Made by a program: the position numbers and the translations under genes
The notes under the pieces: model-generated
Told to the model about the DNA's origin: nothing
Seen by the model: only the letters and a program-made list of their open reading frames with translations
Databases searched by the model: none
Shown here: one piece after another, positions 1 to 64,000 of the stretch
Numbering within the stretch: the stretch's first letter is position 1
How the letters are laid out: each line of letters starts with the position of its first letter
From: Candidatus Pelagibacter sp. RS40
Lineage (GTDB): Bacteria > Pseudomonadota > Alphaproteobacteria > Pelagibacterales > Pelagibacteraceae
Assembly: GCF_002101295.1 (NCBI RefSeq)
Contig: NZ_CP020778.1
Coordinates: 1,157,001 to 1,221,000 of the forward strand
Reading direction: 5' to 3'
Length of the DNA: 64,000 bases

Positions 1-444
1 GGAGTTGCAAGAGAATGTATTTCACAAAACTTTGGTTTTATAGATTGGTTTGAATTAGATCCTGAGGTAGTTGATGTATGCGATAAACATTTAAGTAAAA
101 TAGGTGAAAAGGCTACTGAAAAAAATTCAGTAAAGTGTGTATGGGGAGATGCTTTTGAAAGTATAAAATCTGTTAAAGATGATACTTACGATCAAATATT
201 TGTTGATTTAAATGATGATCAATTTTGTATAGATCTTGCAGCAAAAAATATGGAATCTTTAGTGAGAATATTAAAACCTAAAGGAGTTATTACAGCGCAG
301 GTTGGAAGCCAAGATAAAAAACCAAAACAAGTTGATAGTTGGTTAAATGTTTTTAATGAGAATTTTGGAAATACACAACTTTCAAGAGTTTATATCCCAA
401 GTTTTGATTGTGCTTGGAACTTTTCGTCATCAATAAATCATTAA
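1..444 (+). CDS. Spermidine-synthase-like methyltransferase-fold protein, 3' part only
   Basis: The reading frame is open from the first base to the TAA at 442-444, so this is the C-terminal ~147 residues of a gene that begins outside the window. Visible are the acidic end of a Rossmann strand (WFELDPEVVDVC), then VWGDAFESI and YDQIFVDLNDD, which match the cofactor/substrate-binding strands of spermidine synthase and related class I methyltransferase folds. Known family role: aminopropyl transfer from decarboxylated SAM to putrescine. The N-terminal half is absent, so the active-site Asp pair cannot be checked. The amino-acid ABC genes follow after 59 bp. The family fold is fairly sure, the exact substrate less so. 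Confidence 0.65.
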   Translation, partial: GVARECISQNFGFIDWFELDPEVVDVCDKHLSKIGEKATEKNSVKCVWGDAFESIKSVKDDTYDQIFVDLNDDQFCIDLAAKNMESLVRILKPKGVITAQVGSQDKKPKQVDSWLNVFNENFGNTQLSRVYIPSFDCAWNFSSSINH

Positions 445-503
445 TTTTTCTTTTTAAATATCAATAATTGTGAAATAATAAATTTTATTATTTTGGAGGA
501 AAA

Positions 504-1355
504 ATGAATAAATTTAAAACATTAGGATTAGGAATTTTAATTTCCTTTTTCTTAACTATCTCTTCAAATGCAGACTCTATTAAAATTGGAACAGAGGGAG
601 CTTACCCTCCTTGGAATTCTAAAGATGCTTCTGGAAACCTTATTGGTTTTGAAGTTGAGCTTGCAAATGAATTATGCAAAATCATGAAAGCCGAATGTAC
701 GATCGTTGAACAGGATTGGGATGGAATGATTCCAGCTCTATTAATGAGAAAATTTGATGCGATCATGGCTGGTATGTCGATTACTGCAGAAAGACAAAAA
801 ACAATTACTTTTTCGCAAGGTTATGCTGATGAAGTTGCTTCTTTAGCAGTAATGAAAGGATCTGATCTTGAAGGAATGGATACGCCAGAAGGTATAAATT
901 TATCTTTAGGTGGATCTGATGTTAAAAAAGCTCTTAAAACAATTACAGGTGCATTAGCTGGTAAAACAGTTTGTGTACAAACAGCTACAATTCACCAAAA
1001 CTTTTTAGATTCAGGTGATGTAGGAACTGTAAATGTAAGAACTTACAAAACACAAGACGAAGTCAATCTAGATCTAGCATCAGGAAGATGTGATGCTGCA
1101 TTAGCAGCTGCTGTTGCTTTTACTGATTACGCTGATAAATCTGGCAAACCTGTTGTTCTAGTTGGACCTACTTTTTCAGGCGGTGCATTTGGAAATGGAG
1201 TAGGTGTTGGAATTAGACAAGGCGGAGATGATGCTATCGGAAAAAGAGATGCTAAACTTCTAAAAGATTTCAACAAAGCGATTGATAAAGCAAGAAAACA
1301 AGGAATTATTAGCAAACTTGCTATTAAACACTTTGGTTTCGACGCTTCTATGTAA
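504..1355 (+). CDS. Polar amino-acid ABC transporter substrate-binding protein
   Basis: A periplasmic binding protein of family 3 (HisJ/ArgT/OccT type), 283 aa. Residues 1-23 form a signal peptide ending SNA|DS. The mature start KIGTEGAYPPWNSKDASG and the later IGFEVELANELC and DWDGMIPALLMRKFDAIMAGMSIT are signature stretches of lysine/arginine/ornithine- or octopine-type binding proteins. A strong ribosome site (GGAGG) lies 6 nt before the ATG. Two permease genes follow, separated by a 13-bp perfect hairpin. The preceding spermidine-synthase-like gene suggests a basic amino acid or opine-like ligand, but that is inference. No ATPase gene lies in this operon. Confidence 0.88.
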   Translation: MNKFKTLGLGILISFFLTISSNADSIKIGTEGAYPPWNSKDASGNLIGFEVELANELCKIMKAECTIVEQDWDGMIPALLMRKFDAIMAGMSITAERQKTITFSQGYADEVASLAVMKGSDLEGMDTPEGINLSLGGSDVKKALKTITGALAGKTVCVQTATIHQNFLDSGDVGTVNVRTYKTQDEVNLDLASGRCDAALAAAVAFTDYADKSGKPVVLVGPTFSGGAFGNGVGVGIRQGGDDAIGKRDAKLLKDFNKAIDKARKQGIISKLAIKHFGFDASM

Positions 1356-1365
1356 ATATTTCAGA

Positions 1366-1394
1366 TTTGGCGACTATATATTATAGTCGCCAAA
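1366..1394 (+). promoter_or_regulatory. Intercistronic hairpin between binding protein and permease
   Basis: TTTGGCGACTATA (1366-1378) pairs perfectly with TATAGTCGCCAAA (1382-1394) around a 3-nt loop, and three more pairs (1363-1365 with 1396-1398) are possible past a one-base bulge. The 3' arm ends 4 nt before the permease ATG at 1399. There is no T-run, so this looks like a 3'-end stabiliser and/or translation damper rather than a terminator. No Shine-Dalgarno sequence is visible for the permease. Confidence 0.8.
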
Positions 1395-1398
1395 ATCT

Positions 1399-2091
1399 AT
1401 GGAACTTCTCGCATTTGGCAAAACTGGTTGGGGTGATGAGTTATTTTATGCAACCCTAATGACTTTAGCTGTTTCAATAACAGCTATGTTAATTGGATTT
1501 TTCTTTGCACTTATTTTTACCCCTTTAAAATTATCAAAACACAAATCATTAAATTTAATTGGTAATTTTTACACTACAGTTATTAGAGGTGTTCCAGAAT
1601 TATTGGTAATTTATCTTTTCTTTTTCGGTGGAAGTGGAGCAATAATGTTTGTTGCTTCTATGTTTGGTTATTACGAATATATTGAAATTAATGCATTTAT
1701 TACAGGTTCATTTGCAATAGGTATTATTTCAGGCGCATATTCAACTGAAGTATTTAGAGGAGCCATACAATCAATAGATAAAGGACAGTTTGAAGCTTCA
1801 AAAGTTTTGGGGATAAAAAAACATATTCAGTTTTATAAAATTATCCTTCCTCAAATGTTAAGACTTGCAATTCCAAATCTAAGTAATGTTTGGCAAATTA
1901 CATTAAAAGATACCTCTTTAATTTCAGTAACAGGTTTAGTTGAAATTATGAGGCAATCTTATATCGCTGCTGGATCAACTAGAGATCCTTTGTTCTTTTA
2001 TTCATTTGCTGCAGTTTTATATTTATTACTTACTTATTTAAGTATGAAATTAATTAATAAACTTGAAGTTAGATATAGTAGGGGATTTTAA
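1399..2091 (+). CDS. Amino-acid ABC transporter permease, HisQ type
   Basis: Inner-membrane permease of the polar amino-acid uptake family, 230 aa with about five hydrophobic segments. VIRGVPELLVIYLFFFGG near residue 60 is the usual 'RG(T/V)P.L' region, and GAIQSIDKGQFEASKVLGI near residue 125 is the EAA loop that contacts the ATPase. It starts 43 bp after the binding-protein stop, just past a strong hairpin, and its TAA is directly followed by the ATG of the second permease. It should act as a heterodimer with that neighbour. The ATPase partner must be encoded elsewhere. Confidence 0.88.
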   Translation: MELLAFGKTGWGDELFYATLMTLAVSITAMLIGFFFALIFTPLKLSKHKSLNLIGNFYTTVIRGVPELLVIYLFFFGGSGAIMFVASMFGYYEYIEINAFITGSFAIGIISGAYSTEVFRGAIQSIDKGQFEASKVLGIKKHIQFYKIILPQMLRLAIPNLSNVWQITLKDTSLISVTGLVEIMRQSYIAAGSTRDPLFFYSFAAVLYLLLTYLSMKLINKLEVRYSRGF

Positions 2092-2769
2092 ATGGATTTT
2101 GAATTGATGATTGGTAGCTTTCCAAAGTTATTAAGTGCAACTGTAATTACTCTGAAGCTTTTGTCATTATCCTTATTTTTTGGATTGTTTATTGGTTTGC
2201 TTTTTGCAATTTTAAGGATGAACAAAAATCCAATTATAAATAAATTTGCATATGGATACTCATACGTTTTTAGAGGTACACCATTATTGGTTCAAATATT
2301 TATTATTTATTTTGGACTTGGACAAATCGAATACTTAAGATCTACTTTTTTATGGGTGATACTTAAAGAACCATATTGGTGTGCAATAATTGCCTTTGCA
2401 CTAAATACAGGTGCATACACATCAGAAATATTAAGATCAGCTTTTCAAACAATAAAACCTGGATTAATAGAAGCTGGAAAAAGTCTTGGTATACCAAACA
2501 AAGTAATTTTTTATAAAATACAAATACCTATAGCGATTAAACAATCATTACCAGCTTATGGAAATGAAATAATATTAATGCTTAAAGGAACATCCCTTGC
2601 AAGTACAGTAACATTGATGGATCTTACAGGTGTTGCAAAATATATTATTTCAACAACTTTTAAACCAATCGAGGTATTTATAGTTGCTGGAGGTATATAT
2701 TTATTTATGACCTTTTGCGTTCATAATTTAATAAAGTTTCTTGAAAAAAAATATGGTTTTCAAACTTAG
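2092..2769 (+). CDS. Amino-acid ABC transporter permease, HisM type
   Basis: Second permease of the same importer, 225 aa, with YVFRGTPLLVQIFIIYFGLG (about 55-75) and the EAA loop SAFQTIKPGLIEAGKSLGI. The gene follows the HisQ-type permease with no spacer, implying translational coupling. Its TAG stop overlaps by 4 bp the stop of the convergent MATE gene (shared bases 2766-2769, TTAG), and no terminator is visible between them. The domain assignment is firm; the transported substrate is not determinable from the sequence. Confidence 0.88.
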   Translation: MDFELMIGSFPKLLSATVITLKLLSLSLFFGLFIGLLFAILRMNKNPIINKFAYGYSYVFRGTPLLVQIFIIYFGLGQIEYLRSTFLWVILKEPYWCAIIAFALNTGAYTSEILRSAFQTIKPGLIEAGKSLGIPNKVIFYKIQIPIAIKQSLPAYGNEIILMLKGTSLASTVTLMDLTGVAKYIISTTFKPIEVFIVAGGIYLFMTFCVHNLIKFLEKKYGFQT

Positions 2770-4076
2770 AATTTTAAATATATACGTTTGAAATAAAATC
2801 CTAAAGTAAGAGCTCTTAAAAATAAAAATATTGTAAAAGAAATCCACAAACCCAGATTTCCAAAATTTTGGACTAAAAAATAAGATGATAATAAATACAA
2901 TATCACTGAAATAAACATTGCATCTCTAAGCTCTTTAGTTTGTGAGGCACCAATAAAGATCCCATCAAATTGATAACAAAACGAGGATATAAAAGGTAAT
3001 AAAATCAGCCAAATTGAAAATTGATAACTAATATTTCTAACACTTTCTATATCAGTCATAAAATTAATGAATGCGTTATTTACAAAAAAATAAACAAAAG
3101 AAATTACTGCTCCAGTAAATGAGCTCAATATAAATGAGTTTTTGACTGTATTTGAAAATAACTTTTTATTTTTTTTACCAACTGAAAATCCAATTATACC
3201 TTCTGTTGAAAAAGCATATGAGTCTAAGATAAATGCGGAGAGAAATATAAGGTTAATTAAAATTGTGTTAGCAGCTATATACTCTTCTCCAATTTTACTA
3301 CTTAGGTATGTAAACCAAAAGAAAGAAAAAGTTAATAAAATTGTTCTTAGAAATATATTTAAGTTTATTTCAATTAAAATTTTAATTTTAGAAATATTTA
3401 AAATTTCTTTAATATTTAAATTAATTTCAGTGTATCTTTTTAAGAAATGAAAACTGTAAGTTAAAAATATAAGGGAGGTTAAAAAAGTAGCTAATAGAGT
3501 TCCATACGCAACACCTTTAATATTTAAATCATATTCTAATACCAATATTGTACTTATTAAAATATTTAAAATTGATAAACTCCCAATTGCAAAACTTGAT
3601 ATTTTGGTTTTTTGTAATCCTATAAATAAACCAATTATAATATAAATAGTTAATTCAAATATTGATGAATAAATTCTAATATTAAAATAAACCTTAAAGT
3701 TTCTTTCAGTTTCTTTAGATAAATCAAAAAAAAATAAACATAAACTAAAAATCTGTTCTTTAAAAATTATTAAGAACAATGATATTAAAATTACAAAAAA
3801 TAAATTTCTAAAAATTAAATTTAAAATACTTTTATAATCTTCTTTTCCATATGATTGACTTACAATCCCAACTGTTCCCATTCTTAAAAAACCAAAACTC
3901 CAAAAAATTAATGAAAAAAAACTCGTAGCTACACTTGTTGCAGCTAAGAAACTTTTGTTACCTGAATTTCCCATTAATGCTGTATCAACAATACCAACAA
4001 GTGGAATTGCAAGATTTGCAAAAAAAATAGGAATAGATAACGTTATTATATATTTGATTGATGACTTATCACTCAC
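2766..4076 (-). CDS. MATE family efflux transporter
   Basis: A 436-aa polytopic membrane protein of the multi-antimicrobial extrusion family (DinF-like branch). The N-terminal stretch with ANLAIPLVGIVDTALMG is the diagnostic MATE motif in TM1-TM2, and about twelve hydrophobic segments follow in two halves. Known family role: cation-coupled export of organic cations, metabolites or flavins. It is the last gene before the convergent amino-acid permease. The upstream minus-strand DUF6165 gene ends after the MATE start with 7 bp between, so the two may be co-transcribed. The substrate is unknown. Confidence 0.88.
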   Translation of the reverse strand: MSDKSSIKYIITLSIPIFFANLAIPLVGIVDTALMGNSGNKSFLAATSVATSFFSLIFWSFGFLRMGTVGIVSQSYGKEDYKSILNLIFRNLFFVILISLFLIIFKEQIFSLCLFFFDLSKETERNFKVYFNIRIYSSIFELTIYIIIGLFIGLQKTKISSFAIGSLSILNILISTILVLEYDLNIKGVAYGTLLATFLTSLIFLTYSFHFLKRYTEINLNIKEILNISKIKILIEINLNIFLRTILLTFSFFWFTYLSSKIGEEYIAANTILINLIFLSAFILDSYAFSTEGIIGFSVGKKNKKLFSNTVKNSFILSSFTGAVISFVYFFVNNAFINFMTDIESVRNISYQFSIWLILLPFISSFCYQFDGIFIGASQTKELRDAMFISVILYLLSSYFLVQNFGNLGLWISFTIFLFLRALTLGFYFKRIYLKF

Positions 4077-4083
4077 TAAAAGA

Positions 4084-4473
4084 TTAGTAACTTGTATATT
4101 CTTTAATTTCTTTAATTTTTGAGCCTGTATGATTGTTCATTTCTAATTTTATCTTTGCTCTTTCATCATTTAAAAAATGAACATCTCTTGATAATTTAAT
4201 AAATTCTTCACCAAAATCTGAATTTTTTTCACATAATCTTTTATCATCCTCTATTACCCAGAGTTTACTATTAATTTCTTTTAGAGATTTAAACAATTTG
4301 TCAATCTTTTCATCAGATTTAACATATTTGTTAAATTGATCTTTCAGCACATTATATTCATCATTTATAAACTTAAGCTTTTCAGAATCTTTAATTTTTT
4401 CTTTTTTAATTTCTAAAATCGAAATTTTATCTAAAAGTTCACCAACAGAGACTTCAACTAGTATTTTATTCAT
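4084..4473 (-). CDS. DUF6165 family protein
   Basis: A 129-aa, mostly helical, charged protein. The start VEVSVGELLDKISILEIKKEKI is the hallmark of DUF6165, a family often found beside glycosyltransferase and surface-polysaccharide genes. No catalytic residues or membrane segments are evident; heptad-like Leu/Ile spacing suggests coiled-coil. It is divergent (32 bp apart) from a GT9 glycosyltransferase, consistent with an envelope-sugar context. The function is unknown; family assignment is from recall of the N-terminal motif. Confidence 0.78.
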   Translation of the reverse strand: MNKILVEVSVGELLDKISILEIKKEKIKDSEKLKFINDEYNVLKDQFNKYVKSDEKIDKLFKSLKEINSKLWVIEDDKRLCEKNSDFGEEFIKLSRDVHFLNDERAKIKLEMNNHTGSKIKEIKEYTSY

Positions 4474-4505
4474 AATTTTTTATACTGTGTTAAGTTGTTA
4501 CAAAT

Positions 4506-5447
4506 ATGTCCAATATATTAATTATTAAACATGGCTCTTTAGGCGATATAGCTCAAGCAAGTGGTGTAATTCAAGATATTTCTGAAAATCATAAAGATGA
4601 TGATATATTTATTTTGACAACAAAACCTTATTTAGACCTATTTAGAAAAAATCCATATATTAAAGAGCCAATTTTAGATAAGCGATTATCAAGATTTAAT
4701 CCTTTTTACCTATATTCATTAATGAGAGATTTAAAAAAGTATAACTTTTTAAAAATATATGATTTGCAAAACTCAAACAGGACATCCTTTTATAAAAATA
4801 TCCTTTTTAAAAATTCAAAAAAAGATATTTGGTCGTCATCTTTAACAACTTTGCCAGAGGGAAAAACAAAACAAGAATTTGATAAGCTTTCGGTTTTAGA
4901 TCGATTTGATCATCAAATTAAAACTTGTAATTTAGTTTCAAAGCACACTCTTTACCCTGATTTTTCATGGGCCTGTTCTGATATTGCAAACCTGAAAAAT
5001 GAATACAATTTAAATAAATATATTTTACTTTTCCCATTTTGTTCACCACACTTAACCATAAAAAGGTGGCCGTACTATAATGAACTTTCAAACAAAATTA
5101 AGAATGAATTTAAAGATGAATACAAGATAATAGTTGCACCCGGACCAGAAGAAATAAAAGAAGCTTCAAATATAAACGCTGAATGTATTTTGGATAATGG
5201 AAAATCTCTAAATATTTCTCAATTAGCATCTTTAATAAAAGATAGTAAATTTGTAATTGCTAATGATACTGGCCCTGCTCATATATCTGCCCACTTAGGT
5301 GTTAAAGGACTTGCATTATTTGGTCCTCACAAATCTGCAAAACTTGTAAGTATAGAAAGAGAGAAATTTAGAGCAATTCAGGTTGATGATTTAAATAAAT
5401 TATCTGCTGATAAGGTATTTGAAAGAATGATGGAGTTGTTAGCCTAA
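4506..5447 (+). CDS. Glycosyltransferase family 9 (heptosyltransferase-like)
   Basis: GT-B fold glycosyltransferase of family 9, 313 aa, normally transferring heptose to the LPS core from the cytoplasmic face. Seen: N-terminal ILIIKHGSLGDIAQASG (the GT9 'R.GD' region with K in place of R), LLFPFCSPHLTIKRWPYY mid-protein, and the C-terminal nucleotide-sugar site FVIANDTGPAHISAHLGVKGLALFGP. The stop lies 4 bp from the convergent small membrane protein gene. The donor sugar is not determinable. A GT4 gene nearby suggests shared work on envelope glycans. Confidence 0.88.
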   Translation: MSNILIIKHGSLGDIAQASGVIQDISENHKDDDIFILTTKPYLDLFRKNPYIKEPILDKRLSRFNPFYLYSLMRDLKKYNFLKIYDLQNSNRTSFYKNILFKNSKKDIWSSSLTTLPEGKTKQEFDKLSVLDRFDHQIKTCNLVSKHTLYPDFSWACSDIANLKNEYNLNKYILLFPFCSPHLTIKRWPYYNELSNKIKNEFKDEYKIIVAPGPEEIKEASNINAECILDNGKSLNISQLASLIKDSKFVIANDTGPAHISAHLGVKGLALFGPHKSAKLVSIEREKFRAIQVDDLNKLSADKVFERMMELLA

Positions 5448-5451
5448 AAAA

Positions 5452-5868
5452 TTAAGTGTAAATCTTATCCGCTAAACCATAACAAAGAATAGCACTTAAA
5501 ATAGTTAATACTCCAGGTGCAATTACACCTTCAATTGAAGTTTTATCTGTATGACCTAATTTACTTATCTTAATTGCATAAATACCAATTAAGAATGCCA
5601 TTAAATTTTGTACAAATATCAAATTAAAAAATCCCCAGGTATTTTCAACACCTCCAGATCTTATAAACATAATATAAATAGCCATTAAAACTGATCCAAG
5701 AAAGAATGATCCAAAAAATCTTGTCATGATAGCTCCAGTTTTATCCATTGCGTATTGATCTAAGAAAGATTGAGTAGCAAAGATGCATTTATATGCGTAA
5801 AAAGCGTAACCAAGAAAATGAACAACGAATACAACTAGGTAAAATATTCCGTTAAATTTATCTATCAT
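5452..5868 (-). CDS. Small four-TM membrane protein, unrecognised
   Basis: A 138-aa protein with about four hydrophobic segments (roughly residues 8-30, 46-66, 78-98, 113-133) and no signal peptide or catalytic motif I recognise. It sits 9 bp downstream of the GT4 glycosyltransferase on the same strand and is probably in the redoxin-GT4 operon. Composition and start (ATG, no strong ribosome site) are ordinary for the window, so it looks like a real gene. No function is proposed. Confidence 0.7.
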   Translation of the reverse strand: MIDKFNGIFYLVVFVVHFLGYAFYAYKCIFATQSFLDQYAMDKTGAIMTRFFGSFFLGSVLMAIYIMFIRSGGVENTWGFFNLIFVQNLMAFLIGIYAIKISKLGHTDKTSIEGVIAPGVLTILSAILCYGLADKIYT

Positions 5869-5877
5869 ACTTTAAAT

Positions 5878-6960
5878 TTATAAGATTCGTTTATAGCTTT
5901 CAATAATCTTATCCCAATGAAAATTTTTAGAATTTTCATAAGCTGCTTTTCCATATTCAAAATATTTATTTTCTTTAAATATTTGATCTATACTTGAATA
6001 AATATCATCCAAATTATTACCATCACATATTAAACCAGTTTTTTCATGTATAATTGCATCTGAAGCACCACCATCTTTTCCTCCAATTGAAGGAATTCCA
6101 TATTGAGCTGCTTCTACATAGGCTATACCAAATCCCTCAACTGATTTTTTGTAAATAATAGATGGCATTATAAATACATTAGATTTTGAAATTAATGCAT
6201 TTTTAAAATTACTAGGAATATCTTTTAAAAATTTTACTTGATCCTCCAATTTTAGCTCAATTACAAGTTTTTTTAAATTTTCTTCTTCATCACCATAACC
6301 TATACATATGTAGACAATATCTGGATAAACTTCTTTTAGATTTCTGATAGCCATTATTACTTTTTCGTGATTTTTTCGTTTATCATATCTTGAAACAGTA
6401 ATAAGTCTTTGTTTTTTACCCTTAAATATTTCATCAGCTTTTTTTAAATCTTTACTTGGTATTTCCTTTACAGGATCAACACCTGGATTAATTACTAAAA
6501 TTCTGTGTTCTTCAATACCAAGATTGATAGCGAGATCTTTTGTAAAATGAGAATTTGCTATTACATGATCCACATTATTTAATACTTTTAATACTTTTGT
6601 ATTTAATCTTGAGTCTTTTGGATGATTAATTTCTTTAGAATGTATTAAACATATCTTTTTTTTATTGGTTTGAATTAGTTCCAAACTCTTCCAATGATCT
6701 GCAATTAGACATTGGACATTATTATTTTGTTTTAAATATTCATTTATTAAATACGATTTTCTATATTTTCTAAATAACTTAACACCACTCACTCTTTCAA
6801 TTGAAAAAGAAACTGAATTGTCAAATTTTTCAAAACCATTTGTATGATCTGCAAAAACTTTTATCAGAAAAAATTTAGATAAAGATCTAGCTAAACCCCA
6901 CATTAAATTTTGCATTCCACCAACATCAGGTGGAAAAGTTCTCGTTATTATTAAATGCAT
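5878..6960 (-). CDS. Glycosyltransferase family 4
   Basis: GT-B retaining glycosyltransferase of family 4 (group 1), 360 aa. Seen: N-terminal TRTFPPDVGGMQNLMWGLARSL (acceptor domain with the GG loop), VINPGVDP near 160, RLITVSRYDKRKNHEKVI near 190, and the C-terminal FGIAYVEAAQYGIPSIGGKDGGASDAI with the E-x7-E-like donor-binding region. The start overlaps the stop of the redoxin gene by one base (TAATG on the minus strand), so they are translationally coupled. It likely makes a glycan or glycolipid; the sugar donor is unknown. Confidence 0.88.
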   Translation of the reverse strand: MHLIITRTFPPDVGGMQNLMWGLARSLSKFFLIKVFADHTNGFEKFDNSVSFSIERVSGVKLFRKYRKSYLINEYLKQNNNVQCLIADHWKSLELIQTNKKKICLIHSKEINHPKDSRLNTKVLKVLNNVDHVIANSHFTKDLAINLGIEEHRILVINPGVDPVKEIPSKDLKKADEIFKGKKQRLITVSRYDKRKNHEKVIMAIRNLKEVYPDIVYICIGYGDEEENLKKLVIELKLEDQVKFLKDIPSNFKNALISKSNVFIMPSIIYKKSVEGFGIAYVEAAQYGIPSIGGKDGGASDAIIHEKTGLICDGNNLDDIYSSIDQIFKENKYFEYGKAAYENSKNFHWDKIIESYKRIL

Positions 6961-7517
6961 TAATTATTCAACCACTTAATATTACAACCCATGCTGGGTA
7001 TTTGATCTTTCGGACCATTGCCTGTTTCAGATATTTGTTTCATTGCTATATACAAATCACTCTCTCCATTTCTTACAGGTTTGAGTTCTTTTAATTCTCT
7101 TATTCTTCCTCTGTATTGAAGTTCTAAATTTTCGTTATAACCAAAAAAATCAGGAGTACACACAGCTTCATATTTTTTTGCAACATTTTGCGTATCATCG
7201 ATTAAATATGGAAAACTAAAATTATGCTTTTTTCTAAATATAATCATATTTTCAAATGAATCCTCTGGATAATTGATTTGATCATTGGAGCATATTGCAA
7301 CCGATTTAATTCCAAAATTTTCAAGTTTTTTGCAATCTTCAGCAATATCTTTGATGACTGCCTTTACATACGGACAATGATTACAAATAAACATAATGAG
7401 AGCACCTTTTTCACCTTTTATTTCATTTAAAGAAACAATTTTGTTTTCAGTTGATTTTAGACGAAAGTCGTCAGCTTTTTTTCCAAAATCACATATTGGA
7501 GTTTTTGTAAGAGACAT
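6960..7517 (-). CDS. Thioredoxin-fold redoxin (AhpC/TSA-like)
   Basis: A 185-aa thioredoxin-fold protein of the AhpC/TSA-redoxin group, with no signal peptide. Residues 42-52 read MFICNHCPYVK, giving a CxxC pair at Cys45/Cys48 in the 'CNHCPY' context typical of cytosolic redoxins related to peroxiredoxins. LIDDTQNVAKKYEAVCTPDFFGYN follows near 115-138, with the cis-Pro position in CTPD. The likely role is thiol-disulfide or peroxide reduction. It is the first gene of the minus-strand group running into GT4. Only 17 bp separate its start from the divergent carbonic-anhydrase gene. Confidence 0.83.
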   Translation of the reverse strand: MSLTKTPICDFGKKADDFRLKSTENKIVSLNEIKGEKGALIMFICNHCPYVKAVIKDIAEDCKKLENFGIKSVAICSNDQINYPEDSFENMIIFRKKHNFSFPYLIDDTQNVAKKYEAVCTPDFFGYNENLELQYRGRIRELKELKPVRNGESDLYIAMKQISETGNGPKDQIPSMGCNIKWLNN

Positions 7518-7534
7518 ATAATATTATATAAATT

Positions 7535-8047
7535 ATGTTTTACGATTTGGAAGATAAAAAACCGAAAAACTCTGGCGAAAATTGGGTTGCACCTAATGCA
7601 GTGGTTATTGGAGATGTTACTTTAGAAAAAAATAGCAGTGTATGGTTCAATGCAACTTTAAGAGGAGATATAGAAAATATCTTGATAGGAGAGGGATCTA
7701 ATGTTCAAGACGGAAGTGTTCTACATACTGACCCAGGTTATCCACTTAAAATTGGAAAAAATGTAACTATTGGTCATTTAGTTATGCTTCATGGATGTAC
7801 AATAGATGATAATAGTTTAATTGGGATTGGTGCTGTTGTTCTTAACAATGCAAAAATTGGAAAAAACTGCATCATAGGATCCAAAGCGTTGATAACTGAA
7901 AATAAAGAAATTCCAGACAACTCTTTAGTAATGGGATCACCTGGAAAAGTCGTAAGACAAGTTTCATCAGAAGAAGCAAAATTAATTACAAAAAACGCAG
8001 AAAGATATCAGGATAATTGGAAGAGATATTCTAAATCGATTTTTTAA
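7535..8047 (+). CDS. Gamma-class carbonic anhydrase family protein
   Basis: A left-handed beta-helix protein of the gamma-CA/YrdA/PaaY group, 170 aa. Hexapeptide repeats run from about residue 20 to 130 (for example NSSVWFNATLRGDI, IGEGSNVQDGSVLH, IGKNVTIGHLVMLHGCTI). The metal-binding histidines are visible: H in SVLHTD, and two in GHLVMLHGC. Known role: Zn- or Fe-dependent CO2 hydration, or CoA-thioesterase-linked functions in PaaY-like members. Its stop overlaps the convergent PPOx gene through the palindrome TTAA at 8044-8047. Family is certain, activity only likely. Confidence 0.9.
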   Translation: MFYDLEDKKPKNSGENWVAPNAVVIGDVTLEKNSSVWFNATLRGDIENILIGEGSNVQDGSVLHTDPGYPLKIGKNVTIGHLVMLHGCTIDDNSLIGIGAVVLNNAKIGKNCIIGSKALITENKEIPDNSLVMGSPGKVVRQVSSEEAKLITKNAERYQDNWKRYSKSIF

Positions 8048-8643
8048 GGAACTAACCAAGAATTTTTATTTGTTTTGAAATCAAATTTAGCTCTTCTATG
8101 ACCTTTTGCTGCAAGATATAGCCATTCTATTGATTTTATATAACATTTGATAACAGTAAAATTTTTATAACCATCTTCACTTTGTTCCATTGTATAATCA
8201 AAATCTTCTAACTTAGAAATCATTCCTGAAGTAGGTTTTTCGGATACAGTTCCAGGAGGACTATCAGTTAAATAACATCTTCTACTAATGTGTTGGGTTT
8301 TTTTCCAAGATGCCTCTGTCACTGAATTTTGATTATTTATTTCACATTCAACTTTTACTCTTAATTGTATTTTTTCTTCTTTATCATAGAAAAGTAACGA
8401 AGCTTTATTATTGTTTTTAAGTATATTTACTTTTGGAGACCTTAAATCAGTATGAAATTGCAATAAATTGTTTTCTCTGTCAGACTTCCTTAAAACAACT
8501 ATTCTTCCCTCAATATCGTCTTTGTGTGAGCACATAAAAACTGGAATTCTAAAAGGTGAACCTCTATTGGTTACTGCATCTTCAAGCATAGACCAGTACT
8601 TATTTTGTATTTCTGCTAAGTCTTCATAGTATGCTGGTTGCAT
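8044..8643 (-). CDS. FMN-binding pyridoxamine-5'-phosphate-oxidase-like protein
   Basis: A 199-aa split-barrel flavoprotein of the PPOx family (Pyridox_oxase_2-like). Seen: EGRIVVLRKSDRENNLLQFHTDLRSPKV (strands 2-3 with the flavin phosphate-binding region), KASLLFYDKEEKIQLRVKVECEI, and a C-terminal WLYLAAKGHRRAKFDF segment where the family binds FMN. It is shorter than PdxH (about 215 aa) and lacks the full PdxH C-terminal signature, so true pyridoxal-phosphate synthesis is uncertain. It lies 3 bp after the stop of the dehydrogenase gene and is probably co-transcribed. Confidence 0.78.
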   Translation of the reverse strand: MQPAYYEDLAEIQNKYWSMLEDAVTNRGSPFRIPVFMCSHKDDIEGRIVVLRKSDRENNLLQFHTDLRSPKVNILKNNNKASLLFYDKEEKIQLRVKVECEINNQNSVTEASWKKTQHISRRCYLTDSPPGTVSEKPTSGMISKLEDFDYTMEQSEDGYKNFTVIKCYIKSIEWLYLAAKGHRRAKFDFKTNKNSWLVP

Positions 8644-8646
8644 ACT

Positions 8647-9516
8647 TTATTTTCTAAATCTTTTTATTAAGCTAGAAGTATCCCAACGATTTCCACCCAT
8701 TTCTTGAACATCGCCATAATATTTATCTACTAGCTCTGTAACAGGTAATAAAGAACCATTATTTTTAGCTTCTTCCATTGCAATTTTTAAATCTTTTCTC
8801 ATCCAATCAACAGCAAAACCAAAGTCAAATTTATCATCAATCATAGTTTTATATCTATTCTCCATTTGCCACGATTGAGCTGCTCCTTTTGAAATAACTT
8901 CAATTACATCTTCCATATTTAAACCAGCTTTCATTCCAAAATTTATACCTTCAGACAATCCTTGAACTAAACCTGCTATACAAATTTGATTAACCATCTT
9001 AGCAAGTTGACCAGATCCAGCTTTTCCAAGTAACTTCATTTTTTTACTGTAACAATCAATTTTGTCTTCAGCTTTTTCAAAATCAGATTGATCACCACCA
9101 ATCATAACAGTGAGTGCACCATTCTCTGCACCAGCCTGACCTCCTGACACAGGCGCATCTAATGCACCAAAATTATTTTTTTTGGCATAATCATAAATTT
9201 CTCTTGCAATTGTTGCAGAGGCAGTTGTGTTATCAATATAAACAGATCCTTCTTTTATAGTTTTAAAAGCACCGTTCTCACCAAAGGTCACTTCTCTTAA
9301 ATCATTATCATTTCCAACACAGGTAAAAATAAATTCCGCATCCTTTGCAGCTTCAGCTGGTGTTTCAGCTATTTTACCCTTGTAATCTTTAATCCATTTT
9401 TCTGCTTTTGATTTTGTTCTATTAAAAACAGTTACATTATAACCACCTTTTGATATATAACCTGCCATCGGATAACCCATGACACCCAGACCAATAAAAG
9501 CAACATTACACGTCAT
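8647..9516 (-). CDS. Beta-hydroxyacid dehydrogenase (3-hydroxyisobutyrate / tartronate semialdehyde reductase type)
   Basis: An NAD(P)-dependent beta-hydroxyacid dehydrogenase, 289 aa. The dinucleotide loop is VAFIGLGVMGYPMAG (residues 5-19), the substrate loop is DAPVSGGQAGAENGALTVMIGG (120-141), and the catalytic lysine is K173 in GSGQLAKMVNQ. The family includes 3-hydroxyisobutyrate dehydrogenase and tartronate semialdehyde reductase (GarR); the sequence does not separate these. The ATG is only 8 bp from the divergent MFS start, and the Rossmann loop begins right after it, so no later start is possible. Confidence 0.88.
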   Translation of the reverse strand: MTCNVAFIGLGVMGYPMAGYISKGGYNVTVFNRTKSKAEKWIKDYKGKIAETPAEAAKDAEFIFTCVGNDNDLREVTFGENGAFKTIKEGSVYIDNTTASATIAREIYDYAKKNNFGALDAPVSGGQAGAENGALTVMIGGDQSDFEKAEDKIDCYSKKMKLLGKAGSGQLAKMVNQICIAGLVQGLSEGINFGMKAGLNMEDVIEVISKGAAQSWQMENRYKTMIDDKFDFGFAVDWMRKDLKIAMEEAKNNGSLLPVTELVDKYYGDVQEMGGNRWDTSSLIKRFRK

Positions 9517-9524
9517 AATTTTCT

Positions 9525-10733
9525 ATGTTTAAAAGCTTAAGTTTAAAAGTAATTATATTTGGATTTATTTTTACATTTTTTTCAAGTTTTGGACAGAGTT
9601 TTTTTATTGGTTTATTTAATCCGAGTGTAAGAGATGATCTAAATATTTCCCACGGACAATTTGGATCAATTTATGCAACCGCAACATTATTAAGTAGTTT
9701 TTTATTCATTTGGGTAGGAAAAAAAATTGACGATATTAATGTATTTAGATTTGCAATTTATGTAACAGTTCTTCTATCGTTTTCATGTTTTTTCTTTTCA
9801 AAAATTTCATCAATTGCATTTTTATTCATTGCTATATTTTTAATGCGATTTTCAGGTCAAGGGATGATGTCACATACGGCATCAACAACAATCTCAAGAT
9901 ATTTTACTAAATCTAGAGGTAAAGCTTTAAGCATAGGATGGTTTGGTTTATCAGTTGCTGAATTTATTTTACCTGTAACAATAATATATCTTTTAACCTT
10001 ATATAACTGGCAAAATATTTGGATATTTATTTCATTGTTGGTTTTAGTTTTTCTTCCAATTGCATCTTACTTTTTAATTAAAGAACTAAATTTAGATTCA
10101 AGAGAAAATGCTGAAAATAACGAAGTTAAGAATAAAGACATTAAACAATGGGCAAGAATTGAGGTTATTAAGGATTATAGATTTTATATTATAAGTTCAA
10201 ACTTACTTGCCATGCCATGGATTGCCACTGGTGTTTTTGTTTATCAATCATTTATTACATCTTCCAAGGAATGGGGAGAATACGTTATTGCTCAATCTTT
10301 TATGGTTTATTCATTACTGTCAGTAATTACATTATTAATATCAGGTATCCTAATTGATAAGTTTACTAGCAGAAAATTATTAATTTTTATGAATATACCT
10401 TTGCTACTTTCAACATTTGTTATTATTTTTTTTGATATTCCATTTACTGCATTTGTATTTTTAGGTTTAATTGGTATTTCAAATGGATTAGCTAACGTTT
10501 TAGGCTCATCCACATGGGCTGAGTTATATGGTGTAAAACACATTGGCTCTATAAAGGCTTTAACCACAGCATTGATGGTTTTTTCAACAGCATTTGGAAC
10601 AGCATTATTTGGTGTATTAATTGATTTTGGTTTTACGATTGAGAAAATTGCAATTGTTTCCTCAATCTATATATTTTCATCAATAGTTTTGCTTTTTTTT
10701 GTAAGAAAAAAACTCAATCCTGAATATATCTAA
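9525..10733 (+). CDS. Major facilitator superfamily transporter
   Basis: A 402-aa carrier with about twelve hydrophobic segments in two halves and a charged central loop near residues 185-215. The N-terminal FSSFGQSFFIGLFNPSVRDDL and the TM2-TM3 loop VGKKIDD fit the MFS A-motif region, while MRFSGQGMMSHTASTTISRYFTKSRGKALSIG resembles the oxalate/formate and NarK-type branches. The likely cargo is a small anion or organic acid. It is divergent from a hydroxyacid dehydrogenase, possibly functionally linked. No ribosome site is visible; the 8-bp gap suggests leaderless or internally promoted transcripts. Confidence 0.87.
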   Translation: MFKSLSLKVIIFGFIFTFFSSFGQSFFIGLFNPSVRDDLNISHGQFGSIYATATLLSSFLFIWVGKKIDDINVFRFAIYVTVLLSFSCFFFSKISSIAFLFIAIFLMRFSGQGMMSHTASTTISRYFTKSRGKALSIGWFGLSVAEFILPVTIIYLLTLYNWQNIWIFISLLVLVFLPIASYFLIKELNLDSRENAENNEVKNKDIKQWARIEVIKDYRFYIISSNLLAMPWIATGVFVYQSFITSSKEWGEYVIAQSFMVYSLLSVITLLISGILIDKFTSRKLLIFMNIPLLLSTFVIIFFDIPFTAFVFLGLIGISNGLANVLGSSTWAELYGVKHIGSIKALTTALMVFSTAFGTALFGVLIDFGFTIEKIAIVSSIYIFSSIVLLFFVRKKLNPEYI

Positions 10734-10740
10734 AAATAGC

Positions 10741-10776
10741 TTGATTTTTTATAGACCCAGGTATAAATAACCGGCC
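10741..10776 (+). promoter_or_regulatory. Putative promoter of rpoZ, predicted leaderless
   Basis: TTGATT (10741-10746) and TATAAA (10762-10767) resemble -35 and -10 hexamers with a 15-bp spacer (17 bp if TAAATA at 10764 is used). A start site 6-8 nt past the -10 would fall at about 10774-10776, next to the ATG at 10777. No Shine-Dalgarno sequence is present in the gap, consistent with a leaderless message. Confidence 0.45.
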
Positions 10777-11295
10777 ATGGCTAGAGTTACAGTAGAAGAT
10801 TGTATAGATAAAGTAGAAAGTCCATATGAGTTAGTGCTAGTAGCAAAAGAGAGAGCTACTCAACTAAATTCTGGGATAGAACCTACTTTAGAAAGAGACA
10901 ATGATAAGAATACAGTTATCGCCTTAAGAGAGATTGCCGAAGAAACAATCAAAGTTCCAGATTTAACTGAAGCTGCAGTATATAAATTAAGAAAACATGT
11001 AGAACAAGTTGATGATACAGGAGAAGAAGATGAAGACATAGGTGATGATTTTGAAAATTTATATAAAGGCGAAATATCTAAAAGCGGTGTTCCAATATTA
11101 CCTTCTAAAAGAGCTAGAAAAATTCCAGAAAAAATTCAAGTATCAAAAGATGATTTAGAAGAATTACAAAATTCAACTGAAGCACCAACTTCAGATCCTA
11201 TCGATACAAATGAAGAGAGTGGTGATGCTTCTTTAGAGGAAATGCAAGAAGAAGAAACTCTAGCAAACGAGCAAGACCCAAATAATCAAGAATAA
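10777..11295 (+). CDS. rpoZ: RNA polymerase omega subunit with long acidic C-terminal tail
   Basis: Omega, the small subunit that chaperones beta-prime into RNA polymerase. The first ~75 residues match the family: [23 protein letters not shown], then ERATQL and [17 protein letters not shown]. At 172 aa it is about twice the length of E. coli omega (91 aa). Residues from about 85 on are very rich in Glu/Asp and probably disordered, with one basic patch ([14 protein letters not shown]). It ends just before a hairpin shared with convergent proX. The tail may be a lineage feature; its role is unknown. Confidence 0.93.
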
Positions 11296-11298
11296 AAA

Positions 11299-11328
11299 AA
11301 AGGGCCTTGAAATTAATCAAAGCCCTTT
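11299..11328. terminator. Bidirectional terminator between rpoZ and proX
   Basis: AAAGGGCCTTG (11299-11309) and CAAAGCCCTTT (11318-11328) form an 11-bp stem with one mismatch and an 8-nt AT loop. An A-run precedes the stem and a T-rich stretch follows it, so it can end transcription on both strands. It sits between the convergent rpoZ stop (11295) and the proX stop (11357). Confidence 0.75.
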
Positions 11329-11356
11329 AATTTAACTTTTAATAATTATTAAAGAA

Positions 11357-12361
11357 TTATTTTGGTATCCAGTTTTTCCATTTACCTGGATTAGCGTCTT
11401 TCCATTCTTTAACTACTTCTTTAAGATCTCTGTTCTTTTGTTTTACTTCAACTAACATTACAGCTTGATCTGCATTATCGAACTTCATTTTAGTGAAGAA
11501 CTCAGCAGCTTTAGCGTGTTCTGGTTTTGCAAATGTAGCAGGGTTACCGTAGTTGAACGTGTAGTCTTTAGCCCAACCAGTTGCAGGCCATGCTGCAGTT
11601 CCACAATCTTTCCAGTTGTTCGCCTCTGTAAAAGAGTCACAAGTTTTATGAGCAGGAAGTTGAACACCTACCATGTCGTATGCTCCAAAAAACCAATGTG
11701 GCTCCCAAAGATATAATAAGAATGGTTCTTTTCTTTCATAAGCAGCAACTGCTTCTGCAATCGCAGCAGCTTCTGTTCCAAGCTCATCAGCTTGGAAATC
11801 AATTCCTAAAAGATCTAATCTTTTTTGGTCATGACAGTTCCAACCAGCTACAGGACAACCAATTAGTCTTCCTTTGCCACCAGTTTCGATTGTTGCAAAT
11901 TTATCTTTATGTTTATTTAAATCTTTCCAAGTTTTAATTCCCAGACTTTCAGCTGCATATCTCGGGATGTAGTAATCAGAAAGTCCAATTATTCCTGTTG
12001 TACCTAAAAGTTTTACACTTCCATCACCTTCGTAATTAAACATTGTTTGACCATCATAAATAAGTGGTCCTTTCATCATTACTGTGTCAGCCTCAGCATA
12101 ACTTGGCCAACTTTCGCATGCAAAGTCAATTTCTCCAGCAGCAATTGCTTCCCATAAACCTGTTCCAGATGGGAATACAACTCTTTTGACTTTGTATCCT
12201 AGCTCTTCCTCTAACATACTTACAGCAACTTGACATGTAATCTCTCCACCTGTCCAGTCAGCGACAGCTGCAGTCAATCTTTTAGCATTAGCTTGAGTTA
12301 AACCTCCAACTAAAAGAACAAAAGATAATATCAAGGCTGAAATTGTTTTAGATAATTTCAT
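11357..12361 (-). CDS. proX: Betaine-type ABC transporter substrate-binding protein (ProX/TmoX-like)
   Basis: Periplasmic binding protein of the OpuAC/ProX family, 334 aa, with a signal peptide ending TQANA|K (residue 26). Aromatic residues suited to a cation-pi box for quaternary ammonium or sulfonium ligands are present: Trp36 in VADWTGG, Trp in CESWPSYAE, and two Trp in LYLWEPHWFFGAYD. A good ribosome site (GAGGAGA) precedes the ATG. It is separated by 165 bp from the demethylase gene upstream on the same strand, so it may have its own promoter. Glycine betaine, DMSP, TMAO or related compounds are all possible ligands. Confidence 0.88.
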   Translation of the reverse strand: MKLSKTISALILSFVLLVGGLTQANAKRLTAAVADWTGGEITCQVAVSMLEEELGYKVKRVVFPSGTGLWEAIAAGEIDFACESWPSYAEADTVMMKGPLIYDGQTMFNYEGDGSVKLLGTTGIIGLSDYYIPRYAAESLGIKTWKDLNKHKDKFATIETGGKGRLIGCPVAGWNCHDQKRLDLLGIDFQADELGTEAAAIAEAVAAYERKEPFLLYLWEPHWFFGAYDMVGVQLPAHKTCDSFTEANNWKDCGTAAWPATGWAKDYTFNYGNPATFAKPEHAKAAEFFTKMKFDNADQAVMLVEVKQKNRDLKEVVKEWKDANPGKWKNWIPK

Positions 12362-12526
12362 TATTTCTCCTCTATTTAATTAATTAAAGTTATATTTTAG
12401 TTCAAAAATTATAGTTATGTAAACTTATAAAATTGAACCATTAATAAGTTATAATGTTATATTATTTGGTAATTTTAGGCATAAAAAGCGTGGTCAATTG
12501 TTTCAATAACTAAATTATTATTAAAT
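12362..12526. other. Longest intergenic gap in the window
   Basis: This 165-bp AT-rich interval separates the demethylase stop from the proX start. It contains the proX ribosome site (complement of 12364-12371) and a loose inverted repeat AACTTAT/ATAAGTT (12422-12428 and 12444-12450). No convincing riboswitch, ORF or T-run terminator is seen. It probably carries the proX promoter. Confidence 0.45.
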
Positions 12527-13702
12527 TTAGGTTCTCTTCGGAATAGATCTATCCAGGCCTTTAACTATTTTTTTATCATGATCAAAAAATGGTAATTTAA
12601 CTACATTACAGTCATGAATTTTACCATTAGGTAATTTTAACTTTAACTTTTTACCAGGCCATTCTTTAGGTTCGTAAAATCTTACATATCCAATTCCAAG
12701 TTTTAACGTAGGTGAGGGGACACCCGCAGTTATATGACCTATAATATTATCACCTTCCATAACTTTACTTCCTGAGGTAGGAGTATCAGTTGCACAAGTA
12801 ACTCCAAATAAACATGTACCTTTATTTTTTTTGGATAACGCTTCTCTTCCAATAAAATCACCTTTATCCATATTTACAAAAAAACCTAAACCAGCTTCAA
12901 AGGGTGTCATTGATGTATCTATATCAGTTAAATTTCCAAATATTCCTCCTTCAATTCTTCTTATAGTCATTGCACGAGAGGACGATAGCTCCATCCCATA
13001 AGGTTTTCCACATTCAATAAGATGATCCCAAAGAGCTAAGTGATCTGTTTTATAACCATCAGAATAAATTTCAAACCCTAGTTCGTTGGTAAATCCAGTT
13101 CTTGAAACATATAGATCTTGCCCTCCAAGATTAAAAAAACCTGATCTAAAATAAGGCATGCTTTCATCAATACCTCCTTTTGATGCTTTTTTCATAATAT
13201 CAATAGATGCAGGACCTTGAATTTGTAGAACTCTTGACTTTGGATCTGATATTTTCACATCAAAATTTTCACTGTGTGCTAATAACCAATCTTCAAATGG
13301 ACCGTCAGCTTGTACATACCAAAATTTATTATCACTAAATTTGAAAATAACTCCATCCATAAAAATTCCACCTTGCGGGGTACAGGCTAATGAGTAATAA
13401 CCTCTACCTTCTTTAATAGATGAAATTTTTCTTGTTAATATTTTTTCTAAAAAAGGAATTGCATCCTTACCTGATATCTCTACTGGTTTTTCTGGAACAT
13501 CAAAAATTAATGCTTTCTGTCTTAGGAGCCAATATTTTTCAATCGCATCTTCTCCTATTGATATTGGAAAATATCTTCCTGCATAAACTCCACGAACCAT
13601 CTTAGGACTATCTGTTCTTTCAATGTAAGGAGATTCTTCAAATCTTCTTGCACTAATTTTAATAGTTTTGTTAAGATCAGATTCTTCTTGTAGATTTCCC
13701 AA
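12527..13702 (-). CDS. DmdA/GcvT-like tetrahydrofolate-dependent demethylase
   Basis: A 391-aa protein of the aminomethyltransferase (GcvT) superfamily, which moves a methyl or methylene group to tetrahydrofolate. Compared from memory with SAR11 DMSP demethylase DmdA it is colinear: SPY near the N-terminus, VEISGKDA near 78, FDVKISDP and LQIQGPAS near 150-165, and RRIEGG followed by FEAGLGFFVNMDKGDFIG. The Asp in GGIFMDG and the Glu in ELGFEIY match conserved GcvT positions. It is not DmdA itself. The start is TTG, preceded by AGAGAG, 10 bp after the molybdoenzyme stop; the next in-frame ATG is inside the fold. DMSP-, betaine- or amine-derived substrates are possible. Confidence 0.82.
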   Translation of the reverse strand: MGNLQEESDLNKTIKISARRFEESPYIERTDSPKMVRGVYAGRYFPISIGEDAIEKYWLLRQKALIFDVPEKPVEISGKDAIPFLEKILTRKISSIKEGRGYYSLACTPQGGIFMDGVIFKFSDNKFWYVQADGPFEDWLLAHSENFDVKISDPKSRVLQIQGPASIDIMKKASKGGIDESMPYFRSGFFNLGGQDLYVSRTGFTNELGFEIYSDGYKTDHLALWDHLIECGKPYGMELSSSRAMTIRRIEGGIFGNLTDIDTSMTPFEAGLGFFVNMDKGDFIGREALSKKNKGTCLFGVTCATDTPTSGSKVMEGDNIIGHITAGVPSPTLKLGIGYVRFYEPKEWPGKKLKLKLPNGKIHDCNVVKLPFFDHDKKIVKGLDRSIPKRT

Positions 13703-13712
13703 TTTAATCTCT

Positions 13713-16043
13713 CTAATTTGTTTTTGCGTTAGATCTTATAATTGTAGGTGGATCAAAGGCAGTTAATTTTGGGACTTTATCGTTATATTTTTCTATCTCA
13801 ATAAGACAAGAATGTGCAATAGGACCTTGTCCAAGTTTTGATGTACCTTTATCTGGCGTTAACACATTTGGGTTACCGTGCTTACACATACTTCCATATT
13901 GGCTAGGATTTTCTGGATCATACCATGCACCAGTACTCATTTGTACCACTCCTTGCATTACATCATCAGTGATTTTTATTCCAGCTAAGCAAGATCCTCT
14001 CTCATTAAACATTCTAACTACATCTCCATTTTTTAAATTACGTTTGTTTGCATCCAAAGGATTAATTTCCAGAGGCTCTCTTTCATTTATTTTGAATGAC
14101 TTACTATATTTTCCGTGATCCATTTGGCTGTGTAGTTTATTTTTCGGTTGATTTGATATTAAGTGAAGAGGATATTTTTTATTTACTTTGCCCAGCCATT
14201 CACAAGGCTCAAACCATACAGGATGTCCTGGACAATCATCATAATTAAAATCAGCCACGGTTTTTGAAAATATTTCAATTTTACCACTAGGTGTATCAAG
14301 TGGATTTTTTTTAGGATCTTCTCTGAAATCTTTCAACATTATTGTTGGTTCTGTTGGATCATTAATTTTAAACCATTTTTGCTCTCTAAATTTTTCATAT
14401 TTAGGTATTTCAATATTTGCTGCTGCCGCCCTATCAAATGTTTGTTTATAAATCCATTCTTGCCAATCATCTTGGCTTTTTCCTTCAGTAAATTTTTCCT
14501 CAATACCCATTTTTTTTGCAATATTTGCAAATATTTCAAAATCATTTTTAGATTGCCCATATGGTTCAATTATTTTATCCATAGATACAACAAATGGATC
14601 TCTAGGCGTCATCATAATGTCAGTCCTCTCTAACGGAGTAGTGCAAGGTAAAACAATATCAGATCTTTTTGCAAGTGTATTCCAACACCATTCGTTTGAA
14701 ATTATCGTATCTGGTTTTTCCCAAGCTTTTATTAGTCTATTTAAATCTTGATGATGATGAAATGGATTTCCACCTGCCCAGTAAACTATCTTGGTATCAG
14801 GATACACATATGACTTTCCATTAAAATCAAATTTTTTTCCTGGATTAAGCAAAAGATCACTAATTCTTGCAACTGGTATAAAATTTTCTATTTCATTTTC
14901 TGCTTGTGGAAATGCTGCTCCTGGTAAAACTTTGAATTGACCACCAATAAAATTTGTAGCACTATAACCAAAACCAAACCCACCTCCTGGTAATCCTATT
15001 TGACCAATCATAGAGGCAAGCATAATAGCCATCCAAAAAGGTTGTTCACCGTGATCTTGTCTAGTTAAAGACCAGCTCACTGAAATCATACTTCTTTTTT
15101 TTGAAATTTTAGTAGCTATCTCTTTAATTTTAGATACTGAAATATTACAAATTGCTGAAGCCCATTCGGCACTTTTTTCAATACCGTCATTTTTTCCTAA
15201 AAGGTAGGGTAAAAATTTATCAAAGCCCTCCGTATATTTATTTAAAAAATCAGTATCGCAAAGTCCTTCTGAGTAAATTGTGTGTGCCAGTCCTAACATT
15301 AAAGCAGTATCTGTATTTGGTCTTGCTGCAATCCATTCACCATTTACCTCGTTGATTAAATCAGATTTAAGTGGACTAATATTTATAAACTCTATGCCTG
15401 ATTTTGCAGACTCAATCAAATTTTCTTTTTGATAGTGATGACCTGTTCCACCTTGTGAGATTTGTCCATTTTTTATTGGAACTCCCCCAAAACATATAAA
15501 AATTTCTGTATTTTTTTTTATAGACTCCCAACTAGTACATGTATCAAGATAAGCACGATAACTCCCAAGAATATGTGGAACCATTGCTTCTGCAGCAGCA
15601 AAACTATATGTAAATTTTGATCTAGTATATCCACCAACACAATTTAAAAATCTATGTAATTGGCTTTGGGCATGATGAAATCTGCCTGCACTGGCCCAAC
15701 CATATGAACCGCCAAATATTGAGGAGTTTCCATGTTTTTCTTTTACTCTATTAATTTCGTTTGCTACAAGTTCCTCTGCTTTATCCCAACTAACTGCAAT
15801 AAATGGTTCAACACCTCTTAAATTATTGTTTGCCCCTGGACCTCTTTCAAGCCAACTTTTTCTAACCATTGGCTTATCGATACGTGTTGGTCCGTCTAAA
15901 ACATCAACTATTCCTTGTGCGATAGGTGATGGATCTTTATCATGCTCCCAACCAACAAGTTCCTCAACTTTACCATTTTTAACTTTAGCTCTATAAGTAC
16001 CCCAATGGTTACTTGTTAAAGGCAGACCTTTATCTTTGGTCAT
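13713..16043 (-). CDS. Cytoplasmic molybdopterin S-/N-oxide reductase (BisC/TorZ/DMSO reductase type)
   Basis: A 776-aa molybdopterin-guanine-dinucleotide oxidoreductase of the DMSO reductase family, subgroup without an N-terminal Fe-S cluster (no CxxC motif). GGSYGWASAGRFHHAQSQLHR near residue 110-130 carries the Ser in the YGWxSxG motif that ligates molybdenum in DMSO, TMAO and biotin-sulfoxide reductases. Other cofactor stretches are MIGQIGLPGGGFGFGY, IVYWAGGNPFHHHQDL and NPNVLTPDKGTSKLGQGPIAHSC. There is no twin-arginine signal peptide, so it is cytoplasmic like BisC. It lies between the permease (1 bp away) and the demethylase (10 bp away) in one operon. The real acceptor is unknown; a sulfoxide, sulfoxonium or amine N-oxide is expected. 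Confidence 0.87.
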   Translation of the reverse strand: MTKDKGLPLTSNHWGTYRAKVKNGKVEELVGWEHDKDPSPIAQGIVDVLDGPTRIDKPMVRKSWLERGPGANNNLRGVEPFIAVSWDKAEELVANEINRVKEKHGNSSIFGGSYGWASAGRFHHAQSQLHRFLNCVGGYTRSKFTYSFAAAEAMVPHILGSYRAYLDTCTSWESIKKNTEIFICFGGVPIKNGQISQGGTGHHYQKENLIESAKSGIEFINISPLKSDLINEVNGEWIAARPNTDTALMLGLAHTIYSEGLCDTDFLNKYTEGFDKFLPYLLGKNDGIEKSAEWASAICNISVSKIKEIATKISKKRSMISVSWSLTRQDHGEQPFWMAIMLASMIGQIGLPGGGFGFGYSATNFIGGQFKVLPGAAFPQAENEIENFIPVARISDLLLNPGKKFDFNGKSYVYPDTKIVYWAGGNPFHHHQDLNRLIKAWEKPDTIISNEWCWNTLAKRSDIVLPCTTPLERTDIMMTPRDPFVVSMDKIIEPYGQSKNDFEIFANIAKKMGIEEKFTEGKSQDDWQEWIYKQTFDRAAAANIEIPKYEKFREQKWFKINDPTEPTIMLKDFREDPKKNPLDTPSGKIEIFSKTVADFNYDDCPGHPVWFEPCEWLGKVNKKYPLHLISNQPKNKLHSQMDHGKYSKSFKINEREPLEINPLDANKRNLKNGDVVRMFNERGSCLAGIKITDDVMQGVVQMSTGAWYDPENPSQYGSMCKHGNPNVLTPDKGTSKLGQGPIAHSCLIEIEKYNDKVPKLTAFDPPTIIRSNAKTN

Positions 16044-16044
16044 C

Positions 16045-18171
16045 CTAATTTGCTTCTAATCCGAGTGCTTGTCTTTGTTTTTTAGTCCAAGCTAAAGTTA
16101 TACGATCAATAATTATAGCAAGAAGAACTATACCGATCCCTGCAGCTAATCCTCTTCCAGTATCAGACCTAGCTAATCCATTGAATACTTCTAAACCTAA
16201 TCCCTTACCACCAATTAAAGGAGTTACAATTTGCATTGCAAATGCCATTACAACTGTTTGATTAAATCCAATAACCAAGCTTGGAACGGCTAGCGGAAAT
16301 TTAATTTTTTGTAAAGTTTGAAGAAGCGTTCCTCCAAAAGATCTTGATACCTCAGAGTATGTACCTGATACTTGTGTTAAACCAAGTGCAGTTAGCCTTA
16401 TTATTGGAGGAATTGAATAAATAACAGTTGCAAGTACAGCTGAAACTATTCCTCCACCAAAAAACATTAAAACTGGTATCAGATAACAAAAATAAGGAAG
16501 TGTTTGCATTGCGTCTAGCACAACATTTAAAACTTCCTTAAACCTTTGGTTATAAGATGCGATAATTCCAAGTGGAACACCAATTGCAAAACATAAGACA
16601 ACAGAAACTAAAACTGATGAAAGAGTTATCATTGATTGTGGCCAAATTCCACAAGCACCAATAAATAGAAGAAGCAAAGCAGTTATGATTGCAAATCTTA
16701 AATTAACTGTAAAATAGCCAATTGCAACAAATACACTCATAGTATACCACCATGGTATATGTGTTAAGAATGTATCAAGTGGTCTTAACAAATTAAGATA
16801 TACAAAAGCTCTTAAGCCTTTTGTAAATGCTATAAAGCCTGGATTTATAGTTAATGACTTAACTCCATCTGCAATAGGCTGCCTGATTGATAATTTCCAT
16901 TCTTCTGGGAAAGTTCCAATTGAAATTAGATAACTGTCAACCAACGAAATAATTATAAAGACTATAAAAGATGGTATGACATAATATCTTCTGCTTAAAA
17001 ATTCTCTTAAATCTTCAGCATTCTCTTTATTAAAAATTGAAAAGATATATTTAACAAAGGTAGCTATTAAATTAGTAACACTCTTACAGATTAAATTTAT
17101 TGCAAAATGTAAATATAAAATAGGTTTTTCAATTAATCTTGCAACTTGAAACTTTTCCCAACTTTGAGGTAGAAGATAAAAAGGCTGTACATCTGATGGC
17201 AGAATATCTTTTTGTTTTGTTAAAGACATACTAAATCTATCAAACATTATAGCCATAAATAATATGCACAAACCACCTTCCATTGCCCAACCAACATCGA
17301 GGTTTCTAATAGCTAACCATACTTGACCACCAATACCTTCTGCACCAATAAAGCAAGCTAAAACAACTAAAGCTAATGCCATCATAATTACCTGGTTAAT
17401 TCCCATCATTATACTTGGTAAAGATAACGGGATTTTTATTTTAAATAGTAGTTGCAATTTACTTGATCCAAATGATGTTGCGGACTCTATTGTATCTTTT
17501 GAAACTTGTCTTATACCAGAATTCGTTAATCTTATTACAGGTGGCATAGCATAAATCATTGTTGCTAAAATTGCAGGAGCACCTCCAATTCCAAAAAAGA
17601 ACAACGCAGGAAATAAATAGACAAAAGCAGGCATTACTTGCATCGTGTCTAGTATTGGTTTCATAAAACCATCAAAGCGATCACTTTGCGAACATAAAAC
17701 ACCAAGAATGACACCAAAGAAAACACAGAGTAAAACGGATAAGCCCATCAGAGCTACAGTCTGAAGTGACTCATCCCACATTCCAACAGCTCCCCAAAAG
17801 TAAATTACAAACAATGAATATAATCCTAACCTTAAGCCACCTGCTATCAGACATGGTAAAAATATTATTGAAGCTACTAAAAGCCATGGAGAATCTATTA
17901 AAAAATCCTCTAAAAAGTAATAACCAGACTTAATGTATCCAGCTATAATTTTTGTCATCCATCTATAATTTTTTTTTAAATAGTCTTCACCATCATTTAC
18001 CCAAGCAGTAAAAGTAAATTCATCAGTTACAACTTTAGGAAGTTTGGAAGGACCTTCACTTTGACTGGATAAAAATAGCGCAACTAAAAATACCAATATT
18101 ATTGCAACATAGGTGATAACACTTTTGGAGCTGCCTGATTTATCAACAATTACAGTTTGTTCAGAAGACAT
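16045..18171 (-). CDS. proW: Tandem-duplicated betaine ABC permease (ProW-ProW fusion)
   Basis: A 708-aa inner-membrane protein with two complete ProW-type permease domains in one chain. The first EAA loop is IESATSFGSSKLQLLFKIKIPLSLPS (about residue 230) and the second is YSEVSRSFGGTLLQTLQKIKFPLAVPS (about 605). Each half also repeats an LD(T/A)MQ segment (DTMQVMPAFVYLFP and DAMQTLPYFCYLIP). ProW of E. coli is about 354 aa and works as a homodimer, so this is a covalent dimer with diverged halves. It starts 71 bp from the divergent ATPase and ends 1 bp before the molybdoenzyme gene. Confidence 0.9.
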   Translation of the reverse strand: MSSEQTVIVDKSGSSKSVITYVAIILVFLVALFLSSQSEGPSKLPKVVTDEFTFTAWVNDGEDYLKKNYRWMTKIIAGYIKSGYYFLEDFLIDSPWLLVASIIFLPCLIAGGLRLGLYSLFVIYFWGAVGMWDESLQTVALMGLSVLLCVFFGVILGVLCSQSDRFDGFMKPILDTMQVMPAFVYLFPALFFFGIGGAPAILATMIYAMPPVIRLTNSGIRQVSKDTIESATSFGSSKLQLLFKIKIPLSLPSIMMGINQVIMMALALVVLACFIGAEGIGGQVWLAIRNLDVGWAMEGGLCILFMAIMFDRFSMSLTKQKDILPSDVQPFYLLPQSWEKFQVARLIEKPILYLHFAINLICKSVTNLIATFVKYIFSIFNKENAEDLREFLSRRYYVIPSFIVFIIISLVDSYLISIGTFPEEWKLSIRQPIADGVKSLTINPGFIAFTKGLRAFVYLNLLRPLDTFLTHIPWWYTMSVFVAIGYFTVNLRFAIITALLLLFIGACGIWPQSMITLSSVLVSVVLCFAIGVPLGIIASYNQRFKEVLNVVLDAMQTLPYFCYLIPVLMFFGGGIVSAVLATVIYSIPPIIRLTALGLTQVSGTYSEVSRSFGGTLLQTLQKIKFPLAVPSLVIGFNQTVVMAFAMQIVTPLIGGKGLGLEVFNGLARSDTGRGLAAGIGIVLLAIIIDRITLAWTKKQRQALGLEAN

Positions 18172-18194
18172 AAAATATTTAATTTAAATAAATA

Positions 18195-18215
18195 ATTTTA
18201 CTTTTAAAGTAAAAT
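18195..18215. promoter_or_regulatory. Perfect 21-bp palindrome in the proW/proV divergent promoter region
   Basis: ATTTTACTTT (18195-18204) and AAAGTAAAAT (18206-18215) are perfect reverse complements around a single central T. The element lies in the 71-bp gap between the divergent permease and ATPase genes. This geometry suits a dimeric repressor or activator controlling both transcripts. The regulator is not identified, and no regulator gene is encoded nearby. Confidence 0.55.
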
Positions 18216-18242
18216 ATTGTCTATTTCACAATTAGTAATTAA

Positions 18243-19289
18243 ATGGCTGTTGAACAAAAAATCACTTGCTCAAATATCTGGAAATTATTCGGACCAGATG
18301 AAAAAAGAATAATCAAAAATTTAGACAAAAACCTATCTATAAAAGAGGTTCAAGAAAAAACAGGACATGTTGTTGCTGTTAAAGATGTAAGTTTTTCAAT
18401 TGTTAAAGGTGAGACTTTTGTTGTCATGGGCCTTTCAGGAAGTGGAAAATCTACTTTAGTTAGATGTATCTCAAGATTAATAGAACCCACGTCTGGAACT
18501 GTTAAAATGGATGATACCGATGTAACAAAAATGAGTAATAGTGAACTTTTAGATCTTAGAAGAAATAAAATGAGTATGGTATTCCAACATTTTGGATTAT
18601 TCCCGCACCGAACAGTTATTGAAAATATTGGATATGGTTTGGAAATTAGAGGAAGTAAAAAACAAGACAGATTAGATAAGTCAATGGAAGTATTGAAAAT
18701 GGTAGGATTAGAAGGTTGGCACAATAACTACCCAAGAGAGTTATCTGGTGGAATGCAACAAAGAGTGGGTTTGGCTAGAGCACTTGCTGTAGATCCTGAA
18801 ATTCTAATTTTTGACGAACCATTTTCAGCTTTAGATCCACTAATAAGAAGAGAGATGCAGGATGAACTACTTAAAATTCAAGACAAACTACAAAAAACTA
18901 TGGTTTTTATTACACACGATTTTTTAGAGGCAATTAAAATGGGAGATCATATCGCAATAATGAAAGACGGAGAAGTTTCACAAGTTGGAACACCCGAGGA
19001 AATAGTTGCAAATCCTATAGACCAATACGTTAAAGATTTTTGTGAAGATGTTCCAAAGTATAAAGTTTTAAGTGCAGGAAAAGTAATGAGAAAAGATTGT
19101 TGCGATGATACTAAAAAACTTTATTCATCTAAAGCAGACTGCATTCCTGATAATTCTAAAATTGAAACTTTGATAGATAAACTTGTTGATACCGATAAAA
19201 AATTTCCAGTTATTTGCTCTGAAACTGGAGACTTGCTAGGTGAAATTGACCGTTCTATTGTGATGAAATCAATGAGATCTGCTAGTTAA
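18243..19289 (+). CDS. proV: Betaine-type ABC transporter ATPase (ProV/OpuAA)
   Basis: ABC ATPase of the quaternary-amine uptake family, 348 aa. It has the ProV-specific N-terminal extension (IWKLFGPDEKRI), Walker A GLSGSGKST near 63, signature ELSGGMQQRVGLARAL near 166, Walker B ILIFDEPFSALDPL, and the switch His in VFITHDFLEA. After about residue 260 a short, degenerate CBS-like region remains (IPDNSKIETLIDKLVDTDKKFPVI), where E. coli ProV (400 aa) has two CBS domains. It is divergent from the fused permease and should energise that importer. No ribosome site is visible. Confidence 0.92.
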   Translation: MAVEQKITCSNIWKLFGPDEKRIIKNLDKNLSIKEVQEKTGHVVAVKDVSFSIVKGETFVVMGLSGSGKSTLVRCISRLIEPTSGTVKMDDTDVTKMSNSELLDLRRNKMSMVFQHFGLFPHRTVIENIGYGLEIRGSKKQDRLDKSMEVLKMVGLEGWHNNYPRELSGGMQQRVGLARALAVDPEILIFDEPFSALDPLIRREMQDELLKIQDKLQKTMVFITHDFLEAIKMGDHIAIMKDGEVSQVGTPEEIVANPIDQYVKDFCEDVPKYKVLSAGKVMRKDCCDDTKKLYSSKADCIPDNSKIETLIDKLVDTDKKFPVICSETGDLLGEIDRSIVMKSMRSAS

Positions 19290-20214
19290 TCTGTTTATTG
19301 CCTTTTATACTTTTCTCATTAACCTTGTCTCTCCAAATAATTATCATACCTGCTAATATTATTAATATAACTCCAGGAAAAAGTTGAGCCCAAGGCGCTT
19401 CATTAAAAAAAATCCACCCTAATACAAATGATGAGGGTATTCCTAAATACTCAAATGATGCCATCTTACTTGCGGAGATTAATCTATAAGAATAAATAAA
19501 TAAAATAGCAGCTGTACCACCAAGAATACCAGTTAGTGTCATTAAAAAAAAGTCTTGAACATTTTTGATTTCAACATGGCCGCTGGTTATAAAAAATAAT
19601 ACTAGTCCACCCAGTACGTTAAAAATTAATGAGTATAATTGTATTTTTGCAGTTGAATGACCTTCGGGAATAAATTTAAGTATTATAACACTGATCGCCC
19701 ATGCAAATGCAGTCATAATTGGAAATATTGAATAAAAACTAAATATCTCACTGGTTGGTTTCATAATTAGAACAACACCAAAGAAACCTAAAAAAATTGC
19801 AGACCATCTATATTTACCAACTTTATCTTTTAAAAAAAATATAGATAAAATTACAATAAAAAATGGTGATGAAAATGTCAAAGTCATTGCTGTTGCAAAC
19901 TCTAAATTTATTACAGAAATAAATACAAATATATTCATTGATAAAAATGCTAAACCTCTAAAAAAGCTTAAAATTAAAAATTTTTTGTCAATTTTTCGAA
20001 AAATTGAAAAATATTCTTTCGTGAATATTATTAGAAGAATTAAAGGAATAATTCCCGCTGCATTTCTAAAAACTGCTAGTTGAATAACAGAATATTCATC
20101 ACCAAGAAATTTTATCACAACCATGTAAAAATCTATACAAAGTATAGCCATGAGCATCGTAGTCACAGCAAGATAGGTTTTCTTCACATCTACTTTTTCA
20201 GATGATAATTTCAT
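19282..20214 (-). CDS. EamA/DMT family transporter
   Basis: A 310-aa drug/metabolite superfamily carrier with about ten hydrophobic segments and two internally similar EamA halves. Typical features include VFRNAAGIIPLILLI in the first half, EFATAMTLTFSSPFFIVILSIFFLKDKVG closing it, and ASFEYLGIPSSFVLGWIFFNEAP near the end of the second. The stop overlaps the convergent proV stop by 8 bp with no terminator. It is divergent, at 42 bp, from the Fe-alcohol dehydrogenase gene. Substrate and direction are unknown. Confidence 0.87.
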   Translation of the reverse strand: MKLSSEKVDVKKTYLAVTTMLMAILCIDFYMVVIKFLGDEYSVIQLAVFRNAAGIIPLILLIIFTKEYFSIFRKIDKKFLILSFFRGLAFLSMNIFVFISVINLEFATAMTLTFSSPFFIVILSIFFLKDKVGKYRWSAIFLGFFGVVLIMKPTSEIFSFYSIFPIMTAFAWAISVIILKFIPEGHSTAKIQLYSLIFNVLGGLVLFFITSGHVEIKNVQDFFLMTLTGILGGTAAILFIYSYRLISASKMASFEYLGIPSSFVLGWIFFNEAPWAQLFPGVILIILAGMIIIWRDKVNEKSIKGNKQIN

Positions 20215-20256
20215 TGTTAAAATCTTTTAAAAAATTGTATAAACCTTACAAATAAA

Positions 20257-21447
20257 ATGAGTAACTTTAAACTAAATGAATCTGATATCTTATCAAATCA
20301 AGATTGGACTTTCCCAACCAATATTGCGTACGGAGCCGGACGTTTAAAAGAAATTGGAACAATTTGTAATAACTTAAATATAAAAAATCCCTTGATAGTA
20401 ACTGACAAGGGAAGTCCAAAGTTGCCATTTATTTCGAATTTACAAAGTTATTTGTCTGATTCTAATGTAAAATCTGATTTATTTTTCGATATATCCCCTA
20501 ATCCAAGAGAGGATGAAGTTTCAGTTGGTTGCAAAAAATTTAAAGATGGAAATCATGATGCAATCATAGCTATAGGTGGTGGAAGTGCTATGGATGGAGG
20601 TAAATTAATTTGTTTAACAGCAAATAATGATGTTCCACTCAGAAATTTTGAGTTTGAGTTAACTCCTCCAATAATAAGTAAAGATAACCCATTTCCAAAA
20701 ATTATAACTATTCCTACAACAGCAGGAACAGGAGCAGAAACAGAAATTACAGCTATGGTAACGTATTTAAAAGAGGGAATGAAATTTTGCATGTGGCACC
20801 CTGATGTGAGACCTTCATTAGCATTAATTGATCCAGAATTAACAATAGGACTACCCGCTAATCTAACAGCATGGACAGGTGTAGATGCATTAATTCATGC
20901 AATTGAAGGATACTGCGTTCCAGGATTTAATCCTCTGTGTGATGGAGCAGCATTAGAAGGTCTATCATTGATATCCAAATCACTAGTAACTGCCGTAGAA
21001 CAACCAGATAGTATTTTAGCAAGAGGTGGAATGCATGTTGGATCTTGTTTAGCAGGAATATCATTTTTAAAAGGATTAGGTAATGTACATTCTATATCTC
21101 ACGTGGTTGGTGCTGAGTACAATACGCACCATGGTTTAACTAATGCAATAGTTTTACCCGTAGTTTTACGTTTCAATTTACCTGGTATGGAGGAAAAAGT
21201 TCAAAGAATGTCTGAAGCAATGCAATATAAAGATCATTCAGTTGATGCATTCATTAAAAATATGGAAGATTTGTTAGATAGAGTTAAAATCCCTAAAAGC
21301 TTAAGTGAATTAAATGTTCCCGAGGACAGTGCAGCAAGAATTGCAGAGAAAGCAATGAAAGATCAAGCGTATGGCCAAAACCCAAAGAAAGTCTCTTTTG
21401 AAGAAATGAAAGAAATGGTTTTACAAAGTATAAAAAAAGCTCGTTAA
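20257..21447 (+). CDS. Iron-containing alcohol dehydrogenase
   Basis: A 396-aa group III (Fe-dependent) alcohol dehydrogenase. Seen: NAD-binding GGGSAMDGGK near 107, IPTTAGTGAETEITAM near 155, and the metal site built from WTGVDALIHAIEGY (Asp and His near 212-216) plus HSISHVVGAEYNTHHG (two His near 280-295). It begins a plus-strand group with the amidase only 6 bp downstream, then a carrier, a methyltransferase-family protein and a CoA lyase. Likely job: oxidising an alcohol or reducing an aldehyde released from an imported compound. The specific substrate cannot be read. Confidence 0.9.
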   Translation: MSNFKLNESDILSNQDWTFPTNIAYGAGRLKEIGTICNNLNIKNPLIVTDKGSPKLPFISNLQSYLSDSNVKSDLFFDISPNPREDEVSVGCKKFKDGNHDAIIAIGGGSAMDGGKLICLTANNDVPLRNFEFELTPPIISKDNPFPKIITIPTTAGTGAETEITAMVTYLKEGMKFCMWHPDVRPSLALIDPELTIGLPANLTAWTGVDALIHAIEGYCVPGFNPLCDGAALEGLSLISKSLVTAVEQPDSILARGGMHVGSCLAGISFLKGLGNVHSISHVVGAEYNTHHGLTNAIVLPVVLRFNLPGMEEKVQRMSEAMQYKDHSVDAFIKNMEDLLDRVKIPKSLSELNVPEDSAARIAEKAMKDQAYGQNPKKVSFEEMKEMVLQSIKKAR

Positions 21448-21453
21448 GCTTTA

Positions 21454-22869
21454 ATGCTTGATAATCTATCAGTTGAAGAAATTCAAAAAAATATAAATAA
21501 CCGACAAATCTCAATTAAAGAAGTCTTAGTTTACTACTTAGAAAGAATAGAAAAATTTAATAAAGATATTAATGCTATAGTTTTACAAAAAGATAGAGAA
21601 TTATTAATTAAGGAAGCAGAACAGAAAGATAATTTACAAAATAGCAAAAAAATTTTAAATGGTTTGCCTATAGCGATCAAAGATCTTTCTGATGTTGTTG
21701 GTTTAAAAACTACATATGGTTATGCAGGATCAAAAAATAATAGCCCTAAGAAAAATTCACTATTTGTAGACAAACTAATAGATAATGGAGCAATCATAAT
21801 TGGTAAAACAAATACCGCAGAATTAGGTGTTGGCGGACATACTACTAACCGTCTTTTTGGACCTACATCTAATGTTTATAACTTTGAAAAGTCTGCAGCA
21901 GGATCGAGTGGTGGTGCAAGTTCAGCGGTTGCAGCTGGGCTACTTCCATTTGCGGACGGTACTGATCAAATGGGATCTTGTAGAGGTCCAGCTGCATATG
22001 CAAATATTTATGGATATAGACCAACTCCTGGTTTGATTGCTGCTGATCGAACATATCAAAATTTTGATATACCTATTTTAACAACACCAGGATGTTTTGC
22101 AAAAACACCAAATGATATGACATTTTTAATTGATGCTATTACCGGAAGGCATCCAATAGATAAAATTTCGTTTGATTTAGATAGTTCATTTAGAAATGCA
22201 AAGTTTTCAGAGAAAGAATTTTCAAATTTAAAGATTGTTTGGCTATCTAATATGAATGGTAAATATAATATTGAAAAATCCATTTTAGATATATGTGAAA
22301 AAAAATTAAAAGATTTAGAAAAAAATAATCTTGAAATTGAATATTTAAAGCCAAGCTTAGATACTGATGCTTTATGGAACAGCTGGACCACCTTTAGATC
22401 TAAAAGTATTTATCAAGATACATTAAGTATGGGTATTAAAGATATAAATTCCATGACATTTCAAGCAATTTGGGAATACAACAAAGGTAAAGATATTCAA
22501 TCTGATAACTTAAAATTAGCTTTTGAACAAAAAAAAAGATGTAATGAGCAAGTTAATAAAATTTTTGATAAATTTGATTTTTTAGCTTTACCTTCTGCTC
22601 AATTGTTTCCCTTTGATAAAAGTATTCAATTTCCAAGTAAAATTAACGAGACCAGTCTCGATACATATCATAGATGGCTAGAAGTTTTTATTATATCAAG
22701 CCTCTTGGAGCTACCAACTATAACTATTCCTGTTGGTTTTAATGAAAATGGTTTACCAATGGGAATGCAGATTATTGGTAAAAATAAAGACGACTTAAAA
22801 CTATTTGCTTTTGCAAAAATCTTTGAGGAAATTTATAATAATTCAAATTACAAACCAAAATTAAACTAA
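21454..22869 (+). CDS. Amidase (amidase-signature family)
   Basis: A 471-aa amidase-signature hydrolase. The Ser-cisSer-Lys triad is present: Lys in LPIAIKDLSDV near 76, the cis-Ser in AAGSSGGASSAVAAG near 149, and the nucleophile Ser 24 residues later in TDQMGSCRGPAA. The usual 'DTGGSIR' is altered to 'DQMGSCR', so the oxyanion-hole residues are atypical and the substrate may differ from GatA-like members. There is no GatB/GatC partner. Its stop overlaps the next gene's start (TAATG at 22867-22871). Possible substrates are amides, carbamates or ureido compounds. Confidence 0.87.
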   Translation: MLDNLSVEEIQKNINNRQISIKEVLVYYLERIEKFNKDINAIVLQKDRELLIKEAEQKDNLQNSKKILNGLPIAIKDLSDVVGLKTTYGYAGSKNNSPKKNSLFVDKLIDNGAIIIGKTNTAELGVGGHTTNRLFGPTSNVYNFEKSAAGSSGGASSAVAAGLLPFADGTDQMGSCRGPAAYANIYGYRPTPGLIAADRTYQNFDIPILTTPGCFAKTPNDMTFLIDAITGRHPIDKISFDLDSSFRNAKFSEKEFSNLKIVWLSNMNGKYNIEKSILDICEKKLKDLEKNNLEIEYLKPSLDTDALWNSWTTFRSKSIYQDTLSMGIKDINSMTFQAIWEYNKGKDIQSDNLKLAFEQKKRCNEQVNKIFDKFDFLALPSAQLFPFDKSIQFPSKINETSLDTYHRWLEVFIISSLLELPTITIPVGFNENGLPMGMQIIGKNKDDLKLFAFAKIFEEIYNNSNYKPKLN

Positions 22870-23759
22870 TGGTAAGACATCGACATCATTTTAAAATAGC
22901 TTTTATGTTAGCAATAGCAGCTGGATCATGGGGAGTTTATTGGCTTCCTCAAAGATATTTAGAAAATGGTGGCTTAACTGGGGGGTGGGGAACTATTTCT
23001 CAAATGATTATAGGTATATTATTACTAACTCCAATTTCTTTGTGGAGAAAATTTAAAGGTCGTTCATCAGGATTAGAAATACCATTTGTTGGTCTTTTAA
23101 CAGGAAGTGGTTTTATATGTTATGCCTTAAGTTTTTTATTAACAGATGTTGTGCGTGCATTAATCATGTTTTACATGATACCAGTTTGGACAACAATTTT
23201 TGAAATAATTTTTTTAAAGAAAAGACCTGGCTTAGAAAGAGTTTTAACATTGGGTCTTGCTCTTGGTGGTTTATGGATTGTTTTTAGTAAATCTAATATT
23301 GTACCACTACCCCAAAATGCTGGAGACTGGTTGGCCTTAGTAGGAGGTGTTCTTTTTGGTGGTGGGCTTATACGTTTGGAAATTACTAAAACAGATGGAG
23401 TATTTCCTGTAATATTTTCTTTTTTCTTTTATGGAACAATATTTAATATTTTCGCTGGTTATATTTTAAAAGATTATCTAGGACCTGTACCACCTGCAGA
23501 GGCTTTTCTCTCTATGTTTACTTTTTTGGTTCTTATTTCAGTATTTTATTTTATTCCTACAGGCGTAATAATAATGTGGTCACCATCAGTTCTAGGTGCT
23601 GGACTTTGTGCAATACTATATTTGAGTGAAATTGTTGTTGGGGTTGTTTCTGCTGGTATTTTAACAGATGAACCGTTTGGATGGCGAGAAATTGTTGGTA
23701 GCTCCATGATTGTGTTGGGGGGTGTGCTTGCAGTAGTGTTAGCCCCAAAAGAATCATAG
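22869..23759 (+). CDS. EamA/DMT family transporter
   Basis: A 296-aa carrier with about ten hydrophobic segments in two EamA repeats; SWGVYWLPQRYLENGGLTGGWG opens it and DVVRALIMFYMIPVWTTIFEIIFLKKRPG ends the first half. It is translationally coupled to the amidase by a TAATG overlap, and the next gene starts 3 bp after its stop. This suggests it moves the substrate or product of the amidase/dehydrogenase pair. It is distinct from the EamA gene at 19282-20214. Confidence 0.87.
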   Translation: MVRHRHHFKIAFMLAIAAGSWGVYWLPQRYLENGGLTGGWGTISQMIIGILLLTPISLWRKFKGRSSGLEIPFVGLLTGSGFICYALSFLLTDVVRALIMFYMIPVWTTIFEIIFLKKRPGLERVLTLGLALGGLWIVFSKSNIVPLPQNAGDWLALVGGVLFGGGLIRLEITKTDGVFPVIFSFFFYGTIFNIFAGYILKDYLGPVPPAEAFLSMFTFLVLISVFYFIPTGVIIMWSPSVLGAGLCAILYLSEIVVGVVSAGILTDEPFGWREIVGSSMIVLGGVLAVVLAPKES

Positions 23760-23762
23760 TAA

Positions 23763-24755
23763 ATGCTTTTCAAAGAAAAGCTAAAATCAAAAAATAAAAT
23801 ATTTTTAGATGGAGGGAACGGTTCTGAAATAGCAAAACTTGGCGGTGACATGAGCCCTGCATTTTCTGCATTAGCAACTTTAACATCACCAGATATTGTA
23901 ATTAAAGTTCATGAAAATTTTATTAATGCTGGTTGTGATATTATTACCGCAAATACATTTGCAACTAACAGACATAATTTGGAAAGTTTAAACAAAGGTG
24001 ATCAAGTACATAAATTTATCTCAGACTCAGTTAAACTTTCTAGAAAAGCGATATCAAATACTGGAAAAGAAAATAAAATTGCAGTAGCGGGTAGCCTATC
24101 AAACTTTTTTCCTCTAAAGGAAAATGAGTTTGTTCCAAATCCAGAATTTGTACCAACCTTTAAAAAAGAGGAAGAAAATTACAAAGAAGCTGCAAAAATT
24201 TTAAAAGAATCTGGAGCAGATTTATTGGTTCTAGAAATGCTTTTGGATGTAGACCACTCTAAAATTTTATTAAGTGCAGCTCTCGAAACTGGTTTACCAG
24301 TATGGGTTGGATTGAGTTGTTGCGATAGTAAATTTGACAATTCCGTTATTGGAAGAAATTTTAGAGCAGAGAAAGAAAAATCACTGATTTATGATGAGAA
24401 TAAGTATAAAGACCAACCTAAATACTTACCTGAAGATAAAATAATTTTACTAGATGATATAATAAAATCACTTACGAATTTAGGAGGTGATGTTTATGGA
24501 ATAATGCACACTTGGTTTCAAGATAGCATTGGTGGTTTAAAAATATTGAAGAATAATTGGAAAGGACCAATCATGTTTTATCCTGAAATACATAAATTTG
24601 ACACTAATACACATAAAGCAATAATAACTATGACAGAGGAAGAATTTTCAAACTCAATTTTAGAATTAATAGATGATCAAATTCAAATTGTTGGGGGCTG
24701 TTGTGGAGTTAACGACAAGCATTTAAAAAGACTTATACAATCTATATCTGAGTAA
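23763..24755 (+). CDS. Homocysteine S-methyltransferase family protein (first copy)
   Basis: A 330-aa zinc-dependent TIM-barrel protein of the homocysteine S-methyltransferase/BHMT family. Seen: FLDGGNGSEIAKLGG near 14-28, HENFINAGCDIITANTFATNRHNL near 52-75, GLSCCDS near 180 and the zinc motif VGGCCGVNDKHLKRL near 310. Known reaction: methyl transfer from a methylated onium donor such as S-methylmethionine or betaine to homocysteine. It has a charged insert near 195-230 (AEKEKSLIYDENKYKD) absent from the second copy at 26915-27832. It sits directly downstream of an EamA carrier; the donor is unknown. Confidence 0.85.
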   Translation: MLFKEKLKSKNKIFLDGGNGSEIAKLGGDMSPAFSALATLTSPDIVIKVHENFINAGCDIITANTFATNRHNLESLNKGDQVHKFISDSVKLSRKAISNTGKENKIAVAGSLSNFFPLKENEFVPNPEFVPTFKKEEENYKEAAKILKESGADLLVLEMLLDVDHSKILLSAALETGLPVWVGLSCCDSKFDNSVIGRNFRAEKEKSLIYDENKYKDQPKYLPEDKIILLDDIIKSLTNLGGDVYGIMHTWFQDSIGGLKILKNNWKGPIMFYPEIHKFDTNTHKAIITMTEEEFSNSILELIDDQIQIVGGCCGVNDKHLKRLIQSISE

Positions 24756-24873
24756 ATTAATCAATACTTCGAAATTTTTTAAAATTTAAAATTAAATTTT
24801 TTTATTGAAGTCAATTTAGTTACTATGATAGCTTTAAATATTAATAAACAAGATTATACCATTATAAATTTAA
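24756..24873 (+). other. Intergenic AT-rich gap
   Basis: 118 bp of very AT-rich sequence separate the methyltransferase-family gene from the CoA-lyase gene. No ORF, strong hairpin or clear ribosome site is seen. It probably holds a promoter for the lyase, so the lyase may be a separate transcription unit. Confidence 0.4.
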
Positions 24874-25737
24874 ATGAGTTCAAATAAACTAAGAGTACGA
24901 AGAAGCTTTATATTTACACCAGGTTTAAAACCAGAGATGTTTCCAAAAGCAATCGAGTCTGGGGCCGACATGGTTTGTATAGAATTAGAGGATGGTATAG
25001 CGCTTAAGGATAAGAATGATGCAAGAAATAACACACTTAACGCTTTAAAAATGCTCAAGATTAAAGAAGATGTAGAACTGGTTGTAAGAGTTAATTGTCA
25101 AAGAACAAAACATGGATTATTAGATTTAGAGGCCTTTGCCTCAAGTAAAATAAACATCGGTGCAATAATGCTTCCCAAAGTAAAAACACCAGATGAAATA
25201 AAATTTATCGATGATCTGCTTACAGATTGTAATTTAGATACAGACCTTCATGTAATAATGGAAACGAACGAGGCTTTAGAATGTATTTATGACATTGCCC
25301 ATGCAAGCAAAAGAACGGTGGCATTGTATTTTGGAGGTGTTGATATGGCAGCTGAGCTTAGATGTGAGCATAAATGGGAAAATTTAGTATACGCAAGATC
25401 AAAATTAGTTCATGCAGGCGCAAGTATTGGGGTTGATGTAATAGATGTTCCATACTTAGATTTAGAAAATATGGATGGAATGAAAAAAGAGGCAGAGCTT
25501 GCAAAAAATCTTGGTTTTACAGGCAAAGGCTCTATCCATCCTAAACAGATAGGAATTTTAAATGAGGTTTTTACACCTTCAAAAGAAGAAATTAGTCATG
25601 CAAAAAAAATTGTAGATCAATTTAACGAGTCAAATACAGGCTTGGTTGTAATTGATGGCAAACTTATAGAAAAACCTGTTTTAAGAGAAATGCAAAGAAA
25701 AATATTAATTGCAGAAAAAATAAACAAAAATTATTAA
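24874..25737 (+). CDS. HpcH/HpaI-type CoA ester lyase (CitE / malyl-CoA lyase-like)
   Basis: A 287-aa TIM-barrel lyase of the CitE family, splitting 3-hydroxyacyl-CoA thioesters such as malyl-, methylmalyl- or citramalyl-CoA. Seen: RRSFIFTPGLKPEMFPKAIESGADMVCIELEDGI (entry to the barrel, CoA-binding Arg and metal-site Glu), IMLPKVKTPDEI near 95, and GSIHPKQIGILNEVF near 227, the C-terminal CoA signature. The citrate lyase alpha and gamma subunits are absent, so a free-standing CoA lyase is more likely. It abuts the convergent serine hydrolase with no gap. It could feed glyoxylate, acetyl-CoA or pyruvate into central metabolism. Confidence 0.87.
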   Translation: MSSNKLRVRRSFIFTPGLKPEMFPKAIESGADMVCIELEDGIALKDKNDARNNTLNALKMLKIKEDVELVVRVNCQRTKHGLLDLEAFASSKINIGAIMLPKVKTPDEIKFIDDLLTDCNLDTDLHVIMETNEALECIYDIAHASKRTVALYFGGVDMAAELRCEHKWENLVYARSKLVHAGASIGVDVIDVPYLDLENMDGMKKEAELAKNLGFTGKGSIHPKQIGILNEVFTPSKEEISHAKKIVDQFNESNTGLVVIDGKLIEKPVLREMQRKILIAEKINKNY

Positions 25738-26904
25738 TTAAAAATTATTATTAACTATTTCATCCATCATATTAATCATATCTTTCTTATAATTTTCATC
25801 AGTTCCAGAATCTGTTTCAATTACAGAGAAATAGCTTGCAACAACTCCATTATTTAAATTTATTGCCAAAAATTGACCTCCAAGACCTGAATGGCCAATC
25901 CAATTACCACATTTCATTGTTGAATTTGAGTACTCTAAAAATTTATTTTTTGATAATTCCATATATTTAGTCCCTTTATTTTTTAATGTTTCATCTAAGA
26001 AAAATTCAGAACCGATTTTTCTATTCAATACCCCATGCCCTTTTCTTGAAAAAAGAAGACCATATCTCAAAAAATCTCTAGAGATTAAACATCCGCCTCC
26101 CGAAATCCAAGGCATGCTAAATCTATCTGTCCCCATATACATGGCATCTTCAAAACCTGCTGCTTCTACAGCCTCCAGCAACCATTCTTTAAGTTTTTTT
26201 CCACTTACTTTTTCAACTAATAAACCCATTACATCTGTATTTGCTGATTTGTAATGAGATAAATCTGAAGTATTTTTTAAATCTTGATCCGTCAAAGATT
26301 TAATAGAATTTAAAAATTCTTCCTGGCTTACTTTATAATTTAAATCATCGGGTAGTCTCCAACCACAAACTGGTTCATGTAAAAATGAAGAGGTATATGG
26401 ATCTGTATAATCTTCGCTATAAGCATTTTGAATATTCATATCTAAAACATCTTGAATCGTTGCAGATGCATACCCAGAGCCAATATTAGGTAAATATTCT
26501 GAAACTTTTTTATTTAATTCAATAATTTTTTTTTCAACAAGTTCTCCAATAAATAAATTAATAAACATTTTTGTGATAGACATTATTGTTTGTGGGGTAT
26601 TTTCGTTAAAATCATCTGCATATTTTTCATATAGAATGTCTTGATCTTTGCCTACCAACAATGAGCAAAAATATTTATGATTTATCATTTTATTTACTGA
26701 TGGAATTTTTTCTATCTTGTCATTATATTTTTGGTTTAATTTTAATACATGATCAGATCTTAGAAGTAGACCATATCTGTTAATTTTATGTAAATTTCTA
26801 TAACCCTCTCTTCTTGTTTCTGGTAAATACCATTTTGGTTTATTATCTCTTATAATTTTAAGCGTAGGATTTAATTCACTAATTATTTTTTTATCTTTTT
26901 TCAT
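25738..26904 (-). CDS. Serine beta-lactamase-like hydrolase
   Basis: A 388-aa hydrolase of the class C beta-lactamase/esterase group (COG1680). The active-site SxxK is in QTIMSITKMFINL near 110, YKSANTDVMG near 212 supplies the YxN-like motif, and GHSGLGGQFLAI near 350 corresponds to the HxG third motif. No signal peptide is evident, which argues against a secreted lactamase and for an esterase, amidase or transesterase. It lies 10 bp downstream of the second homocysteine-methyltransferase-like gene and is the last gene of that minus-strand group. Confidence 0.85.
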   Translation of the reverse strand: MKKDKKIISELNPTLKIIRDNKPKWYLPETRREGYRNLHKINRYGLLLRSDHVLKLNQKYNDKIEKIPSVNKMINHKYFCSLLVGKDQDILYEKYADDFNENTPQTIMSITKMFINLFIGELVEKKIIELNKKVSEYLPNIGSGYASATIQDVLDMNIQNAYSEDYTDPYTSSFLHEPVCGWRLPDDLNYKVSQEEFLNSIKSLTDQDLKNTSDLSHYKSANTDVMGLLVEKVSGKKLKEWLLEAVEAAGFEDAMYMGTDRFSMPWISGGGCLISRDFLRYGLLFSRKGHGVLNRKIGSEFFLDETLKNKGTKYMELSKNKFLEYSNSTMKCGNWIGHSGLGGQFLAINLNNGVVASYFSVIETDSGTDENYKKDMINMMDEIVNNNF

Positions 26905-26914
26905 TTTTTAAATT

Positions 26915-27832
26915 TTATTTTAAAACTGAGATTGCACTTATTTTATCGGGACCAACTCCACAACATCCACCTATAATCTGAGCTCCATTAGATATCCAAT
27001 TTTTCGCTTCCTCTAAATATTTAGACGGGGATATATCATTAATTAATTTCCAATGAGGTTTTTCAAAGTAACCATTATTTGGATATGCACCTACAATCCC
27101 TTTGTGAACTCTTTTTAAAATTTTAACCGCTTCACCTGTAACTTTGATATCTGAATGTGCAACTAAAATTGGTCCTTCATGCATTTTACTAAATTTAGAT
27201 AGGGAATTTTCTAAAGTATCGTAAAATTTTGCTTTTGAATTAGTTATACTTTCTTGATAGCCGTGCATTAATATATTTTCGTCTTCATTTATTGCACAAG
27301 AAATAGATAGCCAGATAGGTAATTTAACATTTTTTGAGCACTCAATAATATTTTCAACAGTTCTATCCTTTGACGTCATGGCTTCTAAAATGATTAGGTC
27401 TACACCTGCTTCTTTTAAAATTTTTAAATGTTCATTAAAACCAGGTTTAATATCCTCTTCTGATAGTTTATCCCAACTGCCTGAAGTTGAAACTGATCCT
27501 GCAACAGCTATTTCCCTTTTAGAATGGTTAGCAGCCTTTAAAGCTAATTTTACACTTTCATCATTCCAAGCTTTCGTAAATTGATCATATCCGTACTCTT
27601 TCATTGATATCGGTGTAATAGCGTAGGTATTTGAAGTAATGATATCTGCACCAGCATTAATATAATTTTCATGTACTTGAAGCATTTTATCTGGGTCATC
27701 TATTGCACATTTTCCAGCCCACAGATCTTTATCCATCTTTGCGCCTGAACTTTCTAACTCTCCTCCATTTCCACCATCTAAAATAACTACACCATTAGCT
27801 TTTAATTTTTTCTCTACAAGATTGTATGACAT
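26915..27832 (-). CDS. Homocysteine S-methyltransferase family protein (second copy)
   Basis: A 305-aa paralogue of the protein at 23763-24755: VVILDGGNGGELESSGAKM, HENYINAGADIITSNTYAITP, LSISCAIN and the zinc motif IGGCCGVGPDKI. Both carry the Cys residues expected for zinc and homocysteine activation. It starts 3 bp after the VOC gene stop and belongs to a minus-strand operon of CoA-transferase, aldehyde dehydrogenase, VOC, this gene and a serine hydrolase. Two diverged copies within 4 kb suggest two methyl donors, or a role beyond methionine synthesis. Confidence 0.85.
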   Translation of the reverse strand: MSYNLVEKKLKANGVVILDGGNGGELESSGAKMDKDLWAGKCAIDDPDKMLQVHENYINAGADIITSNTYAITPISMKEYGYDQFTKAWNDESVKLALKAANHSKREIAVAGSVSTSGSWDKLSEEDIKPGFNEHLKILKEAGVDLIILEAMTSKDRTVENIIECSKNVKLPIWLSISCAINEDENILMHGYQESITNSKAKFYDTLENSLSKFSKMHEGPILVAHSDIKVTGEAVKILKRVHKGIVGAYPNNGYFEKPHWKLINDISPSKYLEEAKNWISNGAQIIGGCCGVGPDKISAISVLK

Positions 27833-27835
27833 TTA

Positions 27836-28219
27836 TTATTGATTATTTGTAAAAGCGCAGATTTTATTTCCATCTAAGTCACGAATGTAAGAATAGTAAA
27901 CTCCAGAGCCTTCGGGTCTCTCACCACCAGATCCTTCGCTAGCACCTCCCAACTTAATCCCAACATCATGAAACTTATCAACCAATTCTCTTGAACTTGT
28001 TTGAAATGAAATTTGAGATCCATTACCAACTGTTGCTTTTTCTTTGTTAAAAGGTTTTGTGACGTAAAATTCTATTTTTCCGTTGCTATTTTTTTGAGAA
28101 TATCCAGCGCACACTTCATCTTTTTCAGTTCTCTCTAAATCTAAAACTTCCAACAATTCATCATAAAACTTAATAGACTGATCTAAATTGTTTGTGCCAA
28201 CCATAACATAGCCAATCAT
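27836..28219 (-). CDS. VOC family (glyoxalase/bleomycin-resistance-like) protein
   Basis: A 127-aa protein with the beta-alpha-beta-beta-beta vicinal-oxygen-chelate fold in two modules. It opens with GYVMVGTNNLDQSIKFYDELLEVLDL and ends with GVYYSYIRDLDGNKICAFT, where the terminal metal-site acid normally lies. Family roles include isomerases, lyases and dioxygenases. It is embedded between the aldehyde dehydrogenase (1 bp upstream) and the methyltransferase-family gene, so it probably acts on an intermediate of the same pathway. Confidence 0.83.
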   Translation of the reverse strand: MIGYVMVGTNNLDQSIKFYDELLEVLDLERTEKDEVCAGYSQKNSNGKIEFYVTKPFNKEKATVGNGSQISFQTSSRELVDKFHDVGIKLGGASEGSGGERPEGSGVYYSYIRDLDGNKICAFTNNQ

Positions 28220-28220
28220 A

Positions 28221-29654
28221 TTATTTTGGCCAACCAGTTACAGCTTTAACTTCTAGAAATTCATGTAATCCCCAAACACCACCTTCACGTCCATTTCCAG
28301 ATTGTCTATATCCTCCAAATGGAGCACCAGGGTCTGCACCGTTTCCATTTACATAAATTGTTCCAGCCTTAAGCTTCTTGGCAACTCTTTTTGCTTTTTC
28401 TTTATCCTCAGTTTGTAAATAATTACCTAATCCATACTCAGTTTCATTTACAATTTGAATTGCTTCTTCTTCCGTCTCAAAAGGTATTATAGATAAAACC
28501 GGACCAAATATTTCTTCTTTTGCAATACGCATATCATTTGTTACATCGGTAAAAATAGTTGGTTTAATAAAATAGCCTTTGTTCATTCCGTTAGGTAATT
28601 CCGGTCCACCTGCTGCAAGAGTTGCTCCTTCGTCAATTCCACTTTGAATGAGGTTTATTATTTTATTGTATTGAATTTTAGATACAACAGGACCTATATG
28701 ATCTCCTTTTTTTGAAGCATGGTCGACCTTTATCAAATTTGCTTCTTCGACAGCCTCTTTAACTGCTCTTTCATATATTGATTTTTCAACGAGCATTCTT
28801 GTAGGTGCATCACATGACTGACCTGAGTTACTCATTACGTTTCTGATACCATCTCTCACAGCGTTAGGGTAGGAGTCTGCAAAAACAATATTTCCACCTT
28901 TTCCACCTAATTCTAGGCACACTCTTTTGATTGTATCAGCTCCATTTTTTAAAATTAATTTACCTGCCCTTGTTGATCCTGTGAAAGATACTAAATCAAT
29001 ATCAGGATGTGATGAAATATCCGTTCCAACACCAGCGCCATCCCCATTAACAAGATTAAATACACCCGCTGGAAAGCCTGCTTCATCAATCATTTCCGCA
29101 AACAACATTGCTGACATTGGGGCTATTTCTGAAGGTTTATGAATCATTGTACAACCTGTTGCAAAGGCTGGAACAACTTTTAAAGCTATTTGATTGATTG
29201 GCCAGTTCCATGGAGTAATTAATCCACAAACTCCAATTGGTTCATAACAAATATGATTATTAGACTTTGGTTCAAATTGCTCATCAAACTTAAATTCTTT
29301 TAATCTTTTTATAAAATCTTCAAGATGAGATTGTCCACTTGATGTTTGAACGTCTGTTGCCCAATCCATTGGGGCCCCCATTTCCATAGATATAGCATCA
29401 GCCATCTCTCCATATCTTTTTTTATAAATAGAAAGTAATTTTTCTAATAAATTTAATCTTTCATCCTTTGAACTTTCGCTCCAGCTAATCAAAGCTTTTT
29501 TGGCTGCCGAGACTGCAGCATTAGTATCCTCTGTTGATCCTAATGATATAGTTGCAAACGCTTCCTCTGTTGAAGGATTAATTACCTCATAATCATTTGG
29601 TTTAGTTGGTGAAACCCATTGACCGTTAATATAAAATTTTCTTTTATCTATCAT
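28221..29654 (-). CDS. Aldehyde dehydrogenase
   Basis: A 477-aa NAD(P)-dependent aldehyde dehydrogenase. Seen: ITPWNWPINQIALKVVPA near 140 (cofactor cradle), SFTGSTRAGKLI near 225, catalytic Glu in RVCLELGGKGGNIVFAD near 248, catalytic Cys in SNSGQSCDAPTRMLVE near 282, and EEIFGPVLSIIPF near 383. The length is standard. It follows the CaiB/BaiF CoA-transferase by 22 bp and precedes the VOC gene by 1 bp. Substrate unknown; the setting suggests a small carbonyl from an imported carbon source. Confidence 0.92.
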   Translation of the reverse strand: MIDKRKFYINGQWVSPTKPNDYEVINPSTEEAFATISLGSTEDTNAAVSAAKKALISWSESSKDERLNLLEKLLSIYKKRYGEMADAISMEMGAPMDWATDVQTSSGQSHLEDFIKRLKEFKFDEQFEPKSNNHICYEPIGVCGLITPWNWPINQIALKVVPAFATGCTMIHKPSEIAPMSAMLFAEMIDEAGFPAGVFNLVNGDGAGVGTDISSHPDIDLVSFTGSTRAGKLILKNGADTIKRVCLELGGKGGNIVFADSYPNAVRDGIRNVMSNSGQSCDAPTRMLVEKSIYERAVKEAVEEANLIKVDHASKKGDHIGPVVSKIQYNKIINLIQSGIDEGATLAAGGPELPNGMNKGYFIKPTIFTDVTNDMRIAKEEIFGPVLSIIPFETEEEAIQIVNETEYGLGNYLQTEDKEKAKRVAKKLKAGTIYVNGNGADPGAPFGGYRQSGNGREGGVWGLHEFLEVKAVTGWPK

Positions 29655-29676
29655 AATTATAAAGCTTATATATTAG

Positions 29677-30819
29677 TTAACTAAATTCTTTAAGTATTTT
29701 ATCGCGGTGCTCATCAAGATCTGGAATATCTCCTCTTATTTTTTCATCTTTGTATGTAGACATTTTTATAGGGTTTCCCGCAGATTTAAACTCTCCAATT
29801 TTCTTATGAAAAGATTTTACAATCATATTTCTCTCTTTAATTTGTGGATTTTCTACAGCTTGTTTAATATTAAAAATTGGACCGCACGGTATTTTTAAGT
29901 TTTCCATAACTTTAATCCATTCATCCGTATTTTTATGCTGAAGTTTATCCTCAATAATAAATTTTAGTTTATCAATATTTTGAGATCTTAAAGAGTTTGT
30001 TTTATACATTTCATCAGTTGCAATGTTAGGTATTTCAAGAACTTCACATAAGCTTTTAAATAATTTGTCGTTACCAGCTGCAATAATCAAAAAACTGTCC
30101 TTTGTTTTAAAAGCTTCAAAAGGAGCAATGGATGGATGTCTCGAACCCATTGGTTCTGGGATTTCATTTTTTGAAAGATATCTAGCAATAGCATTTTCTA
30201 AAATTGCTATTTGACAATCTAGCATTGATACATCAATGAAAGCACCTTTACCTGTTTTTTGTCTATCATACAAAGCTGCATTAATACCAATTGCCGTAAA
30301 TAAACCAGCTGTAATATCCCCAATTGACGTCCCAACTCTTGTTGGTTCTGAATTTGGATGTCCAGTAACACTCATTAATCCACCCATACCTTGAACAACC
30401 ATGTCATATGCTGGCAATTCTTTAAGCGGACCTGTTTGACCAAAACCTGAAGCTGATGCATAAATTAATTTAGGATATTTTTTACTTACTTCATTCCAAC
30501 CAAAACCCCATTTTTCTAAAGTGCCTGGTTTAAAATTTTCAACTAATATGTCTGCTTTTGCCAAAATTTTTTCAAAAATTTTTTTATCGTCTTCATTTTT
30601 TAAATTAAGAGCGATACTTTCTTTTCCTCTATTCAAGGACATAAAATATGCAGAGTAATCATCAATGAAAGGACCAAATCCTCTCGAGTCATCTCCAATT
30701 TCAGGAGCTTCAATTTTAATAACTCTCGCTCCAAGATCAGATAAAATCATTGTACAGTAAGGACCTACCAAAACCCTTGTTAAATCAACAACTAATAAAT
30801 TTTTTAATGGACCATCCAT
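29677..30819 (-). CDS. CaiB/BaiF family (class III) CoA-transferase
   Basis: A 380-aa class III CoA-transferase. It opens with the family start LVVDLTRVLVGPYCTMILSDLGARVIKIEAPEIGDDSRG, then SLNRGKESIALNLK, and carries the catalytic Asp in VGTSIGDITAG near 170, which forms the acyl-aspartyl intermediate. It exchanges CoA between carboxylates. It heads the minus-strand operon and is divergent (86 bp) from a TRAP operon that includes malonyl-CoA decarboxylase. A joint pathway of uptake, CoA activation and decarboxylation is plausible but unproven. Confidence 0.9.
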   Translation of the reverse strand: MDGPLKNLLVVDLTRVLVGPYCTMILSDLGARVIKIEAPEIGDDSRGFGPFIDDYSAYFMSLNRGKESIALNLKNEDDKKIFEKILAKADILVENFKPGTLEKWGFGWNEVSKKYPKLIYASASGFGQTGPLKELPAYDMVVQGMGGLMSVTGHPNSEPTRVGTSIGDITAGLFTAIGINAALYDRQKTGKGAFIDVSMLDCQIAILENAIARYLSKNEIPEPMGSRHPSIAPFEAFKTKDSFLIIAAGNDKLFKSLCEVLEIPNIATDEMYKTNSLRSQNIDKLKFIIEDKLQHKNTDEWIKVMENLKIPCGPIFNIKQAVENPQIKERNMIVKSFHKKIGEFKSAGNPIKMSTYKDEKIRGDIPDLDEHRDKILKEFS

Positions 30820-30905
30820 AATAAATATAATGACATATGGTTATATTGACTCTTATTAAGAAGTTCAATTTAATTACATTTTTAAACTAATGAGGAGAAA
30901 ATAAC

Positions 30906-31916
30906 ATGTTAAGAAAATTATCTTTAATTTTCACTTCAGTAATTTTAACTTTTTCTTTAATCGGATCTGCTTTAGCAGTAACTCTTAAAGCTAGCCACCA
31001 ATGGCCTGGCACACAAAGAGCAGATGGTTCATACGATCCAAGACATGAAATGGTTCAAATTATTGCAGATGAGGTTAAAAAAGCTAATGTTGATTTAGAT
31101 ATAAGAATTTATCCTGCTAAATCACTTTATAAACCAAAAGAACAATGGAAACCCATGACAACTGGTCAGTTAGATATTTCAGCTTTCCCTTTAGCATATG
31201 CTTCTAAATTCCATCCAGAATTTGATGCAACACTTATGCCGGGAACAGTAAAAAATCACGACCACGCATTAAGATTTAATAAAGGTCCAATGATGACCGA
31301 AATTAAAAAAATAATCAATGATGCTGGAGTAGTGGTTCTTTCAGATGCATGGTTAGGTGGTGGATTTGCATCTAAAACTAAATGTATAAAAAATCCAAGT
31401 GATGCAAAAGGACAAGTAATGAGAGCTGCAGGAAAAGCATTTAACCAAATGTTAGAAGCAGCAGGAGCAGGTATTCAGAGTATGCCATCATCAGAAATTT
31501 ACACAGGTCTTCAAACCGGTGTACTAACTGGTGCTAACACTAGTTCAGGAAGTTTTGTAAGTTACAAAATTTATGAACAGGTCTCATGTGCAACACCTCC
31601 AGGAAAATTTGGTCTATGGTTTATGTATGAACCAATTTTGATGTCAAAGAAAAGTTTTGATGCATTAAATTCAAAACAACAAGATGCTCTTATGAAAGCT
31701 GGGAAAGTTGCTGAAAAATATATGACTGCACAAGTTGAAAATTTAGATAAAAAATTTGAGGATGCTTATAAGGCAGCGGGTGTTAAGTTAGTATATATGG
31801 ATGAAAAAGATCATGCAGCATGGGTAGAGATTGCGAAACAATCTTCTCATAAAGCATTTGCTGAGAAAGTTCCAGGTGGTGATAAGTTAATGGAAATGGC
31901 TTTAGCAGTTAAATAA
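30906..31916 (+). CDS. dctP: TRAP transporter substrate-binding protein (DctP family)
   Basis: A 336-aa periplasmic receptor with a signal peptide ending GSALA|V near 24. Seen: LKASHQWPG, ADGSYDPRHEM, and the conserved ligand-carboxylate Arg in KGQVMRAAGKAFNQML near 175, followed by SSEIYTGLQTGVLTGANT. A strong ribosome site (GAGGAGA) precedes the ATG. The small and large membrane subunits follow past a terminator-like hairpin. The ligand is an organic anion; the downstream malonyl-CoA decarboxylase hints at a malonate-like diacid, but this is inference. Confidence 0.9.
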   Translation: MLRKLSLIFTSVILTFSLIGSALAVTLKASHQWPGTQRADGSYDPRHEMVQIIADEVKKANVDLDIRIYPAKSLYKPKEQWKPMTTGQLDISAFPLAYASKFHPEFDATLMPGTVKNHDHALRFNKGPMMTEIKKIINDAGVVVLSDAWLGGGFASKTKCIKNPSDAKGQVMRAAGKAFNQMLEAAGAGIQSMPSSEIYTGLQTGVLTGANTSSGSFVSYKIYEQVSCATPPGKFGLWFMYEPILMSKKSFDALNSKQQDALMKAGKVAEKYMTAQVENLDKKFEDAYKAAGVKLVYMDEKDHAAWVEIAKQSSHKAFAEKVPGGDKLMEMALAVK

Positions 31917-31930
31917 ACTGGTATATAAAG

Positions 31931-31966
31931 AACCCCTATTTATTGAATATAAGTAGGGGTTTTTTT
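31931..31966 (+). terminator. Attenuator-like hairpin between dctP and dctQ
   Basis: AACCCCTA (31931-31938) and TAGGGGTT (31954-31961) form a perfect 8-bp stem with a 15-nt loop. Seven T residues (31960-31966) run straight into the ATG at 31967. This is a textbook intrinsic terminator shape placed inside an operon, so partial read-through is required for the permease genes. The GGGG that could act as a weak ribosome site is inside the stem. Confidence 0.8.
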
Positions 31967-32461
31967 ATGAAAAATAAATACTTAAAATTCTGTGATCATA
32001 TTGCCAAAGCTTGTGGAGCTTTTGCTGTATTAGCTTTACTTTTATCAATCCTTGTTATTGTAGAACTAGTTTTTGAAAGATATTTCTTCCAAAGACCAAT
32101 TACTTGGCAAACAGAGTTGGTTACCATGCTTCTAGTAGCATCTACATTTATTGGAAGTGCTTATGTATTAAGTGAAAAAGCGCATGTGAGCATGGAATGG
32201 ATTTATGATTTTTTATCAAAGAAAAATATTTTAAGACTTAAAATTTTTACATCTTTAGTAAGTTTATTATTTTTCTTAATTTTATTTTATTTTGGATTTT
32301 TAATGGTAGAGGAAGCTTTTACAAAAAATTATTCTACAGGAACTGTATGGGATCCACCTCTTTGGATTCCTTATTCTTCAATGATGATAGGTGCTGCATT
32401 AATGATCTTGCAATATATTGCAGAAATAATCAAACTTAACGACGAACAGGATAGTAATTAA
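31967..32461 (+). CDS. dctQ: TRAP transporter small membrane subunit (DctQ)
   Basis: A 164-aa protein with four membrane segments. FERYFFQRPITWQTELVTMLLVASTFIGSAYVLSEKAHVSMEW is the typical DctQ stretch ('W..E....L..W..f.G.....'). The upstream in-frame TTG at 31943 would add eight residues, but it lies in the hairpin loop, so ATG at 31967 is preferred. The TAA overlaps the dctM ATG (TAATG at 32459-32463). Confidence 0.88.
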   Translation: MKNKYLKFCDHIAKACGAFAVLALLLSILVIVELVFERYFFQRPITWQTELVTMLLVASTFIGSAYVLSEKAHVSMEWIYDFLSKKNILRLKIFTSLVSLLFFLILFYFGFLMVEEAFTKNYSTGTVWDPPLWIPYSSMMIGAALMILQYIAEIIKLNDEQDSN

Positions 32462-33792
32462 TGGACCCTTTATTAATTGCAGTAATAGTTGCCGTTTTTA
32501 CACTTATAGTTTTATTTTCTGGAATACCTATTGCTTTTGGTTTGAGCTTCGTATCAATTGCTCTATTAGTTGCTTTTGAAGGTTTTCAAATGTTAGATGT
32601 ATTTGCAGAGACCTTTTATGCAGGTTTGAATTCTTTTGTGCTTCTTTCAATTCCAATGTTTATTTTAATGGGAATGGCTGTAGCCAATTCACCAGCGGGA
32701 AAAGATTTATATACAGGGTTGGACAGATGGCTTTGGCGAGTACCTGGTGGCTTAGTCATTTCAAATATTGGTGCTTGCTCAATTTTTGCTGCTTTAAGCG
32801 GTTCAAGTCCAGCAACGTGTGCCGCAATAGGTACTATGGGGATCCCAGAAATGAGAAAAAGGGGATATTCTGATCAAATTGCTACTGGAACAATTGCTGC
32901 TGGAGGGACACTTGGAGTTTTAATTCCTCCAAGCATTGTTTTAATTGTTTATGGAATTGCAACGGGAACATCAATAGGAAGATTATTTCTTTGTGGGTTA
33001 GTTCCTGGTTTTATGCTGGCAGGTATGTTTGCTATCTGGGCGCTTATACATAGTTATTTTATAGATAAAGATTCAGCAAAAGCTTTAAGCAATCGTAAAA
33101 GACCTACATTAAAAGAAAAGCTTGAAGTATTACCGAGGATCTTACCATTTTTAGCAATTATAGCTGGCGTTCTTTATGTGTTATATGGTGGCGTTGCTAC
33201 ACCATCCGAAGCGTCAGGCGTAGGGGCATTTTTAGTTTTTGTATTAATAGCAGTAGTTTACAAAATTTATCAGCCGAAAAAAATATGGAACATTGTTAAA
33301 GTTTCCATGAAAGAAAGTGTAATGATAATGTTTATCATTGCAGCCTCATATCTTTTTGCATTTACACTTTCACAATTGTACGTAACTCAGTCTTTAGCAC
33401 AAAGCATGGTAGATATTAGCTCAAACAAATGGGTAGTATTTATATTAATTAATATTTTTCTTTTAATAGCTGGTTTCTTCTTGCCACCTGTAGCTGTTAT
33501 CGTAATGACTTCTGCTATATTATTACCAGTAATTACTACATTAGGTTTTGATCCTTATTGGTTTGCAATTGTATTTACAATAAACATGGAAATAGGATTA
33601 ATAACCCCACCCGTTGGATTAAATCTTTATATAATAAAAGGAATTACCCCAGACGTGAGTTTATCAGAAATTTTAAAAGGCTCTATACCGTTTATGATTA
33701 TAATGGCTTTAGCCATATTAATTTTGTGTATTTTTCCCGAAATCGTGACATGGCTACCTGATAAAATAATGGGTAAACCTCTTGGATACTAG
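32461..33792 (+). CDS. dctM: TRAP transporter large permease subunit (DctM)
   Basis: A 443-aa permease with about twelve hydrophobic segments. ALSGSSPATCAAIGTMGIPEMRKRGYSDQIATGTIAAGGTLGVLIPPSI is the diagnostic DctM region with its sodium/substrate-site glycines, and TINMEIGLITPPVGLNLYI is its counterpart in the second half. It is translationally coupled to dctQ. The 3' end overlaps the TTG start of dusA by 11 bp. Confidence 0.93.
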   Translation: MDPLLIAVIVAVFTLIVLFSGIPIAFGLSFVSIALLVAFEGFQMLDVFAETFYAGLNSFVLLSIPMFILMGMAVANSPAGKDLYTGLDRWLWRVPGGLVISNIGACSIFAALSGSSPATCAAIGTMGIPEMRKRGYSDQIATGTIAAGGTLGVLIPPSIVLIVYGIATGTSIGRLFLCGLVPGFMLAGMFAIWALIHSYFIDKDSAKALSNRKRPTLKEKLEVLPRILPFLAIIAGVLYVLYGGVATPSEASGVGAFLVFVLIAVVYKIYQPKKIWNIVKVSMKESVMIMFIIAASYLFAFTLSQLYVTQSLAQSMVDISSNKWVVFILINIFLLIAGFFLPPVAVIVMTSAILLPVITTLGFDPYWFAIVFTINMEIGLITPPVGLNLYIIKGITPDVSLSEILKGSIPFMIIMALAILILCIFPEIVTWLPDKIMGKPLGY

Positions 33793-34786
33793 AAATAAAA
33801 TAAATCGAAAAATTTCTGTTGCACCAATGATGGATTGCACTGATCGGCATGATCGCTTCTTTTTGAGATTAATGAGCAAGAATGTGATGCTCTACAGTGA
33901 AATGGTTGCAACTAAATCTGCAATTCATGGAGACAGAAAAAAAATTTTATCATTTAGTCCGGAGGAGAAACCACTTGCGTTACAGGTTGGAGGTTCAAAT
34001 AAAGAGGAATTATCAGAAGTTGCAAAAATAGCTGAAGATATGGGTTATGACGAAATTAATATAAACTTAGGTTGCCCAAGCAAAAAGGTTCAAAAAAATA
34101 AATTTGGAGCTTGTTTAATGAAAGAACCTGAACTCGTTGCAGAATGCATAAATTCGATGGTTAATTCATGCAAAATACCTGTAACTGCTAAAACTAGAAT
34201 TGGTTTTGATGATGTTGAAAGTTTTGAATATTTGAACAATTTTATTAATAAAATACACAAAGCAGGGACAAAAACATTTATTTTGCATGCAAGAAAGGCG
34301 ATGCTTACTGGCTTATCACCAAAACAAAATTTAAATATACCTAAACTCAATTACAACATGGTTTATGAAATAAAAAAAGAAAATCCAAATTTAGAAATTA
34401 TAATTAATGGTGGTATTTCTAAAATTGAAGAAATCAAAAACCATATTTCTAAATGTGATGGAGTTATGATTGGAAGATCAATTTATCAAAATCCTTATTC
34501 ATTGGTTGATATAGAAAAAAACATATTCAATACAGAAATTATTCCAACAAGAGAACAAGTTGTAGAGAAACTTTTAGATTATGTTGATAAGGAGGTAAAG
34601 TTAGGAACTAAAGTAAATCATATAATGAGGCATACAGTTGGTTTATATCATGGCCAAGCTGGATCTAAAAACTGGAAAAGATATTTGAGTGATAATATGA
34701 TGGCTCGCGACTCTGATTTTCAAAAAGCAAAGCATATTATGAGCATTGTTCAAAATAATGAAAAAGCAATTCAAGCTAACTCATAA
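33782..34786 (+). CDS. dusA: tRNA-dihydrouridine synthase (DusA-like)
   Basis: A 334-aa FMN-dependent TIM-barrel enzyme that reduces uridine in the tRNA D-loop. Seen: ISVAPMMDCTDRHDRFFLRL (DusA-type start), LALQVGGSN, catalytic Cys region INLGCPSKKVQKNKFGACLM near 95-110, TAKTRIGFD, and IINGGI near 212. The start is TTG at 33782 inside the 3' end of dctM; no in-frame ATG occurs before the conserved APMMD motif. It is an odd companion in a transport operon, probably there by genome compaction. Confidence 0.9.
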   Translation: MDTRNKINRKISVAPMMDCTDRHDRFFLRLMSKNVMLYSEMVATKSAIHGDRKKILSFSPEEKPLALQVGGSNKEELSEVAKIAEDMGYDEININLGCPSKKVQKNKFGACLMKEPELVAECINSMVNSCKIPVTAKTRIGFDDVESFEYLNNFINKIHKAGTKTFILHARKAMLTGLSPKQNLNIPKLNYNMVYEIKKENPNLEIIINGGISKIEEIKNHISKCDGVMIGRSIYQNPYSLVDIEKNIFNTEIIPTREQVVEKLLDYVDKEVKLGTKVNHIMRHTVGLYHGQAGSKNWKRYLSDNMMARDSDFQKAKHIMSIVQNNEKAIQANS

Positions 34787-35622
34787 TGGATGTTTTAAAT
34801 TTTGGTGAAATTGTAAATTTATTACTGGTACTATCTATAGCCGCATCTGTTGCAGGCTTTATGGCAGGTTTATTAGGGGTTGGTGGTGGCATAATAATGG
34901 TGCCTGCTTTATATTATGCATTTACTGTCTTAGACTTTGATATTGCAACCAGAATGCATATTTCTGTTGGAACATCTCTAGCTATAATAGTTCCTACTTC
35001 AATAATATCAGCCAAAACCCACATGGAACACAAAGCTGTTGACGTAAATTTAGTAAAGTCTTTTGGAATTTTTATAGTTCTCGGTGTAATTGGAGGAACT
35101 TTTTTAGCAATTAATTTAAGAACATCCGATTTTATTTTATTTTTCTCTATAATGGCATTTATAGTTGGATTATTTTTTATATTTTTCAGAGATAAATTTT
35201 TAGAAAATCCAAAAAAAATAAAAGACTCAATTAAAAATATTTCAGGAGTGGCAGTTGGTTTTATTTCAGTCTTGCTGGGTATTGGTGGTGGATCCCTAAT
35301 GGTTCCATTTATGAGAACTTTTGGATACGATATTCGAAAATCAATTGGAACAGCTTCAGCAATTGGTATTTTGATTGCAATTAGCGGGACAATTACAATG
35401 ATAACAGGAGGAGAAATTATCAATAATATAAGCACACCTTATACTATTGGTTACATAAATTTATTTGGATTTATTGTTTTTGTGCCTGTGACGATGTTAA
35501 TGGCAAGAATAGGAGCAAAAGCAGTATATAAAATAGACAAGAAGTTATTAAGTAAAATTTTTGGATCTTTTCTAATTATTGTATCTATAAGATCTTTTAT
35601 TGAATATTTAAAAATAAGTTAA
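34786..35622 (+). CDS. TauE/SafE family anion exporter
   Basis: A 278-aa membrane protein with about eight hydrophobic segments and the two family glycine motifs, AGLLGVGGGIIMVPALYYAF near residue 25 and SVLLGIGGGSLMVPFMRTFGYDIRKSIGTA near 163. Members export sulfite, sulfoacetate or other organic anions. Its ATG overlaps the dusA stop (TAATG at 34784-34788). Presence in the first TRAP operon suggests it could expel a by-product of the imported compound; that remains inference. Confidence 0.88.
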   Translation: MDVLNFGEIVNLLLVLSIAASVAGFMAGLLGVGGGIIMVPALYYAFTVLDFDIATRMHISVGTSLAIIVPTSIISAKTHMEHKAVDVNLVKSFGIFIVLGVIGGTFLAINLRTSDFILFFSIMAFIVGLFFIFFRDKFLENPKKIKDSIKNISGVAVGFISVLLGIGGGSLMVPFMRTFGYDIRKSIGTASAIGILIAISGTITMITGGEIINNISTPYTIGYINLFGFIVFVPVTMLMARIGAKAVYKIDKKLLSKIFGSFLIIVSIRSFIEYLKIS

Positions 35623-35643
35623 AAAATAGTAAATCATTTAAAT

Positions 35644-36951
35644 ATGTTTAATTTAAAGGAAATAATTTCGTCAATAGCTGATGTTGGCCAAAAATTATTT
35701 AAAAAAAAAGAGCTTAAAAAAAATGATCTTGATACAATCCTTTCACTTTGTGGTGATTTATTGTCTACAAAGGGTGCTGCATTTGGTATCACAGTAGCAA
35801 GAGATATCACAGACTTATATTCCAGTCTTTCAAATGAAAACAAACTTCTATTTTTTAAAAAGATAAATGAAAAGTATAAACCCAGCCACACAGAAGTTTC
35901 CAAAGCAATTGAAGAATATCAAAGAACGCAAAATGACAAAAATTTATATAACTTATCTATTACATCCGAGGGACAGAGAAGAGAACTATTTAAAAGAATA
36001 AATATGTCTCCAAATGGAATATCAACAATTGTTTCTTTAAGAGAAGATTTGTTGAAAATTATAGACAAAAATAAAGATCTAATTCCTTTAGATGATGATT
36101 TGAGAGAATTATTTAAGTCATGGTTTAATCCAGGGTTTTTAAAACTTGAAAAAATTACCTGGGATACAAAAGCTGCGGTATTAGAAAAAATAATGAAATA
36201 TGAAAGAGTTCATGAGATTAAAGATATGGATGAACTAAAACGAAGATTAGGAGAAGACAGAAGATTTTTTGCATATTTCCATCCGGCTCTAGAAGATGAA
36301 CCGATTATTTTTGTTCAAGTTGCTTTAACTAATGGATTAGGAAAATCAATTCAGGAAATAACAAAACCTAGAACTGATGGTGATAAAAATTATGATACTG
36401 CAACATTTTACTCGATAAGTAATTGCCAAGATGGATTATCAAGAGTAACTTTAGGAAATTTTTTAATTAAAAGAGTTGTCTTTGAAATACAAGAAGAACT
36501 TCCAAATATTAAGAATTTTGGAACATTATCACCAATACCAGGTTTTAGAGATTGGTTTGTTAACTTGGATGAAAAATTGGTAAAAAATATTTTGGGAAAT
36601 ATTCCTTTAGAAAATATATCTTTTTTAAAATCTTCTAGTTTAAAAATAGGCGACACGAGAATAATATCAAATAAGAATGCTATATATAAATTGGTTGCTC
36701 ACTATTTAATGAATGAAAAAAATTTAAAACAATTGCCTATAAATGATGTTTGTAGATTTCATCTAGGAAATGGCGCAATAATCGATGATATAGTAATTAA
36801 TGCAAATATATCAGAAGTAGGTTTTAATAGATCTTTTGGTGTAATGGTAAACTATTTATATGAACTAAAAAATATTGAAAAAAATCACGAGGAATATATC
36901 AATAACAAGACAACAATAATATCAAACAAGGTAAAAAAATTAATTCAATAA
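35644..36951 (+). CDS. Malonyl-CoA decarboxylase
   Basis: A 435-aa malonyl-CoA decarboxylase, giving acetyl-CoA and CO2. Residues 1-135 form the helical N-terminal domain. The catalytic domain shows FFAYFHPALEDEPIIFVQVALTNGLG near 205-230, FYSISNCQDGLSRVTLGNFLIKRVV near 255-280, FGTLSPIPGFRDWF, and VCRFHLGNGAIIDDI near the end with the conserved His. The length fits bacterial members. It is 21 bp after the TauE gene, last in the TRAP operon. Together with the divergent CoA-transferase it could form a malonate or malonyl-ester route. Confidence 0.9.
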   Translation: MFNLKEIISSIADVGQKLFKKKELKKNDLDTILSLCGDLLSTKGAAFGITVARDITDLYSSLSNENKLLFFKKINEKYKPSHTEVSKAIEEYQRTQNDKNLYNLSITSEGQRRELFKRINMSPNGISTIVSLREDLLKIIDKNKDLIPLDDDLRELFKSWFNPGFLKLEKITWDTKAAVLEKIMKYERVHEIKDMDELKRRLGEDRRFFAYFHPALEDEPIIFVQVALTNGLGKSIQEITKPRTDGDKNYDTATFYSISNCQDGLSRVTLGNFLIKRVVFEIQEELPNIKNFGTLSPIPGFRDWFVNLDEKLVKNILGNIPLENISFLKSSSLKIGDTRIISNKNAIYKLVAHYLMNEKNLKQLPINDVCRFHLGNGAIIDDIVINANISEVGFNRSFGVMVNYLYELKNIEKNHEEYINNKTTIISNKVKKLIQ

Positions 36952-36953
36952 CC

Positions 36954-37154
36954 TTAATCTAATCCCCATTTTACTTTATTCCACACTCTTTCATGAAAAT
37001 AATAGAATAGTAGGGGAATGATAGAACCAATACCCAAAATACCAGCACCACTAAATGTCCCAGTATATATATATCCAAAAATCACCCAATAAATAAATAT
37101 AATTAACCTCCATGAAAATGTCTTGGCAACCGATCTCATTTTTTTATCTGCCAT
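36954..37154 (-). CDS. DUF2061 family small membrane protein
   Basis: A 66-aa protein starting MADKKMRSVAKTFSWRLI. The two hydrophobic segments and the sequence RSVAKTFSWRLI...FGY match DUF2061 membrane proteins of unknown function. The ATG at 37154 is chosen because AAGGAGAG lies just upstream of it on the minus strand; an upstream non-ATG start at 37178 would add eight residues and bury this site. The stop is 2 bp from the convergent malonyl-CoA decarboxylase stop. Confidence 0.75.
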   Translation of the reverse strand: MADKKMRSVAKTFSWRLIIFIYWVIFGYIYTGTFSGAGILGIGSIIPLLFYYFHERVWNKVKWGLD

Positions 37155-37248
37155 AACTCTCCTTTTTAATTTGTACAATTTAGAGACTAGATCTCTTTGT
37201 TTATTTTATATACCCTAATTTTATAAAAAAACTAACTAAGGACATAAT

Positions 37249-38223
37249 ATGAATAAATTTTTAAAAATAATTGTCGTTGTATTCTCATCATTCTTCTTGA
37301 GTTTCGCGGCTAATTCAGTCGAAGTAAAATTTGGACACGTAGGTAAACCTGGTTCACTTTTTTCTGCTTCAGTAGATCACTTTGCAAAACTTGCTAACGA
37401 AAGATTAGGAAGCAAAGGCAAAGTTTCTGTATTTGGTTCTTCACAACTTGGTAAAGATAAACAAGGAATGCAAAAACTAAAGCTAGGAACGGTTAATATG
37501 TGGTTACCATCATCAGTGATGGCATCTATTCATGATGAGTTTGGTGTATTTGATATGCCTTTTATTATTAAAGATAGAAAACATATGGCTAAAGTTGAAA
37601 AAAATGTTCTACCTGGAATGTTTAAAAATCTCGAGGAGAAAACAGGATATAAAGTAATAGCTGTTTGGGAAAATGGATTTAGACATATAACAAATAACAC
37701 TAGACCAATTAATACTCCAAATGATTTAAAAGGAATTAAATTAAGAACACCCAAGTCAAAATGGAGAGTTAAAATGTTCCAATCATATGGTGCAAACCCA
37801 ACTCCGATGTCATTTTCTGAAGTATTCACTGCTTTAAAAACTGGAACAATGGATGGACAGGAAAACCCATATGCACAAATAGCTAGTGCTAAGTTTCAAG
37901 AAGTTCAAAAATATTTATCAATTACAGGTCACGTTTATACACCTGCTTATGTAACTGTTCATAAGGATCACTGGAGCAAGTTACCTTCAGATGTACAAGA
38001 TATTTTAGAAAAGGCTGCTCAAGATACACAAAAGTTTGTTTATGCTGAAGCTGCTAAACTTGAAAAATCTTTATTAAAAGTAATTAAAGATGCTGGCGTC
38101 CAAGTCAATGAAGCGGACAAAGGTGCTTTTATTGCAGCTAGTAAAGGGATCTATGATCAGTTTGGATCAGAAGTTCCTACAGGTGGCGCATTAGTCGATA
38201 AAGTATCAGCTTTAGCAAATTAA
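37249..38223 (+). CDS. dctP: TRAP transporter substrate-binding protein (second system)
   Basis: A 324-aa periplasmic receptor with a signal peptide ending AANS|VE near 23. Seen: GKPGSLFSASVDHFAKLANERLGSKGKV, ENGFRHITNNTRPI near 140, the ligand Arg in LKGIKLRTPKSKWR near 163, and SFSEVFTALKTGTMDGQENP near 185-205, which is the DctP hallmark. A ribosome site (AAGGA) precedes the start. Permease subunits, a crotonase and a CoA-transferase follow, so the ligand is likely a carboxylate that is converted to a CoA ester. Confidence 0.92.
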   Translation: MNKFLKIIVVVFSSFFLSFAANSVEVKFGHVGKPGSLFSASVDHFAKLANERLGSKGKVSVFGSSQLGKDKQGMQKLKLGTVNMWLPSSVMASIHDEFGVFDMPFIIKDRKHMAKVEKNVLPGMFKNLEEKTGYKVIAVWENGFRHITNNTRPINTPNDLKGIKLRTPKSKWRVKMFQSYGANPTPMSFSEVFTALKTGTMDGQENPYAQIASAKFQEVQKYLSITGHVYTPAYVTVHKDHWSKLPSDVQDILEKAAQDTQKFVYAEAAKLEKSLLKVIKDAGVQVNEADKGAFIAASKGIYDQFGSEVPTGGALVDKVSALAN

Positions 38224-38243
38224 TTTAATTTAATTTATCTTAT

Positions 38244-38266
38244 CAGGCCCTCATTCAGAGGGCCTG
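38244..38266 (+). promoter_or_regulatory. Intercistronic hairpin between dctP and dctQ (second system)
   Basis: CAGGCCCTC (38244-38252) pairs perfectly with GAGGGCCTG (38258-38266) around the 5-nt loop ATTCA. No T-run follows, so it is more a stabiliser or translation damper than a terminator. The 3' arm ends 8 nt before the dctQ ATG at 38275, and its AGAGGG, the only Shine-Dalgarno-like sequence, is inside the stem. Confidence 0.8.
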
Positions 38267-38274
38267 TACATAAT

Positions 38275-38784
38275 ATGAAATTACAGAACTTTATTAAGAC
38301 GTACGAAAAAATACTAAAACTAATACTGTTTATAATGATGGTGGCATTGGCAGTAACAGTTTTACTTGGAGTTACTTTTCGTTTTGCAGGTAGTGCACTA
38401 GTTTGGTACGATGAAGTTGCTGCAGTACAACTTGCATGGATTACCTATTATGGTTCAGCCTACGCTGCATTAAAAGGTTCTCATATAAGTGTTCCGAGTA
38501 TATTTAAGGCATTTCCATTAGCACTTAGAAAAATTTTCTTCGTAGTCTCTAAAATAGTTGTTTATGGTTTCTTACTATTACTAGCATACTACGGATATTT
38601 AGTATTAACTCTTATTACTGGTGAAACCTTGGTAACATTAGAATGGGTTCCACAACCATTTGTCCAATCTGTCATTCCAATTGCATCATGTTTATTTATT
38701 TTATCTGAAACTTTAAGAATTCCAGAGGACTACAGAAATTTAGTTCTCCAAACAACAGGTGACGAGCAGACAGGAGATATTTAA
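38275..38784 (+). CDS. dctQ: TRAP transporter small membrane subunit (second system)
   Basis: A 169-aa four-TM DctQ protein. FAGSALVWYDEVAAVQLAWITYYGSAYAALKGSHISV carries the typical W-x2-E region and the following Gly-rich turn. The start lies just past a perfect hairpin, and its TAA overlaps the dctM ATG (TAATG at 38782-38786). It should anchor and assist the large permease of this second TRAP system. Confidence 0.9.
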   Translation: MKLQNFIKTYEKILKLILFIMMVALAVTVLLGVTFRFAGSALVWYDEVAAVQLAWITYYGSAYAALKGSHISVPSIFKAFPLALRKIFFVVSKIVVYGFLLLLAYYGYLVLTLITGETLVTLEWVPQPFVQSVIPIASCLFILSETLRIPEDYRNLVLQTTGDEQTGDI

Positions 38785-40067
38785 TGATAATTCTTACAAT
38801 GTTTGCTGTCCTTTTACTTTTATTATCTATAAATGTACCTATCGCTATAGGCCTTGCTGTAACAACAATTATCGCAATGGTATTGAAGACAGGAACAAGT
38901 TTTTTAATTGATACTGCAATCGTTATGTTTGATGGATCAATGAAATTTCCATTAATTGCTATCCCATTATTTATCCTGGCAGGATCAATTATGAATAGTG
39001 CTGGCATATCTAGAAGACTAATAGCCTTTGCCTCAGCTCTTGTTGGATTTATCAAAGGCGGTTTAAGCATGATCAACATTGCAACTTCAATGTTTTTTGC
39101 TGAAATTTCGGGATCAGCAGTTGCTGATGTTGCTGCCCTTGGATCTATTTTAATTCCTGCAATGAAGAAAAAAGGTTATCCAGGTCCTTTTGCTGCAGCA
39201 GTCACTTCTTCTTCAGCATCTCTAGCAATTATTATTCCACCATCAATACCAATGATTGTTTATGCTGTAATGGCCCAAAGTTCCGTAGTGCAATTATTTG
39301 TAGCTGGAATAGTTCCTGGTGTAATAGGTGGTTTTTTCCTAATGTTGGCTGCATATATCACTGCAAGACGAAAAAACTTTCCTGTTGAAGAAACATTTAA
39401 TATTCCAAATGTAAAGAAAACTGCAAAAGATGCAGCATTAGCATTTTTATTACCTATTATTATATTAGGTGGAATTTTTGGCGGAGTTGTAACTGCAACA
39501 GAAGGCGCAGGTTTAGCAGTTGTAGCGTCTTTGGTAATTGGTTTTATTTATAAAGAAATAGATTTTAAAAGATTGTACGAGTCCGCGTGTGAAGGTGCAA
39601 TTCAAACAGCTTCAGTTATGTTATTGGTAGCAGCATCTGTATTATTAGGTGAATTTTTAACAATTGAGCAAATTCCACAAAAAGTTGCTGAGTCGATCAT
39701 AGATTTTACAAATAATAAATATGCAGTTTTGGGAATTTTAAACGTATTTCTATTAGTAATTGGTTTCTTTTTACATTCGGTTGCCGCAATAATTTTAACA
39801 GTTCCAATTGTAATGCCTTTAGTTAATGCTGTAGGCATTGACCCTGTGCATTTTGGAATCATAGTGACTTTAAATTTAGCAATTGGTCAACAAACCCCAC
39901 CAGTAGCAAGTGTTCTGGTTACAGCATGTTCTGTTGCTAAAGCTGATATTTGGGATGTTACAAGATCAAATATATCTTTTATTTGTGTTTTGTTAGTATT
40001 GTTAATGTTAGTAACATATGTTCCAGCTATACCGATGACATTAGTTGAATTTTTTTATAGGAGCTAG
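38784..40067 (+). CDS. dctM: TRAP transporter large permease subunit (second system)
   Basis: A 427-aa DctM permease. EISGSAVADVAALGSILIPAMKKKGYPGPFAAAVTSSSASLAIIIPPSIPMIVY is the first family signature and VTLNLAIGQQTPPVASVL the second. The usual twelve or so membrane segments are present. The crotonase gene begins at the next base after its TAG, with GGAG as ribosome site inside its last codons, so uptake and catabolism are translationally linked. Confidence 0.93.
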   Translation: MIILTMFAVLLLLLSINVPIAIGLAVTTIIAMVLKTGTSFLIDTAIVMFDGSMKFPLIAIPLFILAGSIMNSAGISRRLIAFASALVGFIKGGLSMINIATSMFFAEISGSAVADVAALGSILIPAMKKKGYPGPFAAAVTSSSASLAIIIPPSIPMIVYAVMAQSSVVQLFVAGIVPGVIGGFFLMLAAYITARRKNFPVEETFNIPNVKKTAKDAALAFLLPIIILGGIFGGVVTATEGAGLAVVASLVIGFIYKEIDFKRLYESACEGAIQTASVMLLVAASVLLGEFLTIEQIPQKVAESIIDFTNNKYAVLGILNVFLLVIGFFLHSVAAIILTVPIVMPLVNAVGIDPVHFGIIVTLNLAIGQQTPPVASVLVTACSVAKADIWDVTRSNISFICVLLVLLMLVTYVPAIPMTLVEFFYRS

Positions 40068-40850
40068 ATGAGGAAGTTAATTAAACTAAACAAAAAAAAT
40101 ATTCATTTAGTTGAAGTTGTTATAAATAGACCAGAAAAGTTAAATGCAATGACTAAGCCTATGTGGATTGAGCTAGGTAAAATCTTCAAAAAGCTTTCTA
40201 AAAATAAAAACTTAAGATGTATAATTATAAGAGGTGAGGGTGGTAAATCTTTTTCACCAGGAAATGATATTGGTGAATTTAAAAAACAAAGATCTTCATC
40301 AAAATTAGCAAAATCTTACGGTAAATTTTTACATGGTACACTTGGAGCAATTTTTGATTGCCCAATACCAACAATTGCATTGATTGAAGGAATATGTGTT
40401 GGAGGTGGATTGGAAATAGCAGGATGTTGTGACATTAGAATTTGTGGCAAAAGTTCAAGGTTTGGAGTTCCAATTAAAAGATTAGGTTTAACAATGGCTG
40501 CAAAAGAACTTGAGGTGCTTTTAAAAGTAACTAATTATACAACAGCGATGGAAATATTATTTGAAGGAAGAGTATTTGGAGCTGACGAAGCATTAGAGAA
40601 GAGACTAGTTAATAGAGTGGTCAATGATAAAGATGTTGAAAAAGAAGCTTATAAATCAGCTGAATTAATATGCGAAGGAGCTCCAAAGGTTGCTAGGTGG
40701 CACAAACAATTTGCAAGAAACATTTTAAAAAATGGAAAAGTTACAGAAAAAATAAATAATCTTGGTTATAAATGTTATGATACCCAAGATTTTAAAATTG
40801 GATATCAATCTTTCTTAAATAAAACAAAACCAAAATTTAAAAATAAATAA
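40068..40850 (+). CDS. Enoyl-CoA hydratase/isomerase (crotonase) family protein
   Basis: A 260-aa crotonase-fold protein. The oxyanion stretch SFSPGNDIGEF near 63-75 and CVGGGLEIAGCCDIRICG near 112-130 are clear, the latter with the first catalytic Glu position (GGGLE). Where true hydratases have the second Glu in 'FGxPEI', this reads FGVPIKRLGL, so the second catalytic Glu is missing. A plain 2-enoyl-CoA hydratase role is therefore doubtful; a dehydratase, isomerase or hydrolase role is possible. It sits between dctM and a CoA-transferase (3 bp). Confidence 0.85.
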   Translation: MRKLIKLNKKNIHLVEVVINRPEKLNAMTKPMWIELGKIFKKLSKNKNLRCIIIRGEGGKSFSPGNDIGEFKKQRSSSKLAKSYGKFLHGTLGAIFDCPIPTIALIEGICVGGGLEIAGCCDIRICGKSSRFGVPIKRLGLTMAAKELEVLLKVTNYTTAMEILFEGRVFGADEALEKRLVNRVVNDKDVEKEAYKSAELICEGAPKVARWHKQFARNILKNGKVTEKINNLGYKCYDTQDFKIGYQSFLNKTKPKFKNK

Positions 40851-40853
40851 TTA

Positions 40854-42047
40854 ATGTCTGCATCGTTAAAAGGCATTCGAGTTCTTGAGCTGGCTCAAAT
40901 AATGGCAGGTCCAACTTGCGGATTATTATTAGCTGATTTAGGTGCCGAGGTTATAAAAATAGAGAAAACCCCAAGTGGAGATGATACTAGAAACTTTCTT
41001 CCACCAGAAATCAATGGGGAGTCAGCAGCTTTTATGATGATGAATAGAAATAAGAAAGGTATTGCATTAAATTTGAAAGATAAAGATGGAATAGAGATAT
41101 TTAAAACTATGGTCAAGAATTCAGACGTAGTTTTAGAAAATTTTAGAAAAGGAACCTTAGAAAAATTAGGTGTTGGATATAATATTTTATCAGAAATTAA
41201 TCCTAAAATCATTTTATGTGAAATATCTGGATATGGTAGAACTGGTCCTTATGCCGATAAGGGTGGATTTGATTTAGTAGCACAAGGTATGAGTGGATTA
41301 ATGAGTATTACAGGGGAAAGTGCAGATAAGCCACCGATGAAAGTTGGTGCACCTATAACAGATATAACAGCAGGTTTACTTGCAGCTAGTGGAATTTTAG
41401 CTGCATTAGTTCATAGAGAAAAAACAGGAGAAGGACAAAAAGTTGATACATCTTTGTATGAAGCCGGAATAGTTCATACATACTGGCAGTCTGCTATTGC
41501 AGGTGCTACTGGAAAGTCACCTGGTCCTCTTGGATCAGCACATCCTTTAACAGCTCCTTATCAAGCATTTAAAACAAAAGATAAATGGATTACGGTAGGT
41601 GCTTCAAACCAAAACACTTGGCTTATGTTACTTAAAGCAATTGGTCGTGAAGATTTGCAAGAAAATGAAAAGTTTTCATCTAATTTAAATAGAAAACAAA
41701 ATTTAAAAGAATTAGTTGATATTCTTAATAAAGAACTAATTAAAAGAACTTCTAGTGAATGGTTAAAAATCTTTGATGATAATGGATTGCCATGTGGACC
41801 TATTAACTCGATAACAGATATGTTTAAAGATCCCCAAGCAATTGAAAGACAAATGGTTATAGAAGTAGAAAATAAAAAAGCGGGTAAAAGCAAAGCTATT
41901 GGTATGCCGATTAAATTTTCAAAAAGTAAAACTGAAAAATCAAAGGGTGCTCCAAACTTAGGAGAACATACAAAAGAAGTTATGCAAATTTTTGGTTACA
42001 AAGATGACCAGATTGAAGATTTTTATAATAGAAAAGTAATTCTTTAA
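40854..42047 (+). CDS. CaiB/BaiF family (class III) CoA-transferase (second)
   Basis: A 397-aa class III CoA-transferase: GIRVLELAQIMAGPTCGLLLADLGAEVIKIEKTPSGDDTRN at the N-terminus, MMNRNKKGIALNLKDKDG, and the catalytic Asp in VGAPITDITAG near 170. It shares the layout of the copy at 29677-30819 but is clearly diverged. As the last gene of the second TRAP operon it probably activates the imported carboxylate with CoA, for the crotonase-fold enzyme to act on. Its stop and that of the convergent gene share the palindrome TTAA (42044-42047). Confidence 0.9.
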   Translation: MSASLKGIRVLELAQIMAGPTCGLLLADLGAEVIKIEKTPSGDDTRNFLPPEINGESAAFMMMNRNKKGIALNLKDKDGIEIFKTMVKNSDVVLENFRKGTLEKLGVGYNILSEINPKIILCEISGYGRTGPYADKGGFDLVAQGMSGLMSITGESADKPPMKVGAPITDITAGLLAASGILAALVHREKTGEGQKVDTSLYEAGIVHTYWQSAIAGATGKSPGPLGSAHPLTAPYQAFKTKDKWITVGASNQNTWLMLLKAIGREDLQENEKFSSNLNRKQNLKELVDILNKELIKRTSSEWLKIFDDNGLPCGPINSITDMFKDPQAIERQMVIEVENKKAGKSKAIGMPIKFSKSKTEKSKGAPNLGEHTKEVMQIFGYKDDQIEDFYNRKVIL

Positions 42048-44947
42048 TTAACAGTTTCAAAAATCTTAAATAATAATTCTGAGACATGCTTACCTTTTTT
42101 TTTAGATAAATCAGATATTTGATGTCTACAGCTCGTACCATTTGCAACTATAAAATCTTTTTCATTACTATTATTGATTGCAGGTATTAAAGAAAGATTA
42201 GCCATTTTTTTTGATAATTCATAATTTTTACTTTCATAACCAAATGAACCAGCCATTCCACAACAGCTAGTCTCTATCATTTTATTATTAATATTTAATT
42301 CTGATAAAAGATTAGTCAGACCCCTCATTCTATCTTGTGATTTTTGATGACAGTGTCCATGAATTAATACATTTTGATCAAACCTATTAGCTTTGATATT
42401 ATTGTTATTTCTTATTTGTTCTAAAATAAATTCTTCAAGTAGATAAAATTTATTTTTAATTTTTTCTCTATTATTTACATTTTTTAAAGTCTGATACTCA
42501 TCGTTAAATGTTAATAAACATGATGGCTCAATACCTACAACCGGTAAATTAATGTAATTATTTTGTATAACGTAATCATTAAATCTATTTAGCTCTTCAG
42601 AGGCTTTGTCCAATTGGCCGTAAGATATATATGTTCTTCCACAGCAAAGTGGTCTCTTTAATTTATCTTTACCAAAACTTGGTATAACTGCCTGATAACC
42701 GAATTTATTTAGTACTTTAATTGCATAAACTAAATTTTCATTTTCAAAATTAATATTAAAAGTATCTGCAAACAAAATTACTTTATTTTCTGATACCGTC
42801 TGACTGTCATAAATCTCTCTTAAAGCATTCTGGTTTTGAACTTCAGGCATAGTTCTTGCAGTTGCAAAACCAAACTTTTCAACAATTGTTGAGATTAGTG
42901 GTATGTTTTTTATCTTATTGAATATAGGAGCAACAAACTTTAATAACCAAATAAGTCTTGGTATATCTGAGATAAATCTATCTTTAATTCGCATACTAAA
43001 TTTTTTATAGTAATGAGAAAGAAATTCAGATTTCATCTTAGCCATATCAACCGACATTGGACATTCTCTTTGACAAGCTTTACAGCTTACACATAACTCC
43101 ATAGTTTCGTACATTTCTTTAGATGCAAATGAACCTTTTGGAAGTTGGTTAGATAAAGCTAACCTTAAAGTATTTGCTCTTCCCCTGACTAAATCTTTTT
43201 CTTCTTTAGTTACTCTGTATGATGGACACATCACACCAGAATCTAATTTTCTACAAGCTCCATTATTATTACACATCTCAACAGCATCAGAAAATTGACC
43301 CCAATTAGACCAATCATAATGTGTATCTATATTTTCTGTCTGATAACCTGATTTGTATCTCATTAAAGATCTTTCGTTTGATTTAAACGGTCGAACAATT
43401 TTTCCAGGATTTAGAAGGTTTTTGCTATCGAATGTATCTTTTATTTCTTCAAAAGCATTGATGATTTTTTTACCAAACATCATTTCATGAAATTCTGATC
43501 TAACAATTCCATCACCATGCTCACCAGAATGAGAGCCTTTGTAATCTTTGACCATTTCAAAAGCTTCCTCAGATATAGATCTCATATTTTCTATATCTTT
43601 GTCAGATTTCATATTTAAAACCGGTCTTACGTGAAGTGTTCCAACAGAAGCATGAGCATAAAACATTCCACTTGTTCCGTATTTTTTAAATATTTCTTTT
43701 AATCTTGCAGTGTAGTCAGCTAGGTGTTCTAGAGAAACTGCACAATCTTCAATGAAGGCAACCGGTTTTTTATCACCCTTCATTGACATCAAAATATTTA
43801 ATCCAGCTTTTCTTATTTCAAAAACTTCTTTTTGTTCTGACAAATCTGAATAAAAAGAAAATTCGTTTTTTTTGTTTTGGTTTAAAACCAAATATTCTAG
43901 ATCTTTTATTTTCTTTTCATATACACTTTTCTCTTTATCAATAAATTCTACCATCAAAACAGCTTCAGGATTTCCTTTGATATATTTTTTAATACCTCCA
44001 GCATACATTGGGATTTCTTTTGCCAAATTTAATAAATTTTGGTCCATTAATTCAACACAAGTTGGTTTTAATTTTACAATCTCTTTTGATAATTCCATTG
44101 CTTGATGGAAATTATCAAAGTAGCAGACACCTAAAATTTTATTCTTTGGTATCTCTGATAATTTTAATTTTATTTTGTTAAATAAAGATAAAGTTCCTTC
44201 AGATCCAACAAGAAGATTTGATGAGTTGAAGCCTTCAGGATCAATTAAATCAATGTTATATCCTCCAACCCTTCTTTGTGTCGTTGGCCAATTAGCATCA
44301 ATTTCGCTTCCAACTTTTTGTCTTACATCGATAAATTTATCTATAATTTTATATAGTCTATCTTGATTGTTCTTTGTGGCTAAATAATTCTTATTTATTT
44401 GATCAAATTGAAATATAGAACCATCGTCTAATATTGCTTCAATAGCTAATACGTTATGAACCATGTTGCCATAATATAATGATCTAGATCCACAAGAATT
44501 ATTTGCTGACATCCCTCCAATAGTTGCTCTGCTACTTGTTGAAACGTCTACAGGAAACCAAAGACCGTGAGGCTTCAAATAATCATTAAGATGATCTAAT
44601 ACGACACCTGGCTGTACCCATACATATTTTTCTTCAACATTAAGTTCTAAAATTTTATTTTGATGTTTAGAGTAATCTAGCACAACACTTTCCCCAACAG
44701 TTTGACCACATTGAGAACTTCCTCCACCTCTAGCTAATAGAGGTACAGAATTCTTTTGTGAATATTCCATTAAATTTAAAACATCATTGGTATCTTTTGG
44801 AAGAACTACACCAAGTGGTTTAATTTGATATACAGAGGCATCTGTACTGTATCTACCACGTGAGAATTCATCGAATAAAGTCTTTCCATTAACTTTATCT
44901 CTAATTTCTTTACCAATTTTTTGTATCTGAGCTGAATTAAACCCCAT
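42044..44947 (-). CDS. Fused FAD/Fe-S 2-hydroxyacid dehydrogenase (YdiJ/D-2-hydroxyglutarate dehydrogenase-like)
   Basis: A 967-aa fusion. An N-terminal PCMH-type FAD domain (LARGGGSSQCGQTVGESVVLDYSKH near 75-100, GSEGTLSLFNKIKL near 248) is followed by an FAD-oxidase C-domain with HSGEHGDGIVRSEFH near 477, then Fe-S binding cysteines (CNNNGACRKLDSGVMC and CVSCKACQRECP near 560-640). It ends in a CCG domain with GHCHQKS and SCCGMAGSFGYE near 880-920. The layout equals GlcD fused to GlpC/GlcF-like parts, as in YdiJ (about 1018 aa). It should oxidise a D-2-hydroxyacid, passing electrons to the respiratory chain. The MR/MLE gene lies 17 bp upstream. Confidence 0.88.
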   Translation of the reverse strand: MGFNSAQIQKIGKEIRDKVNGKTLFDEFSRGRYSTDASVYQIKPLGVVLPKDTNDVLNLMEYSQKNSVPLLARGGGSSQCGQTVGESVVLDYSKHQNKILELNVEEKYVWVQPGVVLDHLNDYLKPHGLWFPVDVSTSSRATIGGMSANNSCGSRSLYYGNMVHNVLAIEAILDDGSIFQFDQINKNYLATKNNQDRLYKIIDKFIDVRQKVGSEIDANWPTTQRRVGGYNIDLIDPEGFNSSNLLVGSEGTLSLFNKIKLKLSEIPKNKILGVCYFDNFHQAMELSKEIVKLKPTCVELMDQNLLNLAKEIPMYAGGIKKYIKGNPEAVLMVEFIDKEKSVYEKKIKDLEYLVLNQNKKNEFSFYSDLSEQKEVFEIRKAGLNILMSMKGDKKPVAFIEDCAVSLEHLADYTARLKEIFKKYGTSGMFYAHASVGTLHVRPVLNMKSDKDIENMRSISEEAFEMVKDYKGSHSGEHGDGIVRSEFHEMMFGKKIINAFEEIKDTFDSKNLLNPGKIVRPFKSNERSLMRYKSGYQTENIDTHYDWSNWGQFSDAVEMCNNNGACRKLDSGVMCPSYRVTKEEKDLVRGRANTLRLALSNQLPKGSFASKEMYETMELCVSCKACQRECPMSVDMAKMKSEFLSHYYKKFSMRIKDRFISDIPRLIWLLKFVAPIFNKIKNIPLISTIVEKFGFATARTMPEVQNQNALREIYDSQTVSENKVILFADTFNINFENENLVYAIKVLNKFGYQAVIPSFGKDKLKRPLCCGRTYISYGQLDKASEELNRFNDYVIQNNYINLPVVGIEPSCLLTFNDEYQTLKNVNNREKIKNKFYLLEEFILEQIRNNNNIKANRFDQNVLIHGHCHQKSQDRMRGLTNLLSELNINNKMIETSCCGMAGSFGYESKNYELSKKMANLSLIPAINNSNEKDFIVANGTSCRHQISDLSKKKGKHVSELLFKIFETVN

Positions 44948-44964
44948 AAAACTTAATTAAAGGT

Positions 44965-46119
44965 TTATTTATTTTTGTAAACTAGTTTACCGAACTTTTT
45001 TAACGCGGTATCTGAAATCTCTAAACCTAAACCAGGTTTTTTATTTAAATGAATCCATCCTTCACTCATTTTATGTGGATTTTCAAATAATTGTGCTTGA
45101 AGAGGATCTCTCTCATCATCAAATGACTCAACTATTCTCCCAGCTGGAGTTGATGCTACTAATGGCGCATGGATATAGCAATCATGATGTGGAGCTACAT
45201 CTATATGATTTAATTCACACAATGCAGAAAGTTTTTTTCCATTAGTAAAACCACCAAACATTGTGCAATCAAATTGTAAAATTTGAATTGCATCTTCTTC
45301 TATCATGGATCTACATCCATAAATAGTTACTTCACTTTCACCACCTGATAATGGAATTTTAGTTTGTTTTGATAAAAGTTTTAAAGTCCTTCTATCATCT
45401 TCCCATCTAACTGGCTCTTCTATCCATGTAGGTTTAAATTTTTCAAACTCTTTTACACCTTCAATTGCGGTTTTTAGATCCCACGCTCTATTGACATCAA
45501 TCATTAAACCTTTTTGATCTCCAATTTCATCTCTAATAATTTCTAATCTCTTGACATCTTCTTTGATAGAAAGTCCTCCAACTTTAACTTTAAAACTTTG
45601 ATGACCAATATTTACTAATTTTTGTATTTCATCTCTTAGTTCTTTTTCATCTTTACCATCTCTGTAATAAGCACATGTAACATAAACAGGAATATTATTT
45701 CTGTATCCTCCAAACAATTTATACAATGGGATATTTGAAGCTTTTCCTATCAAATCCCAACAGGCAATATCTAAAGCTGCTGAAATTCTAATTAATGCTT
45801 CTCTACTCCAACCTTTTTCGCTACTAAGTCGTGTATCAGTTAATTTAAAAATTTTTTCATAAATTTTTTCAGGGCAAAATGGATCTTCTCCAATTATTAA
45901 ATCTTGTAACCCATTTGAAAATGGTTTGATGATAGGAGCAATGTCAGTATAACTTGTTGCTAAACCAAATCCAGAATGACCATCTTTAGTTTTAATTTTA
46001 ATTAAGAGTTCATTAGCGGTTGGCACTATAAAGTGACTAACCCAATGTGGTTTTACTTCATCTGGATTATTAAGAACATAAACTTCTAGGCTATCAATTA
46101 AATTACTACTATTTGTCAT
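44965..46119 (-). CDS. Mandelate racemase / muconate lactonizing family enzyme
   Basis: A 384-aa enolase-superfamily enzyme. Seen: the KxK base motif in FKVKVGGLS near 178, metal ligands Asp in LMIDVNRAWD near 208, Glu in TWIEEPVRWED near 236 and Glu in LSGGESEVTI near 262, plus the His of APHHDCYIHAPLV near 313. This set fits the mandelate racemase subgroup, mostly acid-sugar dehydratases or racemases. It is co-directional with the hydroxyacid dehydrogenase downstream and divergent (45 bp) from an aminotransferase. The substrate is unknown, probably a 2-hydroxy- or sugar acid. Confidence 0.88.
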   Translation of the reverse strand: MTNSSNLIDSLEVYVLNNPDEVKPHWVSHFIVPTANELLIKIKTKDGHSGFGLATSYTDIAPIIKPFSNGLQDLIIGEDPFCPEKIYEKIFKLTDTRLSSEKGWSREALIRISAALDIACWDLIGKASNIPLYKLFGGYRNNIPVYVTCAYYRDGKDEKELRDEIQKLVNIGHQSFKVKVGGLSIKEDVKRLEIIRDEIGDQKGLMIDVNRAWDLKTAIEGVKEFEKFKPTWIEEPVRWEDDRRTLKLLSKQTKIPLSGGESEVTIYGCRSMIEEDAIQILQFDCTMFGGFTNGKKLSALCELNHIDVAPHHDCYIHAPLVASTPAGRIVESFDDERDPLQAQLFENPHKMSEGWIHLNKKPGLGLEISDTALKKFGKLVYKNK

Positions 46120-46164
46120 ACATTATAAAATTGATTATATATATTCTTTAGCATATACACCGTT

Positions 46165-47337
46165 ATGGCAATTTCAAATAATATAAGACCTGGTCGACAT
46201 TTTTTACAAATTCCTGGACCAACAAACGTTCCAGATAGAGTTTTAAGAGCTATGGATTATCCAACTATAGATCACAGAGGTCCAGACTTTGCTGAATTAG
46301 GATTAAGAGTTTTAGATCGAATAAAATTAATATTTAAAACTTCAGAGCCAGTAATAATTTTTCCAGCTTCAGGAACGGGTGCTTGGGAGGCTGCACTTGT
46401 AAACACTTTAAGTGCTGGTGATAAAATCTTGATGTTTGAAACAGGACACTTCTCAACACTTTGGTGGGATATTGCTCAAAAATTCAGAATTGAAGTAGAC
46501 TTTGTTGAAGGTGATTGGAGAACAGGTGTTGATCCAAATATTGTTGAACAAAAACTAAAAGAAGACAAAGATAAAAAAATTAAAGCAGTTTGTGCTGTAC
46601 ATAATGAAACTTCTACTGGTGTTACAAGTAGAATTGGAGAAATTAGAAAAGCTATGGATAACGCGGAACATCCAGCTTTATTTTTTGTTGATACGATATC
46701 ATCATTAGGTTCTATTGATTATAGACATGAAGAGTGGAAAGTTGATGTAACTGTTGGAGGTTCTCAAAAAGGATTGTTATTACCTCCAGGACTTTCTTTT
46801 AATGCAATAAGTTCCAAAGCTTTAGAAGCATACAAAACATCTGAATTACCAAAATCGTATTGGGATTGGGGACCAATGTTAGAAAACAATAAAAAAGGTT
46901 ACTTTCCTTACACACCAGCCACAAACTTATTTTATGGCTTGGATGAAGCAATCAATATGCTTACAGAAGAAGGTTTAGATAATGTTTTCAAAAGGCACAA
47001 AAGATTTGCAGAAGCTACAAGAGTTGCAGTTAAATCGTGGGGATTAGAAATACTTTGTAAAAATCCAGATGAATATTCAGATTCATTGACGGCAGTAATG
47101 GTTCCAGATGGTCATGATGCTGATTTTTTAAGAAAAACTATTTTAGATCACTATAACATGTCATTAGGAACAGGACTTGCAAAAGTTGCAGGTAAAATTT
47201 TTAGAATTGGTCATTTAGGTGATTTTAATGAATTAATGTTAGCAGGAACTTTAGCTGGAGTAGAGATGGGATTAATGAAATCAAATATACCATATAAAAA
47301 AGGTGGAATACTTAAAGCTCTGGAATATTTGTGTTGA
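46165..47337 (+). CDS. Serine-glyoxylate / alanine-glyoxylate type aminotransferase
   Basis: A 390-aa class V PLP aminotransferase. FLQIPGPTNVPDRVLRAM opens it in typical AGAT/SGAT style, ASGTGAWEAALVNTLSAGDKIL binds PLP phosphate, and VDTISSLGSIDYRHEEWKVDVTVGGSQKGLLLPPGLSF contains the PLP Asp and the Schiff-base Lys near 199. The family moves an amino group from serine or alanine to glyoxylate. In SAR11-type metabolism this would link glyoxylate and glycine/serine supply. It is divergent from the MR/MLE gene and faces a hairpin at its 3' end. Confidence 0.9.
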   Translation: MAISNNIRPGRHFLQIPGPTNVPDRVLRAMDYPTIDHRGPDFAELGLRVLDRIKLIFKTSEPVIIFPASGTGAWEAALVNTLSAGDKILMFETGHFSTLWWDIAQKFRIEVDFVEGDWRTGVDPNIVEQKLKEDKDKKIKAVCAVHNETSTGVTSRIGEIRKAMDNAEHPALFFVDTISSLGSIDYRHEEWKVDVTVGGSQKGLLLPPGLSFNAISSKALEAYKTSELPKSYWDWGPMLENNKKGYFPYTPATNLFYGLDEAINMLTEEGLDNVFKRHKRFAEATRVAVKSWGLEILCKNPDEYSDSLTAVMVPDGHDADFLRKTILDHYNMSLGTGLAKVAGKIFRIGHLGDFNELMLAGTLAGVEMGLMKSNIPYKKGGILKALEYLC

Positions 47338-47375
47338 AAAAAAAGGAGGTGACTTCAGTCTCCCTCCATCACCTC
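47337..47375 (-). terminator. Intrinsic terminator of the phosphohexomutase gene
   Basis: Read on the minus strand, GAGGTGA (47375-47369) pairs with TCACCTC (47352-47346), with a 16-nt loop, and is followed by a run of eight T (47344-47337). This fits a Rho-independent terminator for the gene ending at 47444. The rest of the 106-bp gap to that gene shows nothing distinct. Confidence 0.6.
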
Positions 47376-47443
47376 AATGTTAATAATAAATGATTCTCTG
47401 GAATGATGTGATCACTTATTAGTTGAAAAATATTTCTTAAATA

Positions 47444-48898
47444 TCAAATTTTTTGATCGTATTCACCAATTTTACCAGTTTTTTGGAGTAAATTATCAAT
47501 AAAATCAAATATTCTTTTTTTTCTTTCATCAGATGTAGGACTTTCGGTTACGATAACTAAAGAAGGTTTGTTTGAAGACGCTCTAATTAACCCCCAAGAA
47601 CCATCATCAAATGAAAATCTTACACCATTTACTGTTAAAATATCCTTAATTTCTTGACCATCAATCAAGGTTTTATTATTTTTTATCTGTTTAATCTCTT
47701 TTACTAAATCATCAACAATATTATATTTTTCCTCATCTTTACAAAACGGAGCCATTGTAGGAGTTTGAAAAGTATTAGGTAACTCATTTGTAATTTCGCT
47801 CATTTTTTTATTTTGATTATCTAATAAATGACAGACCTGTATAGCAGAGTTAATACCATCATCGTACCCATATCCCAAAGGTTCATTAAAAAAAAAGTGC
47901 CCACTTTTTTCAAAACCTGCTAATGCATTTTCGATATTTACTTTCCTTTTGATATGAGAATGTCCAGTTTTCCAATATAATGTATTGCAATTATTTTTTG
48001 CTAAAATTTTATCTGTAGAATAAAGACCTGTTGATTTTACATCTACAATAAATTTTGCACCATTATGTTTTTCTGATAAATTTCTTGCAATCAATAATCC
48101 AATTTTATCAGAAAATATTTCATTTCCTTGTTCATCTATAACACCAACTCTATCTCCATCTCCATCAAAGCCAAATCCTATATCCGCCTCATTTTCTTTA
48201 ACAACTTTTGCAATTTCATGTAACATTTCAAGATCTTCTGGATTTGGATTATATTTTGGAAAAGTCCAGTCTAAATTACAATCAAGCTCAATGACCTCAC
48301 ATCCTATTCCTCTCAATATATCTGGAGCAAATATTCCAGCTGTACCATTTCCACATGCTACAACTGCTTTTATTTTTTTTGTAATTTTATTTTTATTAAT
48401 TAAGTCATTTTTATATATTTGTTGAAAATCATCTATATATTTTTCATTACCATTCCCTTTCTTAAATTTTTGATTAAGAGTGATTTCTTTTAATTCTTTC
48501 ATTTCTTCTGGTGCATGAGTTAAACCTTTTTTGATACCCATTTTAACACCTGTCCAACCATTTTCATTATGACTAGCTGTAACCATTGCAACTGCATCTG
48601 TATTTAAATTAAATTGTGCAAAATAAACCATAGGAGATAATGATAGACCTATGTCTTCAACATAACATCCTGTAAAAATTAAACCTTTTTTTAATGATGA
48701 TTTTATCTCTTCACTATAAGATCTATAATCATGACCAACTACTACTCTTGGATTTTCCTTATTTGTGTGTATTTTAATTTGAGTTCCTAATCCTTTTCCA
48801 AGCTCTTCGATTCCCTCAATGCTGATATCTTTTTCGTAAATCCATCTTGCGTCATATTCTCTAAATCCATAAGGGTCTATTTTTTTGGAATTTTTCAT
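47444..48898 (-). CDS. Phosphomannomutase/phosphoglucomutase
   Basis: A 484-aa alpha-D-phosphohexomutase with four domains. The phosphoserine loop is MVTASHNENGWTGVKMG near 110, the metal loop is GFGFDGDGDRVGVIDEQG near 245, the sugar-binding loop is GFEKSGHFFFNE near 320, and the C-terminal phosphate-contact loop is VRASSNKPSLVIVTES-like (read LIRASSNKPSLVIV) near 440. It makes hexose-1-phosphates for LPS and nucleotide-sugar synthesis. It is divergent from nrdA across 158 bp. Confidence 0.92.
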   Translation of the reverse strand: MKNSKKIDPYGFREYDARWIYEKDISIEGIEELGKGLGTQIKIHTNKENPRVVVGHDYRSYSEEIKSSLKKGLIFTGCYVEDIGLSLSPMVYFAQFNLNTDAVAMVTASHNENGWTGVKMGIKKGLTHAPEEMKELKEITLNQKFKKGNGNEKYIDDFQQIYKNDLINKNKITKKIKAVVACGNGTAGIFAPDILRGIGCEVIELDCNLDWTFPKYNPNPEDLEMLHEIAKVVKENEADIGFGFDGDGDRVGVIDEQGNEIFSDKIGLLIARNLSEKHNGAKFIVDVKSTGLYSTDKILAKNNCNTLYWKTGHSHIKRKVNIENALAGFEKSGHFFFNEPLGYGYDDGINSAIQVCHLLDNQNKKMSEITNELPNTFQTPTMAPFCKDEEKYNIVDDLVKEIKQIKNNKTLIDGQEIKDILTVNGVRFSFDDGSWGLIRASSNKPSLVIVTESPTSDERKKRIFDFIDNLLQKTGKIGEYDQKI

Positions 48899-48972
48899 GT
48901 GGATATATCTATATTTTCTTAAATTAATTATTGATAATTATTTTTTAAGTTCTATAAATGTTCTCTTGAATT

Positions 48973-48988
48973 ACTATTTATATAGTAT
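48973..48988. promoter_or_regulatory. NrdR-like box 1
   Basis: ACTATTTATATAGTAT matches 12 of 16 positions of the NrdR consensus ACACWATATATWGTGT. It overlaps a perfect inverted repeat TACTAT-TTAT-ATAGTA (48972-48987). It starts exactly 31 bp before the second box, the helically phased arrangement typical of NrdR sites upstream of ribonucleotide reductase operons. The consensus is from memory. Confidence 0.6.
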
Positions 48989-49003
48989 ATTTAGTCATTC
49001 AAC

Positions 49004-49019
49004 ACACAACATCTAGTTG
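49004..49019. promoter_or_regulatory. NrdR-like box 2
   Basis: ACACAACATCTAGTTG matches 12 of 16 positions of ACACWATATATWGTGT and overlaps the inverted repeat ACAAC-ATCTA-GTTGT (49006-49020). It lies 37 bp before the nrdA ATG. Pairing with box 1 at a 31-bp offset supports repression by NrdR, whose gene is not in this window. Confidence 0.6.
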
Positions 49020-49056
49020 TTTTTACACAAAAGAGTAACATTAATAAGAGGTTTAT

Positions 49057-50994
49057 ATGAACAAAATATTGTCACAAGCCATCAGAAAAGCTGTCTCTGA
49101 TTTTAAACCTAACATTAATCCTGAAAACAACGAAAAAAGACCAGATTTATTCTCATTAAATAATGATACAGAATTATTTCAAAACTCAAAAGGTATTACT
49201 ATCAAAATAGACAGATCAAGAGATAGTAACTTAACTGAATTTGGCAAAGCAACTTTAAGTGATAGATACCTAGGTTTTAACGAGTCATATCAAGATCTTT
49301 TTGCAAGAGTAGCAAGTCATTATGCAGATGACAACTTACACGCTCAAAGACTTTATAATTATATTAGTAACTTATGGTTTATGCCTGCAACACCAGTTTT
49401 ATCAAATGGTGGTACAAAAAGGGGATTGCCAATTTCTTGTTTCTTGAATGAAGCAGGAGATAGCTTAACAGGAATACTTGATTTATGGAGCGAGAATGTT
49501 TGGCTTGCAGCTAAAGGTGGAGGTATCGGAAGTTATTGGGGAAATTTAAGATCGATAGGTGAAAAAATTGGAAGGGTTGGCAAGACATCTGGAATAATTC
49601 CTTTCATTAAAGTCATGGACTCTTTGACTATGGCTATCAGCCAAGGCTCTTTAAGAAGAGGTTCTGCTGCTTGTTATTTACCAATTGATCATCCAGAGAT
49701 TGAGGAATTTATTGAAATGAGAAGACCAACAGGCGGTGATCCAAATAGAAGATCGCTCAATCTTCATCACGGTGTTTTGGTTTCAGATGCATTTATGAGA
49801 GCAGTTGAATTAGATGAACAGTGGGCGCTTAAAAGTCCTAAAGACCAGTCAGTTCAAGCAACAGTTTCTGCAAGAAATTTATGGATCAGATTGCTAACTG
49901 CAAGAATTGAAACTGGTGAACCTTACATCGTTTTCATTGACACTGTTAATAGAATGATACCTCAACACCATAAGCTAGCTGGATTGACAGTAAAAACATC
50001 TAATTTATGTAGCGAGATAACTTTACCAACAGGTATTGATAAAGAGGGGAGAGATAGAACCGCAGTATGTTGTTTATCATCTTTAAATTTAGAAAAATAT
50101 GATGAATGGAAAGATGATAATAACTTTATCCCAGATTTAATGAGAATGTTAGATAATGTATTAACAGACTTTATAGAAAAGGCACCAGAGTCATTTAGTG
50201 ATGCAACTTACTCTGCTTTAAAAGAAAGAAGTGTAGGTTTAGGTGTAATGGGTTTACACTCTTATTTTCAACAAAAGAAAATACCATTCGAGTCTGTAAT
50301 GAGTAAAGTTTGGAATAAAAAAATATTTTCAAATATACAAAAGCAAGTTGACCAAGCATCAAAAGATTTAGCCGATGAAAGAGGCCCATGTCCTGATGCT
50401 GCTGATTATGGAATTAATGAGAGATTTTCAAACAAAACAGCAATTGCTCCAACAGCATCAATTTCTATTATTTGTGGAGGAACATCTCCAGGAGTAGAGC
50501 CAATTGCAGCGAATAGCTACACTCATAAAACACTTTCTGGATCTTTTAATGTTAGAAATAAATATCTAACTGAGGTCTTGGAAAAATATGGTAAAAATGA
50601 TGAAGAAACTTGGTCGAGTATTACCACCAATCAAGGTTCAGTTTCTCACTTAGACTTTCTTTCTCAAAATGAAAAAGATGTTTTCAAAACAGCTTTTGAG
50701 CTAGATCAAAGATGGATTGTTGATTTGGGAGCAGATAGAACACCTCATATATCTCAAGCTCAGTCAATTAACATTTTTATTCCTGCAGATATCCATAAAA
50801 AGGATCTTCATCAAATTCACTTCCAAGCATGGAAAAAAGGTTTGAAAAGCCTTTATTATTGTAGATCAAAATCAATTCAAAGAGCTGAGAATGTTAACGA
50901 TGCCAGCTCAACAGATGTTAAAGCAAATGTATACAAATCAAAAAAACAACAATCAGATCAACCAGAATACGAGGAGTGTCTATCATGTCAGTAG
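49057..50994 (+). CDS. nrdA: Class I ribonucleotide reductase large subunit without ATP cone
   Basis: A 645-aa catalytic subunit that reduces ribonucleotides for DNA synthesis. Seen: FMPATPVLSNGGTKRGLPISCFL near 108-130 with the first redox Cys, TSNLCSEITLP near 312-322 with the thiyl-radical Cys (N-x-C-x-E), the second redox Cys in TAVCCLSSLNLEKY, and CLSC one residue before the C-terminus. It is clearly shorter than E. coli NrdA (about 760 aa); the N-terminal allosteric ATP-cone is not seen. The ribosome site AAGAGG lies 5 nt before the ATG. It overlaps nrdB by 10 bp. Confidence 0.94.
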   Translation: MNKILSQAIRKAVSDFKPNINPENNEKRPDLFSLNNDTELFQNSKGITIKIDRSRDSNLTEFGKATLSDRYLGFNESYQDLFARVASHYADDNLHAQRLYNYISNLWFMPATPVLSNGGTKRGLPISCFLNEAGDSLTGILDLWSENVWLAAKGGGIGSYWGNLRSIGEKIGRVGKTSGIIPFIKVMDSLTMAISQGSLRRGSAACYLPIDHPEIEEFIEMRRPTGGDPNRRSLNLHHGVLVSDAFMRAVELDEQWALKSPKDQSVQATVSARNLWIRLLTARIETGEPYIVFIDTVNRMIPQHHKLAGLTVKTSNLCSEITLPTGIDKEGRDRTAVCCLSSLNLEKYDEWKDDNNFIPDLMRMLDNVLTDFIEKAPESFSDATYSALKERSVGLGVMGLHSYFQQKKIPFESVMSKVWNKKIFSNIQKQVDQASKDLADERGPCPDAADYGINERFSNKTAIAPTASISIICGGTSPGVEPIAANSYTHKTLSGSFNVRNKYLTEVLEKYGKNDEETWSSITTNQGSVSHLDFLSQNEKDVFKTAFELDQRWIVDLGADRTPHISQAQSINIFIPADIHKKDLHQIHFQAWKKGLKSLYYCRSKSIQRAENVNDASSTDVKANVYKSKKQQSDQPEYEECLSCQ

Positions 50995-51998
50995 AAAGTA
51001 TGAAAAATTTAAAATCACCAATAATAAAACCAAAAGATATGGGTTTGTTAGTTGAAAATCCTGTTTATAAACCATTTAGATATCCATGGTGCTATGATGC
51101 TTGGCTTACACAGCAAAGAATTCATTGGTTACCAGAAGAAGTGCCACTAGGTGACGATGTAAGAGATTGGCAAAAAAATCTTACTCAATCAGAGAAGAAT
51201 CTTTTAACTCAGATATTCAGATTTTTTACTCAAGCTGATGTAGAGGTGAATAATTGTTACCTAAGACATTACACAACTGTATTTAAACCAACAGAGGTTT
51301 TAATGATGATGACCGCTTTTGCCTCTATGGAAACAGTTCATATTGCAGCCTACTCTCATTTACTTGATACAATTGGTATGCCAGAGTCTGAGTATTCAGC
51401 TTTCATGAAATATAAAGAGATGAAAGATAAATATGATTACATGCAAAATTTTAACGTAGAATCAAAAGAAGATATTGCAAAAACAGTTGCAGTTTTCAGT
51501 GCGTTCACTGAAGGGCTTCAGTTATTTGCAAGTTTTGCTATTTTGTTAAATTTCCCAAGATTTAATAAAATGAAAGGTATGGGTCAAATTGTAACTTGGT
51601 CTGTAAGGGATGAAACTTTGCACTGTAATTCAATGATAAGATTATTTAAGGAGTTCATTAATGAAAATCCCCACATTTGGACACCACAACTAAAGAAAGA
51701 ATTATATGAAGCTTGCAGGACTATTGTACATCACGAAGATGCATTTATTGATCTTGCTTTTGAAATGGGACCGATGAATGGATTAACTGCTCAAGAGGTA
51801 AAAGACTACATACGTTTCATTGGAAATAGAAGATTAGCTCAATTAGGTCTCGAACCTATTTATGATGTTCAGAAAAATCCATTAACCTGGCTTGATACTA
51901 TGTTAAATGCAGTAGAGCATATGAACTTCTTTGAGGGAAGAGCTACGGAATACTCAAAAGCATCAACCCAAGGATCTTGGACCGAAGCTTTTGCTTAA
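50985..51998 (+). CDS. nrdB: Class I ribonucleotide reductase small subunit
   Basis: A 337-aa ferritin-like radical-bearing subunit. The metal and radical residues are in place: ASMETVHIAAYSHLLD supplies Glu, His and the radical Tyr in E-x2-H-x3-Y spacing, FTEGLQLFASFAIL the next Glu, and VRDETLHCNSM the last Glu and His. The ATG at 50985 is preferred over an upstream GTG at 50976 because GAGGAG (50971-50976) is a well-spaced ribosome site for it. The tail (RATEYSKASTQGSWTEAFA) is the family's subunit-docking peptide region. Confidence 0.94.
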   Translation: MSVESMKNLKSPIIKPKDMGLLVENPVYKPFRYPWCYDAWLTQQRIHWLPEEVPLGDDVRDWQKNLTQSEKNLLTQIFRFFTQADVEVNNCYLRHYTTVFKPTEVLMMMTAFASMETVHIAAYSHLLDTIGMPESEYSAFMKYKEMKDKYDYMQNFNVESKEDIAKTVAVFSAFTEGLQLFASFAILLNFPRFNKMKGMGQIVTWSVRDETLHCNSMIRLFKEFINENPHIWTPQLKKELYEACRTIVHHEDAFIDLAFEMGPMNGLTAQEVKDYIRFIGNRRLAQLGLEPIYDVQKNPLTWLDTMLNAVEHMNFFEGRATEYSKASTQGSWTEAFA

Positions 51999-51999
51999 T

Positions 52000-53124
52000 T
52001 TATCTTTGGTTTAACTGAACAACTTTTCGATACTTGCTACCCTTGTAGCTTGCAAGTGGTCTGATCAATTTATTTGCAGCATGTTGCTCCATAATATGTG
52101 CAGACCAACCAGTAATTCTTGAGATTACAAAAATAGGGGTAAAAAAGTCAGTGTCAAATCCCATTAAATGATATGTGGGTCCAGTAGGGTAATCAACATT
52201 AGGATGTATGTTCTTCCTTTCTATCATTACTTTTTCCACAATGTCATAAATTCTTTCAAACTTTTTGTCTTTCTTGATCTTTGCAACTTTACCAAAGTAT
52301 TCTCTCATGGTTGGAACTCTTGAATCGCCGCTTTTATAAACTCTATGACCAAAACCCATGATTACATCTTTATTATCTAATGCTTTATTTATCCATTTAT
52401 GTGCTTTTTCAGGTTTTTTGATTTTATTCATCATGTGCATTACCTCTTCATTGGCGCCACCATGTAAAGGCCCCTTTAAGCTAGCTATTGCACCTGTTAT
52501 TGCTCCATGAATATCTGATAAACTGCTTGTAATTGTTCTTGCAGTAAAAGTTGAAACATTAAAACTATGTTCAGCGTATAAAATTAAAGATACATCAAAT
52601 GCTTTTACAATATCTTTATTTGGTACCTTGCCAAAACACATGTGAAAAAAATTTTCCGAAAAAGATAAGTTTTTTTTAGGAGGAATAATTTTTTTACCTT
52701 TTCTAGCCCTATAAAATGCAGCTAAAGCTACTGGAGTTTTTGAGAAAATTCTCATTGCTTTTCTCATATTTGCTTTTGATGAGTTATCTCTAGTTTCTTT
52801 ATCTTCCAATCCCATTATGCTAACAGCAGTTCTAGCAACATCCATAGGGTGAGCTTTTTTTGGTATCTTTTTTAAATCATCTAATAAAGTTTTAGACAAT
52901 TTCCTGTTTTTTCTCTCCATCTTTTCAAAAGCTGTTAGCTGTTTTTTGCTAGGCAACTCACCATTTAATATTAAATATGCAACTTCCTCAAATTTGCATT
53001 TAGCACATAAGTCTTGAGCGGCATAACCCCTGTATGTAAGTGAATTTATTTCAGGCATTACTTTTGATACCTCAGTTTCATCAACTACAATACCTAGCAA
53101 ACCTTTTTTTATCTCATCACTCAT
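52000..53124 (-). CDS. prpC: 2-methylcitrate synthase / citrate synthase
   Basis: A 374-aa citrate-synthase-fold enzyme. The catalytic residues are His in GPLHGGANEEVMHMMNKI near 217, His in MGFGHRVYKSGDSRV near 256, and Asp in HPNVDYPTGPTYHLMG near 308. Length (about 370-380) and linkage to prpB and prpD argue for 2-methylcitrate synthase, condensing propionyl-CoA with oxaloacetate. It is the last gene of a minus-strand operon whose junctions overlap by one base, and its stop is 1 bp from the convergent nrdB stop. Confidence 0.92.
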   Translation of the reverse strand: MSDEIKKGLLGIVVDETEVSKVMPEINSLTYRGYAAQDLCAKCKFEEVAYLILNGELPSKKQLTAFEKMERKNRKLSKTLLDDLKKIPKKAHPMDVARTAVSIMGLEDKETRDNSSKANMRKAMRIFSKTPVALAAFYRARKGKKIIPPKKNLSFSENFFHMCFGKVPNKDIVKAFDVSLILYAEHSFNVSTFTARTITSSLSDIHGAITGAIASLKGPLHGGANEEVMHMMNKIKKPEKAHKWINKALDNKDVIMGFGHRVYKSGDSRVPTMREYFGKVAKIKKDKKFERIYDIVEKVMIERKNIHPNVDYPTGPTYHLMGFDTDFFTPIFVISRITGWSAHIMEQHAANKLIRPLASYKGSKYRKVVQLNQR

Positions 53125-54020
53125 TATTCGTGTCCCTCTGTACTAAAATTATATATTTTTTCATCAAGTGAGTTATATTTTTCATACTCAACTAGCTCAT
53201 ATAATCTTTTTCTAGTTTGCATTCTATCAATTATATTATTTTGGTGTCCATCGTTAAAAATAGCACGTAAACCATCCTCCACATTTTTCATAGCCAATCT
53301 TTGAGTAGTAACAGGATAGATCACAATATTGTATCCTATATTTTCTAATTCTTTGAAGCTAAGTAGTTTTGATTTACCAAATTCAGTCATATTTGCTAGT
53401 AAATAACAATCCAAAGATTTTCGTACTTTTTCAAATTCACTTTCATCTCTAAGCGCCTCAGGGAAAATAATTTCGGCACCAGCATCAATATAAGATTTAC
53501 ATCTATCAATCATTTTATCTAATCCTTCAACATTTTTTGCATCGGATCTTGCAATAATTTTAAAGTTTTTATCTTTCTTTGAGGAAACACATTCTTTTAT
53601 TTTTTTTATCATTTGCTCACTTGAGATAAGTTCTTTATTGTCAAGATGTCCACATCTTTTTCTCTCAATCTGATCTTCTATATGAACACTTGTAATTCCA
53701 GAGCTCTCGAACGTTTCAATTGTTTCCTTACAAGAATTAAAACCAGTATCTATATCAACAACTGTGGGTAAATTAGTTACTCTTGCTATTTGCTCTGAAC
53801 GTTTGCTTACATCATTTAAGGTGGTAAGACCAATATCAGGATATCCTAAATCATTCGACATTACTCCTCCAGAGACATAAACTCCATCATATCCTATCTC
53901 TTCAATTAATTTTGCAGTAAGAGGATTGTAAGCTCCTGGTATTCTTAATATTTTTTTTGATTTAAGTTTATTGTCAAAATCAATTCTTTTTTGCTCAGCT
54001 TTTTTTTCAATAAAATGCAT
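53124..54020 (-). CDS. prpB: 2-methylisocitrate lyase (PEP mutase / isocitrate lyase superfamily)
   Basis: A 298-aa TIM-barrel lyase cleaving 2-methylisocitrate to pyruvate and succinate. Seen: LRIPGAYNPLTAKLIEEIGYDGVYVSGG near 25-53, TVVDIDTGF near 86-94 with metal-site acids, and VHIEDQIERKRCGHLDNKEL near 111-131 with the catalytic 'K(R)CGH'. It matches PrpB in size (about 296 aa) and in position between prpD and prpC. It could conceivably act on related 2-hydroxy-diacids, but the operon makes PrpB most likely. Confidence 0.9.
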   Translation of the reverse strand: MHFIEKKAEQKRIDFDNKLKSKKILRIPGAYNPLTAKLIEEIGYDGVYVSGGVMSNDLGYPDIGLTTLNDVSKRSEQIARVTNLPTVVDIDTGFNSCKETIETFESSGITSVHIEDQIERKRCGHLDNKELISSEQMIKKIKECVSSKKDKNFKIIARSDAKNVEGLDKMIDRCKSYIDAGAEIIFPEALRDESEFEKVRKSLDCYLLANMTEFGKSKLLSFKELENIGYNIVIYPVTTQRLAMKNVEDGLRAIFNDGHQNNIIDRMQTRKRLYELVEYEKYNSLDEKIYNFSTEGHE

Positions 54021-55522
54021 TAAAAAATTCCTGCTTTATTATTCCTTTTAAGAAATTTTTTACTTATCTCAATATTCAGTTTATCGAGTTGACCATTTTT
54101 CAAATTTTTACAGTTTTGAACATCTTTTAAAAACCTTTCAGACTCTTTCTTTGAAATTACTTTGTCTGTTAAAATATGAAACTTATTTATGTAATTTTCT
54201 CTTTTAAATGGTCTAGCACCGTATGGATGAGCATCAGCTCTATCTAATTCCTCTGTATATTTTTTACCATTTTTCATGGTGATTATTACTTTAGCTCCGA
54301 ATGATTTTTTTTTGGGATCTGGATCGTGATATTTTCTTGTCCATTTTTTATCTTCGTGAGTTTTAATTGATTTCCAGATTTTTATTGTGCTTTTTTTCTT
54401 AGCTCTTGCTTTCGCATAAGACTTTACGTGATGCCAATTACCATCTTCTAATGCGACAGCAAAAATATACATAATCGAGTGATCTAAAGTTTCTCTACTT
54501 GCATTTGGATCCATTTTTTGTGGGTCGTTTGCGCCTGTTCCAATAACATAATGTGTATGGTGACTTGTATATATATCAATCTTATTTATATTTCTTAAAT
54601 CTGTAATCCTATTATTAAATTTTTTTGCAATATCTATCAAAGCTTGAGCTTGATATTCTGCTGAATACTCTTTGGTATATGTTTCAAGTATAGCTTTTTT
54701 TATCTCATTTTTTTTTGGAAGAGGCACAAAATATTTTGCATTTTTGCCATCTAATATTCTAGCAATAACACTATCTTCTCCTTCGAAAATTGGACTTGGA
54801 GCACCTTCACCTCTCATTGTTCTATCTACTGCTTCTATACCAAGTTTACCTGCATGTGCTGGTGCATAAGCTTTCCAACTTGAAATTTCTCCTTTCCTTG
54901 ATTGTCTTGTTGAAATTGTTACATGAAGTGCTTGCTGTACAGCTTGATAAATTGTTTCAGTCTTCAAATTAAGCATTGAACCAATTCCTGCAGCCACACT
55001 TGGTCCAAGATGAGCTATATGATCTACTTTATGCTTGTGTAAGCAAATTGCTTTAACTAAATTAACTTGCACTTCATAGGCAGTAATTATTCCTTTTAAT
55101 AAATCCCTACCATTTTTTTTTAATTGTTGTGCTACAGCAATCAAAGGTGGGATATTGTCACCAGGATGACTGTAATCAGCAGCTAAGAAAGTGTCATGAA
55201 AATCTAATTCTCTGACTGCTGTTCCGTTAGCCCATGCAGCCCATTCACAATCAAATTTTACTTTTGAGTTCACTCCAAAAAGAGTTGCACCATTTTTTCT
55301 TTTATGTGCTAACGCCATCTCTCGAGCAGAAATTACAGGCGGCCTATTTAAAGACGCTATTGCAACTGATGCATTATCAATAATTCTATTAATGACCATA
55401 TCAATTGCATGATTATCTAATTTTGCATTATCACTTGCTATTTCTGCAATTTTCCATGCAAGTTGATTTTTTTTATTTAGTTTAATTTTTGACGGGTAAA
55501 CTTTTACTAAGTGTCTGATCAT
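54020..55522 (-). CDS. prpD: 2-methylcitrate dehydratase (MmgE/PrpD family)
   Basis: A 500-aa MmgE/PrpD-family dehydratase. [33 protein letters not shown] near 60-95 and [39 protein letters not shown] near 115-150 are typical, as is [33 protein letters not shown] near 215-245. It dehydrates 2-methylcitrate in propionate breakdown. ATG at 55522 is chosen; a GTG at 55549 would add nine residues, and neither has a clear ribosome site. It heads prpDBC, 15 bp before gph ends. No PrpR-like regulator or propionyl-CoA synthetase is adjacent. Confidence 0.9.
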
Positions 55523-55564
55523 ATAGGGAAAACTAAATACCCTTAACACATTTTTTAATCAATA

Positions 55565-56251
55565 TTAATCTATAAGATATTTCTTAATGATTTCCTCGAT
55601 TCCGTCAAAATTCTTGATTAAATAATCATGATGAATATCAGAAACTTTCTTATCAGTGTAGCCATCCTCTAGAAGTATAAATGGTATTTTAGCAGCTTTT
55701 GCAGACTCAGCATCAGTTTCACTATCTCCAATCATAATACTTTTTTTTATATCACCCTGCATAATTTCTATTACATTTGTAAGGTGTCTTGGATCAGGTT
55801 TACAGTAATCAAATGTGTTACTTCCAGCAACATACTCAAAGTAATCGTATATTTTAATCTCCTTTAATAAATTAATAGCCAAATGTTCTTGTTTGTTAGT
55901 GCATATACCCATTTGAATATTATTCTTTTTCGACCAGTCTAAAAACTCTTTTGCACCTTTTATTAATTTACTTTCTATAGCAATATTTTTTCCATAATAA
56001 TCAATAAACTCTTTGACCATTTGTTTTTTTATTTTTTCATCAATAACCTTACTAAATTCTTTTTTTGCTTGTCCCCAAATAGACCTACCAATCATTACCG
56101 ATGCTCCCTTGCCAGCAAGATTTCTAATATCTTCAGCAGTTTTTGTTTCAAATCCAAATTTTCTCATCACATGATTGTGTGCGTTCATTAAATCTGGAGC
56201 TGAGTCAACAAGAGTTCCGTCTAAATCAAAAAGAATTGTAAGTTTTTGCAT
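55565..56251 (-). CDS. gph: Phosphoglycolate phosphatase-like HAD hydrolase
   Basis: A 228-aa HAD-superfamily phosphatase. Motif I is FDLDGTLVDSAPDLMNAHN (residues 8-26), motif II sits in GICTNKQEHL near 117, and motifs III/IV are KPDPRHLTNV and SIMIGDSETDAESAKAAKIPFIL near 175-198. Cap-domain type and the 'DSAPDL' start fit Gph, which removes 2-phosphoglycolate arising from DNA-repair ends. It is co-directional with prpD and divergent from the GlmU-like gene by 69 bp. Confidence 0.86.
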   Translation of the reverse strand: MQKLTILFDLDGTLVDSAPDLMNAHNHVMRKFGFETKTAEDIRNLAGKGASVMIGRSIWGQAKKEFSKVIDEKIKKQMVKEFIDYYGKNIAIESKLIKGAKEFLDWSKKNNIQMGICTNKQEHLAINLLKEIKIYDYFEYVAGSNTFDYCKPDPRHLTNVIEIMQGDIKKSIMIGDSETDAESAKAAKIPFILLEDGYTDKKVSDIHHDYLIKNFDGIEEIIKKYLID

Positions 56252-56320
56252 AAATTAAGTTTTTTTAAGAAATATATTGTGAATTAATTAAAACAATTCT
56301 CAAATATATACAATGTTTAT

Positions 56321-56941
56321 ATGCCTAAGAAAAATTTACAAATTGATCAAAATAAACTTAGAGAAAAGTTTTTAAACAAAGGTATTAAAATGATAGCTCC
56401 TGAAACAATTTTTTTTTCTAAAGAAACTGTTATTGGTAAAAATGTAACAATTGAACCTTATGTTGTATTTTCTAAAAAAGTTAAAATTGGAAACAATGTT
56501 ATAGTAAAATCATTTTCCCATCTTGAAGGTGTTATTGTTGAGAATAATGTCGAAATTGGACCATATGCAAGAATTAGACCAGAAGTAAGAATTCAAAAAG
56601 GTTCAAAAATTGGAAACTTTGTTGAAATTAAAAAAAGCAATATAGGTAAAAATTCCAAAGTAAATCATCTTTCATATATAGGAGACACAACTATTGGTAA
56701 AAATGTTAATATCGGAGCTGGTACGATTACATGTAATTATGATGGGGTTAAGAAAAGTAAAACAAATATCAAAGATGGAGTATTTATCGGTTCTAATTCT
56801 TCATTAGTTGCCCCAGTCACAATTAATAAAAGCAGTATTGTTGGTGCAAGTTCAGTTATAACAAAAGATGTATTGCCAAAAAGTCTTGCTTTAACTAGAT
56901 CAAATCAAATAACAATTAAAAATTATAAAAGAAAAAAATAA
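56321..56941 (+). CDS. GlmU-like acetyltransferase domain only (left-handed beta-helix)
   Basis: A 206-aa protein matching only the C-terminal half of bifunctional GlmU (about 455 aa). Residues 22-70 begin the hexapeptide repeats; [28 protein letters not shown] near 85-112, [30 protein letters not shown] near 118-147 and [15 protein letters not shown] near 160 are the GlcN-1-P N-acetyltransferase signatures, including the catalytic His in NHLSYIGD. The N-terminal uridyltransferase domain is absent and not in the window. The start is clean, so it looks like a true split, not a frameshift. glmS begins at the next base after the stop. Confidence 0.87.
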
Positions 56942-58762
56942 ATGTGTGGGATAGTAGGTATAACAAGCTCTAAAGAGGTCACCTCTAGAATTATAGGATC
57001 ATTGAAAAAACTTGAATATAGAGGGTATGATTCTGCAGGCATAGCAACAATATCTGAAAATAATATTAATGAAGTAAAGTGTGAAGGAAGGGTAAATGAA
57101 TTAGAAAAAAATGTAAATCAAATAAAATTATCAGGCACAATAGGCATTGGTCACGTCAGATGGGCAACTCATGGAAAACCAAGTACAATTAATGCTCATC
57201 CTCATTCCTCTGAAAATGTTTCAGTCGTACATAATGGTATTATTGAAAATTCCACTATTCTTAAAAAAATATTAGAAAAAAAAGGTTATAAATTTAAATC
57301 GCAAACAGATACTGAGGTAATAGTTCACTTAGTAACTGATTATTTAAAAAAAAATAATCTCAAAGATACAATTATTAAGGTTCTTAAGAAATTACATGGA
57401 AGTTTTGCATTAGGTATCATTTTTAAAGATCAACCAGATTTAATTATTGGTGCAAGAAGAGGGTCCCCTTTAGCTGTAGGCTACGGTCCTGATGAACATT
57501 ATTTAGGATCAGATTCTTACGCTCTTAAATCAATGACAAATAAAATTTCATATTTAAATGATGGTGAGTTTTGTATTTTAAAAAAAGATCAGGTTGAATT
57601 TTTTGATTCAGATGGAATTAAAACAAATAAAGAAGTTTTAAACCTATCAAAAGATGAGCAAAACTATGAAAAAGATCAATACAAATATTTTATGGCAAAA
57701 GAAATAGACGAACAACCTGTAACAATTAAAAATTGTATAAATGAGTATATAGATAAACATAATAATGAAATAAATATTTATAATTTTCCGTGGAAAATAA
57801 CTGATATCTCTTCAGTTGTACTAATAGGATGTGGTACCGCTTATCATTCTTGCTTAGTTGCAAAATATTGGTTTGAACAGAATACAAATATGGATGTTTC
57901 TGTGGATATCGCATCTGAATTTAGATACAGAAAAATAAAGTTTAAACAAAACGCTCTGTATATATTTGTCTCTCAATCCGGAGAGACAGCAGATACATTT
58001 GCAGCACTTGATTTGTGCAAGAAAAACGAGGTTAAAACCTGCGCGATTGTAAATGTTGTTGAAAGTTCAATTGCAAGAGATGCAGATTTAGTCTTGCCAA
58101 TTCATTGTGGACCAGAAATTGGTGTTGCCTCCACTAAAGCCTTTTTAGGTCAAATGCTTGTGCTATACTTGCTTTGTACAAAGATTTCTTACGAACAAAA
58201 AACAATTTCAAACAAAACTTATCAAAATAAAATAAAAGATCTGTTACTGCTTTCTAAATGCGCAAAAGAAACATTAAATACAGATAACAAAATCCACAAT
58301 TTGGGAAAAGATTTTGCTAATTCAAAAGGATCAATGTTTTTAGGTAGAGGCTATTCTTATCCAATTGCTCTTGAAGGCGCTCTAAAACTAAAAGAACTTG
58401 CTTACGTACACGCCGAAGGGTATCCAGCTGGTGAAATGAAACATGGCCCGCTAGCACTTATAGAGGAAGGTATGCCAGTCGTCGTAATTGCACCAAGAGA
58501 TGAACATTACAAAAAAACTATTTCAAACATGCAAGAAGTTATATCAAGAGGTGCCAAGGTATTACTTATAACCAATAAGAGCACTGATGAAATTTTTTCT
58601 GAAAATATTTGGGAGCAAATTGAAGTTGAAAATATATCTAACGAACTACTTCCTTTTTTAACTACAATCCCTTTACAAAAATTAGCCTATTACTCTGCTT
58701 TAGATAAAGGTTTTGATATTGATAAACCTAGAAATCTTGCTAAATCAGTCACTGTTGAATAA
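56942..58762 (+). CDS. glmS: Glutamine-fructose-6-phosphate aminotransferase
   Basis: A 606-aa enzyme making glucosamine-6-phosphate from fructose-6-phosphate and glutamine. The N-terminal Ntn amidotransferase domain begins MCGIVGIT with Cys2 (nucleophile after Met removal), followed by LEYRGYDSAGIA and IGHVRWATHGKPS. The two SIS domains carry GCGTAYHSCLVAKYWFE near 300, VSQSGETADTFAALDLCK near 345 and FLGRGYSYPIALEGALKLKELAYVHAEGYPAGEMKHGP near 460-500. The C-terminal DKPRNLAKSVTVE is the family end. Adjacent to the acetyltransferase gene, so two steps to UDP-GlcNAc are coupled. Confidence 0.96.
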   Translation: MCGIVGITSSKEVTSRIIGSLKKLEYRGYDSAGIATISENNINEVKCEGRVNELEKNVNQIKLSGTIGIGHVRWATHGKPSTINAHPHSSENVSVVHNGIIENSTILKKILEKKGYKFKSQTDTEVIVHLVTDYLKKNNLKDTIIKVLKKLHGSFALGIIFKDQPDLIIGARRGSPLAVGYGPDEHYLGSDSYALKSMTNKISYLNDGEFCILKKDQVEFFDSDGIKTNKEVLNLSKDEQNYEKDQYKYFMAKEIDEQPVTIKNCINEYIDKHNNEINIYNFPWKITDISSVVLIGCGTAYHSCLVAKYWFEQNTNMDVSVDIASEFRYRKIKFKQNALYIFVSQSGETADTFAALDLCKKNEVKTCAIVNVVESSIARDADLVLPIHCGPEIGVASTKAFLGQMLVLYLLCTKISYEQKTISNKTYQNKIKDLLLLSKCAKETLNTDNKIHNLGKDFANSKGSMFLGRGYSYPIALEGALKLKELAYVHAEGYPAGEMKHGPLALIEEGMPVVVIAPRDEHYKKTISNMQEVISRGAKVLLITNKSTDEIFSENIWEQIEVENISNELLPFLTTIPLQKLAYYSALDKGFDIDKPRNLAKSVTVE

Positions 58763-58796
58763 TTAGTAAAGTCTGTTAAAACAATTTCAAGTTGAA

Positions 58797-60176
58797 ATGA
58801 AAAATTGGAAAATAAATAGCTGGAGAAAATATCCTGTAAAACATCAACCTATATATGATGATGAAAAGGAATTAGACGTTGTTCTAAACAAGTTAAAAAC
58901 TTTTCCACCTTTAGTTTTTGCAGGTGAAACTCGACATTTAAAAAATCAATTATCGGAAGTTGTTGATGGTAAAGCTTTTCTTTTACAAGGAGGAGATTGT
59001 GCAGAGAGTTTTGCGGAATTTCATCCAGATAATATTAGAGATACGTTTAAAGTCATTCTTCAGATGTCTTTAGTTTTAACTTATTCTGCATCATTACCGG
59101 TAGTGAAACTTGGTAGAATTGCTGGGCAGTTTTCAAAACCCAGAAGTGCTCCTATTGAAAAACAGGGTGATAAAGAATTACCGAGCTATTTAGGTGACAA
59201 CATCAATGCTATTGATTTTAATGAGAAAGCTAGAAGACCTGATCCAAAGAGATTATTTAAAGCATATTCTCAATCAGCATCAACATTAAATCTTTTGCGT
59301 GCTTTTTCAAAAGGTGGATTTGCAGATTTAAACAAAGTTCACCTATGGAATTTAGATTATATTAAGAAGAGCCCACAATCTAAAAAATTTAAAGAACTAG
59401 AAGATAAAATTGCTGATGCATTAGCTTTTATGGAAGCATGTGGAATTACATCTGATTTTAATAATAGATTATATACTGTAAACTTCTGGACTTCTCATGA
59501 GGCTTTACATTTACCATTTGAAGAAAGCATGACAAGAGTAGACTCTACAACTGGTGAGTATCATGATACCTCTGCTCACTTTGTATGGATTGGGGATAGA
59601 ACAAGACAATTAGATGGTGGACACGTTGAGTTTTGTAGAGGGATTGAAAACCCAATTGGTATTAAATGTGGACCAACATCAAAACCAGATGAAATCGCTA
59701 GAATTTGTGAAGCAATTAATCCAAAAAACGAAAAAGGAAAAATAACTTTAATTTCTAGATTTGGTCATCAAAATGTAGAGAAATTTTTACCAAAATTAAT
59801 AAGAGGAATTAAGAAAGAGGGATTAAATGTACTTTGGTCGTGTGATCCTTGTCATGGAAATACAATTAAAGCGTCAACTGGATTTAAAACAAGACCGTTT
59901 AATGACGTAGTTAAGGAAGTTAAAAATGTTTTTGCAGTTCATCAAGCAGAGGGCTCATACGCTGGTGGGTTGCATGTTGAAATGACTGGCCAAGATGTGA
60001 CAGAGTGTACAGGAGGAGCAAAAAAAATATCTGATGCTGACTTATCAAGTAGGTATCATACCCATTGTGATCCAAGATTGAACTCGGATCAAGCTATTGA
60101 ATTAGCTTTTTTAATTTCAGATGAGATAAAAAAGAATAGTTTGTATTCCAAATCTGCAATTAAAGCGGCATCTTAA
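58797..60176 (+). CDS. Class II 3-deoxy-7-phosphoheptulonate (DAHP) synthase
   Basis: A 459-aa class II (plant-type) DAHP synthase, first step of the shikimate pathway, joining PEP and erythrose-4-phosphate. Seen: WRKYPVKHQPIYDD, metal Cys in AFLLQGGDCAESFAEF near 60-73, KLGRIAGQFSKPRSAP near 102, WIGDRTRQLDGGHVEF near 262, VLWSCDPCHGNTIKAS near 350 (with metal His) and the C-terminal YHTHCDPRLN (metal Asp) near 420. The length is standard. It stands 34 bp after glmS and 37 bp before nadE, likely in a run of housekeeping genes. Confidence 0.94.
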   Translation: MKNWKINSWRKYPVKHQPIYDDEKELDVVLNKLKTFPPLVFAGETRHLKNQLSEVVDGKAFLLQGGDCAESFAEFHPDNIRDTFKVILQMSLVLTYSASLPVVKLGRIAGQFSKPRSAPIEKQGDKELPSYLGDNINAIDFNEKARRPDPKRLFKAYSQSASTLNLLRAFSKGGFADLNKVHLWNLDYIKKSPQSKKFKELEDKIADALAFMEACGITSDFNNRLYTVNFWTSHEALHLPFEESMTRVDSTTGEYHDTSAHFVWIGDRTRQLDGGHVEFCRGIENPIGIKCGPTSKPDEIARICEAINPKNEKGKITLISRFGHQNVEKFLPKLIRGIKKEGLNVLWSCDPCHGNTIKASTGFKTRPFNDVVKEVKNVFAVHQAEGSYAGGLHVEMTGQDVTECTGGAKKISDADLSSRYHTHCDPRLNSDQAIELAFLISDEIKKNSLYSKSAIKAAS

Positions 60177-60213
60177 CCGTTTAAAAATAAAATTTAATTT
60201 CTATATTTATATC

Positions 60214-60951
60214 ATGACACCTAAAGACAAAGTAAGTCACATCAAGAATTGGATTTTAAATTATGTAAATTCTATGCCAAAAAAAGCCAAATCTCTGGTA
60301 ATTGGTATTTCCGGTGGAATAGACTCCTCAGTATCAAGCACATTAAGTGCAATGACAGGTTTAAAAACAATAGTTTTATCAATGCCAATAAAACAGAAAT
60401 CAGCACAACACGATTTAAGTTTAGCTCATCAAGAGTGGCTAAAAAAAAATTTTAGCAATGTAGAAGGTCATACATTAGAGCTCGATAGTTTGTTTAAAAC
60501 ATTTGAGGGAACTTTAAATAATTTTGGCAGTGAACATGGAATGGCAAATTCTAGGGCAAGATTGAGAATGACAACACTATATCAAGTTGCTGCTGCGAAT
60601 GGTGGAATAGTTGTTGGAACAGGAAATAAAGTCGAGGATTTTGGTGTAGGTTTTTATACAAAATATGGTGATGGTGGAGTTGATATTTCTCCAATAGCAG
60701 ATTGTAACAAAACAGAAGTATGGGAACTTGGAAAAGAACTTGGGATATTAAAAGAAATTATCGATGCCCCTCCAACAGATGGTTTGTGGGATGATGGACG
60801 TACAGATGAGGGTCAGCTTGGATTAAGTTACAAAGAGCTTGAAGAAGCAATGGAAAATGAAAACTCTAAAAATAGAGAGAAATATAATTCAATTAGAAGA
60901 TCAAATTTGCATAAAATGGAACCAATTCCGGTATGCAAAATTCCAAATTAA
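60214..60951 (+). CDS. nadE: NAD+ synthase, ammonia-dependent type
   Basis: A 245-aa N-type ATP pyrophosphatase that amidates deamido-NAD. The P-loop is VIGISGGIDSSVSS near 30-43; NSRARLRMTTLYQVAAANGGIVVGTGNKVEDFGVGFYTKYGDGGVDISPIADCNKTEVW near 110-170 covers the substrate and second ATP-site segments. There is no N-terminal glutaminase (nitrilase) domain, so it should use free ammonia, unlike many alphaproteobacterial NadE proteins of about 550 aa. Confidence 0.9.
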   Translation: MTPKDKVSHIKNWILNYVNSMPKKAKSLVIGISGGIDSSVSSTLSAMTGLKTIVLSMPIKQKSAQHDLSLAHQEWLKKNFSNVEGHTLELDSLFKTFEGTLNNFGSEHGMANSRARLRMTTLYQVAAANGGIVVGTGNKVEDFGVGFYTKYGDGGVDISPIADCNKTEVWELGKELGILKEIIDAPPTDGLWDDGRTDEGQLGLSYKELEEAMENENSKNREKYNSIRRSNLHKMEPIPVCKIPN

Positions 60952-60996
60952 TCAAATAGATTCACAAATCTAAAATTTAAGTATATTCCTAGTTGT

Positions 60997-62358
60997 ATGG
61001 GTAAAGATATATTTTTAACTAATAGTCTCGATAATAAGAAGAATAAATTTATACCCAAAAATGAAAAATCGGTAGGTATGTATGTTTGTGGACCAACAGT
61101 TTATGATGATCCACATATAGGTAATGCAAGACCTTTAGTTGTTTTTGATATTCTATTTAAAATTTTAAAAAAAAAATATGGATCTAGTTCAGTTAACTAC
61201 ATTAGAAACATCACAGATATAGATGATAAAATTATTAAAGCATCAAATGATCAAAAAATTTCTATTAAAGATTTAACTTTAAAAATTACAGAAAATTTTC
61301 ACGATGACTGCAAATATTTAAAGTGTGAAGAGCCAACTAAAGAACCTAAAGCAACTGATAATATAAATCAAATGGTCGATATGATATCTGATTTAGAAAA
61401 TCAAGGTTATGCTTATTCAAATAACAATCATGTATACTTTGAAGTAAATAAATTTGAGGATTATGGAAAACTTTCAAACAAAAAATTAGATGAATTAATT
61501 GCAGGTTCAAGAGTTGAGGTGTCTGAATTCAAGAAAAATCCTGAAGATTTTGTATTATGGAAACCATCTACAGCTGATGAACCATCATGGGAATCCCCTT
61601 GGGGAAAAGGTAGACCTGGCTGGCATTTAGAGTGTTCAGCAATGTCAAAAAGATACTTAGGTGATGAATTTGATATTCATGGGGGTGGCAGAGATTTAAT
61701 ATTTCCACACCATGAAAATGAAATAGCACAATCTAGATGTGCAAATGGAACTAAATCGTTCGCAAATTATTGGGTTCATAATGGATTTATTACTTTATCA
61801 AATGAAAAAATGGCTAAATCTCAGGGTAATATTTTGAAAATAAAAGACTTTAAAACAAAATACAATGGTCAAGTTTTAAGATTAGCATTAATTACTAGTC
61901 ATTACAGACAAGGGCTTGATTGGAATGACAAGTTAATATCAGAGTGTGAAAAGATTTTAACAAAATGGTACTCTGCATATATTGTAGTTAAGGAAAAAAT
62001 TATAGTCCCTGACGATATCTTATCTCCTTTATATGACGACTTAAACACACCGGGTTATATTGCAAATTTACACTCTTTATACTCTAAAGCGTCTTCTGGA
62101 ACAGACGAGGACAAAAACATTTTTGTACAAGCTTGTAATTTTATTGGTCTTTTAACAGATACTAAAGAGGAATGGATGAGTTACAAAAAAAATTCGATAA
62201 ATATATCTGAGGATGAAATTAGATCTAAAATTGAGGAAAGAAATAAAGCAAGATCTGACAAAAATTATGAATTGGCTGATAAAATTAGACAGGATCTTTT
62301 AGATAAGGGTATTTTAATTGAAGATAAAGATGATACAACCTCGTGGAAATTAAAATGA
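60997..62358 (+). CDS. cysS: Cysteinyl-tRNA synthetase
   Basis: A 453-aa class Ia aminoacyl-tRNA synthetase. Zinc/active-site motifs are MYVCGPTVYDDPHIGNARPLVVFDI (HIGH = PHIGN) near 28-52 and GWHLECSAMSKRYLG near 208; the KMSKS loop is NEKMAKSQGNILKIKDF near 268. The C-terminal helical domain (SEDEIRSKIEERNKARSDKNYELADKIRQDLLDKGI) is complete. The stop overlaps the cimA start as ATGA (62355-62358). Confidence 0.96.
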   Translation: MGKDIFLTNSLDNKKNKFIPKNEKSVGMYVCGPTVYDDPHIGNARPLVVFDILFKILKKKYGSSSVNYIRNITDIDDKIIKASNDQKISIKDLTLKITENFHDDCKYLKCEEPTKEPKATDNINQMVDMISDLENQGYAYSNNNHVYFEVNKFEDYGKLSNKKLDELIAGSRVEVSEFKKNPEDFVLWKPSTADEPSWESPWGKGRPGWHLECSAMSKRYLGDEFDIHGGGRDLIFPHHENEIAQSRCANGTKSFANYWVHNGFITLSNEKMAKSQGNILKIKDFKTKYNGQVLRLALITSHYRQGLDWNDKLISECEKILTKWYSAYIVVKEKIIVPDDILSPLYDDLNTPGYIANLHSLYSKASSGTDEDKNIFVQACNFIGLLTDTKEEWMSYKKNSINISEDEIRSKIEERNKARSDKNYELADKIRQDLLDKGILIEDKDDTTSWKLK

Positions 62359-63956
62359 GTAAGGAAAAAATCTATATATTTGATACTACATTAAGAGATG
62401 GAGCCCAAACCCAAGGAGTAGACTTTTCATTAAATGAGAAGGAAAAGATTGCAAAATCTTTAGATCATTTAGGAGTGGATTATATTGAAGGGGGATGGCC
62501 AGGAGCCAACCCAACTGATACAGAATTTTTTAATAAAGACCAAAATTTTAAAAATGCAAATCTTACTGCATTTGGCATGACTAAAAAATCAGAGCATAGT
62601 GCAAATAACGACCCAATGTTATCGTCATTAATAAATTCTAAAAGTTCATCAGTTTGTTTGTTTGGCAAGGCATGGGATTTTCATGTTGATGTCGCTTTAG
62701 GTATTTCAAATGAGCAGAATTTAGAAAACATTAGTGAAAGCGCAAAGCATATTGTGAGCTCTGGTAAAGAATTTATGTTTGATGCAGAGCACTTTTTCGA
62801 CGGTTATAAATCAAATTCTGAATATGCTTTATCATGCTTAAAGTCTGCATATGATAATGGTGCAAGATGGATTGTTCTTTGCGATACAAACGGTGGAACT
62901 TTACCTCATGAAATATCTAAAATTGTTGAAGATGTTACAAAACATATACCAGGAAAAAATTTAGGTATTCATGCACATAATGATACTGAAAATGCAGTTG
63001 CAAATAGTTTAGTAGCTGTTCAAGCAGGTGTAAGACAAGTACAAGGCACAATAAATGGGTTAGGGGAGAGATGTGGGAATGCAAACCTTATGTCTTTAAT
63101 CCCAACTTTTTTCTTTAAGAAGGATTTTTCAAATAACTACGAAATAAGTATTAAACCAGAAAATATTAAAAATTTAACTCAGTGTTCAAGATTATTAGAT
63201 GAAATATTGAATAGAAAACCAAACAAACATTTACCTTATGTAGGTGCATCTGCATTTTCACACAAAGGTGGAATGCATGTATCTGCTGTTCAAAAAGATC
63301 CAAAAACTTATGAACATATTAACCCTGAAAATGTAGGGAATGTAAGAAACATTGTTGTTTCTGATCAATCTGGACAATCTAATATTATGTCTAGATTAAA
63401 CGCAATTGGTATTGATATTAAAAAGGATGATCCAAAAATTAAAAAACTTTTACACGAGGTAAAAGATAGAGAGTTTATTGGATATAGTTATGACGGTGCT
63501 GATGCATCATTTGAATTACTAGCACGTAGATTGATGGGAGATATTCCAAGATATATTTCAATTAATGAATACGATGTGTCAGTCAAAAAAGACTCAACTG
63601 GAGAAGTAATTTCATTTGCAAAAGCTAAACTTGAAGTTGATGGACATGAAATACTTTGTGAAGGTGAAGGAAACGGTCCTGTTAATGCACTGGATAACGC
63701 CATTAGAAAAAATGTAAATAAACTAGAAAAATATTCAGAATATCTAAAGGATTTAAAATTAGTTGATTATAAAGTTAGAATTTTAAATACTGGTACTGGT
63801 GCAGTTACTAGAGTTTCAATAGAAAGTGCAGACTCAAAACATGGAAATTGGTTTACAATTGGAGTTTCTCCAAACATTATTGATGCTTCTTTCAAAGCTT
63901 TAGTCGATAGCTTAGATTACAAATTATTTAAAGATAATGCTCCAGCTAGCACTTAA
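62355..63956 (+). CDS. cimA: Citramalate synthase / alpha-isopropylmalate-synthase family
   Basis: A 533-aa DRE-TIM metallolyase. The N-terminal barrel shows FDTTLRDGAQTQGVDFSLNEKEKIAKSLDHLGVDYIEGGWPGANPTDTEFF, then WIVLCDTNGGTLPHEI near 168 and GIHAHNDTENAVANSLVAVQAGVRQVQGTINGLGERCGNANL near 195-235 with the metal HxH. The C-terminal regulatory LeuA dimer domain (about 410-530) is present. The 'IEGGWPGANPTD' loop is typical of (R)-citramalate synthases, which make the isoleucine precursor from pyruvate and acetyl-CoA. ATG at 62355 is chosen over GTG at 62343 because of the ATGA overlap with cysS. Confidence 0.9.
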   Translation: MSKEKIYIFDTTLRDGAQTQGVDFSLNEKEKIAKSLDHLGVDYIEGGWPGANPTDTEFFNKDQNFKNANLTAFGMTKKSEHSANNDPMLSSLINSKSSSVCLFGKAWDFHVDVALGISNEQNLENISESAKHIVSSGKEFMFDAEHFFDGYKSNSEYALSCLKSAYDNGARWIVLCDTNGGTLPHEISKIVEDVTKHIPGKNLGIHAHNDTENAVANSLVAVQAGVRQVQGTINGLGERCGNANLMSLIPTFFFKKDFSNNYEISIKPENIKNLTQCSRLLDEILNRKPNKHLPYVGASAFSHKGGMHVSAVQKDPKTYEHINPENVGNVRNIVVSDQSGQSNIMSRLNAIGIDIKKDDPKIKKLLHEVKDREFIGYSYDGADASFELLARRLMGDIPRYISINEYDVSVKKDSTGEVISFAKAKLEVDGHEILCEGEGNGPVNALDNAIRKNVNKLEKYSEYLKDLKLVDYKVRILNTGTGAVTRVSIESADSKHGNWFTIGVSPNIIDASFKALVDSLDYKLFKDNAPAST

Positions 63957-64000
63957 TGTCATTCAAAAATATTTCTTTTATTCTACATAAACCACAATTA
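63956..64000 (+). CDS. Start of a probable TrmH/TrmJ-type RNA methyltransferase (partial)
   Basis: An ATG overlaps the cimA stop (TAATG at 63954-63958) and the frame stays open to the window end: MSFKNISFILHKPQL. The 'ISFILHKPQL' stretch resembles the N-terminus of SpoU-family tRNA/rRNA 2'-O-methyltransferases (usually I-I-L-V-x-P-Q-x-P-E-N). Only 15 codons are visible, so the identification is tentative. Confidence 0.5.
   Translation, partial: MSFKNISFILHKPQL

Follow-up and report, generated by a model that had tools for sequence, protein, structure and literature searches.

A GcvT-like and BisC-type gene cassette in an onium-importer locus of SAR11 suggests use of oxidised methyl-sulfur compounds

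Genes at the locus

The window, the whole 64,000-nucleotide stretch of the Candidatus Pelagibacter sp. RS40 genome analysed here, carries four genes head to tail on one strand, encoding a ProX-type binding protein, a GcvT-like protein, a BisC-type molybdoenzyme, and a double ProW-type permease, with the gene for a ProV-type ATPase divergent from them (Table 1). A sequence-only reading had proposed this five-gene set, and all of its ORFs were borne out in position and strand; domain calls from Pfam and NCBIfam profiles are mutually consistent for all five. The BisC-type protein contains the Pfam domains Molybdopterin, Molydop_binding, and Molybdopterin_N, and the permease scores 416 bits against TIGR03416, above the cut-off. 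Intergenic gaps measure 1 bp (ProW/BisC), 10 bp (BisC/GcvT-like), and 165 bp (GcvT-like/ProX), and the GcvT-like ORF begins with TTG, with AGAGAG upstream. ProX belongs to the third OpuAC system of the genome. No Rfam match to an RNA regulator was found within 8-36 kb of the window.

Table 1. Position and supporting evidence of the genes discussed
Feature	Coordinates	Strand	Evidence
ProX/OpuAC substrate-binding protein	11357..12361	-	334 aa; PF04069 (OpuAC) 148 bits
GcvT-family THF-binding protein (putative)	12527..13702	-	391 aa; PF01571 (GCV_T) 152 bits + PF08669 (GCV_T_C)
BisC/DorA-family molybdenum S-/N-oxide reductase (putative)	13713..16043	-	776 aa; TIGR00509 982 bits
Double ProW-type permease, two fused permease domains	16045..18171	-	708 aa; two PF00528 (BPD_transp_1) stretches
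ProV-type ATPase, divergent from ProW	18243..19289	+	348 aa; PF00005 (ABC_tran); TIGR01186 proV 365 > 326.6
Iron-containing alcohol dehydrogenase (FeADH)	20257..21447	+	co-occurrence with ProX; BisC + GcvT-like operon in Roseovarius
HpcH/HpaI-CitE-type C-C lyase, probable module member	24874..25737	+	54-57% identity to citE of Roseovarius L151/L153
Aldehyde dehydrogenase (ALDH), possible module member	28221..29654	-	53% identity to ALDH of Roseovarius L153

The linkage of the five genes holds, but the limits first drawn for this "island" do not: FeADH is to be included, and probably the CitE-type lyase and ALDH as well. Within the genus, all 18 genomes with FeADH also have ProX, against 0 of the 20 listed genomes without it, and the FeADH protein reached no Fe-ADH model cut-off. 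FeADH and CitE-type genes also lie near the transporter in loci that lack both the BisC and the GcvT-like gene. Roseovarius sp. 2-342 has two loci in which BisC, GcvT-like, and FeADH genes occur together. One trio (L151) stands behind a ProW-type permease gene and is followed by genes for a CitE-type lyase, an SBP56-family protein, and a ferredoxin; the other (L153) stands behind a different OpuAC importer (approximately 29% ProX identity), with a 4 bp ProW/BisC overlap, an ALDH gene between FeADH and citE, and adjoining genes for a BetI-type TetR protein and choline dehydrogenase. The CitE-type lyase of the window is RipC-like at 252 bits and the best model for its ALDH is betaine-aldehyde dehydrogenase at 422 bits, each below cut-off. 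The SBP56 family includes methanethiol oxidases; its link to the module comes from one Roseovarius locus, with the MtoX equivalog cut-off missed (159 < 650), and no SBP56/methanethiol oxidase is present in the RS40 genome.

A two-gene cassette between ProX and ProW

The BisC-type molybdoenzyme is present in 11 of 397 SAR11-order genomes, and the order ProX, GcvT-like, BisC, double ProW, divergent ProV is kept in every one of the 11, down to 77% BisC protein identity, so that conservation across SAR11, proposed as a check by the earlier reading, is confirmed among the carriers. The left flank of the locus varies among them. Orthologs of the GcvT-like protein occur in the same 11 genomes, with one further copy at a contig edge, followed by ProX. 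ProX orthologs, in turn, occur in 97 of 297 SAR11-order genomes, and the 20 loci fetched from other ProX carriers all lack the pair, with ProX directly adjoining ProW in each. The importer is thus older and far commoner than the GcvT-like and BisC genes, and these are therefore a co-inherited two-gene cassette, inserted between ProX and ProW of a pre-existing onium-importer locus.

The pair is also found, among the matches listed, in Alphaproteobacteria that we take to be HIMB59-like, where the order is kept in SAGs at 72% BisC identity. A chance neighbourhood is ruled out by the linkage in all 11 SAR11 carriers and by the order in these SAGs. No further GcvT-like members were found in a phylum sample of 389 genomes, and the BisC matches listed from phage records are of TorA and DmsA type, in Salmonella and E. 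coli records. Composition does not mark the cassette as recent foreign DNA: GC3 is 0.18 for BisC and 0.15 for the GcvT-like gene, the mean for the window being 0.18 +/- 0.03.

The importer and the two enzymes

The OpuAC protein, ProW permease, and ProV ATPase together point to an importer of the OpuA/ProU type, consistent with the betaine-type importer first proposed. Its proposed dedication to an oxidised compound is weakened: most importer genomes lack the cassette, and the ProX pocket residues are identical in loci with and without it, so that ProX need not bind an oxide. The four-Trp cage (W36/W85/W174/W219) and Tyr217 are conserved, and the closest fold matches are TmoX (4xz6) and DmpX (7yle). 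Relative to TmoX, the four Trp are kept, with Ala89, Ser128, and Tyr217 in place of Phe106, Glu131, and Phe220, the Glu131/Ser128 position being the least certain of the alignment; relative to DmpX, the four Trp and Tyr217 (Tyr200) are kept, with Gly66 and Ser128 for Thr64 and Glu113. Identity with either importer was rejected, as the genome has its true TmoX/Tdm/Tmm locus elsewhere (G000, 1036-1055 kb) and its true DmpX at L028:17463-18473 (E 9e-60 to 7yle).

The reductase covers positions 2-769 of the 772 in TIGR00509 and scores 982.2 bits, under the cut-off of 1017.55. It resembles the BisC, DorA, and MtsZ enzymes of E. coli, Rhodobacter, and Haemophilus in fold, in the Mo-ligand serine (TYS147FAAAE, aligned with the DYS of BisC, TorZ, TorA, and DorA and invariant in 10 homologs), and in Tyr114 and Trp116, part of an SYGW motif shared by the window protein and its homologs. 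This Tyr/Trp pair has been tied to S-oxide activity and defines the S-oxide subgroup of BisC, DorA, and MtsZ (PMC5122715); E. coli TorA has a gap at the Tyr114 position in our alignment. Identity to BisC, TorZ, TorA, and DorA is 37-42%, and the motifs YGWASAGRFHHAQSQ, TYSFAAAE, and GQISQGGTG differ from those of the BisC/DorA/MtsZ reductases and are mostly common to a marine subfamily in catabolic, not respiratory, gene clusters. In the tree, the protein falls in a clade with GcvT-linked homologs (SH-aLRT 100). Its N-terminus, MTKDKGLPLTSNHWG, has no Tat motif or signal peptide; the RR motif seen in TorA and TorZ is likewise absent from E. coli BisC, and the locus has no TorC/TorD-type partner gene. 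The absent export signal and residues Tyr114, Trp116, and Ser147 are consistent with the cytoplasmic S-/N-oxide reductase originally suggested. For the bis-MGD cofactor, the genome encodes a MobA homolog that scores slightly under the cut-off.

The GcvT-like protein had been called DmdA-like, and here the earlier reading fails: it scores 164.2 bits against the DmdA equivalog cut-off of 410, its relatives form a clade of their own (100/100) with the DmdA pair (100/99) on another branch, and Phe204 takes the place of the DmdA Trp that contacts DMSP, as it does in each of the 10 BisC-linked sequences aligned. (This Trp, W171 in the alignment of PMC7487153, corresponds to W197 of the 3TFH chain by a numbering map of our own.) A folate-type methyltransferase fold, as had been proposed, is suggested by PF01571 and PF08669, both above cut-off, and by the invariant folate-contact Glu211. 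Judged on these features, the protein is a putative THF-binding member of a new BisC-linked clade, and not DmdA. A search with its predicted structure (pLDDT 75, first 50 residues unreliable) places T-protein 1woo among the best folds and DmdA 3tfh at rank 12. Only positions 401-762 of the Tdm profile were matched, at 180 bits against 1100. Its nearest relatives come from HIMB59-like genomes, where their genes neighbour Tdm, TmoXWV, and Tmm in TMAO loci.

The architecture recalls known systems. TmoXWV-Tdm-Tmm of Ruegeria pomeroyi and SAR11 also sets an OpuAC protein, a double ProW, and a ProV-type ATPase beside a GcvT-domain protein and likewise couples import to folate-linked demethylation, as predicted for the window locus; in the latter, the GcvT protein lacks the N-terminal half of Tdm, an oxide reductase is added, and ProX has 22% identity to TmoX in the fold alignment. 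DmpXWV with DmdA, in SAR11 and the Roseobacter group, shares the importer Trp cage and Tyr, and a GcvT fold expected to pass methyl to THF. Both systems have counterparts elsewhere in RS40: TmoXWV, Tdm (1111 > 1100 bits), and Tmm (747 > 675) at a separate locus, and DmpX with two DmdA genes (521 and 571 bits). BisC relatives were also seen in a methylthioribose-salvage cluster (L225) and in plasmid clusters resembling DmdA/B/D (L222, L223); with four plasmid records inspected, this methylthio-operon association is a lead, not a count. The cluster of Phaeobacter inhibens pP66_d and Tritonibacter (AMT, ALDH, SDR, TRAP, crotonase, AMP-binding, and BisC genes) is likewise a catabolic cluster that encodes both a related reductase (58%) and a GcvT-family protein (38%), but its importer is of TRAP rather than OpuA type and its GcvT protein belongs to a different clade.

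Candidate substrates and implications

Our preferred reading, put forward tentatively and with slightly more doubt than confidence, is that the pair acts on an oxidised methyl-sulfur onium compound, reducing and demethylating it, with the methyl passed to folate. ProX-ProW-ProV would import a small zwitterionic or cationic onium compound by means of its aromatic cage, the cytoplasmic molybdoenzyme would strip oxygen from the S-oxide form, and the GcvT-like enzyme would transfer one S-methyl to tetrahydrofolate. A sulfoxonium may be reduced to the sulfonium and then demethylated, or demethylation may come first and yield a methyl sulfoxide for BisC. The methyl-THF would enter C1 oxidation and the methylthio residue would undergo side-chain oxidation by Fe-ADH, probably with ALDH and the CitE-type lyase. 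Methyl sulfoxide reduction is the classic BisC-type reaction; we know of no reduction of a cationic sulfoxonium by the DMSOR family. In favour of this reading as a whole we counted the linkage in SAR11 and in the HIMB59-like SAGs, the absence of the cassette from the 20 loci of other ProX carriers, the Roseovarius trio loci and the SBP56 gene of L151, Tyr114/Trp116/Ser147, the MobA homolog, the methylthio-type clusters of BisC relatives, and the ProX cage with the Tyr on which DmpX depends for DMSP; against it, the TMAO loci of the nearest GcvT-like relatives, which point to nitrogen compounds, the unchanged ProX pocket, the absence of SBP56 from RS40, the cassette-free transporters near FeADH and CitE-type genes, and the missing precedent for sulfoxonium reduction.

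Those TMAO loci, the predicted structural proximity of ProX to TmoX with TMAO, and the fact that BisC-family enzymes also reduce N-oxides (PMC5122715) would suit a cassette in which BisC reduces an amine N-oxide (TMAO, or the N-oxide of a dimethylamino alcohol or acid) and the GcvT-like protein moves C1 to THF. We think this unlikely: RS40 already has TmoXWV, Tdm, and Tmm, and TmoX Phe220 and Glu131 align with Tyr217 and Ser128 in ProX. Tertiary amines do not donate methyl groups directly, and the cassette includes no oxidase. Of the S-oxide and N-oxide substrates first proposed, the former is favoured, because the Tyr/Trp pair, with the Tyr missing from TorA-type N-oxide reductases, is present and because the amine left by N-oxide reduction could not donate methyl directly. 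It is also improbable, in our view, that a general glycine betaine/choline-type importer supplies Fe-ADH and ALDH with an onium alcohol, the GcvT-like protein demethylating the betaine-type product and BisC repairing methionine, biotin, or methylthio-intermediate sulfoxides, with no single pathway substrate. BisC of E. coli serves in repair, ProX and Fe-ADH co-occur in the absence of the cassette, and the best ALDH model and the neighbours of L153 fit such a scheme; but no Fe-ADH cut-off was reached, and the sampled SAR11 BisC is always with the GcvT-like gene at the same position, a linkage for which a repair enzyme acting alone would have no need.

Within the sulfur compounds, a dedicated route for natural dimethylsulfoxonium compounds (dimethylsulfoxonium propionate, DMSOP, or a hydroxylated sulfoxonium), in which a new GcvT-family enzyme would demethylate a sulfoxonium or sulfonium with folate as acceptor and a cytoplasmic BisC enzyme of a new subfamily would take off the oxygen, is doubtful. 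That DMSOP itself is imported and converted to methylthio- or methylsulfinylpropionate, entering the DMSP demethylation route, seems distinctly unlikely. The marine sulfur compound DMSOP was found recently; no enzyme interconverting it with DMSP is known (PMC10689795), and whether a demethylase such as DmdA acts on it has been posed as a question (PMC10686828). The DmpX-type Tyr217 and Trp cage, the DmpX and two DmdA of RS40, and the Phaeobacter and Tritonibacter plasmid clusters, whose AMT, acyl-CoA ligase, crotonase, and ALDH genes accompany that of a related reductase, would fit. ProX, however, lacks the Thr64 and Glu113 of DmpX, and the GcvT-like protein lacks the DMSP Trp of DmdA; with DmdA already present, reduction to DMSP would need no extra demethylase, and the association with Fe-ADH suggests a substrate with an alcohol function, of which DMSOP has none.

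SAR11 cells rely on reduced organic sulfur, and the placement of the cassette within an importer operon suggests use of oxidised methyl-sulfur molecules from seawater. Whatever the substrate, one defined subfamily each of GcvT and BisC is tied here to onium importers, and the module offers a concrete, expressible candidate enzyme pair, with carrier and cassette-free genomes as a matched set. If the sulfoxonium route is true, these would be the first enzymes bringing sulfoxonium sulfur back to the reduced pool, on a two-gene cassette carried among SAR11, HIMB59-like, and Roseobacter-group bacteria.

The five-gene block and its conservation

Coordinates and strands of the five genes were confirmed in the window (see table), and profile matches identify an OpuAC binding protein (ProX), a GcvT-type protein, a BisC-family molybdoenzyme (the reductase), a double ProW permease, and a ProV ATPase. 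Minus-strand transcription runs from ProW through BisC (gap 1 bp) and the GcvT-like gene (10 bp) to ProX (165 bp), with ProV divergent. The source genome is a single contig of 1.38 Mb, and the GTDB contig scan recovers the same block in named relatives, which are uncultured Pelagibacteraceae (SAR11).

Positions of features in the window and in loci of other genomes
Feature	Sequence	Positions	Strand
rpoZ (omega subunit)	window	10777-11295	
ProX	window	11357-12361	-
GcvT-like	window	12527-13702	-
BisC	window	13713-16043	-
ProW	window	16045-18171	-
ProV	window	18243-19289	+
Fe-ADH	window	20257-21447	
Homocysteine S-methyltransferase family	window	23763-24755	
CitE-type lyase	window	24874-25737	
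Homocysteine S-methyltransferase family	window	26915-27832	
ALDH	window	28221-29654	
GcvT-like protein	L125	9285-10469	
GcvT-like protein	L126	9460-10629	
BisC relative, salvage operon	L225	6806-15329	
Plasmid cluster	L222	11218-25797	

The reductase occurs in 11 of 397 genomes of the order, all within one genus; the order ProX, GcvT-like, BisC, ProW, ProV is kept at each of the 11 loci, all of them fetched, with protein identities down to 75-78%. An independent search returned GcvT-like orthologs in exactly these genomes plus one other (G224), whose copy sits at the edge of its contig with ProX following; a 55% homolog is found in two genomes of a second family, elsewhere and unlinked to BisC. 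The left side of the block varies, with rpoZ in some loci and unrelated genes in others. The rpoZ product in the window (172 aa) has a long acidic C-terminal tail past a domain of roughly 60 residues.

Transporter, cassette and wider module

ProX orthologs are present in 97/297 genomes of the order, spread over two families. Where BisC is lacking, ProX directly adjoins ProW, with ProV divergent and no insert, in 20 of 20 fetched carrier loci; the GcvT-like and BisC genes are therefore a two-gene cassette lying between proX and proW, in a transporter locus that is older than the cassette. DNA identity between the window and two loci of closely related genomes (L037 and L038) is 70-82% across ProX and 68-81% across ProW/ProV, climbing towards the ProV end, against mostly 85-97% across the GcvT-BisC segment and about 90-100% in most flanks. 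Transporter alleles thus appear to recombine separately from the cassette, and the divergence of ProX and ProW/ProV around the GcvT-BisC segment suggests paired allele exchange of transporter parts. In many of the cassette-free SAR11 loci L102-L117, gamma-butyrobetaine dioxygenase-like, 3-hydroxyacyl/carnitine dehydrogenase-like, beta-keto acid cleavage, SDR, and second ProV-type genes lie left of ProX, looking like carnitine or butyrobetaine catabolism.

The Fe-ADH gene is part of a wider module: all 18 Fe-ADH-positive genomes of the genus carry ProX and none of the 20 listed Fe-ADH-negative genomes does (Fisher p 3e-11, uncorrected for shared ancestry). The CitE-type lyase and ALDH probably also belong to it. 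Two homocysteine S-methyltransferase family genes near the island both fall under known-type cut-offs.

Recurrence beyond SAR11

The GTDB contig scan with the reductase returned at least 80 relatives. The complete set is also present in an alphaproteobacterial family outside SAR11, which includes G426 and which we take to be HIMB59-like; it was seen there in single-cell genomes (L147-L150 and L154, as well as L122 and L123). In L122 and L123, whose genes were read, ProX is separated from GcvT-like by an SDR gene and one for beta-keto acid cleavage. The linked order described in the sequence-only reading is borne out in this family as well as in the 11/11 SAR11 reductase genomes, and the five-gene set is real, conserved, and functionally coherent. 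Roseovarius sp. 2-342 carries the BisC/GcvT-like pair at two loci, one (L153) reading BetI-type TetR, OpuAC protein, ProV, ProW, BisC, GcvT-like, Fe-ADH, ALDH, CitE-type lyase, and the other (L151) ProW, BisC, GcvT-like (shortened), Fe-ADH, CitE-type lyase, SBP56, ferredoxin. The L153 binding protein shares only 29% identity with the window ProX, so the cassette is linked to two different onium importers. By neighbourhood test, the remaining reductase relatives among the 80 listed have no adjacent GcvT gene; the reductase tree groups the GcvT-linked members with locus L152 in a single clade (SH-aLRT 100).

On Ponticoccus alexandrii plasmid p-SCP4 (L225), a BisC relative sits within an operon for methylthioribose/methylthioadenosine salvage (PNP, mtnA, transketolase halves, RuBisCO-like protein), which suggests that it reduces a methylthio sulfoxide. 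A plasmid cluster in Phaeobacter inhibens pP66_d (L222) and in L223 encodes a BisC relative alongside a GcvT-family protein, AMP-binding ligase, crotonase, ALDH, and TRAP importer; the set looks like a DMSP-demethylation-type pathway with an S-oxide reductase in addition.

Enzyme identity and substrate

The GcvT-like protein has a T-protein fold with the folate-contact Glu211, and in their tree the GcvT-like proteins group in a single clade (100/100). The general idea of the sequence-only reading, an importer, oxide reductase, and demethylase acting on a putative imported oxidised onium compound, stands; its "DmdA-like" label does not, as score, clade, and Phe204 rule out DmdA. Tdm was likewise rejected. 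In two HIMB59-like TMAO loci (L125, L126), a GcvT-like protein 47% identical to that of the window lies between Tmm and Tdm. The whole source genome holds fourteen GcvT-domain matches, and by this count a large part of its genes is given to C1 transfer.

The reductase lacks a Tat motif and retains the Mo-ligand Ser and a Tyr/Trp pair, of which E. coli TorA lacks the Tyr in the alignment. This pair is reported to distinguish S-/N-oxide reductases from pure N-oxide reductases (PMC5122715). The window reductase and a marine subfamily (Roseovarius, Phaeobacter, Ponticoccus) have motifs in common that differ from those of BisC, TorZ, TorA, and DorA; the relatives in the L225 salvage operon and the L222 and L223 plasmid cluster are among this subfamily.

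Methyl transfer straight to folate requires an onium centre. A sulfoxonium reduced first would retain the donor centre; one demethylated first would become a methyl sulfoxide, which is a standard substrate of BisC-type enzymes. Reduction of an N-oxide would yield an amine, which is not a direct methyl donor, and the cassette holds no oxidase. We tentatively favour a sulfur substrate, on this chemical argument together with the reductase's Tyr/Trp pair and the SBP56 gene neighbouring the pair at a Roseovarius locus. Counting against sulfur, relatives of the GcvT-like protein occupy TMAO loci, which would fit a nitrogen compound instead.

By fold, ProX best matches TmoX bound to TMAO and DmpX bound to DMSP (pocket residues from PMC8918994 and PMC10030565). 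The four Trp of the cage are present in ProX, as is Tyr217, which corresponds to the Tyr of DmpX; where DmpX has its Glu and Thr, ProX has Ser128 and Gly66. The ProX pocket residues are identical with and without the cassette, so the importer is unlikely to be oxide-specific. The source genome also carries TmoX, Tdm, Tmm, and DmpX, plus two DmdA above cut-off; with TMAO and DMSP genes already present, the new module would serve another compound, or an oxidised form of TMAO/DMSP-type compounds.

Follow-up and report, generated by a model that had tools for sequence, protein, structure and literature searches.

A conserved terminator-like hairpin between dctP and dctQ in Candidatus Pelagibacter sp. 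RS40, and its counterparts behind other genes of solute-binding proteins

The window (i.e., the whole stretch of 64,000 nucleotides of Candidatus Pelagibacter sp. RS40 that was analysed) contains an operon for a TRAP transporter, in which the gene of the solute-binding protein (SBP), dctP, precedes those of the two membrane subunits, dctQ and dctM. Genes for Dus, TauE and malonyl-CoA decarboxylase (MCD) are closely spaced on one strand in the window, and the names of all six products (DctP, DctQ, DctM, Dus, TauE, MCD) are backed by Pfam. In other loci (L037-L116), the gene order 3' of dctM alternates between dus-tauE(-mcd) and mcd-dus. In the window, a small gene on the minus strand (36957-37178), encoding a DUF2061 membrane protein, lies between the malonyl-CoA decarboxylase gene and a second dctP. 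The dctP gene ends with TAA at 31914-31916, and the dctP-dctQ spacer (31917-31966, 50 nt) is, on reading the sequence, filled by one hairpin. A TTG at 31943 was considered as the start of dctQ and rejected, since relatives share the ATG at 31967 and the upstream extension is unconserved. The features are the following:

30906-31916, plus strand: dctP, TRAP solute-binding protein gene, first in the operon (Pfam PF03480 DctP, E-value 5.7e-41)
31922-31930, plus strand: flank TATATAAAG, conserved past the stem (alignment, flank shuffling, promoter score)
31931-31943, plus strand: 5' arm of the hairpin, AACCCCTATTTAT (sequence, fold, pair counts)
31944-31948, plus strand: loop TGAAT, 5 bases, differing in sequence and length among relatives (fold, alignment)
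31949-31961, plus strand: 3' arm, ATATAAGTAGGGGTT, containing the Shine-Dalgarno (SD)-like GGGG at 31956-31959 (sequence, fold, opening energy)
31960-31966, plus strand: T7 run up to the start codon (sequence, tails of 110 loci)
31967-32461, plus strand: dctQ, small TRAP membrane subunit (Pfam PF04290; ATG at the identical position in 110/110 loci)
32461-33792, plus strand: dctM, large TRAP membrane subunit, 3' of the hairpin (Pfam PF06808)

An earlier note on this DNA had described a terminator-like hairpin within the TRAP operon, made of an 8-bp stem plus seven T residues and with its T-run ending at the dctQ start codon. Sequence, fold and Pfam gene names agree with this description, the T7 run (31960-31966) standing directly before the ATG; stem and seven T are both present, except that they cannot be counted separately, two of the T lying in both. 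The 8-bp stem (AACCCCTA/TAGGGGTT, 31931-31938 with 31954-31961) extends unbroken to 13 bp (31931-31943 with 31949-31961, one G-T pair included), and AAAG at 31927-31930 is able to pair with T62-T65, which yields 17 bp when the A-U pairs with the T-run are counted. The remainder of the TATATAAAG flank may serve either in pairing with the start codon or as a -10-like box.

The hairpin has an RNAfold energy of -21.4 kcal/mol (z -4.9), equalled by 0 of 200 shuffles, and its d-score lies between 7.2 and 22.5 according to the point chosen for cutting the stem, positive values being on the terminator side. It is not among the entries of a consensus terminator scan of the window, probably because pairing by the A-tract consumes the T-run. 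When matches to riboswitch or attenuator families were sought, no Rfam family reached its gathering score within 25000-40000. Folds of three stretches gave single stem-loops only, with no alternative anti-terminator fold among them, which makes partial termination that sets protein ratios seem more apt than a switch governed by the carbon source. The list of open reading frames holds no small minus-strand gene of at least 60 aa over 31917-31966. A dispersed or REP-like repeat was rejected as well, because the core pattern is present in a single copy in the genome.

Orthologous loci were gathered in two ways: 30 full loci came from a DctP search of 101 related genomes, and 80 more, all titled Pelagibacteraceae or Candidatus Pelagibacter, from scanning contigs. 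These 80 are the best of 425, so that distant relatives are under-represented. The resulting 110 loci include the window copy (L001) and some genomes twice (e.g., L002 and L084). Conservation of the hairpin before orthologous dctQ genes, which the earlier note had put forward as a check, is complete in this set, as the hairpin was found in 110/110 loci, window included, representing 56 distinct spacers. All 110 spacers feature CCCCT...AGGGG followed by a T-rich tail of 7-10 bases leading to the ATG; at least six T come directly behind GGGG in 106 loci, and the last base of the tail is a T in 98 loci, while 1-3 other bases intervene in 12. The T-run is interrupted by an A in L027-L030, and L027 has a negative d-score. 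Beyond the core stem, TATATAAA at 31922-31929 is nearly invariant outside L027-L030, unlike the first five bases of the spacer, which are variable in the alignment.

Among loci, 13 to 19 bases separate CCCC from GGGG, and loop sequences differ. In the alignment of the 56 spacers, 98.4% of the pair cells are standard pairs, and compensatory double changes occupy 14 cells versus 2.6 in shuffles, with every slid control lower. The pairs having such a double change are only three (a number reached by 60 of 500 shuffles), because most stem columns are invariant. For comparison, the median identity to the window at four-fold degenerate sites of dctP is 0.553 (109 loci). Stem columns that are invariant while four-fold sites of the neighbouring gene are about 55% identical imply that the stem is held by selection.

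The window contains two further hairpins at equivalent junctions:

1356-1398, plus strand: second SBP-to-permease hairpin, without T-run (z -6.4; SBP_bac_3 upstream, permease downstream)
38224-38274, plus strand: third SBP-to-permease hairpin, in the second dctP-dctQ spacer, without T-run (z -4.9)

Among the 14 co-directional neighbours of the window with spacers of at least 15 bases, the SBP-to-permease spacers fold strongly in 3/3 cases (z -6.4, -5.0 and -4.9), versus 0/11 for the others, which are all at z -0.5 or higher (one of these 11, 36952-37248, contains the minus-strand DUF2061 gene). At the level of the genome, five DctQ genes each lie behind an SBP gene, and their spacers carry strong hairpins in 5/5 cases, with unrelated stems. 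L032 repeats the layout of the window (CCCCGCAT...ATGCGGGG, TTTTTCTC, then ATG), L034 has its hairpin and T-run placed mid-spacer, and the hairpins of L035 and L036 have no T-run. Using the fold of the first 70 bases past the stop codon as a uniform measure, we then considered 17 SBP genes of the genome, belonging to the families PF00497, PF13416, PF13458, PF04069 and PF12849, or to PF03480 as found through DctQ neighbours: 15 of the 17 show a hairpin at z -3.0 or lower, again with unrelated stems, and those of ABC importers behave like those of TRAP transporters. Two of these SBP hairpins, L117 and L238, also have no T-run. Where the next gene on the same strand is an identified transporter component, a hairpin is found in 11 of 12 cases, the exception being L120, which is followed by a permease gene and, together with L123, makes up the SBP genes devoid of hairpin. 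The L120 spacer runs over 212 bases behind the SBP stop, unlike other junctions. As for the remaining neighbours, the gene behind L118 has no Pfam match, and the hairpins of L122 and L239 are each met by a convergent gene, a setting in which a terminator would be expected in any case. At L240 (oriented 2436-2822), a strong hairpin stands behind an OpuAC-type SBP gene, and a MORN-repeat gene comes next instead of a permease gene.

Whether the hairpin goes with dctQ or with the SBP gene can be read from a genus sample of 20 junctions, hand-picked for different dctQ types and with recurring orthologs: hairpins at z -2.2 or lower occur in 14/14 dctQ behind an SBP gene versus 0/6 others, therefore the hairpin goes with the SBP gene, not with dctQ. 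The SBP was identified by Pfam in 9 of the 14 and by eye from the C-terminus in 5 (L154, L157, L161, L168 and L170, in which the upstream fragment has no Pfam match), whereas upstream of the six hairpin-less dctQ lie DctM (two), GpsA (one), an unassigned membrane-like protein (one) and a divergent gene (two); in L167, the upstream gene is without a Pfam match. A class-wide sample of 37 rows shows the hairpin in 9/9 Pelagibacteraceae rows (z -5.0 or lower). For the 28 other rows, an HMM built from five sequences called an upstream DctP in 17 and none in 10, while one had no upstream ORF; of the 17 dctP-dctQ junctions so detected, 5 reach z -2.5 or lower, 8 are weaker and 4 have spacers of 0-4 nt. 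For two short loci of this sample, L189 and L192, the reading position was a guess, and they are given no weight. A general rule across Alphaproteobacteria is thus only partly seen. Within this genome and genus, SBP genes do follow a rule, of which the hairpin of the window is one local instance rather than a peculiarity of its operon. As a separate observation, the SBP stop in L209-L215 and L217 is directly followed by an extra small inverted repeat, TTTCAGT...ACTG(A/G)A, placed ahead of the terminator-like hairpin.

In our interpretation, to which we give a probability of about 0.8, the hairpin would act as a partial internal terminator, would stabilise the 3' end and would keep the SBP above the permease. 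Briefly, RNA polymerase would transcribe dctP, after which some polymerases would stop at the hairpin and its T-run, yielding a monocistronic dctP mRNA with its 3' end shielded by the stem, whereas those reading through would produce a dctP-dctQM(-dus...) mRNA; the outcome would be binding protein in excess over the membrane subunits. What is observed is a structure under selection that is confined to SBP-to-permease junctions and recurs with unrelated stems; that it terminates transcription, how efficiently it does so and which protein ratio results are inferences. The earlier note had gone further, to a full terminator on whose read-through dctQM and the genes for Dus, TauE and MCD would depend, a stronger reading that is qualified by the varying gene order behind dctM and by a putative internal promoter (see below). 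Moreover, four hairpins of the genome have no T-run (L035, L036, L117 and L238), hence termination is not a function common to all, and 3'-end protection of the SBP mRNA is likely to be the one that these hairpins share.

The same hairpin might act twice, by terminating transcription and, in the scarce read-through mRNA, by making translation of dctQ poor through burial of its start codon and ribosome site. We regard this proposal as tentative, the odds being somewhat against it. The earlier note had remarked that the only SD-like GGGG is hidden, and this GGGG (31956-31959) is indeed paired, the mean unpaired probability of the ribosome site being 0.07. Of 53 starts in the window, that of dctQ has the highest opening energy (19.45 vs. 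a median of 4.1 kcal/mol), ranks 2 and 3 being the other two SBP-to-permease starts; however, the hairpins without T-run (38275 and 1399) are nearly as occluding, which means that occlusion accompanies any hairpin placed there. The distance from GGGG to ATG is 7-10 in 110/110 loci, and the unpaired probability of the AUG is 0.318 with the real flanks versus 0.553 with shuffled flanks (lower in 60 of 66 distinct sequences). An unrelated ABC family, the orthologs of L119, behaves similarly (0.226 vs. 0.44, lower in 27 of 28), although these counts are not independent, because the sequences are related. L032 and L119 likewise have their T-run at the permease ATG or close to it, and L119 orthologs have a T-rich tail of 7-11 bases reaching the permease ATG in 28/28 readable loci (30 were fetched, two of which end at or near a contig edge); yet such an overlap of T-run and start could arise from very short spacers without selection. 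In addition, the L119 family has CGCCC in its 3' arm and no SD, so that hiding the SD is not a shared feature. The idea that these hairpins generally serve to carry an SD in their 3' arm was rejected, since 3' arms differ among junctions. On the modelled folds, a second brake on dctQ translation is plausible. A wider claim, which we consider rather unlikely, would be that Pelagibacteraceae have merged an internal terminator and the start of the permease gene into a single hairpin, which would end most SBP transcripts and, in read-through mRNA, would lock the ribosome site and AUG via the conserved AT-rich flank; about 50 bases would then set the SBP:permease ratio twice, in a layout that would have arisen separately in TRAP and ABC operons and been kept by selection.

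The conserved flank could also be taken as the sign of an internal promoter, with TATATAAA (31922-31929) as the -10 box of a separate dctQM transcript and the terminator merely dividing two units. A transcript begun within the 5' arm would be without the hairpin, and the RNA from 31938 onward does fold at only -6.9. The near-invariance of TATATAAA behind five variable bases speaks in favour of such a promoter, even though pairing of the flank with the T-run and AUG accounts equally well for the conservation. Over 42 distinct segments, the mean of the best sigma70-like scores, taking a -10 close to the stem, is 9.1 of 12, versus 7.4 in shuffles, and the best match is TTAGCA or TTGGCA, 16 bases, then TATAAA in 20 segments. 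TATATAAA with either hexamer 16 bases upstream scores 9-10 of 12, its -35-like partner being weak. However, the -35-like bases sit in conserved dctP codons, the second commonest best match (12/42) consists of other hexamers (TGGAAA with TAAAAT), the best partner shifts among loci, and a promoter scan of the window, in which a T was demanded at the sixth -10 position, has no plus-strand promoter there. Nor was a comparable box seen by eye in L032, L035 and L117. We therefore hold an internal promoter to be improbable.

An equally low probability goes to a hairpin that is protective only, i.e., one that does not terminate and whose stem, once the long mRNA has been cleaved, stops 3' exonucleases and thereby stabilises the dctP part: the four hairpins of the genome that occupy the same position without a T-run are in line with it, whereas the T-run kept at the window hairpin (at least six T behind GGGG in 106/110 loci) is not. 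Finally, a palindromic protein site in the DNA is conceivable in that the sequence is an inverted repeat, yet such an operator was rejected as very improbable on the varying distance between its arms (a fixed half-site distance was tested for and is absent, the CCCC-GGGG spacing being 13 to 19 bases), and it also sits badly with a T-run on one side only, with paired bases that change together while arm sequences differ, and with the unrelated stems found in the same place at other junctions.

Bacteria of the SAR11 type are scavengers that rely on abundant binding protein. If the hairpins do set the excess of SBP over transporter in these genomes with few regulators, this ratio would be readable from short spacers over thousands of genomes and could be checked with existing transcriptomes. 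In the present genome, coverage is predicted to fall at 31960-31966, as well as at 14 other SBP genes.

How does this hairpin compare with known systems? Riboswitch expression platforms exist in which the terminator overlaps the ribosome-binding site, and they resemble the present case in that a single stem is able to terminate transcription as well as to hide the ribosome site, but the stretches folded here showed no aptamer or competing fold, nor was there any Rfam match in 25000-40000. Intercistronic hairpins that stabilise the upstream mRNA are known from the malE-malF REP and the puf operon. Like them, the hairpin of the window stands between an abundant and a scarce product of one operon; unlike them, it has a T-run, and its core pattern is single-copy in the genome instead of belonging to a REP family.

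Our literature search, in which most subscription journals were missing, led to a sole direct precedent, concerning cellulolytic Clostridia (Wu et al. 2022, PMC9045158). It brought up nothing describing such hairpins for Pelagibacter or for TRAP operons, which is weak evidence of their absence from the literature. According to the article on Clostridia, stem-loops behind the SBP genes of ABC importers are partial internal terminators there, with efficiencies of 20.7-96.1% in a reporter and termination above 90% for the types with more than five U, while in several of them it made a difference whether the U-tract was paired with 5' bases; termination by such elements is seen with a reporter in Ruminiclostridium. 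In its structural features, the hairpin of the window is of their kind: it is a single stem-loop with a long stem, at the 5' end of its operon, in the spacer right behind an SBP gene and before the gene of a translocator; a U-rich tract follows the stem (T7 in the window) and can pair with the A-rich 5' flank, no anti-terminator fold having been seen in the three stretches folded; and such hairpins are tied to SBP-permease junctions over other operon spacers. With more than five U, it would fall into their type I. It differs in belonging to a TRAP rather than an ABC importer, in occurring in Pelagibacteraceae, and in a T-run that touches the start codon of the permease gene, with the ribosome site within the stem; in the text of PMC9045158, the words Shine-Dalgarno, ribosome, start codon and translation initiation are all absent. 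Altogether, the class of mechanism is already known from these Clostridia, and what the present locus adds to it is a TRAP case in SAR11, a near genome-wide rule and the fusion with a start codon.
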